Shown here: in pieces, positions 1 to 64,000 of the stretch
How the letters are laid out: every line of letters begins with the position of its first letter
Numbering within the stretch: the stretch's first letter is position 1
From: an uncultured Clostridia bacterium
GTDB taxonomy: Bacteria; Bacillota; Clostridia; Christensenellales; Borkfalkiaceae
Length of the DNA: 64,000 bases
Assembly: GCA_944368925.1 (NCBI GenBank)
Contig: CALVXG010000011.1
Location: forward strand, 1-64,000
Direction of reading: 5' to 3'
The notes under the pieces: generated by a model
Database searches by the model: none
Seen by the model: only the letters and a program-made list of their open reading frames with translations
What the model was told of the DNA's origin: nothing
Position numbers and translations under genes: made by a program

Positions 1-645
1 GTCGTACGTTCCCGTATACGCCACCGCGGCGCTTACTTTCGTTCCGTCTTTCAGCGTCAGCTCGATCTGCGTCGGCAAGCCGTGTTCTTCTCCGTACGCC
101 ACTTCCTTATCCTGCGGCTTTTCGTACGACGCCACTTCCTTGATCTCTTCCGCTACCGTCACTTTGACCGTAAACGTCGCGCTCACATCTCCCCACGTCA
201 CGTTTGCGGGAAGGGTGATCGTACCCGTCAGCGTATAGTCGCCTGCCGTCTCTTTGTCGTACGTTCCCGTATACGCCACCGCGGCGCTTACTTTCGTTCC
301 GTCTTTCAGCGTCAGCTCGATCTGCGTCGGCAAGCCGTGTTCTTCTCCGTACGCCACTTCCTTATCCTGCGGCTTTTCGTACGACGCCACTTCCTTGATC
401 TCTTCCGCTACCGTCACTTTGACCGTGAACGTTGCGCTCGCTTCTCCCCACGTCACGTTTGCGGGAAGGGTGATCGTGCCCGTCAGCGTATAGTCGCCCG
501 CCGTCTCTTTGTCGTACGTTCCCGTATACGCCACCGCGGCGCTTACTTTCGTTCCGTCTTTCAGCGTCAGCTCGATCTGCGTCGGCAGCCCGTGTTCTTC
601 TCCGTACGCCACTTCCTTGTCCTGCGGCTTTTCGTACGATACAAC
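1..645. repeat. 255-bp tandem direct repeat encoding Ig-like domains
   Basis: Units begin at 1, 256 and 511, giving an exact 255-bp period (85 codons, frame preserved). Units 1-255 and 256-510 differ at six positions by eye, all in the last third. The third unit matches for about 130 bp and then diverges after about 640 into the upstream domain. Further copies may lie beyond the left edge. This is a recent in-frame expansion of the Ig-like stalk. Confidence 0.9.
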
Positions 646-2730
646 TTGCAGATCGTTGCTGTCTGCCCAGCCCGCATCCTGTCTGTATACAAAGATATAA
701 TCGCGGTCAAGCGCAACGGATCCGCCGTTGACGCTGAAATCTCTTAAAAACGTCAGCGTCGTCCCATCCACAGGCGACACGCCCCACAACATGATCCCGT
801 CGGGATTGAGCGCATTGTGTATAAATCCGCCGATAACAGAGCTTACGCTGCCGTTGAGCAAAATCTTGTCATATCCGTCCGCAATCTGCAGCTGCGCCCC
901 CGACGCTTCGCTCATATCCACAAAGAAATAACCCGATACGTCCTGCATAGGAGCAGACAGCGTCACGCTGTGATCGCGGTACGCCTGGTCCGCATCCCGC
1001 GTGAATACGTATTCGCGCTTGAGCCCCTGGCCCGTCGCACTGACAGGCATCCCTTTTGAGAAAGTGTAACTGCTCCCGCTTGCCGCGTTCCCGCCGACAA
1101 AGCGATAACCGTTGGGATTGCCGGACGCATCGTATGCCGTAACCGTGTCGCAGCTCAGCAGCGCGCCGTCTACCTTGATGTATGCCGACAGAACCGCAAG
1201 ATCCGGCACAAACGTTCCGTTGAGCGCATCGAACGATACGTCCAGATACCCTTCGTCTACCGCAATGGACGTAATGGCCGCCGAATTCTGCGTATATTCC
1301 CCTTGCGCGTTTCTCTCAAATATAAAATCCGCTTTCAGACGGGAACTGCCGTCTGCCAGGATCATACCCTTCTGCAATATGATACGGTCTACCTGCTCCA
1401 CATCCGTATTCGTCAGCGTGAGCACCGATTTGCCGTTTTCCAACGTCTGCTCTCCCAGCAAGTATTGCGCCGGACTTCCGTTGATGGTGACAAATCCCGC
1501 CAGATCTCCTTCGTTGATCGCGCCTTCCCCATAATTGCCGTCCAGCACGATCTTCAGCTCACCTTCGCTGCCCGTCATGGATTCGACACCCGCAACCAGA
1601 CATTCGCTGTCTACATACACTCCGTTGAGAAGTACAAACGTGTATGCCTTTTTCAGATATTTCGTTACCCCGTTCTTCGTGCCGACAGGCATTCCTTTCG
1701 CAAAAGTCACTTCCTGCGGATTCATGATCCCGTAAAAAGCAAATCCGTTTGCATTGTTGCATTCCGAAACCAGCCCTGGCGCAAACGCATTGCCTCCCGC
1801 GCCCGTCGCAGCCACGCCGTCTACCGTGATCCAGGTCGCATAACTGCCTGGCGCAAGCGATGCCGTATCAAAATCCGTGTCGTCAAAATTCACATAAAAA
1901 TAAGAGTCCATACCGATTTCGGTGATACCGACCGTCGCAAGCTGCTGCTGCTCTTCCTGATACCCGCTTCCCGTAGATACAAACGTCTGCGTACGCGCAA
2001 GAAATTTCACCTGCCCGTCTTTCGTACCGATCGGCATGCCTTCTTTAAATTCTACTTTCCCGGGATTCATGATCCCGTAAAAAGCAAACCCGTTCGGGTT
2101 ATTGCATTCCGCAACCACTCCCGCCGTGAATGCGTTGCCGCCTGCACCCGTCACCGCCGCATCGTCCGCTTTGATCCAGTACGCAAGCGCACCGGGAGTT
2201 ATCGACGCCGCCGCAAAACCAGTTTCGCCGAAATTGACATAAAAATAAGAGTCCATACCGATTTCGGTCACTTCCACCGTCTTTTGCTCTTCGAGTACTT
2301 CCGCATATACCCCGCTGAGCGTTCTGACAAACACCTGATCTTCCTGCAACGTCACCAAACTGCCGTCTTTCGTGCCGATCGGCATGCCTGCCTTGAATAC
2401 GATTTCCGAAGGATTGGTGATTCCATAGAACGCAAATCCATTCGGATTGTTGCAATCCGTAATGTTGCCCGCTTTGAACGCGTTGCCGCCCGCTCCCGCT
2501 GCCGCTGCACCGTCCACAAGGATCCACTCCGCATAACTGCCCGCTCCGATCGCCGCTTCCGTAAAGCCCACTTCCGTAAAATTTACGTAAAAATACGAGT
2601 TGACCCCCACTTCGCTCACTCTCACTCCCGTCCTCGTCTGCCCTTCCTCCGCAAGCACCACCATCCCGAAAGATACGCTCAGGAGCATGAGCAAAAACAA
2701 ACTCACAACACCTATCCACTTTTTCAGCAA
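1..2730 (-). CDS. Secreted multi-repeat surface protein, C-terminus beyond left edge
   Basis: This frame stays open for 910 codons from a TTG start at 2730 to the window edge, so the C-terminus is missing. The TTG lies 6 nt after GAGGAG and begins a signal peptide: LLKKW, then a hydrophobic stretch, ending near VLAEEG. After that come about five or six tandem units of roughly 100-115 residues. The first three are close copies with NPNGFAFYGI (NANGFAFYGI in the third) and GMPIGTK/GMPVGTK motifs; later ones are more diverged. From about residue 695 the protein switches to 85-residue Ig-like units resembling Big_4-type domains (motifs TLKDGTKV, YTGTYD), which are near-identical at DNA level. No catalytic domain is visible. 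I do not recognise the NPNG repeat. It is probably a wall- or membrane-anchored adhesin or glycan-binding protein. It is divergent from the AraC gene at 2948. Confidence 0.8.
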   Translation of the reverse strand, partial: MLKKWIGVVSLFLLMLLSVSFGMVVLAEEGQTRTGVRVSEVGVNSYFYVNFTEVGFTEAAIGAGSYAEWILVDGAAAAGAGGNAFKAGNITDCNNPNGFAFYGITNPSEIVFKAGMPIGTKDGSLVTLQEDQVFVRTLSGVYAEVLEEQKTVEVTEIGMDSYFYVNFGETGFAAASITPGALAYWIKADDAAVTGAGGNAFTAGVVAECNNPNGFAFYGIMNPGKVEFKEGMPIGTKDGQVKFLARTQTFVSTGSGYQEEQQQLATVGITEIGMDSYFYVNFDDTDFDTASLAPGSYATWITVDGVAATGAGGNAFAPGLVSECNNANGFAFYGIMNPQEVTFAKGMPVGTKNGVTKYLKKAYTFVLLNGVYVDSECLVAGVESMTGSEGELKIVLDGNYGEGAINEGDLAGFVTINGSPAQYLLGEQTLENGKSVLTLTNTDVEQVDRIILQKGMILADGSSRLKADFIFERNAQGEYTQNSAAITSIAVDEGYLDVSFDALNGTFVPDLAVLSAYIKVDGALLSCDTVTAYDASGNPNGYRFVGGNAASGSSYTFSKGMPVSATGQGLKREYVFTRDADQAYRDHSVTLSAPMQDVSGYFFVDMSEASGAQLQIADGYDKILLNGSVSSVIGGFIHNALNPDGIMLWGVSPVDGTTLTFLRDFSVNGGSVALDRDYIFVYRQDAGWADSNDLQVVSYEKPQDKEVAYGEEHGLPTQIELTLKDGTKVSAAVAYTGTYDKETAGDYTLTGTITLPANVTWGEASATFTVKVTVAEEIKEVASYEKPQDKEVAYGEEHGLPTQIELTLKDGTKVSAAVAYTGTYDKETAGDYTLTGTITLPANVTWGDVSATFTVKVTVAEEIKEVASYEKPQDKEVAYGEEHGLPTQIELTLKDGTKVSAAVAYTGTYD

Positions 2731-2818
2731 AATCGTCTCCTCCTCATCCGCGGAAAAATAATGTAATAAATCTTTTCGTTTATTACCCGTATTTCCGTCA
2801 TTTTATTTTAATAATTCA

Positions 2819-2847
2819 ATTTTATCACCATTTTAGCCCCCTTTCAA
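2819..2847 (-). promoter_or_regulatory. Sigma-70-type promoter for the left-edge surface protein
   Basis: On the minus strand TTGAAA (2847-2842) and TAAAAT (2824-2819) are separated by 17 nt, about 90 nt upstream of the TTG start at 2730. The surrounding spacer is AT-rich. Confidence 0.55.
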
Positions 2848-2892
2848 TATCTATATTATCACAAATATATGTATTTATTTTTCTTTTTTACC

Positions 2893-2921
2893 TTGACTTA
2901 TCTCTATAAGAAAGATATAAT
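2893..2921 (+). promoter_or_regulatory. Sigma-70-type promoter for the AraC gene at 2948
   Basis: TTGACT (2893-2898) and TATAAT (2916-2921) have a 17-nt spacer. This is near consensus, with an AGAGGGGG ribosome binding site following at about 2931 and ATG at 2948. Confidence 0.8.
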
Positions 2922-2947
2922 AAAAGAAAAAGAGGGGGAAAGATTTT

Positions 2948-3841
2948 ATGCAAAAAAATCCGATCAATAAATACGATTACTGGGATAAGATCCTGCAGAC
3001 GAACGTGGAATATGAACTGATCGGCGCCCATAAAAAAGAAACTCATCTGCATACGGACCCCCATACGCACGGCAATATGTGCGAAATCATCTTAAATTGC
3101 AACGGAACCGGCGCTTCCTGGCAAAACGGCACAACTTATCCCGTTTACCCCGGCTCCCTCATCATTCATAACAAAAACGCCGTCCACAGCGAAGACCTGT
3201 GCCCCGCTGACGGAAGCAAAAATATTCAGCTGTATTATTGCGCCTATACGTCTTTCAAAATTTCCGATTTCGAAGACCTGCAGCTGATCGACGAAAAGGA
3301 TCCCCCCGTCATTCCCGTCACAAAAAGTTTATCCGACCATATGCAATACCTCTTCGAAACTTCTCTCTCCGAGCTGGAAAATAAAGATATAGGTTTTTCC
3401 TTTATCGCGCACTCCTGCCTGACAATGGTTTTTCTTCTCACGCTGCGCGAACTGATCAAGAATAATCTTGTCCCGATCTCCCTCGATTCCGTAAGCTCCA
3501 ACCACGCCGCCAAAGCAAAAAAAATGATCGACGATTCCTTTACTTCCGTGCAGTTTTCCGTTTCCGACGTCGCTTACGAACTGAAAATCTCTCAGTCTTA
3601 CCTTACAAAACTCTTTCGCGAACATTTCAATATCACCCCGTCCGACTACCTCAGCGAAAAACGTATTTTGAAAGCCCGCAAATTACTCCTCACGACCAAC
3701 ATGAGCAACGAGGAGATCTCCTACGCAGTCGGTTTCTCTTCCCCTGTCAATTTTTACAGAACTTTCAAGAAATATCTTGATACGTCTCCCAACTTTTTTC
3801 GCTCTCACACGGATATTTATACCTTGTTCTCCGATAAATGA
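2948..3841 (+). CDS. AraC-family transcriptional regulator with N-terminal cupin
   Basis: A 297-residue regulator and the only plus-strand gene in the window. The N-terminal half contains a cupin-like ligand-binding segment (HLHTDPHTHGNMCEIIL, about residues 34-50). The C-terminal 100 residues hold the double helix-turn-helix: first helices at VSDVAYELKISQSYLTKLF, then the signature GFSSPVNFYRTFKKYLDTSP. It presumably senses a sugar or oligosaccharide in the cytoplasm and activates nearby transport or surface genes. It is divergent from the surface protein starting at 2730 and separated from it by 217 bp that holds promoters in both directions. The strong hairpin at 3884-3922 follows its stop. 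Confidence 0.9.
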   Translation: MQKNPINKYDYWDKILQTNVEYELIGAHKKETHLHTDPHTHGNMCEIILNCNGTGASWQNGTTYPVYPGSLIIHNKNAVHSEDLCPADGSKNIQLYYCAYTSFKISDFEDLQLIDEKDPPVIPVTKSLSDHMQYLFETSLSELENKDIGFSFIAHSCLTMVFLLTLRELIKNNLVPISLDSVSSNHAAKAKKMIDDSFTSVQFSVSDVAYELKISQSYLTKLFREHFNITPSDYLSEKRILKARKLLLTTNMSNEEISYAVGFSSPVNFYRTFKKYLDTSPNFFRSHTDIYTLFSDK

Positions 3842-3883
3842 CACCCGCTCCCCTTCTACCCGAATGAAAATATTCGACGTAAG

Positions 3884-3922
3884 GAAACCGCCGCGCGCAA
3901 AAAATTTGCGCGCGGCGGTTTC
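3884..3922. terminator. Bidirectional hairpin terminator between converging genes
   Basis: An 18-bp GC-rich perfect stem (GAAACCGCCGCGCGCAAA at 3884-3901 with its complement at 3905-3922) has a 3-nt loop. It lies between the AraC gene (ends 3841, plus) and the GH3 gene (ends 3976, minus), so it can close both transcripts. The poly-U tail is weak (TTTCTCTATT on plus). Confidence 0.75.
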
Positions 3923-3975
3923 TCTATTCCGTCCCATATTCTGCAATTCATTTACCAGGGCATGCCTTTCTTCCG

Positions 3976-5952
3976 CTATTGCCGCATCTTTCCCGTCAGT
4001 CCGATGCACCCAGAAAGATACGTTTCCTGTACGTTTTTGTTCAGAGAAAAGACGTACTCCCCGTCGTCAAACCACCAGGCTCCTTTCGTTTCGTTGTAAT
4101 ACTCCAGATCGCTTTTGGACACTTTCAGTTCTACCCTGCACGATTCCCCTTCCGCAAGATATACTTTGTCAAACGCCGCCAGCCACTTTTTCGGCTTCAG
4201 AACATTCGCCCCCGGATGGGAAACATAGACCTGAACCACTTCACTGCCCGCCCGCGTGCCCGCGTTGCGGATCGTCACACCGACCCTCACGGCATCCTCT
4301 TCTTCTTTCAGTTCCAGATCGCCGTAACAAAATTCCGTATACGATAACCCGTACCCGAACGGATATTGCAACGGCAGACCGTAATAATCAAAATACTTAT
4401 AACCTACAAGGATTCCCTCGTTGTAATCTACATAAAGATCGTTCGCCATGTAGGACTGCGCGGACGGCGAATCGGAACAGCGCCGCACAAAACTCTCCGT
4501 CAGCCTTCCGCTCGGATTGATCTCTCCGAACAACGCTTTTGCAATGGCTTCCGCTCCGTATTGCCCCGCGTACCATTGAAACAGAATCGCCTTCGCCCTG
4601 CTTTCAATCAGGCGCAGATCTACCACGCTGCCCGCCTGTATCACGAAGATCACGTTTTCGTTCGTGCGCAACAGATCGTCGCAAAGCTGCCACATGGAAT
4701 TGGGAAACGTCAATGCGGCCCTGTCAAATACTTCCCGCTCGATATTGTCCGGATCCCCGATCATGCAGATGACGAGATCCGCTTCCTTTGCCTTTTCCAC
4801 CGCTTCTGCGGCCAAAACCCCGTTATACTCCAAAGAGGCCGCTATGTAACCCTGCGCATACATGACTTCGTTCTTGCCCGCGTATTTTTCGATTTGCGCG
4901 AGCGGCTGCTCCGGTTCAAAACAATTTACATGCGCACAGCCGCCGCCCTGAATCGCAGGCTTCGCCGCCAGCTCGCCCACCACGAGAATCTTCTTTCCCT
5001 CTCCCGCAAGAGGCAGTATCCCGTCATTTTTCAACAGACAAATGCTCTCTTGCGCGATCTGCGAGGAAACAGCTTTCCTCTCCTGCGGCGAAACCTTCGG
5101 CTTTTCGGTCTTTTTGCTCAGATCTTCGATCAGCTGCAGAACGTGACGCACCTTCTCGTCTATCTCCTCCATGCTCAGCTCTCCGCGCGAGAGCGCTTCT
5201 TCTACGGAGGCTTCCCCGCCTTCGATCATGGTCGGCATCTCCAGATCCAGTCCCGCCTTCACCGATTCCGCTTTGTCGTGCACCGCTCCCCAATCCGACA
5301 TAACCAGCCCTTCGTATCCGAATTCGCCTTTCAGCAGATCGTGCAGCAAAAACTTGTTTTGCGAACAATACGTTCCGTTCAGCTTGTTGTAAGCGCTCAT
5401 CAGAGTTCTGGGCCGGCTGTGCCCGATCACCTTTTCAAACGTCCGCGCGTATACCTCGCGGAGCGCACGTTCGCTGACATTGCTGCTGATCCCCGCACGC
5501 GCACCCAGCTCCTGATTGTTACAGGCAAAATGCTTCGCACACGCGCCGATGTTGTAACTCTGCACGCCGTCGATAAACGCCGACGCCATGTTCCACGTCA
5601 GATATACGTCCTCGGAATAATATTCAAAATTCCTGCCGCAGAGCGGATTCCGCTTGATATTCATTCCCGGAGCAAGCAATACGGCTACATCTTTTTCCAT
5701 GCACTCTGACGCCAATATTTCCCCCATCCGGAAAGACAACTGTCTGTTCCACGTCGCTGCCTGCGCCGAAACCGAAGGATAACAGGTCACCACCGTGTTG
5801 TCCCAAAGCCGTACCCCGTTCGATCCGTCCGTCATGTACAGAGACCTTATCCCGTATTCCTCCATGTCCCGCGTATTGGAAACACTTTTCCCGCTGATCA
5901 GCTGTATCTTCTCCCGCAAAGACATTTTCGATACCGTTTCTTCGATGTTCAT
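3976..5952 (-). CDS. Glycoside hydrolase family 3, cytoplasmic beta-glycosidase
   Basis: 658 residues without a signal peptide, so it acts on imported oligosaccharides. The N-terminal (beta/alpha)8 domain shows the family motifs GRNFEYYSED (107-116), AKHFACNNQE (139-148) and the nucleophile motif VMSDWGAVHD with Asp220. The alpha/beta sandwich domain follows, containing REVFDRAALTFP where GH3 enzymes often place an acid/base Glu. A C-terminal fibronectin-III-like domain (AGSEVVQVYVSHPG) is typical of beta-glucosidase/xylosidase members. It is the last gene of operon A, 10 bp after the GH99-like gene and just before a strong terminator. Substrate (beta-glucoside, beta-xyloside or other) cannot be decided. 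It is a paralogue of the GH3 at 28992-30974. Confidence 0.92.
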   Translation of the reverse strand: MNIEETVSKMSLREKIQLISGKSVSNTRDMEEYGIRSLYMTDGSNGVRLWDNTVVTCYPSVSAQAATWNRQLSFRMGEILASECMEKDVAVLLAPGMNIKRNPLCGRNFEYYSEDVYLTWNMASAFIDGVQSYNIGACAKHFACNNQELGARAGISSNVSERALREVYARTFEKVIGHSRPRTLMSAYNKLNGTYCSQNKFLLHDLLKGEFGYEGLVMSDWGAVHDKAESVKAGLDLEMPTMIEGGEASVEEALSRGELSMEEIDEKVRHVLQLIEDLSKKTEKPKVSPQERKAVSSQIAQESICLLKNDGILPLAGEGKKILVVGELAAKPAIQGGGCAHVNCFEPEQPLAQIEKYAGKNEVMYAQGYIAASLEYNGVLAAEAVEKAKEADLVICMIGDPDNIEREVFDRAALTFPNSMWQLCDDLLRTNENVIFVIQAGSVVDLRLIESRAKAILFQWYAGQYGAEAIAKALFGEINPSGRLTESFVRRCSDSPSAQSYMANDLYVDYNEGILVGYKYFDYYGLPLQYPFGYGLSYTEFCYGDLELKEEEDAVRVGVTIRNAGTRAGSEVVQVYVSHPGANVLKPKKWLAAFDKVYLAEGESCRVELKVSKSDLEYYNETKGAWWFDDGEYVFSLNKNVQETYLSGCIGLTGKMRQ

Positions 5953-5962
5953 AAATACCCCT

Positions 5963-7795
5963 TTAACCTTTTTTATAAGCGTAACGATAATTCATCCTGC
6001 CTATGGGAGCACTATCACCCGAAACATAATAATCGGTTATATCGTCCGGCTTTTGCAGATTATCCGTCACTTTGAAATCCAAAGTAAAATTATCCTTATT
6101 CAATCCCAACAATCTGAGAGGAATCTGCACGATCATTCGGTTCTTGTCGATGTTCATTCTTACGTCCGCTACCTTGTGCCAGCTGTACCCGTCGCCGACA
6201 TTTTCTTCCAGCGACGTCCTTTTTCCGTCCGCAGACCTGTTCAGAACATAATCATATCCGTTCCATCCGCCTTCTTCGCCCGTATCGATCAGAATATTCA
6301 TCCAGCCAGTATCAAATTCCTGTATAATATCGTCGAGCGTTTCTACCATAAAATACAGGGACGTATCGTCCGAAACCACGCGAACCCGCGCTATATCGTT
6401 CCTGTTCGTCTCGTCCGTATAATGTACCTCTTCCGAATATCCTCTGTAATCCCGACGTATCGCTTCCCCCGTGAAATCAGCATATTCCATACCGTAATCG
6501 CCCCATTTCCCGTCCGAAAGATACAATCCGAATTTCTCGGGCGTACGGATTTTGTAATAGGAATCTTCTTCCCCTACTCCCGCAAATTCACGGATCTTCC
6601 TGTTCAGCTGCAAATAAAAATTGTCGCTGTAATTCTCATACCCCGGCTTCGGCTTCATCAGCTCGATATCTTTGGAATATTCGTAATTGAAGGTATCCAC
6701 AAACCCGACAAACGGCTTTGTCGGCATCCGGCCTTTTCCTACGATCCACTCGTTCCAGCTGCTCACCATCACCAGTTCCAAAGCATCCCGCTGCGAAATC
6801 GCCCAATCCCACGATTGTTCGAACTGCAGCCCCTCCAGAATTTTATTCGGATAATTGATCCCCGTATCATGGTCGAATCCGCGGCCCCAGTTTTTATTCC
6901 TGTAAAATTCATCGTCACGCAGAAGATCGGAATCGCTCATCGGAAGGCCGGCATGCACCGCCACGTTGACGCTCATCGCCCCGTCATAGTTCGTCTGCGG
7001 AAACCCAAAATCCGTCCACGGCATCGCATTGTCATGGTATACGTCCGTCGGCCACTGCGTATGCCGAATGGTAAACTGATCTAAAATGTCCTGCGTCAGA
7101 AGCGCAAATACGTTGTCCGGATCATTCAGCTGATCCATGTTTGCCGTTACATACGCCTTGCCGCCGATCTTGAAGATCGCATCGTCGTAAATCCCCGGCT
7201 CCAATATGTCATGGTAAAGCGTATACAACATCTCTTTCGAGTTGTCGTTCATCATGAACGCCACCTGCGGAGCAGGCCAACCCTTCTGTCTGTATTCGCA
7301 GATCAGACGCAGCAAAAGCTCGCGGCAGGACGCATAGTGAAATCCGTTCGTAACGTCCAGCATGATGAAATCGATCCCCGAAAACGTCATCATTTCCAAC
7401 TGCTTGCGCAACACCCACTCGTCGCTCGACGAATAATATCCGTACAGAGGCTCCGCAATGTAATGCGATCCGTTCATCGGCGTCGTCTCCGGGTCGTCCA
7501 GATACAGCCAGTCTTCGTCTTCCGGATACATTCTCCTGATCAGCGACAGATCGTAGATCTTATAATCCGGATCGTAAGCATTGTGCCATTGCGAGAAAAA
7601 CATGCCTATGTACTTATCTTCGACCTTCCCGTCAATCGTGCCGTACGAACGGTTCAACGCATCCGTTGCAACCGAATTATAAATGGAATATTCCTGCACC
7701 GTCAGGTCTTTTTCTTTCCATTTCGTCTCCTTGCCGCAGCCGACCGTTCCCAACGCCAACACAGCCGTCAATAGTATGCTTACTGCTTTTTTCAT
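5963..7795 (-). CDS. Surface lipoprotein with GH99/WbsX-like hydrolase domain and C-terminal CBM9-like domain
   Basis: 610 residues. A type II signal peptide ends in LGTVGC with lipid-attachment Cys20, placing it on the outer face of the membrane. Residues about 60-400 resemble the GH99/GH71/WbsX-type (beta/alpha)8 fold. Conserved points are YIGMFFSQW (62-70), EPLYGYY, FIMLDVTN with Asp147, and the SSWNEW motif (345-350), whose Glu is a likely catalytic residue by analogy with GH99 endo-alpha-mannanases. Residues about 430-610 form a beta-sandwich resembling family 9 carbohydrate-binding/DOMON domains (VRVVSDDTSLYFMVET ... GYDYVLNR ... GDSAPIGRMNY). It lies 15 bp after the MalG-type permease gene. 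Family assignment is by motif only. Three paralogues occur in this window (37206, 45779, 47595). Confidence 0.75.
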   Translation of the reverse strand: MKKAVSILLTAVLALGTVGCGKETKWKEKDLTVQEYSIYNSVATDALNRSYGTIDGKVEDKYIGMFFSQWHNAYDPDYKIYDLSLIRRMYPEDEDWLYLDDPETTPMNGSHYIAEPLYGYYSSSDEWVLRKQLEMMTFSGIDFIMLDVTNGFHYASCRELLLRLICEYRQKGWPAPQVAFMMNDNSKEMLYTLYHDILEPGIYDDAIFKIGGKAYVTANMDQLNDPDNVFALLTQDILDQFTIRHTQWPTDVYHDNAMPWTDFGFPQTNYDGAMSVNVAVHAGLPMSDSDLLRDDEFYRNKNWGRGFDHDTGINYPNKILEGLQFEQSWDWAISQRDALELVMVSSWNEWIVGKGRMPTKPFVGFVDTFNYEYSKDIELMKPKPGYENYSDNFYLQLNRKIREFAGVGEEDSYYKIRTPEKFGLYLSDGKWGDYGMEYADFTGEAIRRDYRGYSEEVHYTDETNRNDIARVRVVSDDTSLYFMVETLDDIIQEFDTGWMNILIDTGEEGGWNGYDYVLNRSADGKRTSLEENVGDGYSWHKVADVRMNIDKNRMIVQIPLRLLGLNKDNFTLDFKVTDNLQKPDDITDYYVSGDSAPIGRMNYRYAYKKG

Positions 7796-7810
7796 TTATC
7801 TATTTTCCCC

Positions 7811-8656
7811 TTATCCCTTGATACCGCCGATCATGATCCCGTCGACCAGACGCTTCTGAAACACAAAGAATACGATTGCCGCAGGAATCGAAAATACGAC
7901 TCCCGCCGCCATCTTTGCCCCGTCGTTCGCTCCGAATCCGAGATCCGTCTGCTGCAAAAATCTGTAATAGATACCGAGACCCAACGTGTATTTGGACCGC
8001 TCGTCCAGATACATAATCGGCCCCATATAGTCGTTCCACACCCCGTTGAATACACTCACGACCTGGAATATGATGATCGACTTGCACAGAGGCATACAAA
8101 TCTGCAAATACCTCCGGAACGGCCCCGCTCCGTCGATCTTCGCCGCATTGTCGATTTCCCGCGAGATCCCGCGCATGAACTGCATGAAGAGAAATACCGT
8201 CATCGCTCCCCCGCCGAATATGCTGGGAATCGTCAAAGGAAAAAGCGTGTTTCTCCAATTCATGTTGTTGTACAATACGTACAACGGTATACTCGTCACG
8301 ATTCCCGGTATCATCACCGTCGACATCATCACGGGAAAAACGATCTTTTTGATCTTAAAATCCAGCTTCGTAAACGCAAACGCGCTCAACGAAGAGGAAA
8401 ACGTCACAAAAAATGCGTTAAAACAGAATACGTACAACGTATTTCCCAACCAACCGATCATCTCCGAATCAAACAGATTAAAATAATTCCGGATGGTGAA
8501 TTCCTGCGGAAATAACAAGGGCGGAGACGCGATCAGATCATAGTCGGACATGAAACTCTTGGAGATCATGAACAAAAACGGAAACAGAAAGAATATGACA
8601 AGCAACACCAAAACCAGATAATATACGCATTGCGTTATGATTTCCCTTACTTTCAT
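7811..8656 (-). CDS. CUT1 ABC sugar transporter permease, MalG type
   Basis: 281 residues with about six hydrophobic segments (first: YYLVLVLLVIFFLFPFLFMI). The cytoplasmic EAA loop is present as EIDNAAKIDGAGPFRRYLQI, which docks to the ATPase. The C-terminus, RLVDGIMIGGIKG, is typical of MalG/CUT1 proteins. Its start follows the upstream MalF-type stop by a single base. With 8658-9584 and 9584-10972 it makes a complete import system lacking its own ATPase. Confidence 0.93.
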   Translation of the reverse strand: MKVREIITQCVYYLVLVLLVIFFLFPFLFMISKSFMSDYDLIASPPLLFPQEFTIRNYFNLFDSEMIGWLGNTLYVFCFNAFFVTFSSSLSAFAFTKLDFKIKKIVFPVMMSTVMIPGIVTSIPLYVLYNNMNWRNTLFPLTIPSIFGGGAMTVFLFMQFMRGISREIDNAAKIDGAGPFRRYLQICMPLCKSIIIFQVVSVFNGVWNDYMGPIMYLDERSKYTLGLGIYYRFLQQTDLGFGANDGAKMAAGVVFSIPAAIVFFVFQKRLVDGIMIGGIKG

Positions 8657-8657
8657 C

Positions 8658-9584
8658 TCAATTATCCTCTCCGAACTGAACCCAGCCGCCCGTCTTGAAC
8701 ATGATCACCGTCAGCACGCCGATCACCAGAAACAAGATCCACGCAAGAGCCGACGCATACCCCATGTTAAACTTGCTGAACGCTTCGTTGAATATCCGCA
8801 CACAATAAAAATACAGACTGTCATTCGGCCCGCGGCCGTTGGTATCCGATGCGATCAGATAACTGGAAAACATCTGCAATGACCCTATGATCGCCGTCAA
8901 AAGATTGTAAAAAATCATGGGCGTCGTCAAAGGCACCGTGATCCTGAATATGATCCTCGCCCGCCCCGCTCCGTCGATCCGCGCAGCCTCGTACAACGTC
9001 TCCGGTATGTTCTTGAATGCCGACAGCCATAAGATCATTCCGCCGCCCAAGCCCCACAAGTTCATGACGATCATCGTAAACAGCGCCGTATCTTCCGATT
9101 TCAGCCAATTCAAAGACCCGATACCCAATATATTCAGAAAACGATTGATGATCCCGTCGTACGAAAAGATATCGACCCACAGCAGCGAACTCGCAATGGG
9201 CGGAATAATCACGGGCGCATAGATCAGAAGCCTGAATACGTTTATATTTTTTGTCTTCTTGTTCAGCAGCAGAGCCAGCGAATAAGACAGCGTAAGATTG
9301 ATCGGAATCGATATTACGGTGTACAGCAGCGTAATATACATGGATTTTGACACATCTTTGAAATCGACCGTAAAAATCCGTATGTAATTGTCAAGCCCGA
9401 CAAATTCAAACGTATTCATCATGTCGTACTTGAAAAAACTGTAATACAACGACTGCAAAATGGGATAGACCGAAAAAACCGCAATCCCGCATATAAGCGG
9501 CAGCAAAAACAACAGTCCGATCAGCTCTTTCTTGATGGCTATCTTCCAATAGGCAGCCGTCCGAACCCTTCTTTCTCTCTTCAT
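8658..9584 (-). CDS. CUT1 ABC sugar transporter permease, MalF type
   Basis: 308 residues, six predicted membrane segments starting at LIGLLFLLPLICGIAVFSVY. The EAA loop reads LYEAARIDGAGRARIIFRIT. The start ATG overlaps the stop of the binding-protein gene by one base (TAATG), indicating translational coupling. It pairs with the MalG-type permease at 7811. The substrate is probably an oligosaccharide, given the flanking hydrolases. Confidence 0.93.
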   Translation of the reverse strand: MKRERRVRTAAYWKIAIKKELIGLLFLLPLICGIAVFSVYPILQSLYYSFFKYDMMNTFEFVGLDNYIRIFTVDFKDVSKSMYITLLYTVISIPINLTLSYSLALLLNKKTKNINVFRLLIYAPVIIPPIASSLLWVDIFSYDGIINRFLNILGIGSLNWLKSEDTALFTMIVMNLWGLGGGMILWLSAFKNIPETLYEAARIDGAGRARIIFRITVPLTTPMIFYNLLTAIIGSLQMFSSYLIASDTNGRGPNDSLYFYCVRIFNEAFSKFNMGYASALAWILFLVIGVLTVIMFKTGGWVQFGEDN

Positions 9585-10972
9585 TATTGCTCTTTGCTGA
9601 CCTCGTATTCGATTTTATCCGCACACGCCTCGATCAGCGCCTCGATCGTATCGTTACGGTTGATCACGTCCGTGACCAGCTTCTGCAACGCAAGCTCCAC
9701 TTCTACCAGCGCCGCCGTCGTGAAATAATCACGATAATCCAGTGAAATGACCCTTTCCGGATAAGAAATAAACGCTTCCTGCGAATATCCGGGAATGGGT
9801 TGATTTCTCCATTCCGCATTTTTGTCTTCCTGCATGCTCTTGAGCATAGGAATGTGGTTTCCTCCCTTCGAGAAAGCCGCCTGCCCCGCAGGTGTCAGCA
9901 TGAATTGCAAAAATGCCCATGCAACGTTCGGCTGTTTGGAATACCTGTACATCGAATACCCGAACGTTCCCGCTCCGACGTACGATTTGTCAACCCCTTC
10001 GATCCGGATGGCGGGGAACGGACGCATGTCTACAAGGTCTCTCGAAAAATATCCGCTGTGCGGATAGCTCTTGGAGGGCTTGTCATAATTGCATATGCCT
10101 TCCAACGCTACTTTCGTCTGGAAATGGATCGGCGTATATCCGTCAACCAACATCGCATCCGACGTCGACAGAACCGAATATTCCGTGAGCTTCTGCATAT
10201 ATTCCATTGCATCGATCATCTTCGGAAGATTTTCTTCGTTGTTGAACAGAACCTTTCCGCCTTCCCCGAAAAGCTCCACGCCGTGACCGTAGATCACGGA
10301 CAGATACAGTGCGCCGCTGTCCAAATGCATCTGACTCCTGAAATTCAGACCTTCCCGCCGCGCATAGGCATTCACCTGGTCCAATTTCTCAAGCAATACG
10401 TCCATCGTCCAGTCAGGATCGTACATATCGGGCAGTTCCACACCCGCTTCCTCAAAGATCTTCGTGTTGAAATACGTCACGAACTGATCGTAATGCGTAC
10501 CAATCAGATACTGATGTTTGTCTTCCCCTTTCCCCGATTTTCCGCGGCTGAGCATGTTCTGCGCAATGTCATCTTCATCCAGCATTCCCGTCTCGTATGC
10601 CGCTTCGAAATACGGGTCCAGGTTTTTGAGTATGGATATCTTCGCCTGGTAATCCGTATCCGAAAACGAAAAGATATCGGGACTCGAACCCGGTTTCTGC
10701 ACATCCGAATTGTGCCAGTTCATGATCGTCTGGTCGTTGTTCGGCTGCGACATCACCCGCACCTCTATGTTCGGGTATTCTTCGTTGAATGCTGCAATTA
10801 CGTTCTTCAGCACTTCGTACTGCGTATTCGAACATCCGACTCTCAACACGGCTTGCGTCTGTTTATCCAGTTGGACATTCACTTCTTCCCCTGTTTCCAC
10901 ACCGAATTTCGGCGCACATCCCGAAAGTATGAAAACAAGCACCAGCAATACACACAGAATTGTCTTTTTCAT
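9584..10972 (-). CDS. Extracellular sugar-binding lipoprotein (family 1 solute-binding protein)
   Basis: 462 residues. A lipoprotein signal peptide ends LSGC with Cys19. The body shows family 1 solute-binding features: an N-terminal lobe with VRVMSQPNNDQ and SPDIFSFSDTDYQ, and the C-terminal signature NVAWAFLQFMLTPAGQAAFSKGG. It captures the sugar and delivers it to the permeases at 8658 and 7811. It starts one base after the stop of the surface protein at 10974. It is paralogous to the binding protein at 40837 (shared AFMQFMFTEEGQ-like motif). Confidence 0.93.
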   Translation of the reverse strand: MKKTILCVLLVLVFILSGCAPKFGVETGEEVNVQLDKQTQAVLRVGCSNTQYEVLKNVIAAFNEEYPNIEVRVMSQPNNDQTIMNWHNSDVQKPGSSPDIFSFSDTDYQAKISILKNLDPYFEAAYETGMLDEDDIAQNMLSRGKSGKGEDKHQYLIGTHYDQFVTYFNTKIFEEAGVELPDMYDPDWTMDVLLEKLDQVNAYARREGLNFRSQMHLDSGALYLSVIYGHGVELFGEGGKVLFNNEENLPKMIDAMEYMQKLTEYSVLSTSDAMLVDGYTPIHFQTKVALEGICNYDKPSKSYPHSGYFSRDLVDMRPFPAIRIEGVDKSYVGAGTFGYSMYRYSKQPNVAWAFLQFMLTPAGQAAFSKGGNHIPMLKSMQEDKNAEWRNQPIPGYSQEAFISYPERVISLDYRDYFTTAALVEVELALQKLVTDVINRNDTIEALIEACADKIEYEVSKEQ

Positions 10973-10973
10973 A

Positions 10974-13502
10974 TCATTTACCCCTCCGTTTTCCTATTGC
11001 AACGGCCACGGCTGCCGCCGTCACCGTAAACAGCAACGCGTTTGCTCCGTCCGCACTGCTCCCGCAGCCCGTTTCGATCTCCGCGTCCACATCGTTATAT
11101 TCCTCTCCGCTTCCGGACGCCTTTTTGTTCCCGCTGATGCGCAGGGTCAGCGTCTCCTTTTCTCCGTTCTCCAATTCGATCCCGACGATCTTCTCCCGTC
11201 CGCCGAAAATGCGTTCCAACGCCTCCGATTTTATCGAAAGTTCACCCGTATGCGCAATATAATAATCCGATTCGGCGAGCTTCTCCCCTTCATACGTCAG
11301 ATAACACTCCGATCCCAGTCCGTCCAGCAAGACAGTCAGATCTTTTCCGCCCCCGATCGCATAATTGTAAATGTTCAGATTTCTGAACGCAAAAGGATTC
11401 ACTTTGCTCAAATGCAGAACAGGCATCTCCTCGTTGTACTGCTCCGCATTCACCGAAAAATGCAGGTATGCCTTTCCTTCCGGAAAATCACTCTTTTTCA
11501 GCCGCGTATCGATCGCGGTATACGTCGTGTCGTTCGCCGTGACTTTGATGCACCCGTCTTCAATGACGATTTCAAACCTGTCCAGCGAATTGAAGCCCTT
11601 GTAATAGGACATATCCCGCGAATAAAACCACCGCGCATTCGTCCCCGCCGGATCAAAAGTCCGTATACCGTTATGCGCTTTGTGCGACCAAAACGTGAAA
11701 TTGAAATCTTCCGATTCCTTATTCAGCATACCCGTCGCGTACGGAAGAGGACTCACTTTCAGCCCTACCCAGTTTACATTGCTGTAATGCATATAAAATA
11801 CAATGGGTTTATCCACGTCGTACGCCTGTTTGCTGATGATCCTTTCGTAAGACGTTTCGTCCGCCATCTTCGTGCCCACCAGGCGCGGATCCTGAAAATC
11901 AAAACGGAATATACCGTCTTCCGCCGCCGTGATCTTTGATCCGCCGATAGCCGTGTACCCGTCCTGCGCTTCCGTCTCCATGTATAACATGCCCGTTTCG
12001 GAAGGATACACCTCAACATCTACAGGCGCAGCGCTCACGATTTCCGCCGTAAAACGGAAAGAACCAAAATCAAAATCCCGTTTCGGCAACCGCGCCAGAC
12101 TGCCGTTCACCGAAAAATAAGCAGTCCCGCCGCGCTCGAATACGTTTACACGCAGCACCTGATTCAAAAACGCAAACCCGGCATATACGCTCTGTTCCGT
12201 CGCTTCATTGTAATAAACGCTGCCGTCATTGCTCTCTCCGTCCAATCGGATCCGATACACATTCCCCGCGGCATCCGTAAATTTCAGATCCGCAACGACC
12301 CCATCGGCCGACTCTCCCGCTATACTGAACGGTATGACGCACCCCTGCTCTTTGGCGGAAAACGTCTTCTCATTCGTCAGTTTGAGCCGCCCCGTATCCG
12401 AAACCGCACTCCCTTCCGCTTCTCCGCTGCCCTCGGCAATCCACTCTCCCGCCAATTCCGCAGCCTTCAGTTCTGCCGTGCGATACACCGTGATCGGCTG
12501 CCTCTCCGCGTTTGCGTTGATCAGGTATATGACATTTTTCCCGTACGCGAGTTCACCGATAAAGCTCTCCTGCAGCACAAGCACATTTCCTTCCAGTGCA
12601 TACTCGTCTTCGCCCAGGCGCTGCCCGTCATGCGTCAGATAAAGTCCGTTTCCCCCGTTGATCACTTCGAACGAAAGAGCTTCTCCCGCAGTCGATGCGA
12701 TGCTCCCGGGTATCGTGAGCGGATTCAGCGCAGATATATCCACGACCGGCTCATAATCCATAAAATATGTGCGCACCGAAACGTCCGCTTCGGTAAAATC
12801 CATCTGGTTCAGGATCCACGCGCTCGGCCCGAAATCACACGCCACATCGTTGATGTACAGCGACACCGCCGTTCCTGCCCCGCCCGGCTGCGCAAGACGG
12901 ATCGTATTATAATCCGCCGACGCCGCATCCGTACGCAGCTGCATGGACGTCGTGTGCCACATGTTGTTGCTCAGTCCCCACTGTGCATTCTTGTTTTCAA
13001 AGGATACGCTCAGATACATCATCGGTATCTCCGTACCCGAACCGACAATTCCGATACGTATGTACAAAAAATCTGCGCCTTCCCGCGTGTTGAAATCTTC
13101 CGTCGAATCCTTCGACCGTACCTCGATTGCCAGCGTATTCATGTAAAAATTTTCAAAACCGGGAACGTACACGTGATTCGGCGCCGAAGACGGTATGTAA
13201 AATTTCAACATCGTCTCCTGCCGCAGATCGATATCCCGTTGCACTACCCCCGCTTCAAAAAAATTGTTGCTCAGGTTCGTATAGGCTGCCGGATAAGAAT
13301 ACAACGTTTCCGTATCGATACGGACAGGCTTCAGGGAAAGCATACCGTCGTTCGGAGAAAAATAAACTTCCCCTTTTTCATATTCCCATCCGTAATGCCG
13401 CGCCCTGCCGCTCTCCGCATATCCCGTCATTCCCAGCGTAAGCACGCAGGCAAAGAGCATAAAGCTCAAAACAGCCAGCAAAAACGTCTTTGTCTTTTTC
13501 AT
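10974..13502 (-). CDS. Membrane-anchored multidomain surface protein with X2-like and shared RERI/GKAYL domain
   Basis: I take the ATG at 13502 as start (842 residues). It forms an ATGA overlap with the preceding stop and begins a clear signal peptide (MKKTKTFLLAVLSFML ... GYAES). Order: a jelly-roll-like region to about 260; an Ig/X2-like domain (GLYLTHDGQRLGEDEYAL); a second jelly-roll-like region; the domain shared with 13499, 32184 and 42312 (about 560-735, motifs YERIISKQAYDVDKPIVFY and KKSDFPEGKAYLHFS); and a second X2-like domain (CYLTYEGEKLAESDYYI). The C-terminus is ETGCGSSADG, a hydrophobic helix and KRRGK, a membrane-retention tail with a Cys just before the helix. No catalytic motif seen. 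The probable role is glycan binding at the surface next to the binding lipoprotein encoded downstream. Confidence 0.8.
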   Translation of the reverse strand: MKKTKTFLLAVLSFMLFACVLTLGMTGYAESGRARHYGWEYEKGEVYFSPNDGMLSLKPVRIDTETLYSYPAAYTNLSNNFFEAGVVQRDIDLRQETMLKFYIPSSAPNHVYVPGFENFYMNTLAIEVRSKDSTEDFNTREGADFLYIRIGIVGSGTEIPMMYLSVSFENKNAQWGLSNNMWHTTSMQLRTDAASADYNTIRLAQPGGAGTAVSLYINDVACDFGPSAWILNQMDFTEADVSVRTYFMDYEPVVDISALNPLTIPGSIASTAGEALSFEVINGGNGLYLTHDGQRLGEDEYALEGNVLVLQESFIGELAYGKNVIYLINANAERQPITVYRTAELKAAELAGEWIAEGSGEAEGSAVSDTGRLKLTNEKTFSAKEQGCVIPFSIAGESADGVVADLKFTDAAGNVYRIRLDGESNDGSVYYNEATEQSVYAGFAFLNQVLRVNVFERGGTAYFSVNGSLARLPKRDFDFGSFRFTAEIVSAAPVDVEVYPSETGMLYMETEAQDGYTAIGGSKITAAEDGIFRFDFQDPRLVGTKMADETSYERIISKQAYDVDKPIVFYMHYSNVNWVGLKVSPLPYATGMLNKESEDFNFTFWSHKAHNGIRTFDPAGTNARWFYSRDMSYYKGFNSLDRFEIVIEDGCIKVTANDTTYTAIDTRLKKSDFPEGKAYLHFSVNAEQYNEEMPVLHLSKVNPFAFRNLNIYNYAIGGGKDLTVLLDGLGSECYLTYEGEKLAESDYYIAHTGELSIKSEALERIFGGREKIVGIELENGEKETLTLRISGNKKASGSGEEYNDVDAEIETGCGSSADGANALLFTVTAAAVAVAIGKRRGK

Positions 13503-15889
13503 GATCTCTTTTTCCCCCTGCGCCTGATCAGCACGACAACCACTGCCGCCGCAATAACCGCCGCAGCCGCGCATACGCCCGCAATGATCCACGGCGTTGC
13601 GCCATTTCCTTCCTCCGGTATGCTTTCTTCCCTTCCGTAATCGGATATCCATTTTGCGTACAGACGAAAATCCTGCGATTCCGACGTGTCGATTTCGGTG
13701 ATCCTTTCCCCGTCAAATACGGAATTATCGTACCAGCCTCCGAATTCATAGCCGACCTTCTGCGGATCCAGCAGCGTGATCACACGGTCTTCCCCCGGCA
13801 AATACGACGTCTCATTCTGCGGATCATTTTTGCCGCCGTCCAGGTAATAAACGATCTGATAAGGTTTCACTTCCCATTTTGCATATAGTTTCGTGATGTC
13901 ATGCGACCCCATCTCAATGTATTCGACCGCACTTCCTGCAAAGTCTTCCTGCAAATACCAACCGCAAAAGGTACTTTCATGCTTTGTCGGCTGCGGAAGA
14001 TAAAACGTCTGGCTTAAAATGGTATATTCACTCAAATATTCCCCCTCGATGCTGCCGCCGTTACAGATATACTCGATCTCATAAACATGCGGATCCCATT
14101 TCGCGTACAGGTAAATATTTTCCCCGATTCCGGCCGGCAGCGACAAGATCGCCTCCCCGTCGAATGAACGGCTGTCAAACCAGCCTCCGAAATCGTAGCC
14201 CGTATAGACAGGCACAGGCAGCGTCTGCACCCCAGATGCGCTGTCATATTCCTCGTTTTCCAGCTTCTCTCCGCCCATCGCATCAAAGACGATCTCAAAG
14301 ACCCCATTCGTAAATTTTGCGTAAAACTTACGGTTTCCCGTTGACCCCTTCTCGATCTTCAATACAATATCTCCGCTGAAGTCCGCCGTTGTATACCATC
14401 CGATAAAATCATACCCGTCCAGAACAGGCACAGGCAATAGCACTTCTTCCGAAAAAATCGTGTACGTCTGCGGATATTCACCGCTGAAACTGCCTCCGTT
14501 CAGCTCGTATTCCAGCGTGTAATACGATAATTCGTACCGCGCATGCAAGTACGTGTCCTGCAGAAGAGGTTCGCCTCCCACATATTGCGTCCCCTCGACA
14601 GGATCCGTAAACCATCCTTTAAAATCGTACCCGCGTTTCCCCTGCGGCGTCCAAAGCTCGATCGGCGTCCCTTTTCGGATATACTCGGTATGCATTTTGT
14701 CTTCATCGAAAAACGTGAGTTGCGCCAGATTTTCTCCGATCGTGAATACCGGCTGCTCATTTTCTCCGCTGAACATGCATATCTGAAAATTCAGATATGC
14801 CTTTCCGTCCGAAAAATCACTCTTTTTTACGGCATCCGTCCAAATCGTCGTGTAATTGTTGAACGTGACCTGCGTATTCGTCTCCCCGATCGTGATCTCG
14901 TATTTGTCCAACTGCGAAGTGTTCTCATATTCCGTCGTATGCGTCGGAGGTGCGTTGTTCTGAGAAGCCGGATACCCGAAAAACAATCCCGATTTGAATT
15001 GCAAAAACGCTACCGCCGTCCCGAACTGGCTCTGTTCCCGAAGATCCAACTCACTCGTCATATGATCGGAAAACTCTACGCCCCACCAGTTCGCATTCCC
15101 GCTCCCCCAATCCATCGACGCATAAAAGATAAATGGTTTGTTGACGTCAAACTGAAAATTGGAGATGATACGCTCCCTGCCGACCTTTTCGTAAACATCG
15201 CTCGGTATATCCGCAAGACGCTTGTCATTCAACGCAAAAGATGCGGTACCGTCCTCGTTTTTCGTTACCGTCGAACCGCCGATCGCAAAATAATGATCGG
15301 ACGAGGGGAAATCCCTTTTCTCCGATACGTTCATCGCCCGGAGAACAAATTCCGATTCTTCCGCAAAATCCGCTACGATTTCTATATACACATCGTCCAA
15401 CGCGTCCGTATTCTCGAAAGGAATCGCAAATTCTCCGTTTACGGAAAGAATCACCTCTGTTCCGCGCGTAAAAATATTCAGCCGCTTTTCTCCCGCAAAC
15501 GCAATCGTATCCCATACGTTTTTGTCAAACAATACGTCGTTCCGCATGACGTTCGTCATGTGCGTAAGAGAATCAAACCCGATCTGTATGCTCGCGTCTG
15601 CGTCTCTGTAAAACAAAACCGAAAGCGATCCTGTAACGTCGGGACATTCCATTTGCAGAGTGACGCCTTCCGACAGGCTCACCGTAAAATCCGACTTCAG
15701 GGAAAAACCCGTGCCCGTAACCCGCGCGATATCTTCTCCCGCCGTTCCGGCCTGCCCGCCGATCACCTGCCATTGCCCGTCGGCATATGCCTGTCTGCCC
15801 TGCGTATTCCAAAAAAGCGCCCCCGCTGCCAGGACAAAACACAGCAACGCAAAGACGAACCACGTCCCTAAAAGACTCCTCTTCTCCAT
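13499..15889 (-). CDS. Membrane-anchored InlB-repeat surface protein, first gene of operon A
   Basis: The ATG at 15889 (796 residues, AGGGGG 4 nt upstream) is preferred over a TTG 18 bases earlier that lacks a ribosome binding site. A signal peptide (LLGTWFVFALLCFVLAAGAL ... AYADG) is followed by a jelly-roll-like domain and then the shared domain at about 195-395 (GRERIISNFQFDVNKPFIFY; KKSDFSDGKAYLNFQ). Five InlB B-type repeats follow (about 400-750; repeated GY[DE]FxGW[YF] and LYAKW). The tail ATPWIIAGVCAAAAVIAAAVVVVLIRRRGKKRS-type helix plus basic end anchors it in the membrane; there is no LPXTG. Its stop overlaps the next start by four bases. InlB-type repeats usually act as stalks or ligand-binding modules, so a glycan-capture or adhesion role is inferred. 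Confidence 0.82.
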   Translation of the reverse strand: MEKRSLLGTWFVFALLCFVLAAGALFWNTQGRQAYADGQWQVIGGQAGTAGEDIARVTGTGFSLKSDFTVSLSEGVTLQMECPDVTGSLSVLFYRDADASIQIGFDSLTHMTNVMRNDVLFDKNVWDTIAFAGEKRLNIFTRGTEVILSVNGEFAIPFENTDALDDVYIEIVADFAEESEFVLRAMNVSEKRDFPSSDHYFAIGGSTVTKNEDGTASFALNDKRLADIPSDVYEKVGRERIISNFQFDVNKPFIFYASMDWGSGNANWWGVEFSDHMTSELDLREQSQFGTAVAFLQFKSGLFFGYPASQNNAPPTHTTEYENTSQLDKYEITIGETNTQVTFNNYTTIWTDAVKKSDFSDGKAYLNFQICMFSGENEQPVFTIGENLAQLTFFDEDKMHTEYIRKGTPIELWTPQGKRGYDFKGWFTDPVEGTQYVGGEPLLQDTYLHARYELSYYTLEYELNGGSFSGEYPQTYTIFSEEVLLPVPVLDGYDFIGWYTTADFSGDIVLKIEKGSTGNRKFYAKFTNGVFEIVFDAMGGEKLENEEYDSASGVQTLPVPVYTGYDFGGWFDSRSFDGEAILSLPAGIGENIYLYAKWDPHVYEIEYICNGGSIEGEYLSEYTILSQTFYLPQPTKHESTFCGWYLQEDFAGSAVEYIEMGSHDITKLYAKWEVKPYQIVYYLDGGKNDPQNETSYLPGEDRVITLLDPQKVGYEFGGWYDNSVFDGERITEIDTSESQDFRLYAKWISDYGREESIPEEGNGATPWIIAGVCAAAAVIAAAVVVVLIRRRGKKRS

Positions 15890-15954
15890 GCTTCCCCCTA
15901 TCTCCAAAATAAATTCTCCCCCTGTGCGATTTCGTTCTTCCTTATGTGTATAGT

Positions 15955-15995
15955 ATCATAACGCAACCGCACAGACAAGGACAAACTTGCGCACA
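15955..15995 (-). promoter_or_regulatory. Candidate promoter and AraC-type direct repeat for operon A
   Basis: On the minus strand TTGTCC (15984-15979) and TATGAT (15960-15955) are separated by 18 nt, about 70 nt before the ATG at 15889. The hexamer TGTGCG occurs twice as a direct repeat (15995-15990 and 15973-15968), 22 bp apart and flanking the -35. The AraC gene ending at 16028 is the obvious candidate regulator. The -35 is only a partial match, and the repeat is short. Confidence 0.4.
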
Positions 15996-16027
15996 TAAGC
16001 AGAAAATTGATAAAATAAATATGCGGA

Positions 16028-16912
16028 TCATTGTCTGGATTTTCTGTATTCAGATGGAGATTCATGCATATAATTTTTAAACAATCTCGTAAAATAATTG
16101 CAATCGCCGAATCCGACAGCGCTTGCTACTTCTGCGATCGGCTTTACCGTAGTCTGCAACATGGTCAGCGATTCCCGTACTCTGAAATAGTTCAAATAAT
16201 CCACAAACGTCCTGCCCGTCATGGTCTTGAACTGACGGCAAAAATCAAATTTGTTCAGCTGCGCTATCTCCGATACCTGGTTCAGCGTGATCGGATCTAT
16301 GTAATTTTCTTCGATATATACCAGCACCCGCTTGATCTTGTTGCTGCTGTCGCGCCCGACCCTCTGATTCGACTTGACAACATGATGACGGAATAACTCG
16401 GAAAATATGCCGAATACAAGACTCTTGACATATAATTCATACCCCGTCTCCTTGTTTTCCAGCTCTTCCGCCAGCCGCTTGATATACTCCACCACCACCG
16501 TATTTTTGATGACCTTCTGCGTCTCGGTATCCCGCAGTATCCACGGCATGATGTATTTCATTTCACAATTGTCCACGTAACGGCTGTTCAGAATCGTATA
16601 ATCAAACAAAAAATTGTAAAATTTGCTCCCTTCCTTCACGTTTTTGATGGAATGCTCGCTTTTGCAGGGTATGACGATCACGTCTCCTTCCATCGCTTTG
16701 TACGCAATCCCGTCAATCACGCACACATACTCTCCCTTCAATATATATACCATCTCGATCTCATCATGAAAATGAAGAGGGAAATTAAATTCCCCCATTT
16801 TACTCTGATCGTAAAAGGCGAAATCGATCGGCATGTTTTTATTCGGTATATCTACAATTTCGCAAAGTGCCACCTTCCCTCGCTTTCCTTCCTTGAAACG
16901 GCTTTTAAACAT
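16028..16912 (-). CDS. AraC-family transcriptional regulator
   Basis: 294 residues. An N-terminal cupin domain contains FPLHFHDEIEMVYILKGEY and GDVIVIPCKSEHSI, the usual sugar-sensing module of AraC proteins. The C-terminal double helix-turn-helix runs from LNQVSEIAQLNKFDFCRQFK to the signature GFGDCNYFTRLFKNYMHESP. The start ATG at 16912 follows AAAGGAAG. It is placed directly upstream of operon A on the same strand, with a 138-bp gap that holds the operon A promoter. It probably activates that operon. Confidence 0.92.
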   Translation of the reverse strand: MFKSRFKEGKRGKVALCEIVDIPNKNMPIDFAFYDQSKMGEFNFPLHFHDEIEMVYILKGEYVCVIDGIAYKAMEGDVIVIPCKSEHSIKNVKEGSKFYNFLFDYTILNSRYVDNCEMKYIMPWILRDTETQKVIKNTVVVEYIKRLAEELENKETGYELYVKSLVFGIFSELFRHHVVKSNQRVGRDSSNKIKRVLVYIEENYIDPITLNQVSEIAQLNKFDFCRQFKTMTGRTFVDYLNYFRVRESLTMLQTTVKPIAEVASAVGFGDCNYFTRLFKNYMHESPSEYRKSRQ

Positions 16913-16953
16913 CCTATTTTTCTTCCTTTACCCCCTGATCTGACTCAAAAGAA

Positions 16954-17019
16954 AATCCGGAATCACAGCGAACCCCAAAGTTCGGATACTTACGAGGGTA
17001 CTTTCTGATATCCCGGATT
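16954..17019. other. Potential structured RNA or attenuator-like element before the AraC gene
   Basis: In the 168-bp gap between the operon B end and the AraC gene, AATCCGG (16954-16960) pairs with CCGGATT (17013-17019). ATCA (16962-16965) can extend the stem with TGAT (17006-17009), and CGAAC/GTTCG (16969-16973/16980-16984) forms an inner hairpin. On the minus strand the closing stem is followed by TTTTCTTTT, so it may be the operon B terminator. No known RNA family recognised. Confidence 0.35.
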
Positions 17020-17043
17020 CCTTTTCAATAGTTCCCTTTTCAT

Positions 17044-17071
17044 AGCGCCGCGGCCTTTTTCCCGCGGCGCT
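17044..17071. terminator. GC-rich hairpin after operon B
   Basis: A 10-bp stem AGCGCCGCGG (17044-17053) with CCGCGGCGCT (17062-17071) lies 10 bp beyond the stop at 17081. There is no U-run on the minus strand, so it may act together with the element at 16954-17019. Confidence 0.5.
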
Positions 17072-17080
17072 ACGCTTGCT

Positions 17081-20011
17081 TTATTCTTTTCTCTTCTTGC
17101 CCGCAATTATCACGGCAGCCCCTGCCAAAACAACCGCCGACAGTCCGAACACAGCGCTCCCCGCCATGCCGTTACAACCCTTCTCTTCGCCTGTAACAGG
17201 TTCTTCCGTTCCGGGTTTTTCCGTCCCCGGTTCTTCTGTTCCCGGCTCTTCCGTTCCCGGTTCTTCCGTCCCGGGTTGATTTTCTTCCCACTTGGCGTAC
17301 AAAGTTGTATCTTCCGTAATTCTCTGCTCAAAATCGAAAGCGACGCTGAGTTCTGCGTCAGCATACCACCCGACAAACGTATAACCTTCACGGACAGGCT
17401 GTACAGCAGCAATCACCGCGCCGTAATCCACAGTCCTTGCAGCTATTTCATCTCCGCCGTTAGTTTCGAAAGTAACCTGCAACTGTATCAGCGTCCATTT
17501 CACGTAGACGATTACCTCTCCCGTGATCGTTTCGGTTTCAAAATCGAAAGTCTCTGTGAAGTTTGCATCTTTATACCAGCCGCCGAACGTATAACCCGTG
17601 TAGGCGGGCGCGGACGGCTCCTGGGCCTTCTGCCCCGCGACGACTTCCTGCGCCGCAATGGCAGGGCCGTCTCCGCTTTCAAAATATACCATAAAGGAAT
17701 TCAGCGTGCCGAACGTTGTAGCTTCGCTGGAAACCCCTGCAACATAGTCGCTCGTTTCCGCCATGCGGATATAGAACATATACTGCGTATTCTTGGTAAG
17801 CCCTTCGAATACGGGAGAAGTCTGCCATACCTCCCCGTCCATGCTGTATTCCGCCCCCGCAACGGCGTTCAGTTCAATGCTCGTTGTCGACGCTTGTTTC
17901 AGCGTGGGCGCCGCAAGCTGCGCGGGCGTCCCTTTCCCGACAGACAGCGTATAATCCGCTTCCGAAGACTTTCCGTTTGCCGTCACAACAATTGTGAATG
18001 CATACTCCCCGGCGTGTACGGGCGTGCCTGAAAGACGGTTTTCGGAAAGCGTGAGCCCTTCCGGAAGCGCCGAACCGTCTTTTATGCTGCAAACATATCC
18101 TTCAAATCCTTCCGCCGTAAACGTATAGGCTTCCATCTCTTCCCCGACTTTCGCTCCCGTACCGATCGCACCGCCTTCCAGACGGGGCGTACGATAATCG
18201 AATTTCAGCCAGTCTACCATGACAGAGCCCACCGTCGTTTCCGAAGGCTCCATACGAACAATATTCAGCCCCGCTTCCAAATCGATAAGCGTTTGCGTTT
18301 CCGCATAGGCATTCCAAACTGCTCCCGTATCTGTAAAGTCAATGTCCGTCGCATGCTCATCGTTTACGTAGACAGGGCAAAGAATATTCGTCGCTCCCGT
18401 AGCTGCGCCGTTCGCCATCGTGTTTTTCGCGTAGGAAACGATGAATTCGTACGTTCCCGCGTTTTCGACATAAACATACGTTTCCAGCCAGTACGCAATG
18501 CCGCCGAAATGGTAGATCCCGTAATATACGGGATTTTCCCCCGCTTCGTTGCGGGCCACCCCATTAAAGGTGTTGATGTTGTTGTCTTCTCCCTGTACCG
18601 TCTGTCCCAGCAACGCATAATTTTTCGTCCACTTTGCATAGACGGTCGTGTCCTGCGTGACAGGCACGCTGAAATCAAACGGCGTAACGCACTCCGCTTC
18701 CGCATACCAGCCGCCGAACGTATAACCCGTTCTCGTCGGATCCTGCTCCGGCTCCGCTACCCGATCGCCGCCTTCCACTCCGACGGGCGCGATCGCGCTT
18801 CCGCCCTGCGTATCGAACGTCATCAGGAACGGATTTCTCGTCGAGAACTTTGCCCCTTCGCTCGGTTTGCTCACCATCATGTCCGCCGTGTCTTTCATGC
18901 GGACATAGAAAGTGTATTCGGTTGCCCTCGTCAGACCTTCAAACAGCGGAGAATCCTGCCACGTCCTGGCATCCATGCTGTACTCCGCTCCACTTACTGC
19001 GTTCAGTTCTATGCTGAGCGCCGTCGCTTCCTTCAGCGTAGGCGCCGCAGGCGTTTCAAACTGACCCTGCACTTCGCGGAACTCGATCTTGTCGATCATC
19101 ATCTCCTGCTGATTGCCCTGCGCCAGAATTTCCACGGCGATCGCATTTTCGCCCTCCGAAAGATCGAGCAATATCGATACATCCCTGTAATTGTCCCAGT
19201 TGTTCAGGTTAATCCCCTGCTCAAACGTGATGTCCCCCGCCTGCGCACCGTTCACCGATACCTGCGCGTATTTCACGTCGTCGCGGGAATAGTGGTGCGA
19301 ATATGTGATAGTCATCGCCGCTTTCCGCGCCGTGTCCGAATAGAGCGACATTGTCATCTTCGCTCCCGCAGCGCCGAATCCCATCCACGCCCTGCCGCTT
19401 GCGCTCAAACAGTCGTTGATGTTCACCGCACCGTTCGGATCGTTGACAAACTGCACGTCGTCTGCATTTTCCGCTTCAAAGCGCACCGTGTTCAACCCTA
19501 ATTTGCTGAACGCAAAATAATCGAAGACCATAACGTTGTCATGCCCGCCCGTCTTGGTCAGCACAAGCGTGTTCTCTCCCTCCTGCAGATCTACCTGCAC
19601 GAGAAGCGTCCTGTAAAACTGCCAGTTCGCCCCGATATTCACCCCGGGCAAAAACGTCATTTCTTCTCCCTGTACGATCCCGTTCACACTCAGCGATGCA
19701 CTCTTGTCCGGATACGAATAGTGGTTCGAATACCCCACTTCCATATAATATTTCCCTGCAGAAGGAACGCTCACTTTGATCTGCGCCGTGGCTCCCGTTG
19801 CGCCGAACCCCATCCACGTCCCGCCGCCGCTGCCGAGATACGTATCATTGATATTGACCGCCCCGTCCGAAAACGTTACGTGCGCCGTATCTTCCGCTTC
19901 GATCCATACCGGCTCGATCACAAACGCCTTCGCCGGCATAAGCATAATTCCGATCACAAGGCTTATGCAAGCCAAAAACGCAATCGACCACTGAAAAATT
20001 CTGACCTTCAT
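17081..20011 (-). CDS. Membrane-anchored carbohydrate-binding surface protein (CBM35/6-like, InlB repeats)
   Basis: 976 residues. Signal peptide MKVRIFQWSIAFLACISLVI ... AKAF. Three CBM35/CBM6-like modules are visible: about 35-170 and 172-315, both with an EAED/EAEN start and a WMGFGA[TA]GA motif, and about 500-640 (QGEDNN ... DWLKFDY). Between them are FN3-like segments (SIELNAV[SA]GAEYSMD), an InlB-type repeat, a putative Ig domain (LPEGLTLSENRLSGTPVHAG) and two further InlB-type repeats near the C-terminus. A PGTEE linker precedes EEKGCNG, one hydrophobic helix and KKRKE. No enzyme motif is present, so it most likely binds glycan at the cell surface. It is the last gene of operon B, 22 bp after the GH95-like gene. 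Confidence 0.85.
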   Translation of the reverse strand: MKVRIFQWSIAFLACISLVIGIMLMPAKAFVIEPVWIEAEDTAHVTFSDGAVNINDTYLGSGGGTWMGFGATGATAQIKVSVPSAGKYYMEVGYSNHYSYPDKSASLSVNGIVQGEEMTFLPGVNIGANWQFYRTLLVQVDLQEGENTLVLTKTGGHDNVMVFDYFAFSKLGLNTVRFEAENADDVQFVNDPNGAVNINDCLSASGRAWMGFGAAGAKMTMSLYSDTARKAAMTITYSHHYSRDDVKYAQVSVNGAQAGDITFEQGINLNNWDNYRDVSILLDLSEGENAIAVEILAQGNQQEMMIDKIEFREVQGQFETPAAPTLKEATALSIELNAVSGAEYSMDARTWQDSPLFEGLTRATEYTFYVRMKDTADMMVSKPSEGAKFSTRNPFLMTFDTQGGSAIAPVGVEGGDRVAEPEQDPTRTGYTFGGWYAEAECVTPFDFSVPVTQDTTVYAKWTKNYALLGQTVQGEDNNINTFNGVARNEAGENPVYYGIYHFGGIAYWLETYVYVENAGTYEFIVSYAKNTMANGAATGATNILCPVYVNDEHATDIDFTDTGAVWNAYAETQTLIDLEAGLNIVRMEPSETTVGSVMVDWLKFDYRTPRLEGGAIGTGAKVGEEMEAYTFTAEGFEGYVCSIKDGSALPEGLTLSENRLSGTPVHAGEYAFTIVVTANGKSSEADYTLSVGKGTPAQLAAPTLKQASTTSIELNAVAGAEYSMDGEVWQTSPVFEGLTKNTQYMFYIRMAETSDYVAGVSSEATTFGTLNSFMVYFESGDGPAIAAQEVVAGQKAQEPSAPAYTGYTFGGWYKDANFTETFDFETETITGEVIVYVKWTLIQLQVTFETNGGDEIAARTVDYGAVIAAVQPVREGYTFVGWYADAELSVAFDFEQRITEDTTLYAKWEENQPGTEEPGTEEPGTEEPGTEKPGTEEPVTGEEKGCNGMAGSAVFGLSAVVLAGAAVIIAGKKRKE
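17199..17273. repeat. Five 15-bp repeats encoding a PGTEE linker
   Basis: Five imperfect 15-bp units start at 17199, 17214, 17229, 17244 and 17259, encoding PGTEE/PGTEK repeats just before the membrane anchor of the surface protein. Such acidic Pro-rich linkers act as flexible spacers, and the repeat is prone to length change. Confidence 0.85.
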
Positions 20012-20033
20012 TTTCTTCTCCTTATTTTATTAT

Positions 20034-23000
20034 TCACGGATCCAGATCTCTGCCGTCGTATCCGTAGATCACGTCAGGGGCTAACTGCTTTATCCCCGTA
20101 CGTTCCTCCGATTTCCCGACGGCGGCAAACCCGAACCGATCCATACCGAAATCCGCCCTCGTTATGATATATCCCTCGCCGGCCTTCGTTTCCAGCTCAA
20201 TGATCTGCGCGTCGCTGCGGTATACCTCGTTCCCCTGCGCATCCTTGATGACCACTTCGTTTCCGCCGCCCCAGGGATTTTCCATGCGCAAGACCTCTCC
20301 CGCGTTGCTCTCTGCCGCGACATACTTGACGATCCCGCCCGATTTTTCGCTCGTGATCATAAATCCGCCGCTCGCCATCAGCGTGAACTTCGCATCGTCC
20401 CAGCCGCGGTTCCCCGGATATGCGGGAAAAACCGTTATCAGATCGTTCTGACAGGAAAGCAGCATCGTGGAGACAGACGCTCCCACCATCGCCAGCCACT
20501 CCGTAAGGTACGTGTTTTCGCGCGCCGTTTCAATGTTCATGCCGTTGGGATATTTCTGCCACTTCTTCGTGCCCTCGACCAGCATCTCCGCCACCTCGTC
20601 TTTGAGGCCGAGCTTGATCGCCTGCAAGGGCTCCGGCGTCCATTCGTAAGGCAACTGCAGCCCGCGCCGCTCAAACGTTTCCCGTGCCGTTTCATACCCT
20701 TCGGTATACTTCGAAAACATTTCATACGGATAAAACAGATCGCTCACCGGCTGCTGCCATGCCCCGTTCTCCATCGTGATCTTCTGCCCGTTCTGCTCCA
20801 TACTGATGAATATCTCGCCCGCGTCGTCCGTCACAAACGGCTGCAGTTTGTCAAGATAATGCTGCCACTGTTCCATCTGCGCCGCGTCCGCACCGACTTC
20901 GTCTCCCACTTTCAAAAGTATGTTCAGGATCGTGCGGAACGCCCCCAGCGTATTGGTCGACTTCTCCCCGTATTGATTGTATTCCAGCGAATTGACGGGG
21001 AACAGATCGTAATACCCCTCTTCGTTTTCCCGCGCATAGCTCATCAGAAATTCCGCCACACCCTTCATGAGCGGATACGCTTCCGTCTGCAAAAACGCGA
21101 GATCCTGCGTGTAAAGATAATAATCCCAATAGATCATCGATACGTCTACTCCGCTCGTCAGGATCAGAAATACAAACGTGTTCTGTAATACGCCCCTGCC
21201 GTCATAATTCATCGTCTCCGGCACTTTGATCCCCGTCAGATCCTCCCTCGCATCGGCATCGGGATAAATCTGATGCAGAATCCCGTCTTCCGTAAAGACC
21301 TCGCGCGTATCGTCGACCATCTGCGTCAGCGCTTCCGAATACAGTTTGAAATATGGACGGATCAGATCAAACCGACCTGTGGGCAGGATCGAATAATACA
21401 TCGACCGTATGTTGAAATTCCAGAAATACGACCCCCAGTTCTTCTCGTCTTCGTGCGTTGTCCACCCCCTGCCGTTGAACGACGGCGGATTCTTCCCGCG
21501 CGACGACGCTGCCATCTGGTACAGATTCATATAATACAGGCTTTCCAGATATTCCGCCTCTTCATGACCGCCCAGCGAAAGAAATGTTTCGTCAAAAACA
21601 GAATTCCACCAGGCTTTGTGATTTTCCTGCGATGCGGTGTCTTCTTTCTCCCGCTCGATCAGCTTCGCCGCATAGCATTTTCCCGCCTGCGTATCCGCCG
21701 TAAGCACCGAGGATACATAGATCTTGTAACGGCTTTCCCCGCTGTCCGATCGGACGGAGATCGCTCCGTATTTATTGCCGCTGCTGTATTCCGTCTCCGC
21801 ACCCTCGACGCTGATCGCAAGCACATATCCCGTCGTCGTGTTTCCGTCCGTGAACGTCTCGCTCACATACAAAATCCCGTTTTCCCATTCAAATGCCGCT
21901 TTCCTGTCCTGCCAGGTGATCACCCCTGACATACCCGCTCCCCACAGGTTGGCTACGATCTGCCTGTTCGTACCTTCCGCCCTGCCGTAATCCTGATAAT
22001 CGATCACCATGACGTCGCGGCAGGCATTCACATACGCCGCGTACGCGATGCCGCTTCCTTCCGAAAGCCCGATCTCCGTCGTCAGATACCCGTCATAGAG
22101 CGAAAGTTTCTGCAAGAACGAACTCTCTTCGGGCGCGCCCGACTGCAACGATATCTTCGCAAGCGCGGGTTGGTTTCCCATGTCGAATTGATTTAAAGGC
22201 TGATCCCCCGCCGGCATCTGCGCGTTCGGGCGGAACAGATCGCTGCGGTTGATCTGGAACGTCGCGTCGCTCCGCACGCTGCCCGTTTTCTCGTTCCAGG
22301 CATTCGCCAGCATCACACCGTTCCCCAACGGCACTCCGTTGCGCCCGCTCTCCGGCCGCGCCGTGTTGATCAGTTCATGGCGCTTCATGTAATCGCCCAT
22401 ATCCACGGAGATCCTCTGCCCTTCCAGCGCCGTTTCCCTGTCTTCAATCGTCTCCGCTATCGTCAGCTCCGCCGCTTCCGACCAGCCGCGGTCATTGACC
22501 GCCACCACGTTATATCGGCCCGCCGCGAGTCCTTTCGTGCCGATCTCGCTCAGCCCCTTTCTCGCAAACGTACAAACCGCTTTGTCCTCTTTTACAAGCT
22601 GCTCCAGCCCTGCCGTGTCCCGCACCGTACTGTCCGCAGGATACACATACACGTCGCTGTTCTGCGTTACGTAAACCGTCGTGCTGTCCCCTTCCAGAAT
22701 CACGTCCGGCGTCAGATCCAAAAGTTTGCTTGCCTTGTATATCGTCTGCGGCGAAACTTTGCCGTTCGTCATATAAAAATTATCCATGATTGCCTTTATT
22801 GGCTGCTCCGCACCCAGTCTTGAACCGAGACTCAGCTGACCGATATCGTATAAAATCGGCTCACGCACGTCCCACGTCATCACCAGCGCTCTGTCCAGGA
22901 AAAGATCTGCCGACTCTTTTGAAAATTGTAACGTGACCTGCACTCTCTTCCCGAACGGAATCTCAAAATACGACGCATTCGACATCATCCCGTTCCCGTA

Positions 23001-24200
23001 ATGTCTGCTGTTATAATACCGCATGCGCCCGTTTTCTATGTCCAGTCGTATGCTGTCTTCTTCCCCGTATGTAAGTTCCAGAACGGTACCGTCCGCATTC
23101 CCGACAAGATTTACATCAAAATCGATTGTAAAACTTTCGCATACCCCGAAATCACCGAGATCCGCCTGCACGTTCCCGCGCAGGAAATACAACTCGTTCC
23201 CTGTATATCCTTCCTGCACGATCAGATCCCCGCGCCATTGCCCGTCATATGCTTCGTTTCCGTATATATTCCTGACCCCGCCGACAAGATTTTCAAAATC
23301 ATATCCCACTTCTTCCGATTTCAGGATCAGCTTTACGTAGTCTATGTCCGCCTTCGCCCGCAGGATCTCCAACTCTATCGTCCCGCCCTGCGGCCCGAAT
23401 ACAACGCTCTCTTCCCGTATCACCCTGCCGCTCTTTCCGTCGTCCGTCTGCAAAAAGCGCACCTGCTTCTCCTCTCCGTTCATCCGCACCGTGCCCTGCG
23501 CAGATGCTCCGGAATTGGAATACCCGATCACACACTCGATCCTGCCCTTAAACTCGTTCCCGCATTCCAACACCGCGCGGGAATCATATCCTTCCATCGA
23601 CAGAAGACTCTGATTGGACGCCGAAGGGATGTTGTACAACACTTGCGCATTTTCAAACGCAAAGAGCTCCGCTTCGTATACCATCTCCACCCTGCCCGTC
23701 AGCGCCGAAATCTCTATGTAATCGATCCCGATCGTGTTCACTGCGTCGATCGGCCCCAACACGATCGTGTTCCCGCCTTCGTTCAGCAACACCTTCCTGC
23801 TGATCGGCGTGAAAATGTTCCACGACCCGGTTGCCCTCAGCTCCATCACGGTTGACTCTCCGTTTACGATCAAGGGAAAAGATACGGACGTCGTATACCC
23901 GCGCGTATAGGCAACGGTAAACTCATACCACCCCGCTTCCGGCACATCGATCCGATCAAACGTAAGCGTCGCACCCGCAATAAAATCCACCGCCGCACCG
24001 CCGGACGTCCCTTCCGGAAATACGCTGTCCGTCTTGTATGAACCCGTTATGTCCGCCAGCTCCGCCTCATAACGCACCCTGTCGTATTCCTCCGCGGCAG
24101 CTTTGCGCATCGGAAATCCCGACAGCATCCCGAACAGCAGCAATACGCTCATGATCCATGCGAATGCCCTGAAATTTATGTCCCGTATCTTTTTCGTCAT
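20034..24200 (-). CDS. Secreted multidomain enzyme with CBM, LamG-like and GH95-like (alpha/alpha)6 domains
   Basis: 1388 residues. A signal peptide (FAWIMSVLLLFGMLSGFP ... KAAAEE) is followed by two CBM35/6-like modules (about 41-170 and 171-305, each opening with YEAEL). A LamG-like jelly roll (about 305-470; ESFTIDFDVNL, QVTLQFSKESADLFLD) and an Ig-like segment follow. From about 590 to 1340 lies an (alpha/alpha)6 toroid resembling GH95 and related fucosidase-like enzymes (GVPLGNGVMLANAW, NFNIRSMYYSILPTGR, ENTYLTEWLAMVGASVSTML). A C-terminal beta domain completes that fold. There is no membrane anchor, so it is probably released or held by partners. ATGA overlap with the preceding gene. 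Exact GH family and substrate are uncertain; alpha-L-fucosidase or alpha-L-galactosidase are options. Confidence 0.7.
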   Translation of the reverse strand: MTKKIRDINFRAFAWIMSVLLLFGMLSGFPMRKAAAEEYDRVRYEAELADITGSYKTDSVFPEGTSGGAAVDFIAGATLTFDRIDVPEAGWYEFTVAYTRGYTTSVSFPLIVNGESTVMELRATGSWNIFTPISRKVLLNEGGNTIVLGPIDAVNTIGIDYIEISALTGRVEMVYEAELFAFENAQVLYNIPSASNQSLLSMEGYDSRAVLECGNEFKGRIECVIGYSNSGASAQGTVRMNGEEKQVRFLQTDDGKSGRVIREESVVFGPQGGTIELEILRAKADIDYVKLILKSEEVGYDFENLVGGVRNIYGNEAYDGQWRGDLIVQEGYTGNELYFLRGNVQADLGDFGVCESFTIDFDVNLVGNADGTVLELTYGEEDSIRLDIENGRMRYYNSRHYGNGMMSNASYFEIPFGKRVQVTLQFSKESADLFLDRALVMTWDVREPILYDIGQLSLGSRLGAEQPIKAIMDNFYMTNGKVSPQTIYKASKLLDLTPDVILEGDSTTVYVTQNSDVYVYPADSTVRDTAGLEQLVKEDKAVCTFARKGLSEIGTKGLAAGRYNVVAVNDRGWSEAAELTIAETIEDRETALEGQRISVDMGDYMKRHELINTARPESGRNGVPLGNGVMLANAWNEKTGSVRSDATFQINRSDLFRPNAQMPAGDQPLNQFDMGNQPALAKISLQSGAPEESSFLQKLSLYDGYLTTEIGLSEGSGIAYAAYVNACRDVMVIDYQDYGRAEGTNRQIVANLWGAGMSGVITWQDRKAAFEWENGILYVSETFTDGNTTTGYVLAISVEGAETEYSSGNKYGAISVRSDSGESRYKIYVSSVLTADTQAGKCYAAKLIEREKEDTASQENHKAWWNSVFDETFLSLGGHEEAEYLESLYYMNLYQMAASSRGKNPPSFNGRGWTTHEDEKNWGSYFWNFNIRSMYYSILPTGRFDLIRPYFKLYSEALTQMVDDTREVFTEDGILHQIYPDADAREDLTGIKVPETMNYDGRGVLQNTFVFLILTSGVDVSMIYWDYYLYTQDLAFLQTEAYPLMKGVAEFLMSYARENEEGYYDLFPVNSLEYNQYGEKSTNTLGAFRTILNILLKVGDEVGADAAQMEQWQHYLDKLQPFVTDDAGEIFISMEQNGQKITMENGAWQQPVSDLFYPYEMFSKYTEGYETARETFERRGLQLPYEWTPEPLQAIKLGLKDEVAEMLVEGTKKWQKYPNGMNIETARENTYLTEWLAMVGASVSTMLLSCQNDLITVFPAYPGNRGWDDAKFTLMASGGFMITSEKSGGIVKYVAAESNAGEVLRMENPWGGGNEVVIKDAQGNEVYRSDAQIIELETKAGEGYIITRADFGMDRFGFAAVGKSEERTGIKQLAPDVIYGYDGRDLDP

Positions 24201-26533
24201 CTCATTTTCCCTTTCTTCTTTCTGCTATAAATCACGGCCGCCGCGACACAAGCCGCCACCGCCGCCGCGGCTCCCACACAGATCGCCGCGATCGCTCCCC
24301 CGCTCATTCCGCCTGCAGGCTCATCCGCCGAAGACGCAGGCACCACTTCCACCAAAAATTCAAACGTCCTGTCTCCGTACCGGAGCGATACCACCTGCTC
24401 TCCGATCCGCCCGCTGTCAAATCCGCTTATCATCTCCTTTGTCACGGGAATCTGCCCCGTCATTCCGTCCGCATAATACACGCAAAGATTCAGTTTGCTC
24501 AGATCCAGCGTCTGCTCCTGCGGCAACCGCAGCACGCCGTCTACCACCAGTTGCATATACGTGACCGCTTTCTCCGCGATATGCACGACGAATTGTATCT
24601 CTTTTCCCCCGAATCCGATCTGCACCGCACAATACCCCGGGACACTGCTGTCAAATCCTTCGACCGTCCAGTCATCTGCAGACACTTTGCTCTCTTTTCC
24701 GCTCGCATACTTCGCAGTGAGCACCGCCCCGCTCCCGTCAAACGCTTCCCCGACAGCGTATTCCCGCCGCACGGTTCCCGTCATTTCCAAATTCTCCACT
24801 TGGTCTGCCATGACTTCCACCGCCACGGAAAGTTCAGCCTGCCCGACCCGTATCACAACTTCCTGCTCTCCGATCTGCGACGCATCATAGCCGGATACCA
24901 TCGATGCGCTTACACAGACGCCGCGCCATTCGCTTCCGTCCTCTTTCCGTACGGTGATCAATGCGTCGCCCGGGTCAAACGGCTCGCCTTGATAATAACG
25001 CAGTCCGTCCAGTCCGCTCTCCGCCTCGATCTGAACAGCGTCTGTGACCGTCACCGTGCATTCCGCATCCGCATACGCGGCGTTTGTCTGCGCATCCCCC
25101 GCATACGCGAGCCGCACGAGATACGACCCGATCCGCTCCATCGCCGTCACCTTTTCCCCTTCGAAAAAGATCTCCAGTATGCGCACTTCGCCATCTCCCG
25201 CACCCGAAACGGAAAATTCCGCCGCGTCCGGCACAAATTCCGCTCCCATATATTCAAATTGCGCAGGCTCTGCCGTTATTTGTAGGTCCGCTTTATACGT
25301 GCGCCCTTCTCTCCGCAACGAAGGATCCGCACTGCCCGCCTCGTACCCGAAGACACGCTCAAAATCAAGCCCCTCATAACTTTGGTAAAAAACCGCTCTC
25401 TCCTGCGGAAGATTTACCGCCCCTTCCGCTTCCTCTCCGTTTATGTTGTAAACAGAATTTATCGCCATGTCCGTCCCGTCCGCAATGCGGTCAGAACCGA
25501 CACTGCGGTTGATCACCCTCTGTATGACCGCTCCTTTCCCGCCGCCGACAAGCAGACCCGTTCTTTCCTGCCGCCCGCCACTTTCCAGCACCGCGGCGTT
25601 TACGCAGTCACGGATCTCTCCGTCCAGAAGATTCCCGCAAAGTCCGCCCGTCTTTTCACCGGACATGCGTATGCCTACCCGGCTTTCACAGCCGGCGATC
25701 AGCGAACCTTGATAGCCCGCTCCCGCAATCCCGCCGACTTCCTCGCTCAGTCCCGCGGCCCGTTCGTCTTCTTCCATGCGGCCCGTCGCCGTACACCCTT
25801 CGATCCGCCCGTAATTCGCTCCGCATATGCCGCCCAGCGTCATGACAGGCTCCGCCGTGACCGCCGTCACTTCCGCACTGCAATCTTCGATCGTCCCGTG
25901 ATTGCTACCCGCAATCCCGCCGGCATTCCTGCCGATGTTCTCCAAATCAACCGTCACGGTACAGTCCGTCACCGTCCCGAAATTGCATCCGGCTACCCCG
26001 CCGGCATTCATTCCGTCCGCATTTACCGTAATGTCCAGCACCAAACCCGACACCTTGCCGTCCGATCCTATACAACCGAACAACCCCGTGCTGCTCCTGC
26101 TCTGCATCGGGGATACCGTCAGCGTAAATATCTTCCCGTTCCCGTAAAACGTACCGTCAAACTTCCTGGAATCTTCTTCCGACGTAACATAGTCGCCGAT
26201 CGCATACAGACTCCCTTCGATATCCTCCGCCGCAACAAAAAAGACCCCTTCGAACGTCTCCCGCAAATAATTGACTTCGTCGGAAATTCTCTTCAGGTCT
26301 TCTATCGTCCGCACCGCGTACGGATTCTGTTTCGATCCCGCAGGCTGACTGCCGTCTGCCCGCAGGCTCCCTTCGTCCGTTTCGAATACCGTGCCGTCTG
26401 CCAAAACACCGAATGCGTCCGCCGCCTGCACCGGATCCGCGAACATTCCCCGCATCGCCAGAACCAGCCACGCCGCCGTCAGAATCAGAAAGATCAGCAA
26501 AATCAGATGTTTTTTTGCTCTCTTTGCCCCCAT
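24197..26533 (-). CDS. Membrane-anchored adhesin with GLUG and bacterial Ig-like (Big_3) repeats
   Basis: 778 residues. Signal peptide HLILLIFLILTAAWLVLAM ... VQAAD. Residues about 150-350 carry repeated GLUG-type motifs (GGVAGCNFGTV, GGIAGSNHGTI, GGICGANYGRI) expected to form a beta-helix. Several Ig-like domains follow; three contain YYQGEPFDPGDALI/YAVGEAFDGSGAVL-type Big_3 features. The C-terminus GGMSGGAIAAICVG plus a hydrophobic helix and RKKKGKMR anchors it. No catalytic residues seen; a role in attachment or scaffolding is inferred. It is the first gene of operon B, with GGGGGAGG 8 nt before the ATG. Confidence 0.82.
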   Translation of the reverse strand: MGAKRAKKHLILLIFLILTAAWLVLAMRGMFADPVQAADAFGVLADGTVFETDEGSLRADGSQPAGSKQNPYAVRTIEDLKRISDEVNYLRETFEGVFFVAAEDIEGSLYAIGDYVTSEEDSRKFDGTFYGNGKIFTLTVSPMQSRSSTGLFGCIGSDGKVSGLVLDITVNADGMNAGGVAGCNFGTVTDCTVTVDLENIGRNAGGIAGSNHGTIEDCSAEVTAVTAEPVMTLGGICGANYGRIEGCTATGRMEEDERAAGLSEEVGGIAGAGYQGSLIAGCESRVGIRMSGEKTGGLCGNLLDGEIRDCVNAAVLESGGRQERTGLLVGGGKGAVIQRVINRSVGSDRIADGTDMAINSVYNINGEEAEGAVNLPQERAVFYQSYEGLDFERVFGYEAGSADPSLRREGRTYKADLQITAEPAQFEYMGAEFVPDAAEFSVSGAGDGEVRILEIFFEGEKVTAMERIGSYLVRLAYAGDAQTNAAYADAECTVTVTDAVQIEAESGLDGLRYYQGEPFDPGDALITVRKEDGSEWRGVCVSASMVSGYDASQIGEQEVVIRVGQAELSVAVEVMADQVENLEMTGTVRREYAVGEAFDGSGAVLTAKYASGKESKVSADDWTVEGFDSSVPGYCAVQIGFGGKEIQFVVHIAEKAVTYMQLVVDGVLRLPQEQTLDLSKLNLCVYYADGMTGQIPVTKEMISGFDSGRIGEQVVSLRYGDRTFEFLVEVVPASSADEPAGGMSGGAIAAICVGAAAAVAACVAAAVIYSRKKKGKMR

Positions 26534-26590
26534 AACGTTTTCCTCCCCCGCATCTTTTCAAAATCCATGCTTTTTCATCGTTAGGGTAGC

Positions 26591-26662
26591 TGATATTCTC
26601 CCTACTTTCAAGAACGATCTTGGCCGAATAAGCACAATATTGATATTTTCTGTACTCCCTAC
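26591..26662. promoter_or_regulatory. Repeated TGATATT / CTCCCTAC motifs upstream of operon B
   Basis: In the gap upstream of the ATG at 26533, TGATATT occurs at 26591-26597 and 26641-26647, and CTCCCTAC at 26598-26605 and 26655-26662, in the same order. The two-part direct repeat could be a regulator binding site. No convincing promoter hexamers were found in this gap. Confidence 0.3.
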
Positions 26663-26698
26663 ACCGCTTGCATACGATTCCGTCAAAACACAAGCACC

Positions 26699-27757
26699 TT
26701 ATTTTTTACACAATTTCTCTTTCAGCGAACGAATATAATATTCGTAATTTTCAAAACTCACGATCGGCGGTACGCTGTGATCGCAGGAAGGAATGTATCT
26801 GCCTTTCTTATATAGGCGCACCGCTTTGTCCACTTCTTCGTCGATCTCTTTTTTTCCCGCCGCCAGTTTCAGTTTATCCACGCCGCCGATCAGACCCAGC
26901 AAAGGAAACTTTTCCCGCAACTTTTCACCGTCCATTCCCGCCGCGCGCTCCAACGGCAGCGTCGCTGTAAATCCCGCCCGAATCGCGATCGGAAGGATTT
27001 CCGTCGTATGCCCGTCGCTGTCCAAAATCACGATCTGCGTTCCTTTCGACTTTACAAAATCAATGATCTTTTTCCATGCCGGATATATAAATTCCTCGAC
27101 CATCGCCGGCGAGATCATGCTCGCCGTCTTATACGCCATATCTTCCCCTAAATATACGATATCCGGCGTGATCTGGGCGTATACCCTGCCGAACAGACCG
27201 AGCGTAAATTCGGTGTGAAACTCCACCATCTCGCGGATCAGATCCTCATCATCCGCAAACATATACATCAGATCTTCAAACATAATAAGGTCACGCAAAA
27301 ACGCAAACGGCCCGCGGATCGTAAGCTGCGTGAGCACGTCGTTTTCTTCCGCAAATTTACGAAAAGACGCCAAATCCCCTACACGTTCCTCCGTTTTCCA
27401 GTCAAGACGTCCGGTGTATTGCAAGAACGTCTCCCGGTCCTTGATAGGAAAATCAATGTAGTGCGGCATCGCGCTCGTCCCCTTTTCCACCATGCAGGTG
27501 ATCCCCTCCGCATTGATCAGCGTGATACGATCCGCCGTCTCTTTGAGGATCTTCTGCTCAAATGCAGGCACCGCCGTAAAATTGTACGGAATGTTCGTCG
27601 GCGTCTGCACGCCGAAATAATCCGCAAGTTTATCCGTTCCCGCTTTCTCCGAATACGGTGCATAACACTCCGCCCAAAACATCATAAATTCAGTCGCCGG
27701 AAAATCCTGCGGCTCTTTCCCTAACATGACCGCCATGAAATCTTTTCTGTAACTCAT
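26699..27757 (-). CDS. Uroporphyrinogen decarboxylase-superfamily protein, function unknown
   Basis: 352 residues from the ATG at 27757, which follows AAGGAG by 7 nt. The URO-D (TIM-barrel) fold is indicated by YLGEDMAYKTASMISPAM (202-219) and the C-terminal PSCDHSVPP..SFENY region (323-337). That family includes heme-pathway URO-D and corrinoid-dependent methyltransferases such as MtaA/MtbA. Here the zinc-binding H-x-C motif of the methyltransferases is replaced by DSDGH (246-250), while Cys325 and His327 sit where the third ligand is expected. It is the last gene of operon C, beside a GH63-like hydrolase, so true heme synthesis is unlikely. Removal of a methyl or carboxyl substituent from an imported glycan is a guess. 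Confidence 0.75.
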   Translation of the reverse strand: MSYRKDFMAVMLGKEPQDFPATEFMMFWAECYAPYSEKAGTDKLADYFGVQTPTNIPYNFTAVPAFEQKILKETADRITLINAEGITCMVEKGTSAMPHYIDFPIKDRETFLQYTGRLDWKTEERVGDLASFRKFAEENDVLTQLTIRGPFAFLRDLIMFEDLMYMFADDEDLIREMVEFHTEFTLGLFGRVYAQITPDIVYLGEDMAYKTASMISPAMVEEFIYPAWKKIIDFVKSKGTQIVILDSDGHTTEILPIAIRAGFTATLPLERAAGMDGEKLREKFPLLGLIGGVDKLKLAAGKKEIDEEVDKAVRLYKKGRYIPSCDHSVPPIVSFENYEYYIRSLKEKLCKK

Positions 27758-27777
27758 TCCTTTTCTCCTTCGGCTTG

Positions 27778-28962
27778 TTATACGATCAGCTTTTTCCACA
27801 TTCCGCTGTCCTTCTCTTCCTGCATAAAATAGGCCAGCAGCGTCCAACCGTAAAACGGATTCAGCCCGCATCCCGCTCCGTTGGCGGCATAATACTCCCT
27901 GTCCCCCGAACGCCGCACAAGTTCTTCCGTCTTTTCGATGATCGCCTGCGCGACGATATCATATCCGTACCGAAGACACCCTTGCACGATCATCCAGTTC
28001 GTAGGCACCCATACGTTCGATCTCCAACAACATCCCAGATCGAACGGCAAAGGCTGCGACGTACCAAACGACGTGTCCGCCGACTGCACCGTTACGGGAT
28101 ACTCCGACCAGAATTCCTTCGGATTTAAAAGATGCCGCGTTACCAGCTTTTCCGCCTGCTCACGCCCGGCGATCCCCGCCCACATAGGCATAAATCCCGC
28201 TGCGCTCTTGTACCCGATCGTCTCTTCCTTCCAGACTTCGTTCAGTCTCGCCCCGGGCATGACGTATTTGCTCTCTTCATTTCTGCCTGCCCGCACGTTT
28301 CTGTCAAAATAAAAGCTCTTGTCTTCCTTCCATAAAGTACGGTTGATCTTCTCCGCATGTTCGCGCGCATAGCGGCGGAAAAGCTCCGCCCGCTCAGTAT
28401 CGGAAAACATTTCGCACATCTCGGCATACGCCCTGCATTCGACCGTGAGATAACTGTTCAGATCTGCCCCTTCACAGAAAAAATCACCCCAATAACCCGC
28501 CCGCTCATGCTGGTTATCCATGCCGCTGTGCGGAGAACTCATCCATTCGCTCAGTCCGTTCCCGTCCTGGTCCATCGGCCCAAGCCAGTAACGCAGATAT
28601 TTTTCGAGGCGCCCCATCCGATCTTCATTCAAGATCCATTCCCGCTCCCCGTAAAACCGGATCACGAGCAAACATATCTGGCATAAAAAAGGCTTCACGT
28701 GCTCTCTCTGCCAGGGCCCCGCCCCGATCGGAACATGCCGCGCAATAAACCCGTCCTCTTCCATGTGTTCGAGAAAAATCACCACGCCGTTCCGTATGTA
28801 TTCCGAATCGTATCCGCAATGAATCTGCACAAGACTTTCAAAATACTGGTCCCAATCGTAAAGCGTATTGTAGCTGTACCCAGAAAAATATTTCAGACCC
28901 GTCTTTGCATCTTCGTGCACTGCGTTCTTCATCTTTTCCCGTATTCTCCCGATATCCGCCAT
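27778..28962 (-). CDS. Cytoplasmic (alpha/alpha)6 glycoside hydrolase, GH63/MGH1-like
   Basis: 394 residues, no signal peptide. The single-domain toroid matches the GH63/GH37/mannosylglycerate-hydrolase type: YDWDQYFESLVQIHCGYD (35-52), DGNGLSEWMSSPHSGMDN with a probable general acid Asp149, and CCWRSNVWVPTNWMI near the C-terminal third. Family members invert alpha-glucosidic, mannosidic or related linkages. It sits 29 bp after GH3 and 20 bp before the URO-D-like gene, in operon C. The substrate could be an alpha-linked glucose or mannose end, or a glycerate/glucosyl conjugate. Confidence 0.8.
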   Translation of the reverse strand: MADIGRIREKMKNAVHEDAKTGLKYFSGYSYNTLYDWDQYFESLVQIHCGYDSEYIRNGVVIFLEHMEEDGFIARHVPIGAGPWQREHVKPFLCQICLLVIRFYGEREWILNEDRMGRLEKYLRYWLGPMDQDGNGLSEWMSSPHSGMDNQHERAGYWGDFFCEGADLNSYLTVECRAYAEMCEMFSDTERAELFRRYAREHAEKINRTLWKEDKSFYFDRNVRAGRNEESKYVMPGARLNEVWKEETIGYKSAAGFMPMWAGIAGREQAEKLVTRHLLNPKEFWSEYPVTVQSADTSFGTSQPLPFDLGCCWRSNVWVPTNWMIVQGCLRYGYDIVAQAIIEKTEELVRRSGDREYYAANGAGCGLNPFYGWTLLAYFMQEEKDSGMWKKLIV

Positions 28963-28991
28963 CAGACTTTCCTCTCTTTATGCCCTTATAC

Positions 28992-30974
28992 TTACGTCAG
29001 TTCCCGCGCATTCTCGTACGTCACCCGTCCCCGCAGGCGTATATCGCGCGAGGATGCCCCGATATACACGTCATACGTCCCGCCGAACGTGTGCCAAGCC
29101 CCCAATGACGGCACGTATACGGCAAGATCTTCCCACTTGAGATCAAACGAAAATTCCTCTTCTTCGCCCGCCCGAATTTTCTTTTTGCCAAATGCTTTGA
29201 GCTCTTTTTCCGGCATCGCCATGCGGCACGACTTGTTTCCCGTATAAACCTGCACGATCTCCGCTCCGTCCATCTTACCTGCGTTTCTTACTTTGAACGT
29301 GATACGCACCCCTCCCTCCTTGGGAGAAATGCAAAGATCCGAATATACGTACTCGGTATAACTCAACCCGTATCCGAATTCGCACAGCGGCTGCTTGCGC
29401 TTCGTATCGTAATAACGGTATCCCGTCAATATCCCCTCCGAATACAACGTCACATTGTCAAATTCATGTTCCGATTCAAAAGCAGGTATCTCCGAAATAT
29501 TTGCGGGAAATGTTTCCGCGAGCTTGCCCGACGGATTGACCGCGCCCGTAAGAACGTTTACGAGTGCTTCCCCGCCCAAATCGCCCGCGTACCACTGCAT
29601 CAGGATCGCTTTCGCCCTGCGCCAAAACAGCCTCAGATCGACCGCACTCCCCGCCTGCACCACCACGATGACGTTTTCATTGTTCCTCAACACATAATCG
29701 AGCACCTGCAGCATGTTATTCATCATCCCGAGATCCGTACGGTTGAACGTTTCACGTTCCAGATTGTGCTGGTTTCCTATAAAGAACAACACAGCATCCG
29801 CATCTCGGCTCGCACTTACTGCTTCGTTGAGCAGCGCCCCGTCCAGCAATATGCTTGCAGAATCATATCCCCTGCAATATTTCAGTTCAAAATTTCCCTG
29901 CGCAAATTTTTCCAGACAACTATATGCAGATACATACTCGCTCTGTACATGCGCGCATCCACCGCCCTGGTAAGCAGGAATCTTCGCCAGCTCCCCGATC
30001 ACCGCAATCTTTTTATACGTTTTGGCCGCGATCGGCAAAATACCGCCTTCATTTTTCAGCAGCGTAATGCTTTCCTCGGCAATCTCCCGAGCAAGAGCCC
30101 GCCTCTTTTCGTACGCATACCCTTTCGCTTTCTTCGCCTTTGTATATTTCTCTGCAAACCGCAGCATATGTTCTGCCGCCCTGTCCAGATATTCTTTGGG
30201 CAAGTTACCTGAAGCAAGCGCTCCCTTTATTTCCGCCCTCCTGTCACAGGCAGGAGCAGGCATTTCCAAATCCACCCCCGCTTTCAACGAATTGACACGG
30301 TTGTGTATTGCTCCCCAATCAGATACGACTAACCCTTCATATCCCCATTCCTGCCGCAAAACCTTTTGCAGCAGGAATTCGTTTTCGCAGCAGTATATGC
30401 CGTTGAGACGGTTGTACGCCGCCATGACCGCCGCAGGCGCCGACTTTTCTATGACTTTTTCGAACGCCTTTAAATAGATCTCCCGCAAAGTCCTCTCGTC
30501 TACTTCCGAGTTGCGCCCGAACAAAGTGCCGATCTCAGTATTATACGCGGCAAAATGCTTGACACATGCCGCAACACCCGTACTCTGCACGCCCTGCACA
30601 AACGCCGCCGCAAGCTCTGCCGTCAGACAGGGATCTTCCGAATAATATTCAAAATTCCTGCCGCACAACGGCGTTCTCTTGATGTTGATCGCGGGCGCAA
30701 GCAGCATATCCACCTTTTTTTCGGCACACTCGTCCCCGATATATTCTCCAAGTTTCTCCGCCAAGCCGCAATTCCATGTCGCCGCCACCGCCGCTTCGCA
30801 TGGATAACATACCGTGTCTCCGCCTTCCCAAACCCGTACCCCGTTCGTTCCGTCCGCTAAATACGCCGACGGTATACCAAATTCGGGAATCTCATTGGTA
30901 CGGGACATCGAATACCCCGTTATGAGATCGATCTCTCTGTCCGTATCGAGGTCTTTTGCGCTGATCTTTTTCAT
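28992..30974 (-). CDS. Glycoside hydrolase family 3, cytoplasmic beta-glycosidase
   Basis: 660 residues from the ATG at 30974, which overlaps the stop of the upstream URO-D-like gene (ATGA), with GGAG four bases upstream. Motifs: GRNFEYYSEDPCL, VKHFAAYNTE (138-147) and nucleophile region VVSDWGAIHNR with Asp219. The sandwich domain contains LERETFNRTDL; a fibronectin-III-like domain closes the protein. It lacks a signal peptide and therefore works on imported sugars. It is paralogous to the GH3 at 3976, with the same domain order and very similar motifs. The two probably have related but not identical substrates because they belong to different transport operons. Confidence 0.92.
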   Translation of the reverse strand: MKKISAKDLDTDREIDLITGYSMSRTNEIPEFGIPSAYLADGTNGVRVWEGGDTVCYPCEAAVAATWNCGLAEKLGEYIGDECAEKKVDMLLAPAINIKRTPLCGRNFEYYSEDPCLTAELAAAFVQGVQSTGVAACVKHFAAYNTEIGTLFGRNSEVDERTLREIYLKAFEKVIEKSAPAAVMAAYNRLNGIYCCENEFLLQKVLRQEWGYEGLVVSDWGAIHNRVNSLKAGVDLEMPAPACDRRAEIKGALASGNLPKEYLDRAAEHMLRFAEKYTKAKKAKGYAYEKRRALAREIAEESITLLKNEGGILPIAAKTYKKIAVIGELAKIPAYQGGGCAHVQSEYVSAYSCLEKFAQGNFELKYCRGYDSASILLDGALLNEAVSASRDADAVLFFIGNQHNLERETFNRTDLGMMNNMLQVLDYVLRNNENVIVVVQAGSAVDLRLFWRRAKAILMQWYAGDLGGEALVNVLTGAVNPSGKLAETFPANISEIPAFESEHEFDNVTLYSEGILTGYRYYDTKRKQPLCEFGYGLSYTEYVYSDLCISPKEGGVRITFKVRNAGKMDGAEIVQVYTGNKSCRMAMPEKELKAFGKKKIRAGEEEEFSFDLKWEDLAVYVPSLGAWHTFGGTYDVYIGASSRDIRLRGRVTYENARELT

Positions 30975-32200
30975 TCTGCTCCGGTCAACTCCTCTCTCGC
31001 AATTTCTACCCACCGTGAAGCATTGCGCGGATTATGCCCCAACGTGTGATTGTCTTTCATGATGATCTCCAAATGGCACCCCTCCGCACGGGCATGCCCG
31101 ATCTTCGTCCGCAGTTCTTCACGCGCCGCCTCTTCGTTCATCTGCGGCGTCGCAAGATAACTCGGACTCGGCTTTAAACTGAATATATACCGATCCTGCA
31201 GGTTCTCCGCCATCTTCTTGCTGTCCGCCCAGTGCGATACGCTCACGCGCCTGAGATTCGGGATCCTCTTTACGATATCCCATCTGTTGTCCAGCGGTTC
31301 ACAGCACCCGTAACAATTCAGTCCGAACCGCCCGGCAATCTTTAACTGATAAGGAAATACAAATTCCTCGAACATTGCGGGCGACACCGACACCGTTTCC
31401 TGGCTTTCCGTAAATCCCCACATATCCTTTAAAAGCACTTTCCCTTCCGCCTTCGGCGCAAGACTCTCCGTAAACCCGAAACCGCCGCTCCCTACGTACG
31501 TGTTTCCCGTATTCTGCGACAAAAGACCGTTCTCTTCCAGATAATCCAGCATCCGCAGCGTCCCTTCGCACAGAAAATTCATCAGCGCGTGCAATTCGTC
31601 CGGATTATCGTACATGTCCAGCATGAAATTTTCCAGACCGCGCAGATCGATCGCTACGTTCGACAGACCCAGACTCCACCACCAGTTCGCCTTGTATCCC
31701 ACTTTCAGAATCCCATCAAAGACGTCGTGCGCCATCTCCGTCACTTTTCCGATCGTCTCGTAATCCATCCTGATCTCGGGATAATGCATCTTCGCCATTT
31801 TCGAATAATCGTCCAGCGCCGCTTCCGCCTTGTACGAACCGTTCTCGCCCGATACCATGTGATGACTCGCCAGTCCCCACCCCGTATTCGTATGATAGTT
31901 CGCCACATAGACCGTATCGTCGATCACCTTGTCGTCCTTAAGCACGGTGGCACTGTGTATGTCCCTGCGCAGCATAAATTCCCAAAACCGCGCCAGACCG
32001 TCTTCACACTCAAAACTCTTCGCGGGAAATATCTCGTTCCACCCGTTTTCGGGATCGCACAAAATCATCGGCCTCGCACCCTTCTTCAAATCGTTGTGCG
32101 CCTGCCATGCCCTCGCTTTCTCCGCGTTTTCTTCCGTATGCGCAAGCTCCGCAACCTTGTGCGCAAGCTCCCTCAATATCCGCTTATCTCTTTCTTCCAT
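30971..32200 (-). CDS. URO-D-superfamily protein with Cys-rich motif, function unknown
   Basis: 409 residues. The sequence recalls a clade of uroporphyrinogen-decarboxylase-like proteins seen in carbohydrate loci. Visible features are LNCYGCCEPLD (294-304, Cys296, Cys299, Cys300), RRVSVSHWADSKKMAE, FSLKPSPSYLA and a C-terminal IIMKDNHTLGHNP segment. The paired cysteines with neighbouring Glu could bind a metal. It has no membrane segments. Its start lies 17 bp inside the end of the preceding surface-protein gene, and its stop overlaps GH3 by four bases, so it is strongly coupled. Heme biosynthesis is improbable in this context. A methyltransferase or demethylase role with glycans is a possibility only. 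Confidence 0.7.
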   Translation of the reverse strand: MEERDKRILRELAHKVAELAHTEENAEKARAWQAHNDLKKGARPMILCDPENGWNEIFPAKSFECEDGLARFWEFMLRRDIHSATVLKDDKVIDDTVYVANYHTNTGWGLASHHMVSGENGSYKAEAALDDYSKMAKMHYPEIRMDYETIGKVTEMAHDVFDGILKVGYKANWWWSLGLSNVAIDLRGLENFMLDMYDNPDELHALMNFLCEGTLRMLDYLEENGLLSQNTGNTYVGSGGFGFTESLAPKAEGKVLLKDMWGFTESQETVSVSPAMFEEFVFPYQLKIAGRFGLNCYGCCEPLDNRWDIVKRIPNLRRVSVSHWADSKKMAENLQDRYIFSLKPSPSYLATPQMNEEAAREELRTKIGHARAEGCHLEIIMKDNHTLGHNPRNASRWVEIAREELTGAE

Positions 32201-34931
32201 TTTTCTTCTTCCTCAGAACATACACCGCCGCAACGGCAATCGCTCCCGCCGCACATACGGAAAGCACTACGATCCCCGCAATCAGAAAACCGTCCGCCGC
32301 TCCTCTTCCAGAAAGATCGGCCTGCTGCACGGGTACCCTTTCCCACTTCGCATACAAAACCATGTCGTCCGAAACCGTGTCTTCCGCAATGTCCCAGCTC
32401 TGCGTCAGCGCCGCGTCCGTATACCACCCGAGAAACGTATATCCCGCCCTCGTCGGCATCGTGTGAATCACTACCGGATCCCCGTAATGCACACTCTTGT
32501 CCAAAATCCCTTCCGCTCCGTTCGTCTCGAACGATACCGTCTTGAGATCTCCCAGCCAATACGCATACAATACGATGTTCTGATCGGAGACGGGTGTCGA
32601 AAAATCATACGGACGCAGATGACCTTTGTCATAGTACCAGCCCGCAAAATAATAGTTCGGCTTTTTCGTCCCGTCGATCTGCGGATCCGTGAACAGCCCG
32701 CCGTAATCCGCCGTCTGCCCTTCCAGCGTGTATCCCTCCACACCCGTATCAAAGGTGACCGAATAACGGTTGACCTGCCACTTCGCGTAAAGGATCACGT
32801 CGTCTGCCGCCTTCTGCCAGTCGTACTGCACCGTAAACGCTTCGTCACTGTACCAGCCTTCAAACGTGTACCCGCGCCGCACCGGATCCGAAGGACGTGC
32901 AAACGGCTCGCTCTCCGAACTTATCGGATCGTACGTAACGTCCGCACCGTTCATAACAAACGACATCGTGAAAGCATTCGACGTCGTCACTTCCAAAGGC
33001 GTCCCCGCCTCCGAAGCAAGATACTGATTCGTCTGCTTATATCTCGGATAAATATAATATTTCGTGTTCTTTTCCAGCCCGGAAAAAACCCTGCCGCTCG
33101 TCCACGCGTCGGGCACCTGCCCCGCATCCGCCGTGATCGCGTATTCGTACAATCCGGACGCGTCCTCTTTGAGACGTATGAACTGCCCGCCTACAAATTC
33201 CGCTTCGGGCGCTTCTTCGGGAGCTGCCTTTGTCGACGTGTTGACCGGCATCAGCGTCAGCTCCGGATGCACGTTTTCATTGCTCTCCGCACGGATCCGA
33301 AGTTCGAACGTCACGTATACCTTCGTCCCGTAATTCTGCAGGTACGTCTTCCCCCAGTTGATCGGCGACGGCGGACTGCACGGCTCGTCGCCCTGCCCAA
33401 TCGCCGTCACAACCGTAGAGTCGTCGTTAAACTGAATCGTAATCCGATCCAGATCTTCCGTCGACGCATACGCCGCAACACTCGTCTGACGGAAATCCGG
33501 ATTATAGCTGAACCCGTTGTCCGGCCCGTTCCAGTTCGCAATTCCCAGCCCCGTGTTACTGAAATATGTAAAAATATACGCATTCTGCGCCGTCTCGTCC
33601 AAAGGTACGTCGTACGGGGAAGCACTCAGACGGATCCCCACATAATGCAGGGCAGATATGCCGCTGATATGAAACTGAAGATTGATAATCTCGTTTAAGT
33701 CGAAACCCTGCGTCGAAGTGATCCGCTCCCGGGTAGACCGCTCCGCCGTTCCGTATGCAAAACGCGCATCATTGAAAATGAATGTCGCCGTTCCATCATC
33801 GTTCTGTCGAACAGTCGCGCCGTTGAGCGTCTCAAATCCGTTCGCCGATGCGGGCACGATCCGCTCTTCCGCACATTCCGACAGTCCGAGCTTTCCTGCC
33901 GACATATCCATGGTAAACATAAACTCATACCCGTCCGTTCCTCCCGCAGGCACGGCAAAAGGACGACTGAAACTTGTGTATCCATTATTTTCAAAAGAAA
34001 ATGCAAATCTCTCCCCGTTCGCGGTCAGATTGACCTTGATCGGTTTCATGCAATCTGTCAGCTTCAGCGCGTTGCCCGTCACTTCCGTAAGTACGCCTTC
34101 CCCGCTTCTGACCGTCACCGTCCCGTCCGGTATCGTGATCTGCCCTTCGACCGCATATGCGCCTTTCCGGTATACGAACGTATAATTGCCCGACTGTGCG
34201 TTTTCCGCACTCAGCGTCGCCGAAAACCCTTGCGCAAGATCGATCTTTTCCGTCCGCACCGCCTGTATCGCCTCCGCGCCGTTCAATACGAACGAATCGG
34301 ACGAAACACTTTCCTTTTCGCCTCCCATCCCGCCGATCTGCCAGCCCCCTTCTTCGATGGACAGAGGCATCGCGTTCAGCTTCAGAGAATGAATGTAAAC
34401 AAACCCCGCCCACACGTCCATACTCGCAAGCGGATTGTAAATCGCGATCGTATTTTCGCCCGCAGCCAGTTCGAGTGTAACCGAAGTCGTCATCAGAGGC
34501 CCCTTCCTATTGTTCGTGTCGATGCCGCCTTCCCACTCGCCCCGCGCAAAATCATGCATGACGATCTCCGAAGAATCGTTCGCACACACGGCGATCGGGA
34601 TATTTTCGTTGATGCCTACCTGCACGAAATATTCCAGCGTCAGCGTGTACATGCCCGCACCCGCCGTGCGGATATGCGACTCAAACCTGTAACTCGTATC
34701 CACCAACGCATCATAAAATTTCAGCGTCTTTGTCCCTTCCTCCGTCAGAACAGGCATATCGTTCACGCTGCCGTTTGTATAGGAATTTGCCGCATGATCG
34801 GCGGTCACCGTTTCGCCTGCATTCGCATATATACCCGTCCATTCCACGGCCGCCAGCGCATACAAACCGGCCGATACCGAAACGGATATGACCAGACAAA
34901 TCATGATAACAAGACTGATGATCTTTTTCAT
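32184..34931 (-). CDS. Membrane-anchored surface protein with CBM-like, shared RERI and InlB-repeat domains
   Basis: The ATG at 34931 (915 residues, GAGGAG 6 nt upstream) starts a signal peptide MKKIISLVIMICLVISVSV ... YALAA. Order: CBM35/6-like module (about 30-190); jelly-roll region; the shared domain (about 350-560, RERITSTQGFDLNEI); FN3-like segment (YEYAITADAGQVPDAW); and three InlB-type repeats (about 650-870; GYTFEGWYSDEAF, GYTFLGWYTDAAL, LYAKW). A hydrophobic helix and RKKKNGRKR end the protein. The shared domain has lost the KSDFP motif seen in its relatives, where it reads INWGKTYLQNYG. It is probably a glycan-binding surface protein. It begins 10 bp after the GH95-like gene and overlaps the next gene by 17 bp. 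Confidence 0.8.
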   Translation of the reverse strand: MKKIISLVIMICLVISVSVSAGLYALAAVEWTGIYANAGETVTADHAANSYTNGSVNDMPVLTEEGTKTLKFYDALVDTSYRFESHIRTAGAGMYTLTLEYFVQVGINENIPIAVCANDSSEIVMHDFARGEWEGGIDTNNRKGPLMTTSVTLELAAGENTIAIYNPLASMDVWAGFVYIHSLKLNAMPLSIEEGGWQIGGMGGEKESVSSDSFVLNGAEAIQAVRTEKIDLAQGFSATLSAENAQSGNYTFVYRKGAYAVEGQITIPDGTVTVRSGEGVLTEVTGNALKLTDCMKPIKVNLTANGERFAFSFENNGYTSFSRPFAVPAGGTDGYEFMFTMDMSAGKLGLSECAEERIVPASANGFETLNGATVRQNDDGTATFIFNDARFAYGTAERSTRERITSTQGFDLNEIINLQFHISGISALHYVGIRLSASPYDVPLDETAQNAYIFTYFSNTGLGIANWNGPDNGFSYNPDFRQTSVAAYASTEDLDRITIQFNDDSTVVTAIGQGDEPCSPPSPINWGKTYLQNYGTKVYVTFELRIRAESNENVHPELTLMPVNTSTKAAPEEAPEAEFVGGQFIRLKEDASGLYEYAITADAGQVPDAWTSGRVFSGLEKNTKYYIYPRYKQTNQYLASEAGTPLEVTTSNAFTMSFVMNGADVTYDPISSESEPFARPSDPVRRGYTFEGWYSDEAFTVQYDWQKAADDVILYAKWQVNRYSVTFDTGVEGYTLEGQTADYGGLFTDPQIDGTKKPNYYFAGWYYDKGHLRPYDFSTPVSDQNIVLYAYWLGDLKTVSFETNGAEGILDKSVHYGDPVVIHTMPTRAGYTFLGWYTDAALTQSWDIAEDTVSDDMVLYAKWERVPVQQADLSGRGAADGFLIAGIVVLSVCAAGAIAVAAVYVLRKKKNGRKR

Positions 34932-34941
34932 TTTATTCTCC

Positions 34942-37209
34942 TCATTGTCCCAAAGAGCGTCGGAATCCGCATGCACAGAAAACTTTTTCCGTTTCGTTTT
35001 CCGTATATTCCGTCTCGCTTTCCGTAAATTTCAGGTCTTTCGCGCGCAATACGTAAACTCCGCCACATTCCGTTTTAAAGCGGATCACTTCGTCCCTGCT
35101 TTCAAAAACTTTTTCACCCGCTTCAATTAAAACTGTATTTCCTGCCCCGTACGGATTAAATATCCTGCATTCCTTGCCGTGTTCCGACACGATCTTAACA
35201 AATTTCGCCTGGAACGCCTGAAAATCAAATTCACTCTCCACAACAAATCCGCCCGACGCGTGCAATCTGAATTTCGCCACACTGCCCCGCTCTCCCAAAC
35301 AGACCGCCGGAAATACCCTTATAACCCCGTCGTAACTTTGCAGCATCGTTTCGTTCAGTGCTGTGATCAGATTCCCCGAAAATTCATATTTGCAGTTTCC
35401 GTCCGTACCAATACCATTCCTGAATACCTGCGACTTTGCTATCTGCCACTTCAGACATTCCCGCGCATCGTCCGCAAGCCCCAGCCGCGCCGCCCAGATC
35501 GAAGAATTATCCCACGTGATACACGCAAGCAACTCGTCCCTGCCGATGCGATATATATAATTGTTCACGATCTCATTGTAAAATTCTTTGCCGTTCCCCA
35601 ACAAATTGTACGGATATACAAGTTCCAGACAAGGATCGTCCCAGTTTGATCTCGGATAATTCAAGCCACCGTCTCCCGCAAGAAAACGCTTCGGATATCC
35701 TCCCATCGAAAAGGGCATCAGGTTTTGCAGAATCTCTTTGTACTCTGCCGCATCCTGCCCTTCACGCTCCATCCAGGCAATCACCTTCGGCAACAGGGCA
35801 CGCAGAGCCCCCAAAGACGTTACGGGATTTCCGATTTTTACATACGATTCGCGCGCATTCGACACACCAGGCCTGATCTCGTATACCCCATCTTCCCTGC
35901 GCGTCAGCTCATGACTGATCGCAAACCGCAGAACTTTGTGCGCAAACGGAATCGCCTGGTCCCGCAAATACGTCTCGTCGCCGCAATACTCGCAGTATTC
36001 GAACATTTTCAGAGCAATTTCTTCCCCCGTACAGTTGATGAACTCCGCAACCACCGCACCGGGAGAATTTTCACAGAACGACCGCCTGCCGTCCCAACAC
36101 ATTGTCTCCGGAACGACCAAACCCTCGCAAGACGGATATTTTTTCCGCGTATCCTGCTCGATTTTGGCGGCGTTTTTCAGATACAGATCAAACTGCGCCT
36201 TCCACAACCCGCCGTTGCCGCACGCGTTCAGCCAGCCGTACACGCAGCGCTGGTTATACCACCAGTACGCCACCGCCCAGGTGATCCCATCGTCCCCGTG
36301 ACTGCGGAATACGCCCGTTATGAAATGCAGAGGATTTTTCCCGAACATGCCGCACGCCAGAATATATTTGGATAGATAGTACATATTTTCAATATAATCC
36401 GACCCTTCCGAATGGTTCACTATGTACGAAGCATTCCAAAAATCCGCCCAGAATTTTTCCGATCTTTGTTTCAGATCCGTAAAATCTTCTTCCAGCATGC
36501 GCAGACATACCGTTCGCGTATCTTTCCCTGAAAAGGCGGACGGATTTGCAATCTTTACGCGATATCTCTGCGCCCCGCAGAAACTGACTTGCCATCCGTC
36601 CCGCTGCACACGCACCCCGTCGAGCGCAACGCCGAGCGTATACCCGAATACCGTTTCGTCTGCAATATCCTCGTATTCGTCCACGCCCTGCTGCCCCGCG
36701 CCTGAAGACGACGCCCGCCCGAGCATCGGAATTTCTCCCTCCGACTCGTCTCGGAAATGCACCCAGTCCTGCGGATTTTTTACGCACCGTTTCCAACGGA
36801 AATCGTTCTGAAAAAGGCATGACGTATCCCAGCCGCTCAGTCCAACCGACGTGACAATCCCTTTGCGGCAGTCGGTGACTTCTATCTCCATCGCCTCGCC
36901 TGCACCGTAAACGCAGAAAGTCACTCCGCACTCATAATCAATCCGCAGTCTGCCTTTGTACAGATCCAGCACCGTACGGCTCCCGCCATTTAGCTCCGCA
37001 TCGATCCGCACCGTACCGCTTGACATCTGCGCCTGAGGAGACGCGTCTGCGTTCGTTACCTGCAATACGAGCGCGCCTCCTTCCTGCCAGACACAGGCCC
37101 CCAGTACGCCCGTTCCCACAAGCGCACAGTCATCCCTGCTTTCGATCCTGCCGCCGAACACTACGTTGTGCCGCGCAAGATATTTACCTATATCCAGATC
37201 GGTATTCAT
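34942..37209 (-). CDS. Cytoplasmic GH95-like (alpha/alpha)6 hydrolase
   Basis: 755 residues with no signal peptide. An N-terminal beta domain (VGTGVLGACVWQEGGALVLQVTNADA) leads into a toroid domain with YYLSKYILACGMFGKNPLHF, GDDGITWAVAYWWYNQR and LVVPETMCWDGRR. A C-terminal block, SGNLITALNETMLQSYDGVIRVFPA followed by ASGGFVVESEFD, closely resembles the end of GH95 enzymes. The extracellular 20034-24200 protein has a related toroid, so this may be its intracellular counterpart. Catalytic residues cannot be fixed from motifs alone. It overlaps the GH99-like gene by four bases. Alpha-L-fucosidase-like or alpha-L-galactosidase-like activity is plausible. Confidence 0.7.
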   Translation of the reverse strand: MNTDLDIGKYLARHNVVFGGRIESRDDCALVGTGVLGACVWQEGGALVLQVTNADASPQAQMSSGTVRIDAELNGGSRTVLDLYKGRLRIDYECGVTFCVYGAGEAMEIEVTDCRKGIVTSVGLSGWDTSCLFQNDFRWKRCVKNPQDWVHFRDESEGEIPMLGRASSSGAGQQGVDEYEDIADETVFGYTLGVALDGVRVQRDGWQVSFCGAQRYRVKIANPSAFSGKDTRTVCLRMLEEDFTDLKQRSEKFWADFWNASYIVNHSEGSDYIENMYYLSKYILACGMFGKNPLHFITGVFRSHGDDGITWAVAYWWYNQRCVYGWLNACGNGGLWKAQFDLYLKNAAKIEQDTRKKYPSCEGLVVPETMCWDGRRSFCENSPGAVVAEFINCTGEEIALKMFEYCEYCGDETYLRDQAIPFAHKVLRFAISHELTRREDGVYEIRPGVSNARESYVKIGNPVTSLGALRALLPKVIAWMEREGQDAAEYKEILQNLMPFSMGGYPKRFLAGDGGLNYPRSNWDDPCLELVYPYNLLGNGKEFYNEIVNNYIYRIGRDELLACITWDNSSIWAARLGLADDARECLKWQIAKSQVFRNGIGTDGNCKYEFSGNLITALNETMLQSYDGVIRVFPAVCLGERGSVAKFRLHASGGFVVESEFDFQAFQAKFVKIVSEHGKECRIFNPYGAGNTVLIEAGEKVFESRDEVIRFKTECGGVYVLRAKDLKFTESETEYTENETEKVFCACGFRRSLGQ

Positions 37210-39026
37210 GCACTGTACCTGTAATTCATCCGCCCTATCGGTGCGCTGTCGCCATAGACATAGTAACTCATAATATCTTCCGGCTCCTGCACATTATCCG
37301 ACACTTTGAAATCAATCGTGAAATCTCCCTTCAGTCCCAACGCTTTCAGAGGAATCTCCACTATCATTCTGTTTCGCTCCGTATAATACCGCACGTCTGC
37401 CGCTTTTTCAAATAAAGCTCCGTTTCCCGTTGCTCTTTCCAGGCTCGTTGTGCCGTCATTCGAAGGATACCTGTTCACAACAAAATCATACCCCTCCCAG
37501 GTCTCACTCACACCGCGATTGGTATTGATCAGTATATTCATCCAGGTAAGATCCCCTTCCTCATGCGCCGTAATATCGTTCTTCGTCTCAACCATGATGT
37601 ACAGCTTCCCGTCTGCCGAGTTCATTACCCGAACACGCGTAATATCATTGCGCGCCGTATCGTCGTAATAATGCACACTCTTGGAAAATCCCATATAGTC
37701 GCGCACGATCACCTCGTCTTCCGGATCGCGATACGTCTGTCCGAAACCTTCCCATTGTCTGTCCGCAAGATACAATCCGAATTTTTCGGGCTTTCTGTTT
37801 TCATAGCCGTATACCGGGTTGTCGTTCAAAGCCCGCATGTTGCGGATCAGCTGCAGATAAAAGCTGTCTTCGTATCCGCCCTTCATCATTTCGACATCCC
37901 TGGAAAATTCACGCGTCACCGAATCCACAAACATCGGCTCACCCGGCCGCGTATTGTGTTGCAATTTCTGCGCAATCCACTCGTTCCAGCTCGTCACCAT
38001 GATATATTGCAAAGACTCTTTATTTTCCAGAGCAGTCCTCCATTCATATTCGAAATTCAGACCTTCGTTCGCCTTTTCAGGTTTGTTTTCATACTCGTCG
38101 TGATCATATCCGCGCCCGTAATTCTTCGCTTTGTCCACAAATGTCGCTCCCGGCCTCACTGAATCGGAAAAAGGCATGCCCGCATGCTGTGATACCGAAA
38201 CGCTCATCGCTCCTCCGAAATTCGTCTGCGGATACGTCAGATCGATCCAGGGCATCCCTTCTGTCAGCGTATTTCCCGCAGGCCAGATACGATCCTGTAT
38301 GTCAAAAAATTCTTTGATCTCTTCCGAAAGTGCTTCCGTCCCCCGTCCGAGATAATCCCCCGCGGACGGATCTTCGCTCCTGTCCCAACCGATGATCATC
38401 GGCTTTCCGTTCGGAGAAAACCATACGTCTTTGCAAAATCCCTGCGAATACAGCTCCTCGTATAAATGTGTGATCGTCGTGCAGGATTGTGAACTGCAAT
38501 AAAATACCACTTCCGGTACCTTCCAGCCCGCTTTTTTGTATTCGCTGAGGATGGGAAGCAGTTTTCTCCAGGTGGAATCGTATGTGAAGCCGTTCGTCGC
38601 ATCCAAAAATAAGAAGTCGATGTCCGCATAGATAAACAGCTCTACATGTTTGCGCAAAACCCATTCGTCCTCTATGTTGTAGTAGCCGTACAGCGGCTCT
38701 CCCCAAAAATGAAATGCGTCCGCCGTCGTGTTCCCCGGATATTGCCAGAACGCTTCCAGATCTTTTTCCATCTCTTTGGTGATGTCATATACCTGCGCGT
38801 CCGGGGAATTTTGCCATAAAAAGTAGAAGATACCGACATATTGGTCTCTCCTTTCAGGAGACTCGACCGAAAAACTGCGCCCGAATACGTCTGTCGCCAC
38901 CGTGTTGCGCACCGTAAAATCAAAATCCGACGCATAGGACGTTTCTCCCTTTCTCGCACAGCCCGCAAACCCTGCCGCCGACAAGAGCAACACCGCCGAC
39001 ACAAGCAATGCACAGATCTTCTTCAT
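37206..39026 (-). CDS. Surface lipoprotein with GH99/WbsX-like hydrolase domain and CBM9-like domain
   Basis: 606 residues. Lipobox FAGC with Cys23. It is collinear with the 5963 paralogue: YVGIFYFLWQ (63-72), GEPLYGYYNIEDEWVLRKHVE, FLFLDATNGF (Asp142) and TSWNEW (345-350, same residue numbers). The C-terminal beta-sandwich has ITRVRVMNSADGKLYIMVET, GYDFVVNR and GDSAPIGRMNYRYSA. It is expected to be an outer-face endo-acting enzyme that feeds the ABC importer encoded upstream. ATGA overlaps link it to both neighbours, the MalG-type permease and the GH95-like enzyme. The family call rests on motif resemblance, and a binding-only function remains possible. Confidence 0.75.
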   Translation of the reverse strand: MKKICALLVSAVLLLSAAGFAGCARKGETSYASDFDFTVRNTVATDVFGRSFSVESPERRDQYVGIFYFLWQNSPDAQVYDITKEMEKDLEAFWQYPGNTTADAFHFWGEPLYGYYNIEDEWVLRKHVELFIYADIDFLFLDATNGFTYDSTWRKLLPILSEYKKAGWKVPEVVFYCSSQSCTTITHLYEELYSQGFCKDVWFSPNGKPMIIGWDRSEDPSAGDYLGRGTEALSEEIKEFFDIQDRIWPAGNTLTEGMPWIDLTYPQTNFGGAMSVSVSQHAGMPFSDSVRPGATFVDKAKNYGRGYDHDEYENKPEKANEGLNFEYEWRTALENKESLQYIMVTSWNEWIAQKLQHNTRPGEPMFVDSVTREFSRDVEMMKGGYEDSFYLQLIRNMRALNDNPVYGYENRKPEKFGLYLADRQWEGFGQTYRDPEDEVIVRDYMGFSKSVHYYDDTARNDITRVRVMNSADGKLYIMVETKNDITAHEEGDLTWMNILINTNRGVSETWEGYDFVVNRYPSNDGTTSLERATGNGALFEKAADVRYYTERNRMIVEIPLKALGLKGDFTIDFKVSDNVQEPEDIMSYYVYGDSAPIGRMNYRYSA

Positions 39027-39901
39027 CCTTTTACCCCTCCTATCATGACGCCTTCGATCAGCTGCTTCTGGAATACAAAAAACAATACGATCGGCGGAAT
39101 GGAAAAGATCACCCCTACCGCCATTTTCGCTCCGATCTCCAGATTGGAACCCTCCGCAGTGCCGCGCACAAAACGCATATATATCCCGAACGCGAGTGTG
39201 TACATATTTTCATCGTTTATATATAGCAACGGGCCGAAATAATCGTTCCAGCATGAGTTGAATATACCGATTTCCATAAAGATGAGTATCGGAAAACACA
39301 GCGGCAACGTTATGTGGAAGAAACGGCGGTATGCCGTCGCCCCGTCGATCATCGCCGCCTGATCCATCTCCCTCGGTATACTGCGCATAAACTGTATGAT
39401 CAGAAATACCGATAATGCTCCGCCCCCGAAAAAATTCGGTACAATGAACGGCCAAAGCGTGTTCATCCACCCCAACTGGTTGTAGATGATGAACATCGGT
39501 ATCTGCAATACCATTCCCGGCAGCATCGTCGTTCCCATCATCACCATGAACAACAGTTTCCTGCCGTGAAAGTCCAGTTTGGAAAACCCGTATGCGATCC
39601 AGGAAGATACCAGCGGATTCATGATCATCGCCACTACCATGATCAACAGAGTGTTACCGAGCCATTGCACCATCTTTGCGTCGAACAATCCTCTGTAATT
39701 CCCTAAATACAGCTCCACAGGGAAAAATTTCAGCGGCAGCGCCATCGATTGATCGTACGTCATGAAACTCTTATTCAGCATGTATACAACAGGGAACATG
39801 AAGAACACGGACACCAATACCAGCAACGTATAAATAAACGTCAGGTAAATCGCCTTCCTTACTTTTATACTCCGCAAATTTTTCGTCTTTGTCCCTTCCA
39901 T
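39023..39901 (-). CDS. CUT1 ABC sugar transporter permease, MalG type
   Basis: 292 residues with about six membrane helices (AIYLTFIYTLLVLVSVFFMF first). EAA loop: EMDQAAMIDGATAYRRFFHI. The end QLIEGVMIGGVKG is nearly the same as in the operon A permease. The ATG directly follows the TAA of the MalF-type gene. It works with 39902-40822 and 40837-42315. Confidence 0.93.
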   Translation of the reverse strand: MEGTKTKNLRSIKVRKAIYLTFIYTLLVLVSVFFMFPVVYMLNKSFMTYDQSMALPLKFFPVELYLGNYRGLFDAKMVQWLGNTLLIMVVAMIMNPLVSSWIAYGFSKLDFHGRKLLFMVMMGTTMLPGMVLQIPMFIIYNQLGWMNTLWPFIVPNFFGGGALSVFLIIQFMRSIPREMDQAAMIDGATAYRRFFHITLPLCFPILIFMEIGIFNSCWNDYFGPLLYINDENMYTLAFGIYMRFVRGTAEGSNLEIGAKMAVGVIFSIPPIVLFFVFQKQLIEGVMIGGVKG

Positions 39902-40822
39902 TTACATATCCTCGCCAAATTGCACCCAACCGCTCGATTTGAAAATGCACGCAGTCAGTAATGCTATGATCACAAACAATACCCACGCCAGCGCACACGC
40001 GTATCCCATATTGTAACTCTTGAAAGCTTCGAAATAAATCCTTACGCAGATAAAATCCAGTGAATTTTCCGGCCCGCGCCCCGTATCTGTCATCAGGAAC
40101 GATCCGAACGCTTGCAACGATCCTATGATGCTTGTAACCAAGTTGTAAAAAATCATCGGCGTACTCAACGGAAGTGTGATTTTGAAAAATACCACAAACG
40201 GATTTGCACCGTCTACCTTCGCCGCTTCATAGAGTGAAACAGGTATGTTCTTAAGTGCCGCAAGCCATAAAACCATTCCACCGCCGAGGCCCCACAATCC
40301 CATGAATATCATCGTGAACAGTGCCGTATCCGCCGACTGCAACCACTTCAACCGCGGTAATCCCAAAGTTTCAAAAATCTGATTCATCAGACCGTAGTTC
40401 GGGTCAAATATGTTCGTCCATAAAAGCGCACCTGCGATCGCCGGTATGACGACCGGAAAATACACCAAAACCCTGAACCCGCTGATTCCCTTAATCTTCG
40501 CGTTCAGCAACACCGCCAGCATGTAAGACAGCACCAGCCCGAGCGGTACGCCGATCACCGCATTGAGAAACGTCACCCCGAACGAATGAAAAATCGCATC
40601 CCCATCGATCGTAAAAATTTTTACAAAATTCTGAACGCCGATAAATTCGGATACATTCATCATATTGTAATTGTAAAAACTTAGCTGCATCGACTGGATG
40701 ATCGGGTATATATTGAATATCGCCATACCCAGAATCAGCGGCAGCATGAAGGAATATCCGACAAGATCTTTCATCAGCAGCCGCTTGAACCTGGCTCGTG
40801 ACCTCTCTGTTTTTAAAACCAT
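39902..40822 (-). CDS. CUT1 ABC sugar transporter permease, MalF type
   Basis: 306 residues from the ATG at 40822, with AGAGG 7 nt upstream. A TTG 18 bases earlier overlaps the previous stop but has no ribosome binding site. The first helix is YSFMLPLILGMAIFNIYPII, and the EAA loop reads LYEAAKVDGANPFVVFFKIT. The C-terminus SGWVQFGEDM matches that of the operon A MalF-type protein (GGWVQFGEDN), indicating recent common origin of the two transporters. Confidence 0.92.
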   Translation of the reverse strand: MVLKTERSRARFKRLLMKDLVGYSFMLPLILGMAIFNIYPIIQSMQLSFYNYNMMNVSEFIGVQNFVKIFTIDGDAIFHSFGVTFLNAVIGVPLGLVLSYMLAVLLNAKIKGISGFRVLVYFPVVIPAIAGALLWTNIFDPNYGLMNQIFETLGLPRLKWLQSADTALFTMIFMGLWGLGGGMVLWLAALKNIPVSLYEAAKVDGANPFVVFFKITLPLSTPMIFYNLVTSIIGSLQAFGSFLMTDTGRGPENSLDFICVRIYFEAFKSYNMGYACALAWVLFVIIALLTACIFKSSGWVQFGEDM

Positions 40823-40836
40823 CTTCAAACCTCTTA

Positions 40837-42315
40837 TCAATTGTGTTCCATTATATACTGAATGTCAGTATTCAGCTTCTTCAATTCCGCTTCATAATCA
40901 GGCTCTTCTTCTTTTGACAAGATAGAAGTAAATCCAGTGCACGCCGCCTCGTATACCTTCGCCTGCTGGCTCTGCGGCAGAGAATTCATAAAATCTACGG
41001 GCGTGAATCTGTCCGTATACAGAATAAACGCATCATTGTTGATGTCCGGAAATGCCTTTCTCCATTCCCACACTTCTCCGTTGTCATCCACTTCCGTCAG
41101 CATATGTTTGAGAACCGGTACCTGAGAACCCGATTTACCTAGGATCTGCTGCCCTTCTTCCGTAAACATAAACTGCATGAACGCCCACGCTGCATTCGGA
41201 TCTCTGCTGAACCGATACATCGCATACCCGTGAGACCCGCCGCCCATCTTCGGCGACGCCGGATCTGTTTCGTTGATCGCAGGGAACGGTGCTACGTCAA
41301 ACTCTCCGTACAGGGGCGATGCTTCATCGTTCCATCCCACGATCGCGGGACGGCTCTGAAACTGGATCGCCGTGTTCTTCGTCGAAAGAGATTGCTGGTC
41401 TGAATACTTCGAATAGTGCAGTACGTTCATCACGTCCCATTGCATCTTCAAAGACGCCGCCACTTTTTCAATATTCCCCTCTTCTTCCAACACCAGATTC
41501 CCTTCGTCATCTATAATCTGCCCCCCGAACGCTTCCATGATCGGAAACATAGTCGCATCCCAGCCAATCGACATCGTAGCCACCGACTTCCCTTGACTCG
41601 TGAGGCCTTTATCATCATAATTCTTCTTCAAAAGCGCACAGATCTCCATGAAATCATCCCAAGTCCAATCGTTCGCTTTCACCTCGCGGAACGTTCCCGC
41701 ATTCTCACCGTCAATAGGTGTATAACAGAACGTCATGTCTGCCGTCCCTTCGTTCCTGATCTCGATTTTCGCATCTTTAAACTGCGCCGTGTTGAACAGT
41801 GTCACCACCTGGTCATAGTGCGTCGGCATCAGATACGCCGTCTCCACGCCTTCCTTATTGTTCGTCCTGCCCAACGAAAGTATATCGTCGTTCAGATCGT
41901 CTTTCTCCAGCACCCCCTTCTCATAACTGTCTTCCAGGTAGGGATTCAGATCTTTCAATACTTCCCCCGATGCAAACGCAAGATATGTTGAACTCGTAAA
42001 ATATAAAATATCGGGCGTCGTTCCGCGCTTGGAAAGCTCCGCCTGCGTCCAGGTCAATACCGTCTGCTCGTCTGACTGGATGCGAGGTTTCACCTTTATG
42101 TTCGGATAATGCACGTTAAATGCCTTTATTAAATTATCCACATTATCCGCTTGTGCCAGAGATACGCCGATCTGTATCTCCGCCGTGTAATCTTTATCCA
42201 GTTTCGCGTTCACTTCTTGCTCTGTCTCTTTCAGACTGTTCGCTAACCCCATACGGCACCCGACTGCACCAAAACACAGAACAAGACTCAGCAATACGAT
42301 CAGAATCCTTTTCAT
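40837..42315 (-). CDS. Extracellular sugar-binding lipoprotein (family 1 solute-binding protein)
   Basis: 492 residues from the ATG at 42315, preceded by GGAGGAAGG. Lipobox FGAVGC with Cys20. Binding-protein features include NVHYPNIKVKPRIQSDEQ, TTPDILYFTSSTYLAF and AWAFMQFMFTEEGQQILGKSG. It delivers ligand to the permeases that follow. It overlaps the stop of the upstream surface-protein gene by four bases, suggesting that the surface protein and binding protein are made in step. Confidence 0.93.
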   Translation of the reverse strand: MKRILIVLLSLVLCFGAVGCRMGLANSLKETEQEVNAKLDKDYTAEIQIGVSLAQADNVDNLIKAFNVHYPNIKVKPRIQSDEQTVLTWTQAELSKRGTTPDILYFTSSTYLAFASGEVLKDLNPYLEDSYEKGVLEKDDLNDDILSLGRTNNKEGVETAYLMPTHYDQVVTLFNTAQFKDAKIEIRNEGTADMTFCYTPIDGENAGTFREVKANDWTWDDFMEICALLKKNYDDKGLTSQGKSVATMSIGWDATMFPIMEAFGGQIIDDEGNLVLEEEGNIEKVAASLKMQWDVMNVLHYSKYSDQQSLSTKNTAIQFQSRPAIVGWNDEASPLYGEFDVAPFPAINETDPASPKMGGGSHGYAMYRFSRDPNAAWAFMQFMFTEEGQQILGKSGSQVPVLKHMLTEVDDNGEVWEWRKAFPDINNDAFILYTDRFTPVDFMNSLPQSQQAKVYEAACTGFTSILSKEEEPDYEAELKKLNTDIQYIMEHN

Positions 42316-43826
42316 TTTACCTTCCTCCAAAATTTTTTATATGAAAAGATCAATACCCCCGCCGCTATCAGCACGGATAAACCTATCGCCACAACAAAAA
42401 ATACGTTCGTCGGTTCGGAAAAAAATCCGGCTTCTTTCACCGCCGCTTCCGAATCCGCAAAATCATTGTCCGCCGGCAGTTCCGTCGGCCTCTTAAGCAT
42501 AATCTTCAGATTTGCATACAAAAAGCCGTCTGTCATATCCTGCACACGAATCTCCTGCAATTGATATGCGCTCCCGCTGAAAATTCTCTCCAGACATGCA
42601 CTTCTGATCGTCAGTTCCTGCTTTTCCGCATCGTACGAATAATCTCCGCTTTGCAGCTGCGTTTCTCCGTAATACAAACCCGCTTTGTCTACCGGCATCT
42701 GTTTGTACTGCCAGACAAGATCCGTCTCTTCCCCCAAATAATAGTTTTTGATCGAATCCTCGCATTCCATCGGCTCCGCCGTCGAAACCCGAAGCTCCTG
42801 CGTCGTCCCCTGCGTCGTTCCGTTACTGAAAAACGAAAACATCAGATACGCTTTCCCGCCCGGAAAATCACTGCGCTTCCAGCGTACATTCTCATAAATT
42901 CCCCAAAAACTTGCATCGTTGATCGTGATCTTCGTATTCTCTTCCCCGATCTCAACCACAAATTTATCCAGAGAACTGCTCGTTCCCTGCCGATACGCAC
43001 AGTTCGGAGACTCCCCGACATGATTCGGCTCCGTTATATACGTGATCCCGCCCGCTATAAATGCCTGGATCCCCAACGGCGCCGTGTCCGTCGATCCCGT
43101 AAACCTGAGATCGTATTTGCTCGTCCCGAATCCGAATCCGTATACGTCGTGCGACGCCTTTGCATAAAATACGATCGGCTTCGTAACGTCAAACCCTTCC
43201 GTCACCACGACCCGGTTGCGCGCACCGATCTGCCCGTATGCATCTCCCGCCGACCCGTTCGTGTACCTCTTGTCCGCAACTTCGATCCCGATACTGCCGT
43301 CCGTATTCCGCACCAGATCCATCTCTCCGTTTACAGCCGTCGTCATCAGTCCGCCCAGCTCGTTCTCCGCCGTCACTCCTTCACGCACCGCACCGACCGT
43401 CACGCCCCCTGTGGACGTAACCGAAACTTCCGAAAGATCTATCTCTCCGTAATTTTCCCCCAGGTACGGCGCACTCATGACCCCGTCCACAAACACGACG
43501 TATACGTCACCGTCTTTGCGGACATTGATCTTGTGCTCCCCGACCATGGCCGTCGCTACCTCAAAATATGCGTCGGGCTTGACGGGCGCATTCCCGTTTG
43601 CCGTATAATATACTTCGTATTGCGCGTCCCCGTTCACCTTCACTGTAATACCGTCCCCGTCTTTTCCGCTCGCTATGACGACTTCGCCCGCTCCCGCTGC
43701 CGTAAAATCAATCTCTACCCCGCCGTCTGCATTCACAGGCATACCTGCGTCCGCCGCCACCGGACCGAACGCCGTCATGGTACATACCGTAACCAGAAAC
43801 AGTACCCAAATCAAAAATTTCTTCAT
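42312..43826 (-). CDS. Membrane-anchored surface protein with shared RERI/GKAYL domain, first gene of operon C
   Basis: 504 residues. Signal peptide MKKFLIWVLFLVTVCTMTAF ... VAADA. A jelly-roll-like N-terminal domain (about 30-150) is followed by the shared domain (about 155-360; ARNRVVVTEGFDVTKPIVFY, KRSDFPGGKAYLMFS) and an X2-like domain (GLYYGETQLQSGDYSYD). A helix (VFFVVAIGLSVLIAAGVLIF) and KKFWRKVK complete it. It is the smallest member of the four-protein set and the clearest minimal form of the shared domain. The role is unknown; the place just before a sugar-binding lipoprotein suggests glycan capture or sensing. GGAGG lies 5 nt before the ATG. Confidence 0.8.
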   Translation of the reverse strand: MKKFLIWVLFLVTVCTMTAFGPVAADAGMPVNADGGVEIDFTAAGAGEVVIASGKDGDGITVKVNGDAQYEVYYTANGNAPVKPDAYFEVATAMVGEHKINVRKDGDVYVVFVDGVMSAPYLGENYGEIDLSEVSVTSTGGVTVGAVREGVTAENELGGLMTTAVNGEMDLVRNTDGSIGIEVADKRYTNGSAGDAYGQIGARNRVVVTEGFDVTKPIVFYAKASHDVYGFGFGTSKYDLRFTGSTDTAPLGIQAFIAGGITYITEPNHVGESPNCAYRQGTSSSLDKFVVEIGEENTKITINDASFWGIYENVRWKRSDFPGGKAYLMFSFFSNGTTQGTTQELRVSTAEPMECEDSIKNYYLGEETDLVWQYKQMPVDKAGLYYGETQLQSGDYSYDAEKQELTIRSACLERIFSGSAYQLQEIRVQDMTDGFLYANLKIMLKRPTELPADNDFADSEAAVKEAGFFSEPTNVFFVVAIGLSVLIAAGVLIFSYKKFWRKVK

Positions 43827-43848
43827 CTTTCCTCCGCTTTTTTTCTTA

Positions 43849-43876
43849 ATTATATAACAAATTTTATCTCATTCAA
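43849..43876 (-). promoter_or_regulatory. Promoter of operon C
   Basis: On the minus strand TTGAAT (43876-43871) and TATAAT (43854-43849) have a 16-nt spacer, about 25 nt before the ATG at 43826. Perfect -10 with a weaker -35, as is common in activator-dependent promoters. Confidence 0.65.
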
Positions 43877-43906
43877 GCACTATATTTACTTTATTAGTAC
43901 TATATT
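43876..43906. promoter_or_regulatory. Candidate AraC-family operator: direct repeat upstream of operon C -35
   Basis: AGCACTATATT (43876-43886) and AGTACTATATT (43896-43906) differ at one position and are spaced 20 bp. The proximal copy touches the -35. The geometry suits a class II AraC-type activator; the regulator at 44643-45539 is the nearest candidate. Confidence 0.5.
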
Positions 43907-43908
43907 AT

Positions 43909-43939
43909 AAAAGCGATCGGAATAACCCCGACCGCTTTT
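43909..43939. terminator. Hairpin terminator between the AraC/membrane-protein unit and operon C
   Basis: AAAAGCGATCGG (43909-43920) pairs with CCGACCGCTTTT (43928-43939) with one internal mismatch. On the minus strand CTTTT follows the stem, so it can end the 45539-44192 transcript before operon C begins. Confidence 0.6.
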
Positions 43940-44050
43940 TTCCATTTTTTTTAAAATTTTACCTTCTTTTTTCATATAAAAAAAACGTTCTGTACGAGCA
44001 TTTTTCCCTTACGAGACAAAAAGGAAAGCGGCAACACGATCCCGTAGAGA

Positions 44051-44085
44051 TAAGCGGATAACGAAATCATTTCGTTATCCGCTTA
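44051..44085. other. 16-bp inverted repeat in the 365-bp intergenic gap 43827-44191
   Basis: TAAGCGGATAACGAAA (44051-44066) pairs perfectly with 44070-44085 around a 3-nt loop. There is no U-run, so it may be an operator or a processing/stability hairpin. Besides this, the 365-bp gap holds the operon C promoter, the direct repeat and the terminator hairpin at 43909. I see no gene in it. Confidence 0.5.
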
Positions 44086-44191
44086 ATTTATGTCCGGCAA
44101 AACTCACAACTTCTTTATAAAAATTTAGCGATGATATACCTTTTTGTAATAAACAATCCACTAAAATCACAAATCTGCTATGTGTTTTTTA

Positions 44192-44626
44192 TCAAGGTAT
44201 AAAAGAAACGATAAACAAAAAAAGATAAAAAACAGGAATAACGGAAGCTCCCCCAAAGAGCATCCAAAGAATATAATCAAAACAAAATTTCCCCAATGGA
44301 TTTAATATTGCTATTAATGTAATGAAAACACCGTAAAATATAACCAATATAACAGAAGGATATAGAATGCGTTGTTTTGGAGTAAATTCTTCTTTATCAT
44401 AAAGTTGAAAATACATAAGAAAAATCGTATAGAAAAAGCAAGTAAATCCACACACTATATTAAGCCAATTTATATGTAATAAGATATAAAAACAAACAGA
44501 GAAAGCAGTGAATAAAACGCCTGAAACCATTATGAAAATTTGCTTTTTTGTAAAACCCTTATCTACCATGCAATACAAACTATAAATTTTTACTGTTCTT
44601 CTATTATCCCTATGGGAACTTTGCAA
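44192..44626 (-). CDS. Small multi-pass membrane protein, unknown
   Basis: 144 residues if the TTG at 44626 is used, or 125 from the ATG at 44569. Neither has a good ribosome binding site. Four hydrophobic segments are visible (IFIMVSGVLFTAFSVCFYILL, LNIVCGFTCFFYTIFLMY, YPSVILVIFYGVFITLIAIL and the C-terminal LFGGASVIPVFYLFLFIVSF). It follows the AraC gene by 17 bp. The region is clearly more AT-rich than its neighbours, with AAA/TTT-rich codons, hinting at different ancestry. No family recognised and no catalytic motif. It could be an accessory of the regulator or an unrelated remnant. Confidence 0.5.
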   Translation of the reverse strand: MQSSHRDNRRTVKIYSLYCMVDKGFTKKQIFIMVSGVLFTAFSVCFYILLHINWLNIVCGFTCFFYTIFLMYFQLYDKEEFTPKQRILYPSVILVIFYGVFITLIAILNPLGKFCFDYILWMLFGGASVIPVFYLFLFIVSFIP

Positions 44627-44642
44627 TCCGCCACGCCTTGTA

Positions 44643-45539
44643 TTACGTTTTCAGGTTCAGTCTCTTTCTGTACTCGTTCGGAGATACGTGCATATACTTA
44701 CGGAATACTCTGCTGAAATAATTCAGATCGGAAAAACCGACGCTCCCCGCTATTTCCGTAATCGTACTTTTTCCGTCCGCCAGATAATACAGACTCTCCT
44801 GAATCCTGTAATAGTTCAGGTACTCAGTAAACGTCTTTCCGTTGACCTTTTTGAATAATTTGCACACGGACGACTTGGATACGCCGAATTGCTCCGCTAC
44901 GTTTTCCAGCGTTACCTCCGAATCAAAGTTGGTCTCTATATACTGAATGATGGAATCGTACAACTTATAACTCTGATGCCCCTGTACTTCTTTGCGCATC
45001 TCCGTTTTGAATTCGCGGAACGTACGCCCCAAAAATAAGTACAACAATCCCTTGATGATCAGTTCATACCCGTCCCGCTCGTTCTTCCGCTCCTCGATCA
45101 TACGCTCGACCAGCATGTTTGTATCTCGATCGTTGCGTATCACTTTCGTCACGTTCAGTTTGCCCGTCACAAGAGGAATAATATAATTGATCTCCCCCGC
45201 ATCCACATATTTACTTTCAAGAAAATTCAGATCGAATATAAAATTGTAAAACTCCGCATCCGTCGATACATTTTGCAATGCATGACTCTCCCGAGGGATC
45301 ACTATAAATACATCCCCCTCCTGCAATTTATAATTGGACGAATCGATCTGCAACGCAAACTTCCCTTTCGTGATATACCCGATCTCCATCTCTTCATGTT
45401 CATGCAGATCTATCTCAAACCTGTGATTTTTGTCGCATACGAACCAGCTGTAATCGGAAAGCAGCTTTTTATTCTCAATATCGATCTCTTCATACTTCAC
45501 ACCCTGGGACGAACTGCCGGTAAATTTACTACGGAACAT
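44643..45539 (-). CDS. AraC-family transcriptional regulator
   Basis: 298 residues. Cupin domain with IDLHEHEEMEIGYITKGKF and GDVFIVIPRESHAL. The double helix-turn-helix includes LENVAEQFGVSKSSVCKLFK and the signature GFSDLNYFSRVFRKYMHVSP. Its layout and motifs are close to the AraC protein at 16028. It has its own consensus promoter (45580-45608) and lies between the end of operon D and the start of operon C, so it most likely controls operon C. Confidence 0.93.
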   Translation of the reverse strand: MFRSKFTGSSSQGVKYEEIDIENKKLLSDYSWFVCDKNHRFEIDLHEHEEMEIGYITKGKFALQIDSSNYKLQEGDVFIVIPRESHALQNVSTDAEFYNFIFDLNFLESKYVDAGEINYIIPLVTGKLNVTKVIRNDRDTNMLVERMIEERKNERDGYELIIKGLLYLFLGRTFREFKTEMRKEVQGHQSYKLYDSIIQYIETNFDSEVTLENVAEQFGVSKSSVCKLFKKVNGKTFTEYLNYYRIQESLYYLADGKSTITEIAGSVGFSDLNYFSRVFRKYMHVSPNEYRKRLNLKT

Positions 45540-45579
45540 ACCGCGGTCACCTCATTCTTTATTCATTTGTGTACTTATC

Positions 45580-45608
45580 ATTATATTTCATGACTGCCTG
45601 TCTGTCAA
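45580..45608 (-). promoter_or_regulatory. Perfect consensus sigma-70 promoter for the AraC gene at 45539
   Basis: TTGACA (45608-45603), 17-nt spacer, TATAAT (45585-45580) on the minus strand, about 40 nt before the ATG. Both hexamers match consensus exactly, suggesting constitutive expression of this regulator. Confidence 0.85.
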
Positions 45609-45743
45609 GGTATTTTTCTGTATGCTTCCCTCCCGCAAAATTTTCCTGCCTTTTGTGCTCTCTTGATCGCACAAAAAAATCCGTCCGACATTATTTTATT
45701 TTGAGCCGCAGTGTCCCGTCCGAAGTTCAGGGTAGCTTTATTG

Positions 45744-45778
45744 AAGAAAGATGCCGCGCATAGCGCGGCATCTTTCTT
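45744..45778 (-). terminator. Terminator of operon D
   Basis: A 16-bp perfect stem (AAGAAAGATGCCGCGC at 45744-45759 with 45763-45778, loop ATA) starts at the stop codon of the 45779 gene. The T-rich 3' arm (CTTTCTT on the minus strand) ends the structure. Confidence 0.75.
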
Positions 45779-47593
45779 TTAAGACTCTTTCAGTACAAAT
45801 TTATAGTTCAGCCTGCCGTACGGCGCGCTGTCTCCCTGCGTGTACAACAGCATGACATCCGATGAAAAATCCACGTTGTCCGTCACTTTCAGCTCAAAGG
45901 TCGAAGCGTTTCCTATCGCTTCCTTCGGAATGCACAGCTGCATGTATTTTCCGCTTACCAGCGTTCTTGCTTCCCCGACTTTCTGCGCAGAATCTCCCAA
46001 ACTTTCGATAAAAGCATAATTTTCCGAACGGCTTTTGTTGATCACATAATCGTAACCCTCGGTGCCGCTCTGCGTTTTCAGCCATACGTTCATCCAGTTT
46101 GCGTCCGACGGCTTCGTAATATCTTCCGCCGCCGTAAGCAGCAGATAGACGTTTTCCGCATCTTCCGCCACCCGTATTTCCGTTATGTCGTTCCGCTTGC
46201 TGTCGTTCATGTAAACGTCGCTGCCGTCGCTGTTGACAAAACTGCGCGTCTTTTTCCCCGCAAAATCGGCGACGCCGGACGTCACACCGCTCCATGCGCC
46301 GAGAATCGAAGATGCCGACAATTCCGCCTCTTCAACGGCGATCCCGTCCCCCTGTTCCCCTTTAAACAGCCGCATGTTGCGGATCATCTGCATATAGAAA
46401 TTATCTCCGTAGAATCCGCTGATCGGTTCAATATCCCGCGAAAATTCCGGCGTGGCACAATCGAAAAAGACAACCGTATTTCCGACCCCTTCCACTTCCG
46501 TCGCCAGTTTCAGCGCCGACCACTCGTTCCATTCCGTCAAAATCACGATCCGCGCATCCGACGCAAGCGCCACATCCCATTGCTCCTGGAAATTTGCGCC
46601 TTCCGCGACGCGGTCCTTGCTGTTTTTGTCCGCACTCGTGTAGCCTCTGCCCCAGTTTTTGTTGTAATAATCGATACCGTTGGGGCTTTCTTCGTATTGT
46701 ACGGAATCACTCATGTGCATGCCCGCGTTCTGCGCCACCGACACGCTGATCACGCCGTTATGCACCGGCTGCGGCCGCGTAAACTCAATCCAGGGAAACC
46801 CGTTGTCCTTGAACGGTTCGTTCGGCCACTGGCTCGCACGTATGTAAAAGGTCTCCCGCACCGCTTTCGGCAAATAGACCATCTCGTCCGTACGCATCGT
46901 GATCCACGGCTTCCCTTCCGCATTTCTGCCTTCGTCCGTATCGCAGAACCACAGTTCACGATACCTGCCGTCTTTATAAAGAAAATCATACAACTGCTGC
47001 ACCCGCTCGTACGAGCGCGTATTCGTCATGAACATGATCTTAGGCACTTTATACCCCGCCGCGCGGTATGTTTCCAGAATTTCCAGCAACACGCTGAGCG
47101 GCTCTTTATAAATATTGTTATTGGTCGCATCGACCGCGAGAAAGTCCATGCCCGCCGCAATAAACATCTGCACATGCCGCTCCACGACCCAGTAATCCTG
47201 CATGTTGTAATACCCGAACAGCGGCTCCGCGTAAAAATGCATTTTCAGAAAGGGCGAACCCGACCCCGAATAAATATCCGCAAAGTCCATCTTCGACATG
47301 TCGTAGATGCCCTCAAAATAGGGATCCCCTTCGTCCGAATAATCGTTCCCCAGCCACAACAGATAAAATATCCCCACCAGTTTTCCGTTCGTTTCTCCGG
47401 CAGGGAGGATCTGCCTGCCCAACGCATCCGTGCCGCAGAGCGCTTCCCGCACATTGTCGCGCTCCTGCAGCGGTTCAATCGAAATCTTTTCCGTCATCTC
47501 TTCTTCTCCGCTCTCTTCCGTCGGATTGCATGCGCCGCAAAGCAACACCATACATGCACACAGCAACAGACAAATCCATCTCTTAATTCGCAT
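45779..47593 (-). CDS. Surface lipoprotein, GH99/WbsX-like with CBM9-like C-terminal domain
   Basis: 604 residues. Lipobox LCGAC, Cys22. Conserved blocks: LVGIFYLLWLGND, EPLFGYYNMQDYWVVERHVQMF, FLAVDATNN, ILTEWNEWSALK and NWGRGYTSADKN. The C-terminal sandwich ends GDSAPYGRLNYKF. It differs from the other three by TEWNEWS in the active-site segment and by lacking the GIDFLV[FL]-type context only slightly, so it may prefer another linkage. It is the final gene of operon D, starting one base after the stop of its tandem neighbour 47595. The terminator stem at 45744-45778 directly follows. Confidence 0.75.
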   Translation of the reverse strand: MRIKRWICLLLCACMVLLCGACNPTEESGEEEMTEKISIEPLQERDNVREALCGTDALGRQILPAGETNGKLVGIFYLLWLGNDYSDEGDPYFEGIYDMSKMDFADIYSGSGSPFLKMHFYAEPLFGYYNMQDYWVVERHVQMFIAAGMDFLAVDATNNNIYKEPLSVLLEILETYRAAGYKVPKIMFMTNTRSYERVQQLYDFLYKDGRYRELWFCDTDEGRNAEGKPWITMRTDEMVYLPKAVRETFYIRASQWPNEPFKDNGFPWIEFTRPQPVHNGVISVSVAQNAGMHMSDSVQYEESPNGIDYYNKNWGRGYTSADKNSKDRVAEGANFQEQWDVALASDARIVILTEWNEWSALKLATEVEGVGNTVVFFDCATPEFSRDIEPISGFYGDNFYMQMIRNMRLFKGEQGDGIAVEEAELSASSILGAWSGVTSGVADFAGKKTRSFVNSDGSDVYMNDSKRNDITEIRVAEDAENVYLLLTAAEDITKPSDANWMNVWLKTQSGTEGYDYVINKSRSENYAFIESLGDSAQKVGEARTLVSGKYMQLCIPKEAIGNASTFELKVTDNVDFSSDVMLLYTQGDSAPYGRLNYKFVLKES

Positions 47594-47594
47594 T

Positions 47595-49481
47595 CTATAC
47601 CTTCCATTTGTAACTCAAACGCCCGATCGGCGCGCTGTCGCCGCTGACATAATAATCCATTATGTCTTCGGGATGCGTGATATGATCCGTCGCCTTGATC
47701 TTCAGCGTAAACGAATCGCCCAAACCGAGCATCGCCTTCGGCACCGCGATCTGCAGATACTTGCCGCCGACCAAATAGTCCGCCTGTCCGACCGTCTCAA
47801 ACGCATACCCGCCGATGCACTTTTCCACCGACGTCCTTTCTCCGTCCGGCGAACGGTTGATGACATACTGATATCCTTCAAACGCTTCCCCTTCGGCACC
47901 TTCCACGCCCAGCAGAACGTTCATCCACGTGAGATCCCCTGCTTCGTACGCGGTGATTGCCTCGGCGGCCGAAACCATGATATACAGATTATCCGCATCG
48001 TACGCAAGACGGATCTCGGAAATATCGTTGCGCGCGGAATCATCGTAATACGTATCCCGATCGGCGGCGTCCTTATAGTTGCGCACCACGGCGTCTCCCA
48101 CAAAATCGCGGAAAGATGTCTGCACGCTCTCCCATTGTTTGACAGAACCTTTTACGTCGACCGTCAGCTCCTGTCCCGTCACCGTTTCCCCTTCGCCCGT
48201 GCCTTTGTACGCGCGAATGTTCTTGATCATCTGCAAATAATAGTTGTCCCCGTATCCGCCTTTCATCGGCTCGATATCCCTGGAAAATTCTTCGTTGATC
48301 GTATCCACAAAGAAGACGCGGCGGTCGGGAAGATTCAGCCTGGAAGGCACTCCCGTCGTCACCGTGATGTCTTCATAAAATTTGACGGCGATCCACTCGT
48401 TCCAGCCCGTCACGAACACGGTGGACGGATCTTCCCGCAGCGCATTGTCCCACTGCTCCTGAAAATTCGCCCCCTCGTCCACTTTGGAGGGATCGTTCAC
48501 GCCCGCCTGCGCCGTGTATCCGCGCCCCCAATTCTCGTTATAATACGTTCCGCCCGATGCAGACGCCACGTCCTTGTACTGCACGGAATCGGAAAACGGC
48601 CAGCCCGGATGCTGCGATACGGAAACGCTCATCAACGTTCCGCCCGTCACTCCGCCTTTGGGGTATACCTTCTGACTGCGGTTAAAATCGATCCACGGGA
48701 ATCCGTCCTCTTTATCCGGCGTCCCCGGCCATTGGCTGGAACGGAAATCAAAGAAATTGCGGATCTCTTCCGAACACCCCGCCTTATTCGCACAGATGAT
48801 CAGCGGTTTCCCGTTCGGACAAAACCAAAGATCTTTGTACAGGCCCTTTTCGTACAGCTGCGAATACAACTGCGTCACGCGCTGCTCGGATTCCGTGTTG
48901 GTGTAAAACATGATCTTGGGCACCGCAAATCCCTGCGCCGCAAATTCTTCCATGATCGGGAACAAAACCTGCCACACCTGGTTGTAGGTAAACTGATTCG
49001 TCGCATCGAATACGAGAAAATCAATGCCCGCCATCGTGATCATTTCCATGTGCCTGCGCAAAACATACGGATCCTGCGCATTGTAGTACCCGAACAGCGG
49101 CTCCCCCCAGTAATGGAACTGATTGGGCGGCGACGACAAAATCTCCGTTCCGTCCCAGAACGCGTCCCCGAGCTCTTCCATCAATTTTGTCGCGTCATAA
49201 ATATCCGTCTGCTTGGTGCGCTCCTGCCCGTTCCACAAAAAATAAAATAACCCGACATATTTTTCTCCGTTCCTGCCGCTGACGGAGGGCACTTCCCTCC
49301 CCAGCGCATCCGTCGCCGTAAGACTGTTGACCGTCTGCTCACAGGTGTTGAGCAACACGATTTCATCTTCCTGCGGCTGTGGCTGCGGCGCAGGTTCCGA
49401 AGGCTTGCACGCCGAAAACATCGTAAACAAAAATACGGACGCACATGCCAGGCTTATCCACTTTTTTACCGTCTTTTTCAT
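47595..49481 (-). CDS. Surface lipoprotein, GH99/WbsX-like with CBM9-like C-terminal domain
   Basis: 628 residues. Signal peptide ends MFSAC, Cys25, followed by a PAPQPQPQ linker. Catalytic-domain blocks: YVGLFYFLWNG, GEPLFGYYNAQDPYVLRRHMEM, FLVFDATNQF and VTGWNEWIAVK. The C-terminal domain has ISEIRLAYDADNLYIMVSA, GYQYVINRSPDGERTSVE and GDSAPIGRLSYKWKV. It forms a tandem pair with 45779. The pair may act on different bonds of one glycan, because the regions around the WNEW motif differ. It lies 15 bp after the MalG-type permease of operon D. Confidence 0.75.
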   Translation of the reverse strand: MKKTVKKWISLACASVFLFTMFSACKPSEPAPQPQPQEDEIVLLNTCEQTVNSLTATDALGREVPSVSGRNGEKYVGLFYFLWNGQERTKQTDIYDATKLMEELGDAFWDGTEILSSPPNQFHYWGEPLFGYYNAQDPYVLRRHMEMITMAGIDFLVFDATNQFTYNQVWQVLFPIMEEFAAQGFAVPKIMFYTNTESEQRVTQLYSQLYEKGLYKDLWFCPNGKPLIICANKAGCSEEIRNFFDFRSSQWPGTPDKEDGFPWIDFNRSQKVYPKGGVTGGTLMSVSVSQHPGWPFSDSVQYKDVASASGGTYYNENWGRGYTAQAGVNDPSKVDEGANFQEQWDNALREDPSTVFVTGWNEWIAVKFYEDITVTTGVPSRLNLPDRRVFFVDTINEEFSRDIEPMKGGYGDNYYLQMIKNIRAYKGTGEGETVTGQELTVDVKGSVKQWESVQTSFRDFVGDAVVRNYKDAADRDTYYDDSARNDISEIRLAYDADNLYIMVSAAEAITAYEAGDLTWMNVLLGVEGAEGEAFEGYQYVINRSPDGERTSVEKCIGGYAFETVGQADYLVGGKYLQIAVPKAMLGLGDSFTLKIKATDHITHPEDIMDYYVSGDSAPIGRLSYKWKV

Positions 49482-49496
49482 CCCTTTCCTCCTTCC

Positions 49497-50342
49497 TCAC
49501 AGTTTCATCCCCGACGCAAAATCGCCGTTGATAAAATATTTCAGACCGATCAGCGAAGTGATCGCCAACGGCACCCCCGCCAGAAGATACATCGCATACG
49601 CTACCCCCGGATTCGTCTTGTTGACCGACTCCGCAAGATATTTCAGCCGCGGCATCAGCGTCTGTATGCCGTCCGTACGGATAACCAGTGTCGGCCACAA
49701 AAAATCATTGTACATCAGACTGAACGTCCCCAAACCCTGGATAATCAAAACAGGCACCGCCAGCGGCAGCGTGATCTTCGCATACATCACAATATCGTTC
49801 GCTCCGTCCAACGTCGCGCTTTCAAAAAGCGATGCAGGCTGCTGCGTAAAAAACGTACGGAACAGGAACGTCGCCCCGACCTGCCCGCCCGCAATGCCAG
49901 GCAATATCAGCGCCCAGCGCGTATCGAACAAACCTAAATTCAATATGGTAAGATAGGATGGTGTCATCGTGAGTACGGACGGCACCATCATCAGCGCAAG
50001 AATCAGCGAAAACAATACCTCGCGCCCGAAAAAACGATGCCTCGAAAATACATACGCCGTCACCGAACTGAAAAAAACCACCCCGACCGTCGTAACGATA
50101 CAGACAAGAAGACTGTTGAACATGTTCCCCCAGATCCCCTCGAACGCCTCTACATAATTTCCCCACTGCGGATCGTACGGCAGCCGCCAGATATCCATCA
50201 TGTGCTCATAGGGAAGTTTCAGCGAATACAAAAACGTGATGACCAGCGGCATCAGAACCAACAGTATGATGATCGAAAGGGATATGTAAAGAAGGGTCTG
50301 CGCAACCGCGCCTTCAATGCCGTGTTTCCTGTGTTTCAACAT
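49497..50342 (-). CDS. CUT1 ABC sugar transporter permease, MalG type
   Basis: 281 residues, six helices starting at LLYISLSIIILLVLMPLVIT. EAA loop: LFESATLDGANDIVMYAKIT. The C-terminal end (FINGDFASGMKL) differs from the two other MalG-type proteins here, and the protein belongs to a different CUT1 subgroup that uses the large binding protein 55140. Starts 13 bp after the propeller-permease gene. Confidence 0.92.
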   Translation of the reverse strand: MLKHRKHGIEGAVAQTLLYISLSIIILLVLMPLVITFLYSLKLPYEHMMDIWRLPYDPQWGNYVEAFEGIWGNMFNSLLVCIVTTVGVVFFSSVTAYVFSRHRFFGREVLFSLILALMMVPSVLTMTPSYLTILNLGLFDTRWALILPGIAGGQVGATFLFRTFFTQQPASLFESATLDGANDIVMYAKITLPLAVPVLIIQGLGTFSLMYNDFLWPTLVIRTDGIQTLMPRLKYLAESVNKTNPGVAYAMYLLAGVPLAITSLIGLKYFINGDFASGMKL

Positions 50343-50355
50343 TCCGCCCCTCCTT

Positions 50356-52311
50356 TTAAAAATTGCTTTCCGTCTTCTGCGCCTTGAGATTGATCAGCGT
50401 CGCACCGAATACTACGATAAAGAGCAGCATCCCCATCGCCGCCGCCCTCCCGTATCCCGAACCGGAATTGAGCGTCATATACATCTGCAAAGCAGGTATG
50501 TTTGTCGCCGTGGTCTGCCCCGTCGTCATGTACACCCGCCCGAAATCCTGAATGGAATTGATAAACGTGATGATAAATACATACTTCAGCTGCGGCCGTA
50601 TCATCGGAAAATCAATATAGACAATGCTCTTTATCCACGAACACCCGTCCAGCTTCGCCGACTCCTTGTACGACTCCGGAACCGACATCAGCGCCCCGTA
50701 AAACAGTATGTACTGTCCTACCCAGGGCAACCCGATCAGCACGAGCGACATAAGTGCCGTCTTGTCGTTTCCCAGCCAGTCCACCCCTCCGCCTCCGAAT
50801 AACCCGACCAGCGAATTGAGCAGTCCCATCTCTCCGTAAATTCCCTTCGTCCAGATCAGCAAAACCGCCACGCCCGGCAAAATCCCCGGTATGTAGATCA
50901 GCACGCGCACCCAGTACTGCGCCTTTTTGCTGTTCAGCGCCAGAATAAACTCCGCAATCAGTACCGCAGGTATCAGCGCCTTCAGCAGATCCGTGACCAG
51001 GAATATCAGCATGTTCCCGATCCCGCCCGTAAAAAACGGATCTTTCAGCACCGCGACAAAATTTTCAAACCCCACGGGCCGCGTGTATACCCCCGGCACA
51101 TAGTCAAAAAACGAAAGGATCAGACCCCACACCGTCGGTATGTACATGAACAGTCCCAAAAGCACGAACGTGGGCAATATAAAAGCATAACTTTTCCAGC
51201 TCTTAATAAATCCCGTCCTGAAACGGCGCAGCTGCTTATGCAAACTCGCCCTGCGCCCCTCGTTTACGGAAAACCAGCCAAGCACCGCACCCGCGAGCGA
51301 AATTACCGCAAGTGCCAGCGTCACATACTTCGCCCAGCCGAAAAACAAGAGCGCGTCGACCGCCCCGTATTCGTAACACCGCGTTCTGAAATCACGGTAT
51401 TCCGAAAAGACGATCAGCCCGTCCTGCGTGAGCGTTATGCTCTGCACTTCCGTCGGTACGGGGATCTTCTGCACCTGCCCGCTTTCCAGCCCCACGATAA
51501 ACCCGTTTCCGCTGATGTTCGCGGCCGCAGCGTAGTCCAAAGACTCCTCCGCCGCAAACGCGCACAGCGACATGCCCGTATCGATCGTACGCAAAAGCTC
51601 CTTTCCCTCAAACACCGATATCGTCCCGACCGTATCCGCAACGATCAGTCTGCCTTCCGAAAAACCCAGCGCAAGCGGCTCGTACCGCACGGAAACATAC
51701 ACCGATGCGTTCAGCCCGCCCGCCGCGCTTTCTATCACATAAACATTATAATCGGTCGAAAGACCGTACAAAACTTTCTCACGGGGATGAATTTTTATGT
51801 CGCCGATCACGTTGCTCAGCGAAAGCGATTCGGCCTGCGCCTGCCCGGTATACTCCGAATAATGGTACACGACGCTGCCTTTCAGCCCGCCCTTCTTTGC
51901 CGCTATATACAGATCCGTCTCGTCCGCGTCCACCGAAAGCACCTGGTACGGCACTTCAAAACTCGCCTGTATCGCCCCGTCTTGCGCCGAAAATACGTCT
52001 ACCTTTCTCTCCGAAACATAGCTGACCACGATCCGTTCGGAAAGGACGATCACATCGCTCGTACGGTCCGTAAGCTCCGTTTTCCAGAGCCGCTCTCCGT
52101 CTTTGTACGCCGAAAGCGCTTTGGTATCGTCGGACACGTAGAAAACGTCTCCGCCCTTTTGCACGCTGACCGTCTGCACTCTCCCGGACGGCAGCAAAGA
52201 TTCCCCGTCATCCGAAGTAAATACAAACCCGAACACCGTCAGTCCCGCAAAAACCAAAAACGCCGCGATCGCCGCTATAAATAAAACCGTATTCCTCTTC
52301 AAAACGTTCAT
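50356..52311 (-). CDS. Fusion of an extracellular beta-propeller-like domain with a MalF-type permease
   Basis: The ATG at 52311 (651 residues) is chosen over a TTG at 52383 that lacks a ribosome binding site; GGGG lies about 9 nt upstream. TM1 (9-31) is followed by about 270 residues with repeating short beta segments: DVFYVSDDTKALSAYKDG, DVFSAQDGAIQASFEV, NVYVIESAAGG, TISVFEGKELL, GFIVGLESGQV. These resemble PQQ/WD40-type propeller blades. TM2 (about 329-348) returns to the cytoplasm. Residues 375-651 are a normal MalF-type permease with EAA loop YKESAKLDGCSWIKSIVYID (548-567). The propeller would therefore sit outside the cell on the transporter. Typical MalF proteins are about 300 residues (E. 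coli MalF about 510), so this extension is unusual. It could dock glycans or partner proteins, or gate the channel. Confidence 0.85.
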   Translation of the reverse strand: MNVLKRNTVLFIAAIAAFLVFAGLTVFGFVFTSDDGESLLPSGRVQTVSVQKGGDVFYVSDDTKALSAYKDGERLWKTELTDRTSDVIVLSERIVVSYVSERKVDVFSAQDGAIQASFEVPYQVLSVDADETDLYIAAKKGGLKGSVVYHYSEYTGQAQAESLSLSNVIGDIKIHPREKVLYGLSTDYNVYVIESAAGGLNASVYVSVRYEPLALGFSEGRLIVADTVGTISVFEGKELLRTIDTGMSLCAFAAEESLDYAAAANISGNGFIVGLESGQVQKIPVPTEVQSITLTQDGLIVFSEYRDFRTRCYEYGAVDALLFFGWAKYVTLALAVISLAGAVLGWFSVNEGRRASLHKQLRRFRTGFIKSWKSYAFILPTFVLLGLFMYIPTVWGLILSFFDYVPGVYTRPVGFENFVAVLKDPFFTGGIGNMLIFLVTDLLKALIPAVLIAEFILALNSKKAQYWVRVLIYIPGILPGVAVLLIWTKGIYGEMGLLNSLVGLFGGGGVDWLGNDKTALMSLVLIGLPWVGQYILFYGALMSVPESYKESAKLDGCSWIKSIVYIDFPMIRPQLKYVFIITFINSIQDFGRVYMTTGQTTATNIPALQMYMTLNSGSGYGRAAAMGMLLFIVVFGATLINLKAQKTESNF

Positions 52312-52386
52312 AAGCAATCCCCATTCCGTACGGAAAGCACGCTTTCTGCCCCTTACAGCAGAAAGCGCCTTCCCTCTTTGCAAGAT

Positions 52387-55116
52387 TTAATCTTCTTTTC
52401 TGCGCAGGCCGATCACCGCGGCACCGGCCGCCGCCAATACCAAAGCGCCCGCCGCGAAAGAACCGCCGTACAGCAAGGATCCGCTGCATCCACCTTTCTC
52501 CGCCGTATCCGACGGATCGTCCGTTCCCGAGCCGCCTTGCTCTGCCGTCACCGTAATCCTGATCTCTTCGCTGAACAGGCTCCCGACGCGCACATAGATC
52601 GTCACTTCGCCCTCTTTGACTGCCGTGACTTTGCCGTTTGCGTCCACCGAAGCGATGCGGTCGTCTCCGCTCGCATACGTGGGCTTGACGTCCGAAGGAT
52701 CCACCGAGGCCGAAATCTGATACGTTTCCCCGACTTTCAGCGTTTTAGATTTTTCCGTAACCGTCAGACCGCCGATCACCGTCACTTCACAGGTCGCGCT
52801 CATTCCGTCTACCGTGTACGTGATCGTCGTCTTGCCGCTTGCTATCGCCGTAACCGTTCCGTCGCTGCCGACCGTCGCCACCGCCGTGTCCGAACTGGTC
52901 CATTCCGCCGTCTCCGCCACATACGAATTCGGGTTCGTCTTGCCCGTCAGACGGAAACTCGTCCCCGCCTTCATCTGATGCGACGTCCTGTCGATCTCAA
53001 CACCGTACAGCTTCCCGACGTTGACGTTCTCCACCGCAAGCTCCGCTTTCGCCGAATTCGCCGCAATCGTGTTGCCCAGTCCGATCGCTATGTTCCAGTT
53101 GCCTTCCGCTCCCGCAGATACCGCAGACCAATCAAACGTAAGCGTATACGGCCCGACGTAATCGTACGCCGATCCGCCCGGATACGTCATGTTCTCGCTT
53201 CCGTCCGGAACTTCACCCTCCGTAAATACGGGCGTAAACGCAATGCAGAATTTATCCGCATCCTTCCACATCTTTACCTGGATGCGCGTGCCGTCGCAGA
53301 ACGCGCGCGCAAAAGCATTCGCAAATTTATCCGTTCCCGTCAGCTCCCCTTTGTTTTCGGGTGTCTGCAAATCGCTGACCCTCCCGCCGATACCCGTCTG
53401 ATAAGGCAGCATGAATTTCAGCCCGAAGCCCCACCATTCGTTGTTTGTGCTCAGATTTACCTGCAATCCGCCCGGCGCTCCCATCGCAAAATCGGCCGCC
53501 GTCAACGTATCGGCATCGCCCGCAACCATCGCTATGCTCAGATACCTGCCAAACTGATTGGCATACGTCGTGTTGTTCGCGTCGTATTTATTGATAAAAT
53601 CAAACGTCACCGCCTTCTCGAACGTAATGTCCGTCCCTACGACCGCATACGCCGCGCCGCCCTGGATCGACCCGTTCAAGGAAATTCCCTCGTCCTCGGA
53701 CGTAAACCCGTCTCCGCCTATGATCACCCCGTCGGAATACAGATAATGTACGTCATTTTCATGCACGTCCTGCGGTTTTTCGTACGCGGTCACCGTAATT
53801 TCACACGTCGCTTTCAGCTCCAGATCCCCGCTTTCAAAGTTCTGCACTTTCGCCGTGATCGTCGCCGTCCCTACACTCTTCGCTTCCAGAACGCCGCCGT
53901 TGACCGTCACCACTTCATCGTCCGACGTCGTCCAAATCACATTCAGATTCAAGGGATTCGTCGTCGCCGTCAGATTGGAAAACTCACCGACCTGCATCTC
54001 TTTTTCGGATACGTTCAACGTAATATTGTTGGCAACCGTTATATACGCTTCGCCCTTTCTTCCGTCTTCCGCCGTGACCAGTACTTTCGTCGTCCCCGCT
54101 TTGAGCGCCGTCACAAGGCCCGTATCCGATACGCTCGCCACCGCGCCGTCCTCCACTTCATAGGTCACGTTGTCTACCGCCGCCGACGTCGTTACGTCTT
54201 TCGCCGTCAATTGTTTGGTCTGCTCCGGTTTGAGAAATACCGAATCCGGTTCCACCGACAGCCCGGGCAGTTCCGCTTCGATCGCTGCAATGGACGCGTC
54301 CACCGAACGCTCCGCCGCGTTCATGTTCGCAAATTCAAACCCGATATAGTACGGAGACTGATTGCTCGCATCCTGTACCATATCCGACAGAGGAAAACTG
54401 ATCTTCGAATTGCTGATCGCCGGACGTTCCGCCGTACGGTCAACCGTGATCGATACGTAAAGATGATCGACTCCGTTCACCTTTTCCGTCCCGATCTCCA
54501 CCGTCACGGGCTTGTTCATCGCATACGCCCATCCGATGTCCGTTATCCCGTCTCCGTGCGTATTGCCGTACATGGAGTCGGTATTGACAATATCGCGCCT
54601 GCCGAACGTGGAAAGATTGACCATGCTCCTGTGATTTCCGTCCCCGTCCGTGGCAAGATCGGTCGACGTGAACAAATGAAGCGTCACCCCGTTCCCGCTC
54701 GATCTCGAATTCCTGAAATCCGCCGCATTGAAACTTCCGCTGCTCTTGTCTGCCTGCGCAAAGAACATCGAAAAATACACCTGCGTTTTCAAATCGCCGC
54801 CGACCAGCCCACTGTAATCGGCATTGACCGTGAAGTTCGCCGTGACTTTGCTGCCGAGCGGATAGCCGTGATCATAGACGACTACCGTACGGCTGTCCTT
54901 CTGCTTTCCGGCAACCGTCACCCCGTCCTCCGCAGCCGTCAGCGCGGCCGTGTTCGTCCCGATCGGTTCCCCGCTCTCCCCCAGCGTCGTATCCGTCAGA
55001 AGCACAAATTCGTCCGTGTCTTCGGCCGCATACGCGGGAAGCAGCGCAAGGCACGTCATCACACAAAACAACAATGCCAGAACCGCGATCCATACTTGTT
55101 TGGTTTTCGTTCTCAT
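52387..55116 (-). CDS. Membrane-anchored surface protein with Big_2 Ig-like domains
   Basis: 909 residues. Signal peptide MRTKTKQVWIAVLALLFCVM ... PAYAAED, preceded by AAAGGAGG. Two large jelly-roll-like regions (about 30-285 and 465-710) are separated and followed by Big_2-type Ig domains (SVSDTGLVTALKAGTTKVLVTA, VTVNGGVLEAKSVGTATITAK, ATVGSDGTVTAIASGKTTITY, ASVDANGKVTAVKEGEVTIYV). The tail is EKGGCSGSLLYGG, a hydrophobic helix and LRRKED, a Cys-containing retention signal like those of 17081 and 10974. No catalytic motif. Its place between the binding lipoprotein and the propeller-permease suggests a direct role in presenting glycan to the importer. Confidence 0.83.
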   Translation of the reverse strand: MRTKTKQVWIAVLALLFCVMTCLALLPAYAAEDTDEFVLLTDTTLGESGEPIGTNTAALTAAEDGVTVAGKQKDSRTVVVYDHGYPLGSKVTANFTVNADYSGLVGGDLKTQVYFSMFFAQADKSSGSFNAADFRNSRSSGNGVTLHLFTSTDLATDGDGNHRSMVNLSTFGRRDIVNTDSMYGNTHGDGITDIGWAYAMNKPVTVEIGTEKVNGVDHLYVSITVDRTAERPAISNSKISFPLSDMVQDASNQSPYYIGFEFANMNAAERSVDASIAAIEAELPGLSVEPDSVFLKPEQTKQLTAKDVTTSAAVDNVTYEVEDGAVASVSDTGLVTALKAGTTKVLVTAEDGRKGEAYITVANNITLNVSEKEMQVGEFSNLTATTNPLNLNVIWTTSDDEVVTVNGGVLEAKSVGTATITAKVQNFESGDLELKATCEITVTAYEKPQDVHENDVHYLYSDGVIIGGDGFTSEDEGISLNGSIQGGAAYAVVGTDITFEKAVTFDFINKYDANNTTYANQFGRYLSIAMVAGDADTLTAADFAMGAPGGLQVNLSTNNEWWGFGLKFMLPYQTGIGGRVSDLQTPENKGELTGTDKFANAFARAFCDGTRIQVKMWKDADKFCIAFTPVFTEGEVPDGSENMTYPGGSAYDYVGPYTLTFDWSAVSAGAEGNWNIAIGLGNTIAANSAKAELAVENVNVGKLYGVEIDRTSHQMKAGTSFRLTGKTNPNSYVAETAEWTSSDTAVATVGSDGTVTAIASGKTTITYTVDGMSATCEVTVIGGLTVTEKSKTLKVGETYQISASVDPSDVKPTYASGDDRIASVDANGKVTAVKEGEVTIYVRVGSLFSEEIRITVTAEQGGSGTDDPSDTAEKGGCSGSLLYGGSFAAGALVLAAAGAAVIGLRRKED

Positions 55117-55139
55117 ATTTCCTCCTTTCCGATTTTATA

Positions 55140-56771
55140 TTACAGATTCGGATCCATCTCCGGCGTCAGATACGCGTCGCTCTTCCAGCCCAACTGCTTG
55201 AAATAGTCCGGTATGTCGTTCTGGAATGCCTTCGTGAGCTGTTCCCCGAATTTCTGTACGGTGATGTCTCCGTTAAACATATTCTTGCAGAGCGCTTCGA
55301 ACGTCTGATACGTCGGGCCGTTCATGCTGCAAAGATTGCCGAAAAACTGCCCCACGGGATTGTTGTGGCACAGACCCGGAAATTCATAATCTTTTGCAGG
55401 ATAGATCTCCACAGGCGTATCCACTTCCTTTACCAGCGAATTTCCGCTGATAAACGCACCCTGCTGCTTCAAACTTTCGTTGTAAATGTCCTGTCCCTCT
55501 TTCGAACCCCAGAACATCATGAAATCCATGACAAGATCGTTCTGCTTTTTGTCCTTTTTCACGACGCCGTACCAGCCGACCGCACCGCCGACCGAACGCA
55601 CCGTGTCCGCATCCGGCTTCGCTTCGCCCTCTCCCGTCATCGGCGGAGCCGGGAAAAACCCGATCTCAAACTGGTTCGCATCCGGCCTTTGGGCAAAAAT
55701 TTGCTTATACGTATTGAAGAAATCCGTCGTATTGAACACCATCGCGGCATTCCCGCCCCAGAACAGTTCCTCCGCCTGATAATAGTTGTTCGAAATAAAA
55801 TTGTCCTGGCAATACGTCGGTATCAGCTTTTTCAGATTGGTCATCATCGCCTGGTATTTTGCGTCGGAAGGCGTGATCTCGTTGTTCATGACCGCCTGGT
55901 AAAAACGCAGCATGTTCACCGTGTATTTGGACGGAGAATCGTTGTCCTTATCCGTAAGATCAAGCTCCCAGTCCGCATCGATGTCCGGATCGTAACAATA
56001 ATCCCCCGCGATCGCGTGGATCTCGTCTGCGATCCCCCTGTAATACTGGTCCCCGTACATGTTCAGAAGCCAGCTCATCGCCCCCGTCGTGTACGTCGCT
56101 CCTCCCGCAACAAACGGCGTCTTGTCCTGCGTGTTCGATTCGATCTGCGCACAAAATTCCAGCAGTTCGTCCCACGTCGCAGGAACTTTATCCGTTCCGT
56201 CTTCGTTGGTCAGCCCCGCCTGACGCCAGATATCCTTATTGTAGAAAAAGAAACTCATATTCGTCGTGAAACTCATCGAATAAATGCCCGAACGGTCTAC
56301 CGACAAGGGATAGGCTTCTTCGTTCAATACGTCCTTCCACGCCGTGTTTCCGTTATACGGATTCGGCTTGACAAGATACGAACTGTAATCCACCATCTTC
56401 GTCGTCAGATATGAATTGCTGATGAGAAGCGTCTGCACGATGTCCGCATCCGTGACCGACGCGCCCCCCGCAAACTGCGAATCCAGCCAGTCTTTATACG
56501 TCGATGACGTCTGCCCTTCTACCTTGACCGTCGTTTCCGGATGTTTCTCTTCGTACGCGTCCGCCACCGCCTGCAACGCAATGTCTTCGAACGGATAGTC
56601 CTTGATCGGCAAATTAATGTTGATCGTCCCATTATAATCGATCGTCTCCGTCGTTTCTCCTCCGCCGCCCGGCGTTACGTCCGTACCTTTCTTCCCGCAT
56701 CCGACAACCGAAAATACCGTTCCGATCATCATCAGCATCGCCATCATAACCGCCGCTGCTTTCGCCTTCAT
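55140..56771 (-). CDS. Extracellular sugar-binding lipoprotein of operon D
   Basis: 543 residues, larger than the other two binding proteins. Signal peptide ends SVVGC, Cys25, followed by a Gly/Thr linker. Features: NINLPIKDYPFEDIALQAVADAYEEKHP, MSFFFYNKDIWRQAGL and WDELLEFCAQI, typical of extracellular sugar-binding proteins. An aromatic-rich C-terminal half (NNYYQAEELFWGGNAAMVF) follows. It is expected to serve the propeller-permease and the MalG-type protein. The next gene downstream is the Ig-like surface protein. Confidence 0.92.
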   Translation of the reverse strand: MKAKAAAVMMAMLMMIGTVFSVVGCGKKGTDVTPGGGGETTETIDYNGTININLPIKDYPFEDIALQAVADAYEEKHPETTVKVEGQTSSTYKDWLDSQFAGGASVTDADIVQTLLISNSYLTTKMVDYSSYLVKPNPYNGNTAWKDVLNEEAYPLSVDRSGIYSMSFTTNMSFFFYNKDIWRQAGLTNEDGTDKVPATWDELLEFCAQIESNTQDKTPFVAGGATYTTGAMSWLLNMYGDQYYRGIADEIHAIAGDYCYDPDIDADWELDLTDKDNDSPSKYTVNMLRFYQAVMNNEITPSDAKYQAMMTNLKKLIPTYCQDNFISNNYYQAEELFWGGNAAMVFNTTDFFNTYKQIFAQRPDANQFEIGFFPAPPMTGEGEAKPDADTVRSVGGAVGWYGVVKKDKKQNDLVMDFMMFWGSKEGQDIYNESLKQQGAFISGNSLVKEVDTPVEIYPAKDYEFPGLCHNNPVGQFFGNLCSMNGPTYQTFEALCKNMFNGDITVQKFGEQLTKAFQNDIPDYFKQLGWKSDAYLTPEMDPNL

Positions 56772-59126
56772 TTATACAACCTCCCTTTTCAATTCTTTCT
56801 TGTCCGTATAGTTTACCACAAATTTTACCGGTTGCACCAAATCGGTAAAATCTGCTTCATAACGTATCCCTTCCGGCAAGGAAACCGTTACGCTGCTCCC
56901 CGCCTCGTCTGCCTTTAACCGCATTTCGATCTTCCCGTACCGCGTGGGGACCTCACACTCGATCTTCTTCAAATCCCCGGGATGCGGACAGATCTTCACA
57001 GACGAAAATCCAGTTCCCGCCGCCTGTATGCCCGCTATATGCCCCGATATGACTCCGCTCACCCCACTGTCCGGATGCGACAGGTCTCCCCAATTCAGAT
57101 TCGGTCCGAAATCAAAGGGCGGATTGTGCATACACTCGTACACCGTCTCCGGAAGATCCGGATGGCCGATCACGGACATCCAGTCCACGCTGCTGTAATA
57201 AAAACCGTCTATGTACAGCGGCAATTTCCCGTATAACAGCTTTTTTGCTTCTTCCGCATACCCGTAATCATACAAACCGTGGATCATCAGAATCGTTATT
57301 TTCCCGTATGCGTGCGTCACTTGCTCCGCATGCGCCGCTATCTGCGCCGCCTGCATCGCATTCACCAAATGTTTTCCCATCGCAAACGGATTCGCCATGT
57401 CACATAACTCTCTCCAACCCTTCCTCTTTATAAATCCGCCCAGTTCGGCATCGTACAGATAACGGAATATTCCTTCCCGCAAACGCGCCGCCCTGCCCTC
57501 ACATTTCGCCGCATACGCCGCTTCTCCCCGCTCTTTCGCGTACGCCGCCGCATTTTGCAGCGCTTCCAACAGGATCAGATTCGTATATGTGTTCTTGCCC
57601 GTATCCCCAAGCACGTGATCCCACAACCCTTTGCTCGTCTCATACCTCTGATCGAACAGTCCGTCCGTTTCGTCTACATACCGCCACAGGTATTCCAGAC
57701 AGTCGCGGATCACTCCATACATCTCATGAAAGGCCAGATCGCCGCTCAATCTGTAATACGTAAACGCTGATACCGCAAACCACGCCGCAAACATGTCCGA
57801 CTGGTAATACCCGTATTCGCCGCTCTTGGGTTTTTCCTTATTTTCCGGATAACAGGTGCCGTATACAAATCCTTCGGGATTCTGATGAAACGCCAGTATC
57901 CGCAGCGTATTCATCGCATCCATCTTGTCCCCGTATGCGTACCATCCGCTGTCAAACGCCCAATCCAGATCCCCCGTCCACGGCAACCTGTCACGCTTGG
58001 CTCCGTCCGATATATAATAACCGCTTCGCCCGATCAGAAAATCGGACAGCTTTCCTTTCCATTCATATACCGTCTCCCCGCCGCTCTCAACACTCAGTTC
58101 GTCTACGACCGACCGCCATTCGTCTTCCGATCCGAACCCGATCCGCCCGTCTCGCGCCGTAACTTCCCGCACACTCATGACCGCGCGACCGTCTTTAAAT
58201 ACCTGCACACCGCTTTCATCCGCCGAAACTTCCAGCCCGCACGGCATATTGTCCGCAATTTCTCCCACAAATTCCTTCCGCAAAACTTTCCGTATCCCTT
58301 GCTCTGTCCGCCCCAGGATCATTTCCCCCGTCTGCATGACGCGCAAATACAAAAAATTCTGCATATCTTTCGCGCTGAATAGCAGCTCCGCGCCCGTTTC
58401 ATATTCCGGATTTCTGCATAGCTCGATCGTACACCGTATGCGGAACGGATAACCCGTATTCCTCTTGCCGAGTGCTCCGTATTCGCCTTTTGTCAATTTT
58501 CGGATAAAAAGTTTCCCGAACAGCACATCCCATTGTTTTGCCTGCACCGTCGCAAGCCGCAGCGTCCGCGCACTCGCCTGCCATATCCGCTCCAGCCGCT
58601 CATCGTCACACCGAAAACTCCCCGACAGCTCCATCGCAGGCGAATCGTCCGCTATCCCGAACCGCGATACCGTGACCTCTCCTTCGCTTCCCTTCGGCAC
58701 CGACAGGCACACAAACCGCTCCTGCCCCTGTATCAGAGGATACACAAACAGCCCCGTCCGCCCTATCGTGTAATCTTCGTAACGATAAGGATTCGCAGGC
58801 ATCACGGGAAGTTCCACTCCGAGATACTGACAGCTCCCCCGCGTAAAATCCCCTTTCTCCATCGTATCTTCCCGCTCGTACGGCGTCATACGATCCGAAT
58901 AGGATATGTGCAGCGTCGGCTTTCCCTTAAACGATTTTACGATAAAGAAAGGATATCCGCCTACCGATCCCCCGCCCATATCATATACGACATAACTGCC
59001 GGGCACAAGCCGCAACGCCCCCTCCGACCCCGCACACAGCGTCTTACCGCCTTCCGCTCCCTTATGTTTTCTGACCGCCGTCGGATAATTCAATGGCCTG
59101 CGTTCCACAATTCTGTCTGCTTTCAT
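56772..59126 (-). CDS. GH78-like alpha-L-rhamnosidase-type enzyme with an inserted LamG-like domain
   Basis: 784 residues, no signal peptide. The N-terminal beta domains and the linker LSGSFRCDDERLERIWQASARTLR (about 167-190) are GH78-like. The conserved catalytic block appears as DGAKRDRLPWTGDLDWAF (374-391); the Asp/Glu cluster there holds the general acid in rhamnosidases. The toroid continues with TYTNLILLEALQNAAAYAKERG and ends with a beta domain. Between about residues 200 and 350 a separate jelly-roll domain (LGKRNTGYPFRIRCTIEL ... GRIGFGSEDEWRSVVDELSVE) is inserted, an uncommon arrangement. First gene of operon D. Activity on rhamnose-containing oligosaccharides is likely but unproven, because related enzymes cleave other sugars. 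Confidence 0.78.
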   Translation of the reverse strand: MKADRIVERRPLNYPTAVRKHKGAEGGKTLCAGSEGALRLVPGSYVVYDMGGGSVGGYPFFIVKSFKGKPTLHISYSDRMTPYEREDTMEKGDFTRGSCQYLGVELPVMPANPYRYEDYTIGRTGLFVYPLIQGQERFVCLSVPKGSEGEVTVSRFGIADDSPAMELSGSFRCDDERLERIWQASARTLRLATVQAKQWDVLFGKLFIRKLTKGEYGALGKRNTGYPFRIRCTIELCRNPEYETGAELLFSAKDMQNFLYLRVMQTGEMILGRTEQGIRKVLRKEFVGEIADNMPCGLEVSADESGVQVFKDGRAVMSVREVTARDGRIGFGSEDEWRSVVDELSVESGGETVYEWKGKLSDFLIGRSGYYISDGAKRDRLPWTGDLDWAFDSGWYAYGDKMDAMNTLRILAFHQNPEGFVYGTCYPENKEKPKSGEYGYYQSDMFAAWFAVSAFTYYRLSGDLAFHEMYGVIRDCLEYLWRYVDETDGLFDQRYETSKGLWDHVLGDTGKNTYTNLILLEALQNAAAYAKERGEAAYAAKCEGRAARLREGIFRYLYDAELGGFIKRKGWRELCDMANPFAMGKHLVNAMQAAQIAAHAEQVTHAYGKITILMIHGLYDYGYAEEAKKLLYGKLPLYIDGFYYSSVDWMSVIGHPDLPETVYECMHNPPFDFGPNLNWGDLSHPDSGVSGVISGHIAGIQAAGTGFSSVKICPHPGDLKKIECEVPTRYGKIEMRLKADEAGSSVTVSLPEGIRYEADFTDLVQPVKFVVNYTDKKELKREVV

Positions 59127-59151
59127 AATCCATCTCTCCGTTTACTTTTTT

Positions 59152-59206
59152 ATTTTATCACAGTTTTTCCCCCTTGTATTTAGACGATTTTTTCGTATAT
59201 TTGGAT
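59152..59206 (-). promoter_or_regulatory. Operon D promoter with AraC-type direct repeat
   Basis: The minus strand shows TAAAAT (59157-59152) with a poor -35 AATACA (59180-59175), 17-nt spacer. GTCTAAATAC (59185-59176) and ATCCAAATAT (59206-59197) form a direct repeat 21 bp apart. The proximal copy overlaps the -35, the geometry of class II AraC activation. The AraC gene at 59274 is adjacent. Confidence 0.5.
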
Positions 59207-59260
59207 AATTTTACTGTTTTAAAAGGCACACAGCCGCACTCTGTCCGCCTTTTCTCCACG

Positions 59261-59286
59261 AAAAAAGCGCCCCTTACGGAGCGCTT
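59261..59286 (-). terminator. Intrinsic terminator overlapping the AraC stop codon
   Basis: On the minus strand AAGCGC (59286-59281) and GCGCTT (59270-59265), plus inner CC/GG pairs, form a stem followed by a run of six T (59266-59261). The TAA stop of the AraC gene lies in the loop. It isolates AraC transcription from operon D. Confidence 0.75.
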
Positions 59287-60197
59287 GTGTGATTCTTTAT
59301 GAATGCCGTCGGCGAACAACCGACTTTCTGCTTGAACAACCTCGAAAAATAATGCATGTCGTCATACCCGACCATGTAACTGACCTCTGATATGTTGTAT
59401 TTGTTGGTAATAAACAGCTTCTTCGCCTGCTCCATCCGATAATCAATGATGTATTCCAACGGCGCACGATTCATCTGATGCTTGAATATCGCACGGAAAC
59501 GGCTCGGCGATATGCCGTATTCGCTTACAACTTTATTCAGATCGATCGCTTCCGAATAATGATTGGTCATATACTCGATAAACCGCGACACGTAATCGGA
59601 TGCTTCCGCATTTTCTTCGTCCTTCCCGCTCAATTCCTCCAAAAACTCCGCTATAATCAACAGCATGTACGCCTTCGCCCGAACCCTGCCGTTTATCGTG
59701 TTCTCCCGATACGCATTGTACAATTTGTCAAACAACTCCGTAAAACGAAATTTGTTCTTCACCCGATAGCTTTCCACCATCTCCATGATCTCAAGTTTGT
59801 ACCCCTTCCGCTCCGCAAGATCAACACGAATCGGCACCGCGTTCAGCTTCTTTTCACATGGATCCTGGTAAACTTCCCATGCCGAAAAATCAGGACTGCT
59901 TTCGTCAAACATAAAATCAAGATGCACTCCGTAATAAGACGTCCTCACTTGCTCCGGCACAACTCGGGTATGCCTTACAAAAGGCGGCATTATGTGCAGA
60001 CAGCCTTCCCCGATCGTATATTCGCTGTCTTCCCTGATCACACATAATTCCCCTTGCGTCACAAATATCACCTCAAAATCATACAAAATACGCCACGGCA
60101 CTATGTGATTTTCATGCACGGCCCCGATCAGTTTGTTTACATACCTTATATACGGATTTAATTGCGCTGCCCCGATATCGCATATTTTTTCATCCAT
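59274..60197 (-). CDS. AraC-family transcriptional regulator
   Basis: 307 residues from the ATG at 60197, with AGAGGA about 8 nt upstream. N-terminal cupin-like domain (VTQGELCVIREDSEYTIGEGCLHIMPPFVRHTR). The C-terminal helix-turn-helix pair includes LNKVVSEYGISPSRFRAIFK and the signature GYDDMHYFSRLFKQKVGCSP. More distant from the other AraC proteins in the window. It is adjacent to and upstream of operon D, with an independent promoter and terminator. It probably activates operon D. Confidence 0.93.
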   Translation of the reverse strand: MDEKICDIGAAQLNPYIRYVNKLIGAVHENHIVPWRILYDFEVIFVTQGELCVIREDSEYTIGEGCLHIMPPFVRHTRVVPEQVRTSYYGVHLDFMFDESSPDFSAWEVYQDPCEKKLNAVPIRVDLAERKGYKLEIMEMVESYRVKNKFRFTELFDKLYNAYRENTINGRVRAKAYMLLIIAEFLEELSGKDEENAEASDYVSRFIEYMTNHYSEAIDLNKVVSEYGISPSRFRAIFKHQMNRAPLEYIIDYRMEQAKKLFITNKYNISEVSYMVGYDDMHYFSRLFKQKVGCSPTAFIKNHTSAP

Positions 60198-60229
60198 GAT
60201 CCGTCCTCTTTTCCTCTGCTTCTCATTTA

Positions 60230-60258
60230 AGTATACCATATCCCTCCGAAAAAATCAA
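60230..60258 (-). promoter_or_regulatory. Promoter of the AraC gene at 60197
   Basis: TTGATT (60258-60253) and TATACT (60235-60230) on the minus strand with a 17-nt spacer, about 35 nt before the start codon. Confidence 0.7.
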
Positions 60259-60379
60259 TCCCTGATTTTTCATTCCGATACGCCGTCCCGCTTTTTCCGC
60301 CTCCTCCCCGTGTTTTTGCCGATCGAAAACACGGTCCCCCGCAAAAACAAGCAGCAGATTCCTTATGCGCTTCAAAACG

Positions 60380-60419
60380 GAAAGTCCGGCGAAACAGAAA
60401 TCTGTTACGCCGGACTTTC
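60380..60419 (-). terminator. Terminator after the GH36 gene
   Basis: Stem GAAAGTCCGGCG (60380-60391) with CGCCGGACTTTC (60408-60419), extended by AACAGA/TCTGTT across an A/A mismatch. It lies 14 bp beyond the GH36 stop. On the minus strand the sequence after the stem is CGTTTTG. Confidence 0.75.
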
Positions 60420-60432
60420 TTTACCGATATGA

Positions 60433-62520
60433 TCATTTGTTCCTGCGCGTCAGGCGAAACAGGCGCGCCGAATTTTGCTTGGGCATCAAAAGGTGCAACA
60501 CATTACCGTCAATTTTGCAGGATACGGAAAAATTCTTCGGATACAGCAATTCCGTGTCGTAATCGCCGTCCAACGGAATTTCTATTTCTTCTCCGCCCTG
60601 CAATCTCCATACGTACAGCAGTTTTTCCTGTCCCGTATCGTCCGATAAAATCAGGGCGTCGTGCAATCTGTCGCTCAGCCTCGTCACTCCCAACGGATAT
60701 TCGGCATGTGCACAGCGGATAAACGGATAAATGTGCTTCGAAAGCTCCACGCCTTCCCGTATCAGATTTTTGTTGAATTCGTCGCAGCAGTCGATCCTGC
60801 CCGATAAGTACAACACCCCCGCAAGCCCGTTTACCATGTTCAGCACCGTCCACTCGCCGTCCTTATATTTCGGATCGCCGAACACCGCTTTCTCGCCGCT
60901 CGCCACAGGATTGGGCATCGCCCATATGCCTAATTGTTCGGGCAAAATGTTTAAAAGGCTTCCCTTTATAATCGAAGGATAGAGTTCCGCGTCGCTCTGA
61001 TCGGAAGCACTTTGCATCACGAAATGGTTCAGCGTTGCCCCGTCCGAACGCATTGCGCCCGATCCGCAGTTTTCTATGACCAGTTCGGGGAATTTTTTAT
61101 AGAGAGATTCCACAAAATCATAGAATGCTTTCACATTCTCCTGCATGCCGTACGTCTCTTCCTCTCCGAATGCAAAATAACTGTCGTTATAGTCATTTTT
61201 CAGAAAACTAACGCCCAATTCCACAAGCTCCCCGATTCGCCCTTCCAGATAGCTTCGAACCTCGGGATTGGTGAAATTAAAAAATTTACGGACAGCGCTT
61301 CCGAATCTTTTTCCCTTGCGCGTCACAAACCAGTTGTCGGGCATTTTATGCACATTGGACGCTTCCCCACAAACTTCCATTTCCATCCATACGCCCGCGC
61401 GAAGCCCCAACTTTCGTATATCCGAAAGAAATCCGCGCAAACCGCCTTTACCGAAACGGTTGCTGTCCGTGCTCCAGTCCCCCAGACGGGACGGCCAAAT
61501 CTCCCCTTCGTTTACAAACCAACCCGAATCCATGATAAACCATTCCGCGCCCACTTCCTTCGCCGCTTTTGCCAGCGCCATGCAGCTTTCATAATTCGGA
61601 TTCGCCCAAAGGCAATTCATATAATCGTTGAAAAATACCGTCGGTTCTTCCCCCATGCGCCGACGCCGCGTACGGCGCATCTTCGTAAGTTCCCTTGATA
61701 CTTTGTCGATCCCGCCCTTGACGTACCCGAACAGGCAGGGCGCCGCCTCATATTTTTCCCTGGGTCGGAGCAGATGCTCAAAATGCAGATTTCTCTCCTC
61801 CGCACAGCCGCAGCCGACACAAATGCACCCTCTCGGCTCTCCCCAAAAACGTCGGAAGCCAATTTCGGCATACCAACTCCCGATCGGTTCCAATTCAAAG
61901 AAAAAACTTTCGTCCTTTTTCTTGTCGCGGATAATGAACACGGGATAGTATTTTGACGTCGTATGCGTCCCTGCCGAAAAAAACGATGCCGTGCCCGTCA
62001 GCGGCACAGAACGCGAGCCGAAAGTTATGCCCGCTTCATCAAACGTTTCGCAGATCCATTGTCCCTCGCCGTACCAGCTCTGTTTGCAATACCATAGCTC
62101 ATAATCACGGGGATCCGCCTCTTCCGAAAAAGAAAAACACGGCAAAGTCGCACTCGAAAGGCCCGTCAGCCAGACCGCATCGGGACCGACCCCTTCCGCG
62201 ATCACCTTTTGGCACAGGCACGACGTCCCCTCTATCTTTTCCAATGCAACCGAAACACGAAGACCTTCCCCTTCATATGTTGCAAAAATGCCTTTCTCCG
62301 TTTCTTTCGCCGATACCCCTTTCATCGCCGAAGAATCTCTGTAAAAACTATTGATCGAGGCTTGCATCCCCGTTTCTCCGTACATCGTCGCGTATGTAAA
62401 CGGCAGATGCAACGGCGGCAGACACGCCTCACGCTCTCCTCCGATCAGAGATATTCCGAACGAATTTCCCTCTTCGGGGCCCCAATAAATCGTCGATTCG
62501 TTATGTTTTAAACTTTTCAT
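60433..62520 (-). CDS. GH36-type alpha-galactosidase-like enzyme, cytoplasmic
   Basis: 695 residues from the ATG at 62520 (AAGGAG 4 nt upstream). An N-terminal beta-supersandwich is followed by a TIM barrel with clan GH-D motifs: WFIMDSGWFVNEGEIWPSRLGDW (about 327-349), FLKNDYND with probable nucleophile Asp443, ENCGSGAMRSD (483-493) and QSASDQSDAELYPS, where Asp507 or Asp510 is the likely acid/base. A C-terminal beta domain ends the protein. Absence of a signal peptide puts it in the cytoplasm, acting on imported alpha-galactosides or alpha-N-acetylgalactosaminides. The CGSG motif in place of the common CxGGGGR loop may alter the substrate. It is the second gene of operon E. Confidence 0.87.
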   Translation of the reverse strand: MKSLKHNESTIYWGPEEGNSFGISLIGGEREACLPPLHLPFTYATMYGETGMQASINSFYRDSSAMKGVSAKETEKGIFATYEGEGLRVSVALEKIEGTSCLCQKVIAEGVGPDAVWLTGLSSATLPCFSFSEEADPRDYELWYCKQSWYGEGQWICETFDEAGITFGSRSVPLTGTASFFSAGTHTTSKYYPVFIIRDKKKDESFFFELEPIGSWYAEIGFRRFWGEPRGCICVGCGCAEERNLHFEHLLRPREKYEAAPCLFGYVKGGIDKVSRELTKMRRTRRRRMGEEPTVFFNDYMNCLWANPNYESCMALAKAAKEVGAEWFIMDSGWFVNEGEIWPSRLGDWSTDSNRFGKGGLRGFLSDIRKLGLRAGVWMEMEVCGEASNVHKMPDNWFVTRKGKRFGSAVRKFFNFTNPEVRSYLEGRIGELVELGVSFLKNDYNDSYFAFGEEETYGMQENVKAFYDFVESLYKKFPELVIENCGSGAMRSDGATLNHFVMQSASDQSDAELYPSIIKGSLLNILPEQLGIWAMPNPVASGEKAVFGDPKYKDGEWTVLNMVNGLAGVLYLSGRIDCCDEFNKNLIREGVELSKHIYPFIRCAHAEYPLGVTRLSDRLHDALILSDDTGQEKLLYVWRLQGGEEIEIPLDGDYDTELLYPKNFSVSCKIDGNVLHLLMPKQNSARLFRLTRRNK

Positions 62521-62534
62521 GCCTCTCCTTGTAA

Positions 62535-62565
62535 CGAAGCGGCCAGAATCTCCCCGACCGCTTCG
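62535..62565 (-). other. Hairpin immediately upstream of the GH36 ribosome binding site
   Basis: CGAAGCGG (62535-62542) pairs with CCGCTTCG (62558-62565) within the 144-bp gap between the URO-D-like gene and GH36. No T-run follows, so it is not a standard terminator. It may stabilise the 3' part of the message or set translation of GH36. Confidence 0.4.
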
Positions 62566-62664
62566 CCGTTGTCCTCTTTTACTTGGTGCTTTTTTTTCTT
62601 TCTCAAAATTACAGCCGTCGCCGATATAAAATTTTGTACTCTGCACATATGGCTATACCATGTT

Positions 62665-63768
62665 TTACGGCTCGTATGTCCCGTATTTATGCGCTGCGTT
62701 GTACATGGCAATGACGTTTTCTACGGGCGTATTGTCCTGAATCGCATGCGTAGGCGCAAAATGATAGCCTCGCACCTTCATCATGGTTTCCAATGTTTCC
62801 CTGCATACCTGCTCCGTTTGCTCCGCCGTGCCGTATGCAAGCGGCCCCGCTGTCGATATGCACCCGCGAAAATTCAATCTCCCTCCGAAATGTTCGGCAA
62901 GATAGGCAGGACTCATATTGACCGCTTCCGGCTGCAGCGTGTCCACGCCGCGCACGCCCATTCCGATAAAATCTTCATATACCCAACTGCTGCTCCCGCA
63001 GGTATGTATGAGCGTCGGCAAACGATACGACTTTGCAAGATCCACAAACATCTTATGGATCGGCTTGATCTGTTTGCGGTACAATTCCAGACTGATCATC
63101 GGCCCGATCTGCGTACCCAGATCTTCTCCCAGCCAGACAAAATCCAGATGATCTTTGCATTTATCGATGAGCCGTTCTGTCATCTTCAGCTGAAATTCGG
63201 CACGCCTGCGGATAAAATTCATCGCCGCTTCGTCATCCAGCATGATGTGCACCAACACATCTTCCACTCCCATGATCCTGCCGTTGCTGTTCAAAACGTC
63301 CGGCACACCCGGATTTCCGACATACAGACCATACGCACCGCCGTAACTTTTTGCCTGCGCCAATGCCGCCTCGTAATCAAAATCGTCCGCATTCGGCACG
63401 GGAAACTTGTCAAACATTTCGTCCGTTGCATCCTTTAAAGGAAAATCACAAAAATCCCAGTATCCGCCCGTTTCATGTTCCACCCAGCGCATGACACAGC
63501 CTTCCAACGGGTCAACCCGCCTACCTTCCGGCTCGTGAAACAGAGGCTTGCCGATATACGGCGCATTGATCGGACGATAATCTACCCCCAATGCCTGAAA
63601 CAAACCCTCATAGTCCGCAGGTTTAAGTCCCAGCGCCTTGCACAGATTTTTATGAATATTCGCGTTCGCGTCGTACCCGATCGTCACGCGGTCCGTCTTT
63701 TCAAAATCAAACGTCCTGCGCACCCTCTCTTTCGCCGTCATCGTCTCTTTGCTCTTGTTGATTTTCAC
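62665..63768 (-). CDS. URO-D-superfamily protein with methyltransferase-like metal site
   Basis: 367 residues from a GTG start that follows AGGGG by 8 nt (ATG at 63741 is an alternative). TIM-barrel URO-D-fold features: FVWLGEDLGTQIGPMISLELYRKQIKP (209-235), LIHTCGSS with His255 and Cys257, and FAPTHAIQDNTPVENVIAMY (337-356), where His341 replaces the Cys usual in corrinoid methyltransferases of the MtaA/MtbA type. The H-x-C ... H set could bind zinc to activate a thiol or other methyl acceptor. It is the first gene of operon E, before GH36. Known family members either decarboxylate uroporphyrinogen or transfer methyl groups, and glycan-linked members are uncharacterised to my knowledge. Confidence 0.8.
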   Translation of the reverse strand: MKINKSKETMTAKERVRRTFDFEKTDRVTIGYDANANIHKNLCKALGLKPADYEGLFQALGVDYRPINAPYIGKPLFHEPEGRRVDPLEGCVMRWVEHETGGYWDFCDFPLKDATDEMFDKFPVPNADDFDYEAALAQAKSYGGAYGLYVGNPGVPDVLNSNGRIMGVEDVLVHIMLDDEAAMNFIRRRAEFQLKMTERLIDKCKDHLDFVWLGEDLGTQIGPMISLELYRKQIKPIHKMFVDLAKSYRLPTLIHTCGSSSWVYEDFIGMGVRGVDTLQPEAVNMSPAYLAEHFGGRLNFRGCISTAGPLAYGTAEQTEQVCRETLETMMKVRGYHFAPTHAIQDNTPVENVIAMYNAAHKYGTYEP

Positions 63769-63807
63769 TTCTTTTCCCCTCTCCCGCTCTTTTTGGCGTT
63801 TTATTCT

Positions 63808-63835
63808 ATTGTATCACCTTTTTCTCTTTTGTCTA
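63808..63835 (-). promoter_or_regulatory. Promoter of operon E
   Basis: TAGACA (63835-63830) and TACAAT (63813-63808) on the minus strand, 16-nt spacer, about 40 nt upstream of the GTG start at 63768. Each hexamer has five of six consensus bases. Confidence 0.7.
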
Positions 63836-63873
63836 CCCTTTTTTTAAATTTGCCGCAGGTGAATTTACACGCA

Positions 63874-63915
63874 AAAGGGGCGAGCGGCCGAAAATTTTCG
63901 GCCGCTCGCCCCTTT
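63874..63915. terminator. 21-bp palindromic terminator upstream of operon E
   Basis: A continuous palindrome with arms AAAGGGGCGAGCGGCCGAAA and complement, centred at 63894/63895. It follows the stop of the gene entering from the right edge by 12 bp. Minus-strand sequence after the stem begins TTGCG; the outer arm itself is T-rich. Confidence 0.75.
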
Positions 63916-63927
63916 GAAAAAACGGAT

Positions 63928-64000
63928 TCAACGGTTCTTTTTGGCGGCATCGATGCGCGCCTGCGCGGCTGCAATGCGCTCATTTGCGCTTTTTATCTGC
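63928..64000 (-). CDS. C-terminal end of an unidentified gene entering from the right edge
   Basis: The minus-strand frame reads QIKSANERIAAAQARIDAAK followed by KNR and a TGA at 63930-63928, just before the strong hairpin at 63874-63915. The short alanine-, arginine- and lysine-rich stretch has helical or coiled-coil character. Nothing more can be said about function. That it is a real coding tail is supported by the helical heptad-like pattern and by the terminator position. Confidence 0.5.
   Translation of the reverse strand, partial: QIKSANERIAAAQARIDAAKKNR

Follow-up and report, generated by a model that had tools for sequence, protein, structure and literature searches.

Results

A MalF-type permease gene with an N-terminal propeller

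The window analysed here is a 64,000-nucleotide stretch of contig CALVXG010000011.1 from an uncultured Clostridia bacterium; at 50356–52311, on the reverse strand like every feature located below, it carries a gene whose 651-residue product joins a β-propeller to a MalF-type permease (open frame and Pfam, with homologues sharing the build). Translation runs without an internal stop from an ATG at 52311, and the initiating methionine aligns with one in two close homologues. The protein comprises a first helix TM1 (residues 3–32, 52216–52305), an extracellular propeller (residues 47–314, 51370–52173), a second helix TM2 (residues 315–349, 51265–51369) and a permease core (residues 372–651, 50359–51198). 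Both helices are assigned from an AlphaFold2 model and from hydropathy, which places one at the N terminus and another near residues 321–348, both ahead of the usual permease helices. Basic residues precede TM1 and come after TM2, so by the positive-inside rule the propeller lies outside the cell. We are virtually certain of the order of parts, namely TM1, a propeller of about 270 residues, TM2 and a complete MalF-type CUT1 permease, all in one gene. A frameshift or mis-join of two genes is ruled out by the single open frame and by the identical fusion in many genomes; in a sample of 297 genomes from the order, each of the 11 matches at E ≤ 1e-70 comes from an open frame of 660–741 residues. 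The original prediction, that a whole MalF-type permease is joined to a propeller held outside the cell between two extra helices, is borne out by Pfam, AlphaFold2 and Foldseek.

The permease core is recognized by Pfam as BPD_transp_1 (residues 456–635, E 1.2e-11, 45.2 bits against a cut-off of 26.4). With the fusion protein as query, sequence comparison with solved structures ranks AlgM1 and MalF highest and SugA lower; by fold, the permease half of the model, which is predicted at lower confidence than the propeller (pTM 0.49), is matched by Foldseek to SugA (7caf_A, TMt 0.78). An EAA loop, a motif of such permeases, can be matched by eye to E-x-A-x3-G-x9-I-x2-P at E550–P569 (50605–50664), two residues away from where it had been predicted at 548–567; a strict EAA regular expression finds no match in the protein. 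Membership of the MalF-type CUT1 group is further indicated by the operon, which supplies both a MalG-type partner permease of 281 residues (49497–50342, Pfam BPD_transp_1) and a solute-binding protein (SBP).

The propeller fold persists at low sequence identity

The AlphaFold2 model of the window protein, built with 16 family sequences, contains a helix at residues 3–32, 27 strands over residues 47–314 and a helix at 315–349, with block-mean pLDDT values of 76–92 over residues 51–310. This is the propeller-type fold that the original prediction had suggested looking for by structure prediction. The strands make up seven sheets, six four-stranded and one three-stranded, that repeat about every 40 residues. 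A Foldseek search of solved structures puts the WD40 propeller WDR55 at the top (TMt 0.74), and YxaL and BamB are among the further hits. A profile search of the propeller region, likewise proposed at the outset, gave a divided answer: the window protein scores 19.2 bits for PQQ_2, below the curated cut-off of 27.6, and its relatives do match, at E ≤ 0.01 in 16 of 23 family members and above the cut-off in two further homologues (L125 and L129, 31.0 and 28.3 bits). A second model, for the L046 relative from Pumilibacter intestinalis, a named species, again shows a helix, 27 strands and a helix, and Foldseek again gives propellers, at only 14% identity to the window propeller. On these two models the domain appears PQQ/BamB-like. 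It probably has seven blades, as in the best matches of the window model, although high-ranking matches of the L046 model include designed eight-bladed proteins and BamB. The outer strand wanting in the last blade could derive from residues 33–46, where the model is unsure, in which case both membrane links would sit on one face of the propeller and the other face would point outward.

Fused permeases form a scattered family in Bacillota

Two more proteins of the same build are encoded in the same genome, on contigs C13 and C23, and among its 30 listed permease matches three lie in frames of 674–682 residues and 27 in frames of 305–360 residues. The N-terminal part alone, used as query, has matches in 3 of 61 related genomes. 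Across wider samples, the fused family occurs in 7 of 297 genomes of the order; fusions make up 8 of the 10 listed matches in a class sample (391 genomes) and 4 of the 10 in a phylum sample (398 genomes), the latter being three from the window genome and one from outside its class. Homologues occur in other Bacillota families, one of them beyond the window's class. A scan of genome contigs confirmed at least 414 relatives; among the best 80 of these, which were kept, 15 belong to the fused family (L044–L057 and L060), 14 with the extension and one (L057) whose contig stops partway through it.

Four other MalF-like permeases (L071, L077, L084 and L088), from Myxococcota, Lentisphaerota, Kiritimatiellota and Armatimonadota, carry an N-terminal part that looks SBP-like by eye, plus an extra joining helix. 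They were rejected as further members: the N-terminal parts of L071, L077 and L088 are of this SBP-like kind and their cores fall elsewhere in a permease-core tree, and L084 looks like the cut end of an SBP–permease fusion, its core also outside the fused group.

The tree (81 cores, short search) places all 26 fused cores on one side of a branch with SH-aLRT support of 96, the remainder being 51 ordinary permeases and these four SBP-fused cores. Ordinary permeases were taken from 138 matches by score (45–190), suitable length and one per locus, to a maximum of 45, with six added later. A single gain of the propeller would be enough to explain this tree.

Within the family the propeller diverges about twice as fast as the permease. 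Mean identity over the 26 members is 0.19 for propellers and 0.50 for cores, and within five subgroups it is 34–49% for the propeller against 65–86% for the core. No propeller column is invariant in 23 aligned rows, G268 alone being nearly so, and no propeller face is conserved in 14 sequences (top minus bottom 0.02, p 0.27). This pattern makes a catalytic or ligand site common to the family less likely, and would fit a structural or partner-binding role.

Constant and inconstant partners in the operon

For a survey of neighbourhoods we used 26 operons in which permease, SBP and MalG are all in view, dropping repeat copies of one operon and leaving out L044, L054 and L149 (a gene lost at the contig end) and L057 (permease start absent). 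Gene order is SBP–MalF–MalG or MalF–MalG–SBP, and an Ig-like gene sits between SBP and MalF in the window and in L045. The steady partners in this survey are MalG and an insert-bearing SBP, which the original prediction had mentioned (as the 55140 protein) only as something to co-fold with the fusion. The same cannot be said of the Ig-like (Big_2) surface protein that lies between SBP and permease in the window (52387–55116, Pfam), which had been put forward as a protein the propeller might dock: a relative occurs in only 2 of the 26 operons, the window included, and it is ruled out as a general partner. The C terminus of this protein, like those in L050, L054, L060, L141 and L142, has a stretch rich in Cys and Gly followed by a single hydrophobic helix and a basic tail, and from sequence this looks like a common cell-surface sorting signal.

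Downstream of MalG lie two GH99-like lipoproteins (47595–49481 and 45779–47593), assigned from sub-threshold Pfam matches of 21.5 and 19.9 bits against a cut-off of 33. Relatives are found in 17 of the 26 neighbourhoods (phmmer, E ≤ 1e-4; diverged copies may escape and some contigs are short), which rules them out as an obligate partner. The pair and its relatives stay below the Pfam cut-off, a search of solved structures at E ≤ 0.1 returns nothing for the first lipoprotein, and together they are possibly an undescribed glycosidase family. In three other neighbourhoods (L151, L153 and L155) a DUF624 (YesL-type) gene, assigned by Pfam in L155, follows MalG and is itself followed by large proteins with a common start, of which the 973-residue L155 protein has no Pfam match at E ≤ 0.05. 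Inspection by eye of the fetched neighbourhoods found no steady regulator gene beside the fused permeases. OB_MalK has one match above and one below the cut-off in the window's genome, both elsewhere than the operon, so the importer's ATPase is probably a shared MalK-type protein.

A dedicated solute-binding protein carries its own insert

The partner SBP of the window is a 543-residue lipoprotein (55140–56771, Pfam SBP_bac_1) with a family-specific insert at residues 242–279 (55935–56048), defined by alignment with 18 other SBPs. Partner SBPs are 512–617 residues long (n = 26), against 447–533 (n = 14) for those beside the same genome's ordinary permeases; the latter were detected in 14 of 20 such regions using a profile built from partner SBPs, with start codons trimmed in both sets. 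A DQYxR...GDY-like pattern is present in all 26 partners and in none of the 18 others, and the shorter DQYxR-like pattern alone in the 26 partners and one of the 18. Twelve of the others have nothing in the main part of the insert, and 6 have 4–19 residues there without the pattern, including those beside the nearest ordinary permeases. Across partners Y238, D240, Q241 and R244 never vary, and G255, D256, D264 and W267 hardly do (numbering one below that of the full protein). The insert, DQYxR...GDYxY...D..W in the window SBP and its relatives (L045–L060, L141–L155), is acidic and aromatic. One partner, from the out-of-class genome G1017 (L155:6368–7906), is without the lipobox cysteine, which is nearly invariant elsewhere, and may therefore be soluble.

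Searches of four overlapping samples (297, 391, 13 and 17 genomes) found no intact SBP of the insert family away from a propeller permease. In the order sample the 10 full-length SBP matches are the 10 partners, with one fragment at a contig end (G123:C60), and in the seventh fused genome (G157) the sequence ends before any SBP; in the class sample the 6 SBP-bearing genomes are the 6 with fusions. Because these samples share genomes and the profile already contained almost every SBP recovered, this search tests only for SBPs without a propeller. Correlation of distances is equivocal on co-divergence. Given the permease, propeller and SBP correlate at r 0.65 on raw distances, 0.43 on Kimura distances and 0.24 on ranks, against 0.54, 0.54 and 0.57 for MalG and SBP, such that the propeller–SBP value does not exceed the MalG–SBP value on the Kimura and rank scales; given permease and MalG together it drops to 0.10 on ranks (p 0.06).

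Discussion

Because the constant partner besides MalG is a single SBP family with its own insert, we consider docking of that SBP the most likely role for the propeller, at a confidence somewhat short of even. In this reading the fusion serves as MalF in a CUT1 importer of oligosaccharides, its propeller held outside the cell between TM1 and TM2. In eight-helix MalF proteins the first extracellular loop lies between these same helices, and it is at this place that the two helices would tether the propeller to the permease, allowing it to hold or orient the cognate SBP over the permease. The association has a less specific reading, in that inheritance from a common ancestor could be enough to link insert and propeller. 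The insert might also have another role, shaping the site for the sugar or binding calcium.

The propeller might bind extracellular glycan or cell wall, capturing polymer or anchoring the importer with no contact to the SBP. Glycosidase-like genes are indeed common in these operons (the GH99-like relatives above, and GH94 in L046), and L129 has a weak match to a carrageenase propeller (24.2 bits against a cut-off of 26.8); family-wide, however, no propeller residue or face is conserved beyond the near-invariant G268, and we regard such binding as unlikely. The same lack of a conserved site counts against a sensor or gate, in which a ligand or signalling partner bound by the propeller would alter transporter activity, as does the lack of a steady neighbouring regulator. 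Extracellular propellers can act as signalling partners, for example LpqB with MtrAB as described in PMC13068155, yet here we consider this role quite improbable.

We give slightly less credence again to a scaffolding role, with the propeller holding surface enzymes or other surface proteins, for instance the GH99-like lipoproteins or the Ig-like protein. Both kinds of gene adjoin the fusion in the window and the GH99-like genes recur, but the neighbourhoods are without a GH99-like relative in 9 of 26 cases and without an Ig-like relative in 24 of 26 (some contigs being short). We rate lowest the possibility that the propeller is a plain spacer, a structural element lacking any specific partner. 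Propeller identity falls as low as 8% where permease cores stay at or above 27%, as a spacer might allow; against this, all close family members seen retain the propeller or are cut inside it by a contig end, and its fold is kept in the distant P. intestinalis protein.

P2 of enteric MalF, which in E. coli lies between TM3 and TM4, is the most familiar case of a large extracellular domain on a CUT1 permease. MalF of MalFGK2–MalE resembles the fusion in its homologous core (E 2e-10, residues 406–646), its MalG and SBP partners and the presence of a large extracellular domain. The loop at the TM3–TM4 place is short in the model of the fusion (about residues 400–424), and the propeller instead lies between TM1 and TM2. 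As an SBP dock it would play the role of P2 with a different fold at a different place and no homology. There are published precedents: P2 is reported to contact MalE, and the β-propeller AztD, working with the AztABC importer, passes zinc to an SBP; besides PMC13068155, the literature drawn on comprised PMC8134467, PMC6689063 and PMC3150292. AztD is akin to the proposed dock, although it is a separate zinc metallochaperone outside the permease, and the propeller here is inside the permease chain. SugA of LpqY–SugABC is the best solved fold match to the permease half of the L046 model too (8hpr_A, TMt 0.75), but its chains in 7caf and 8hpr (277–284 residues) are too short to include a propeller. 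BamB, YxaL and other PQQ-type propellers share the fold, and PQQ_2 matches occur in relatives of the fusion; by the titles of their structure entries, BamB is part of the BAM complex and YxaL a plant growth-promoting factor, neither being joined to a transporter. An extracytoplasmic domain is joined to the permease in GlnPQ and OpuA and in L071, L077 and L088; there the joined domain is the SBP, whereas the present fusion carries a propeller and leaves the SBP to a gene of its own. The original prediction held that no characterised CUT1 permease is built this way, and we likewise found no described example of the architecture in the open-licence PMC literature searched: its component parts are already known, and no account of their combination turned up there.

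More tentatively than docking itself, we suggest that SBP recruitment evolved separately within type I ABC importers. A propeller receptor in the first extracellular loop of MalF would be matched to a conserved SBP insert and retained across a patchily distributed Bacillota lineage even as the propeller sequence changed almost beyond recognition. With its propeller permease and one insert-bearing SBP family, this group is a clear case in which to ask whether importers other than that of MalF have evolved dedicated SBP receptors. Were docking true, it would explain how a genome with about 30 MalF-like permease matches keeps its partners apart, and would aid the prediction of SBP–permease pairs in gut Clostridia.
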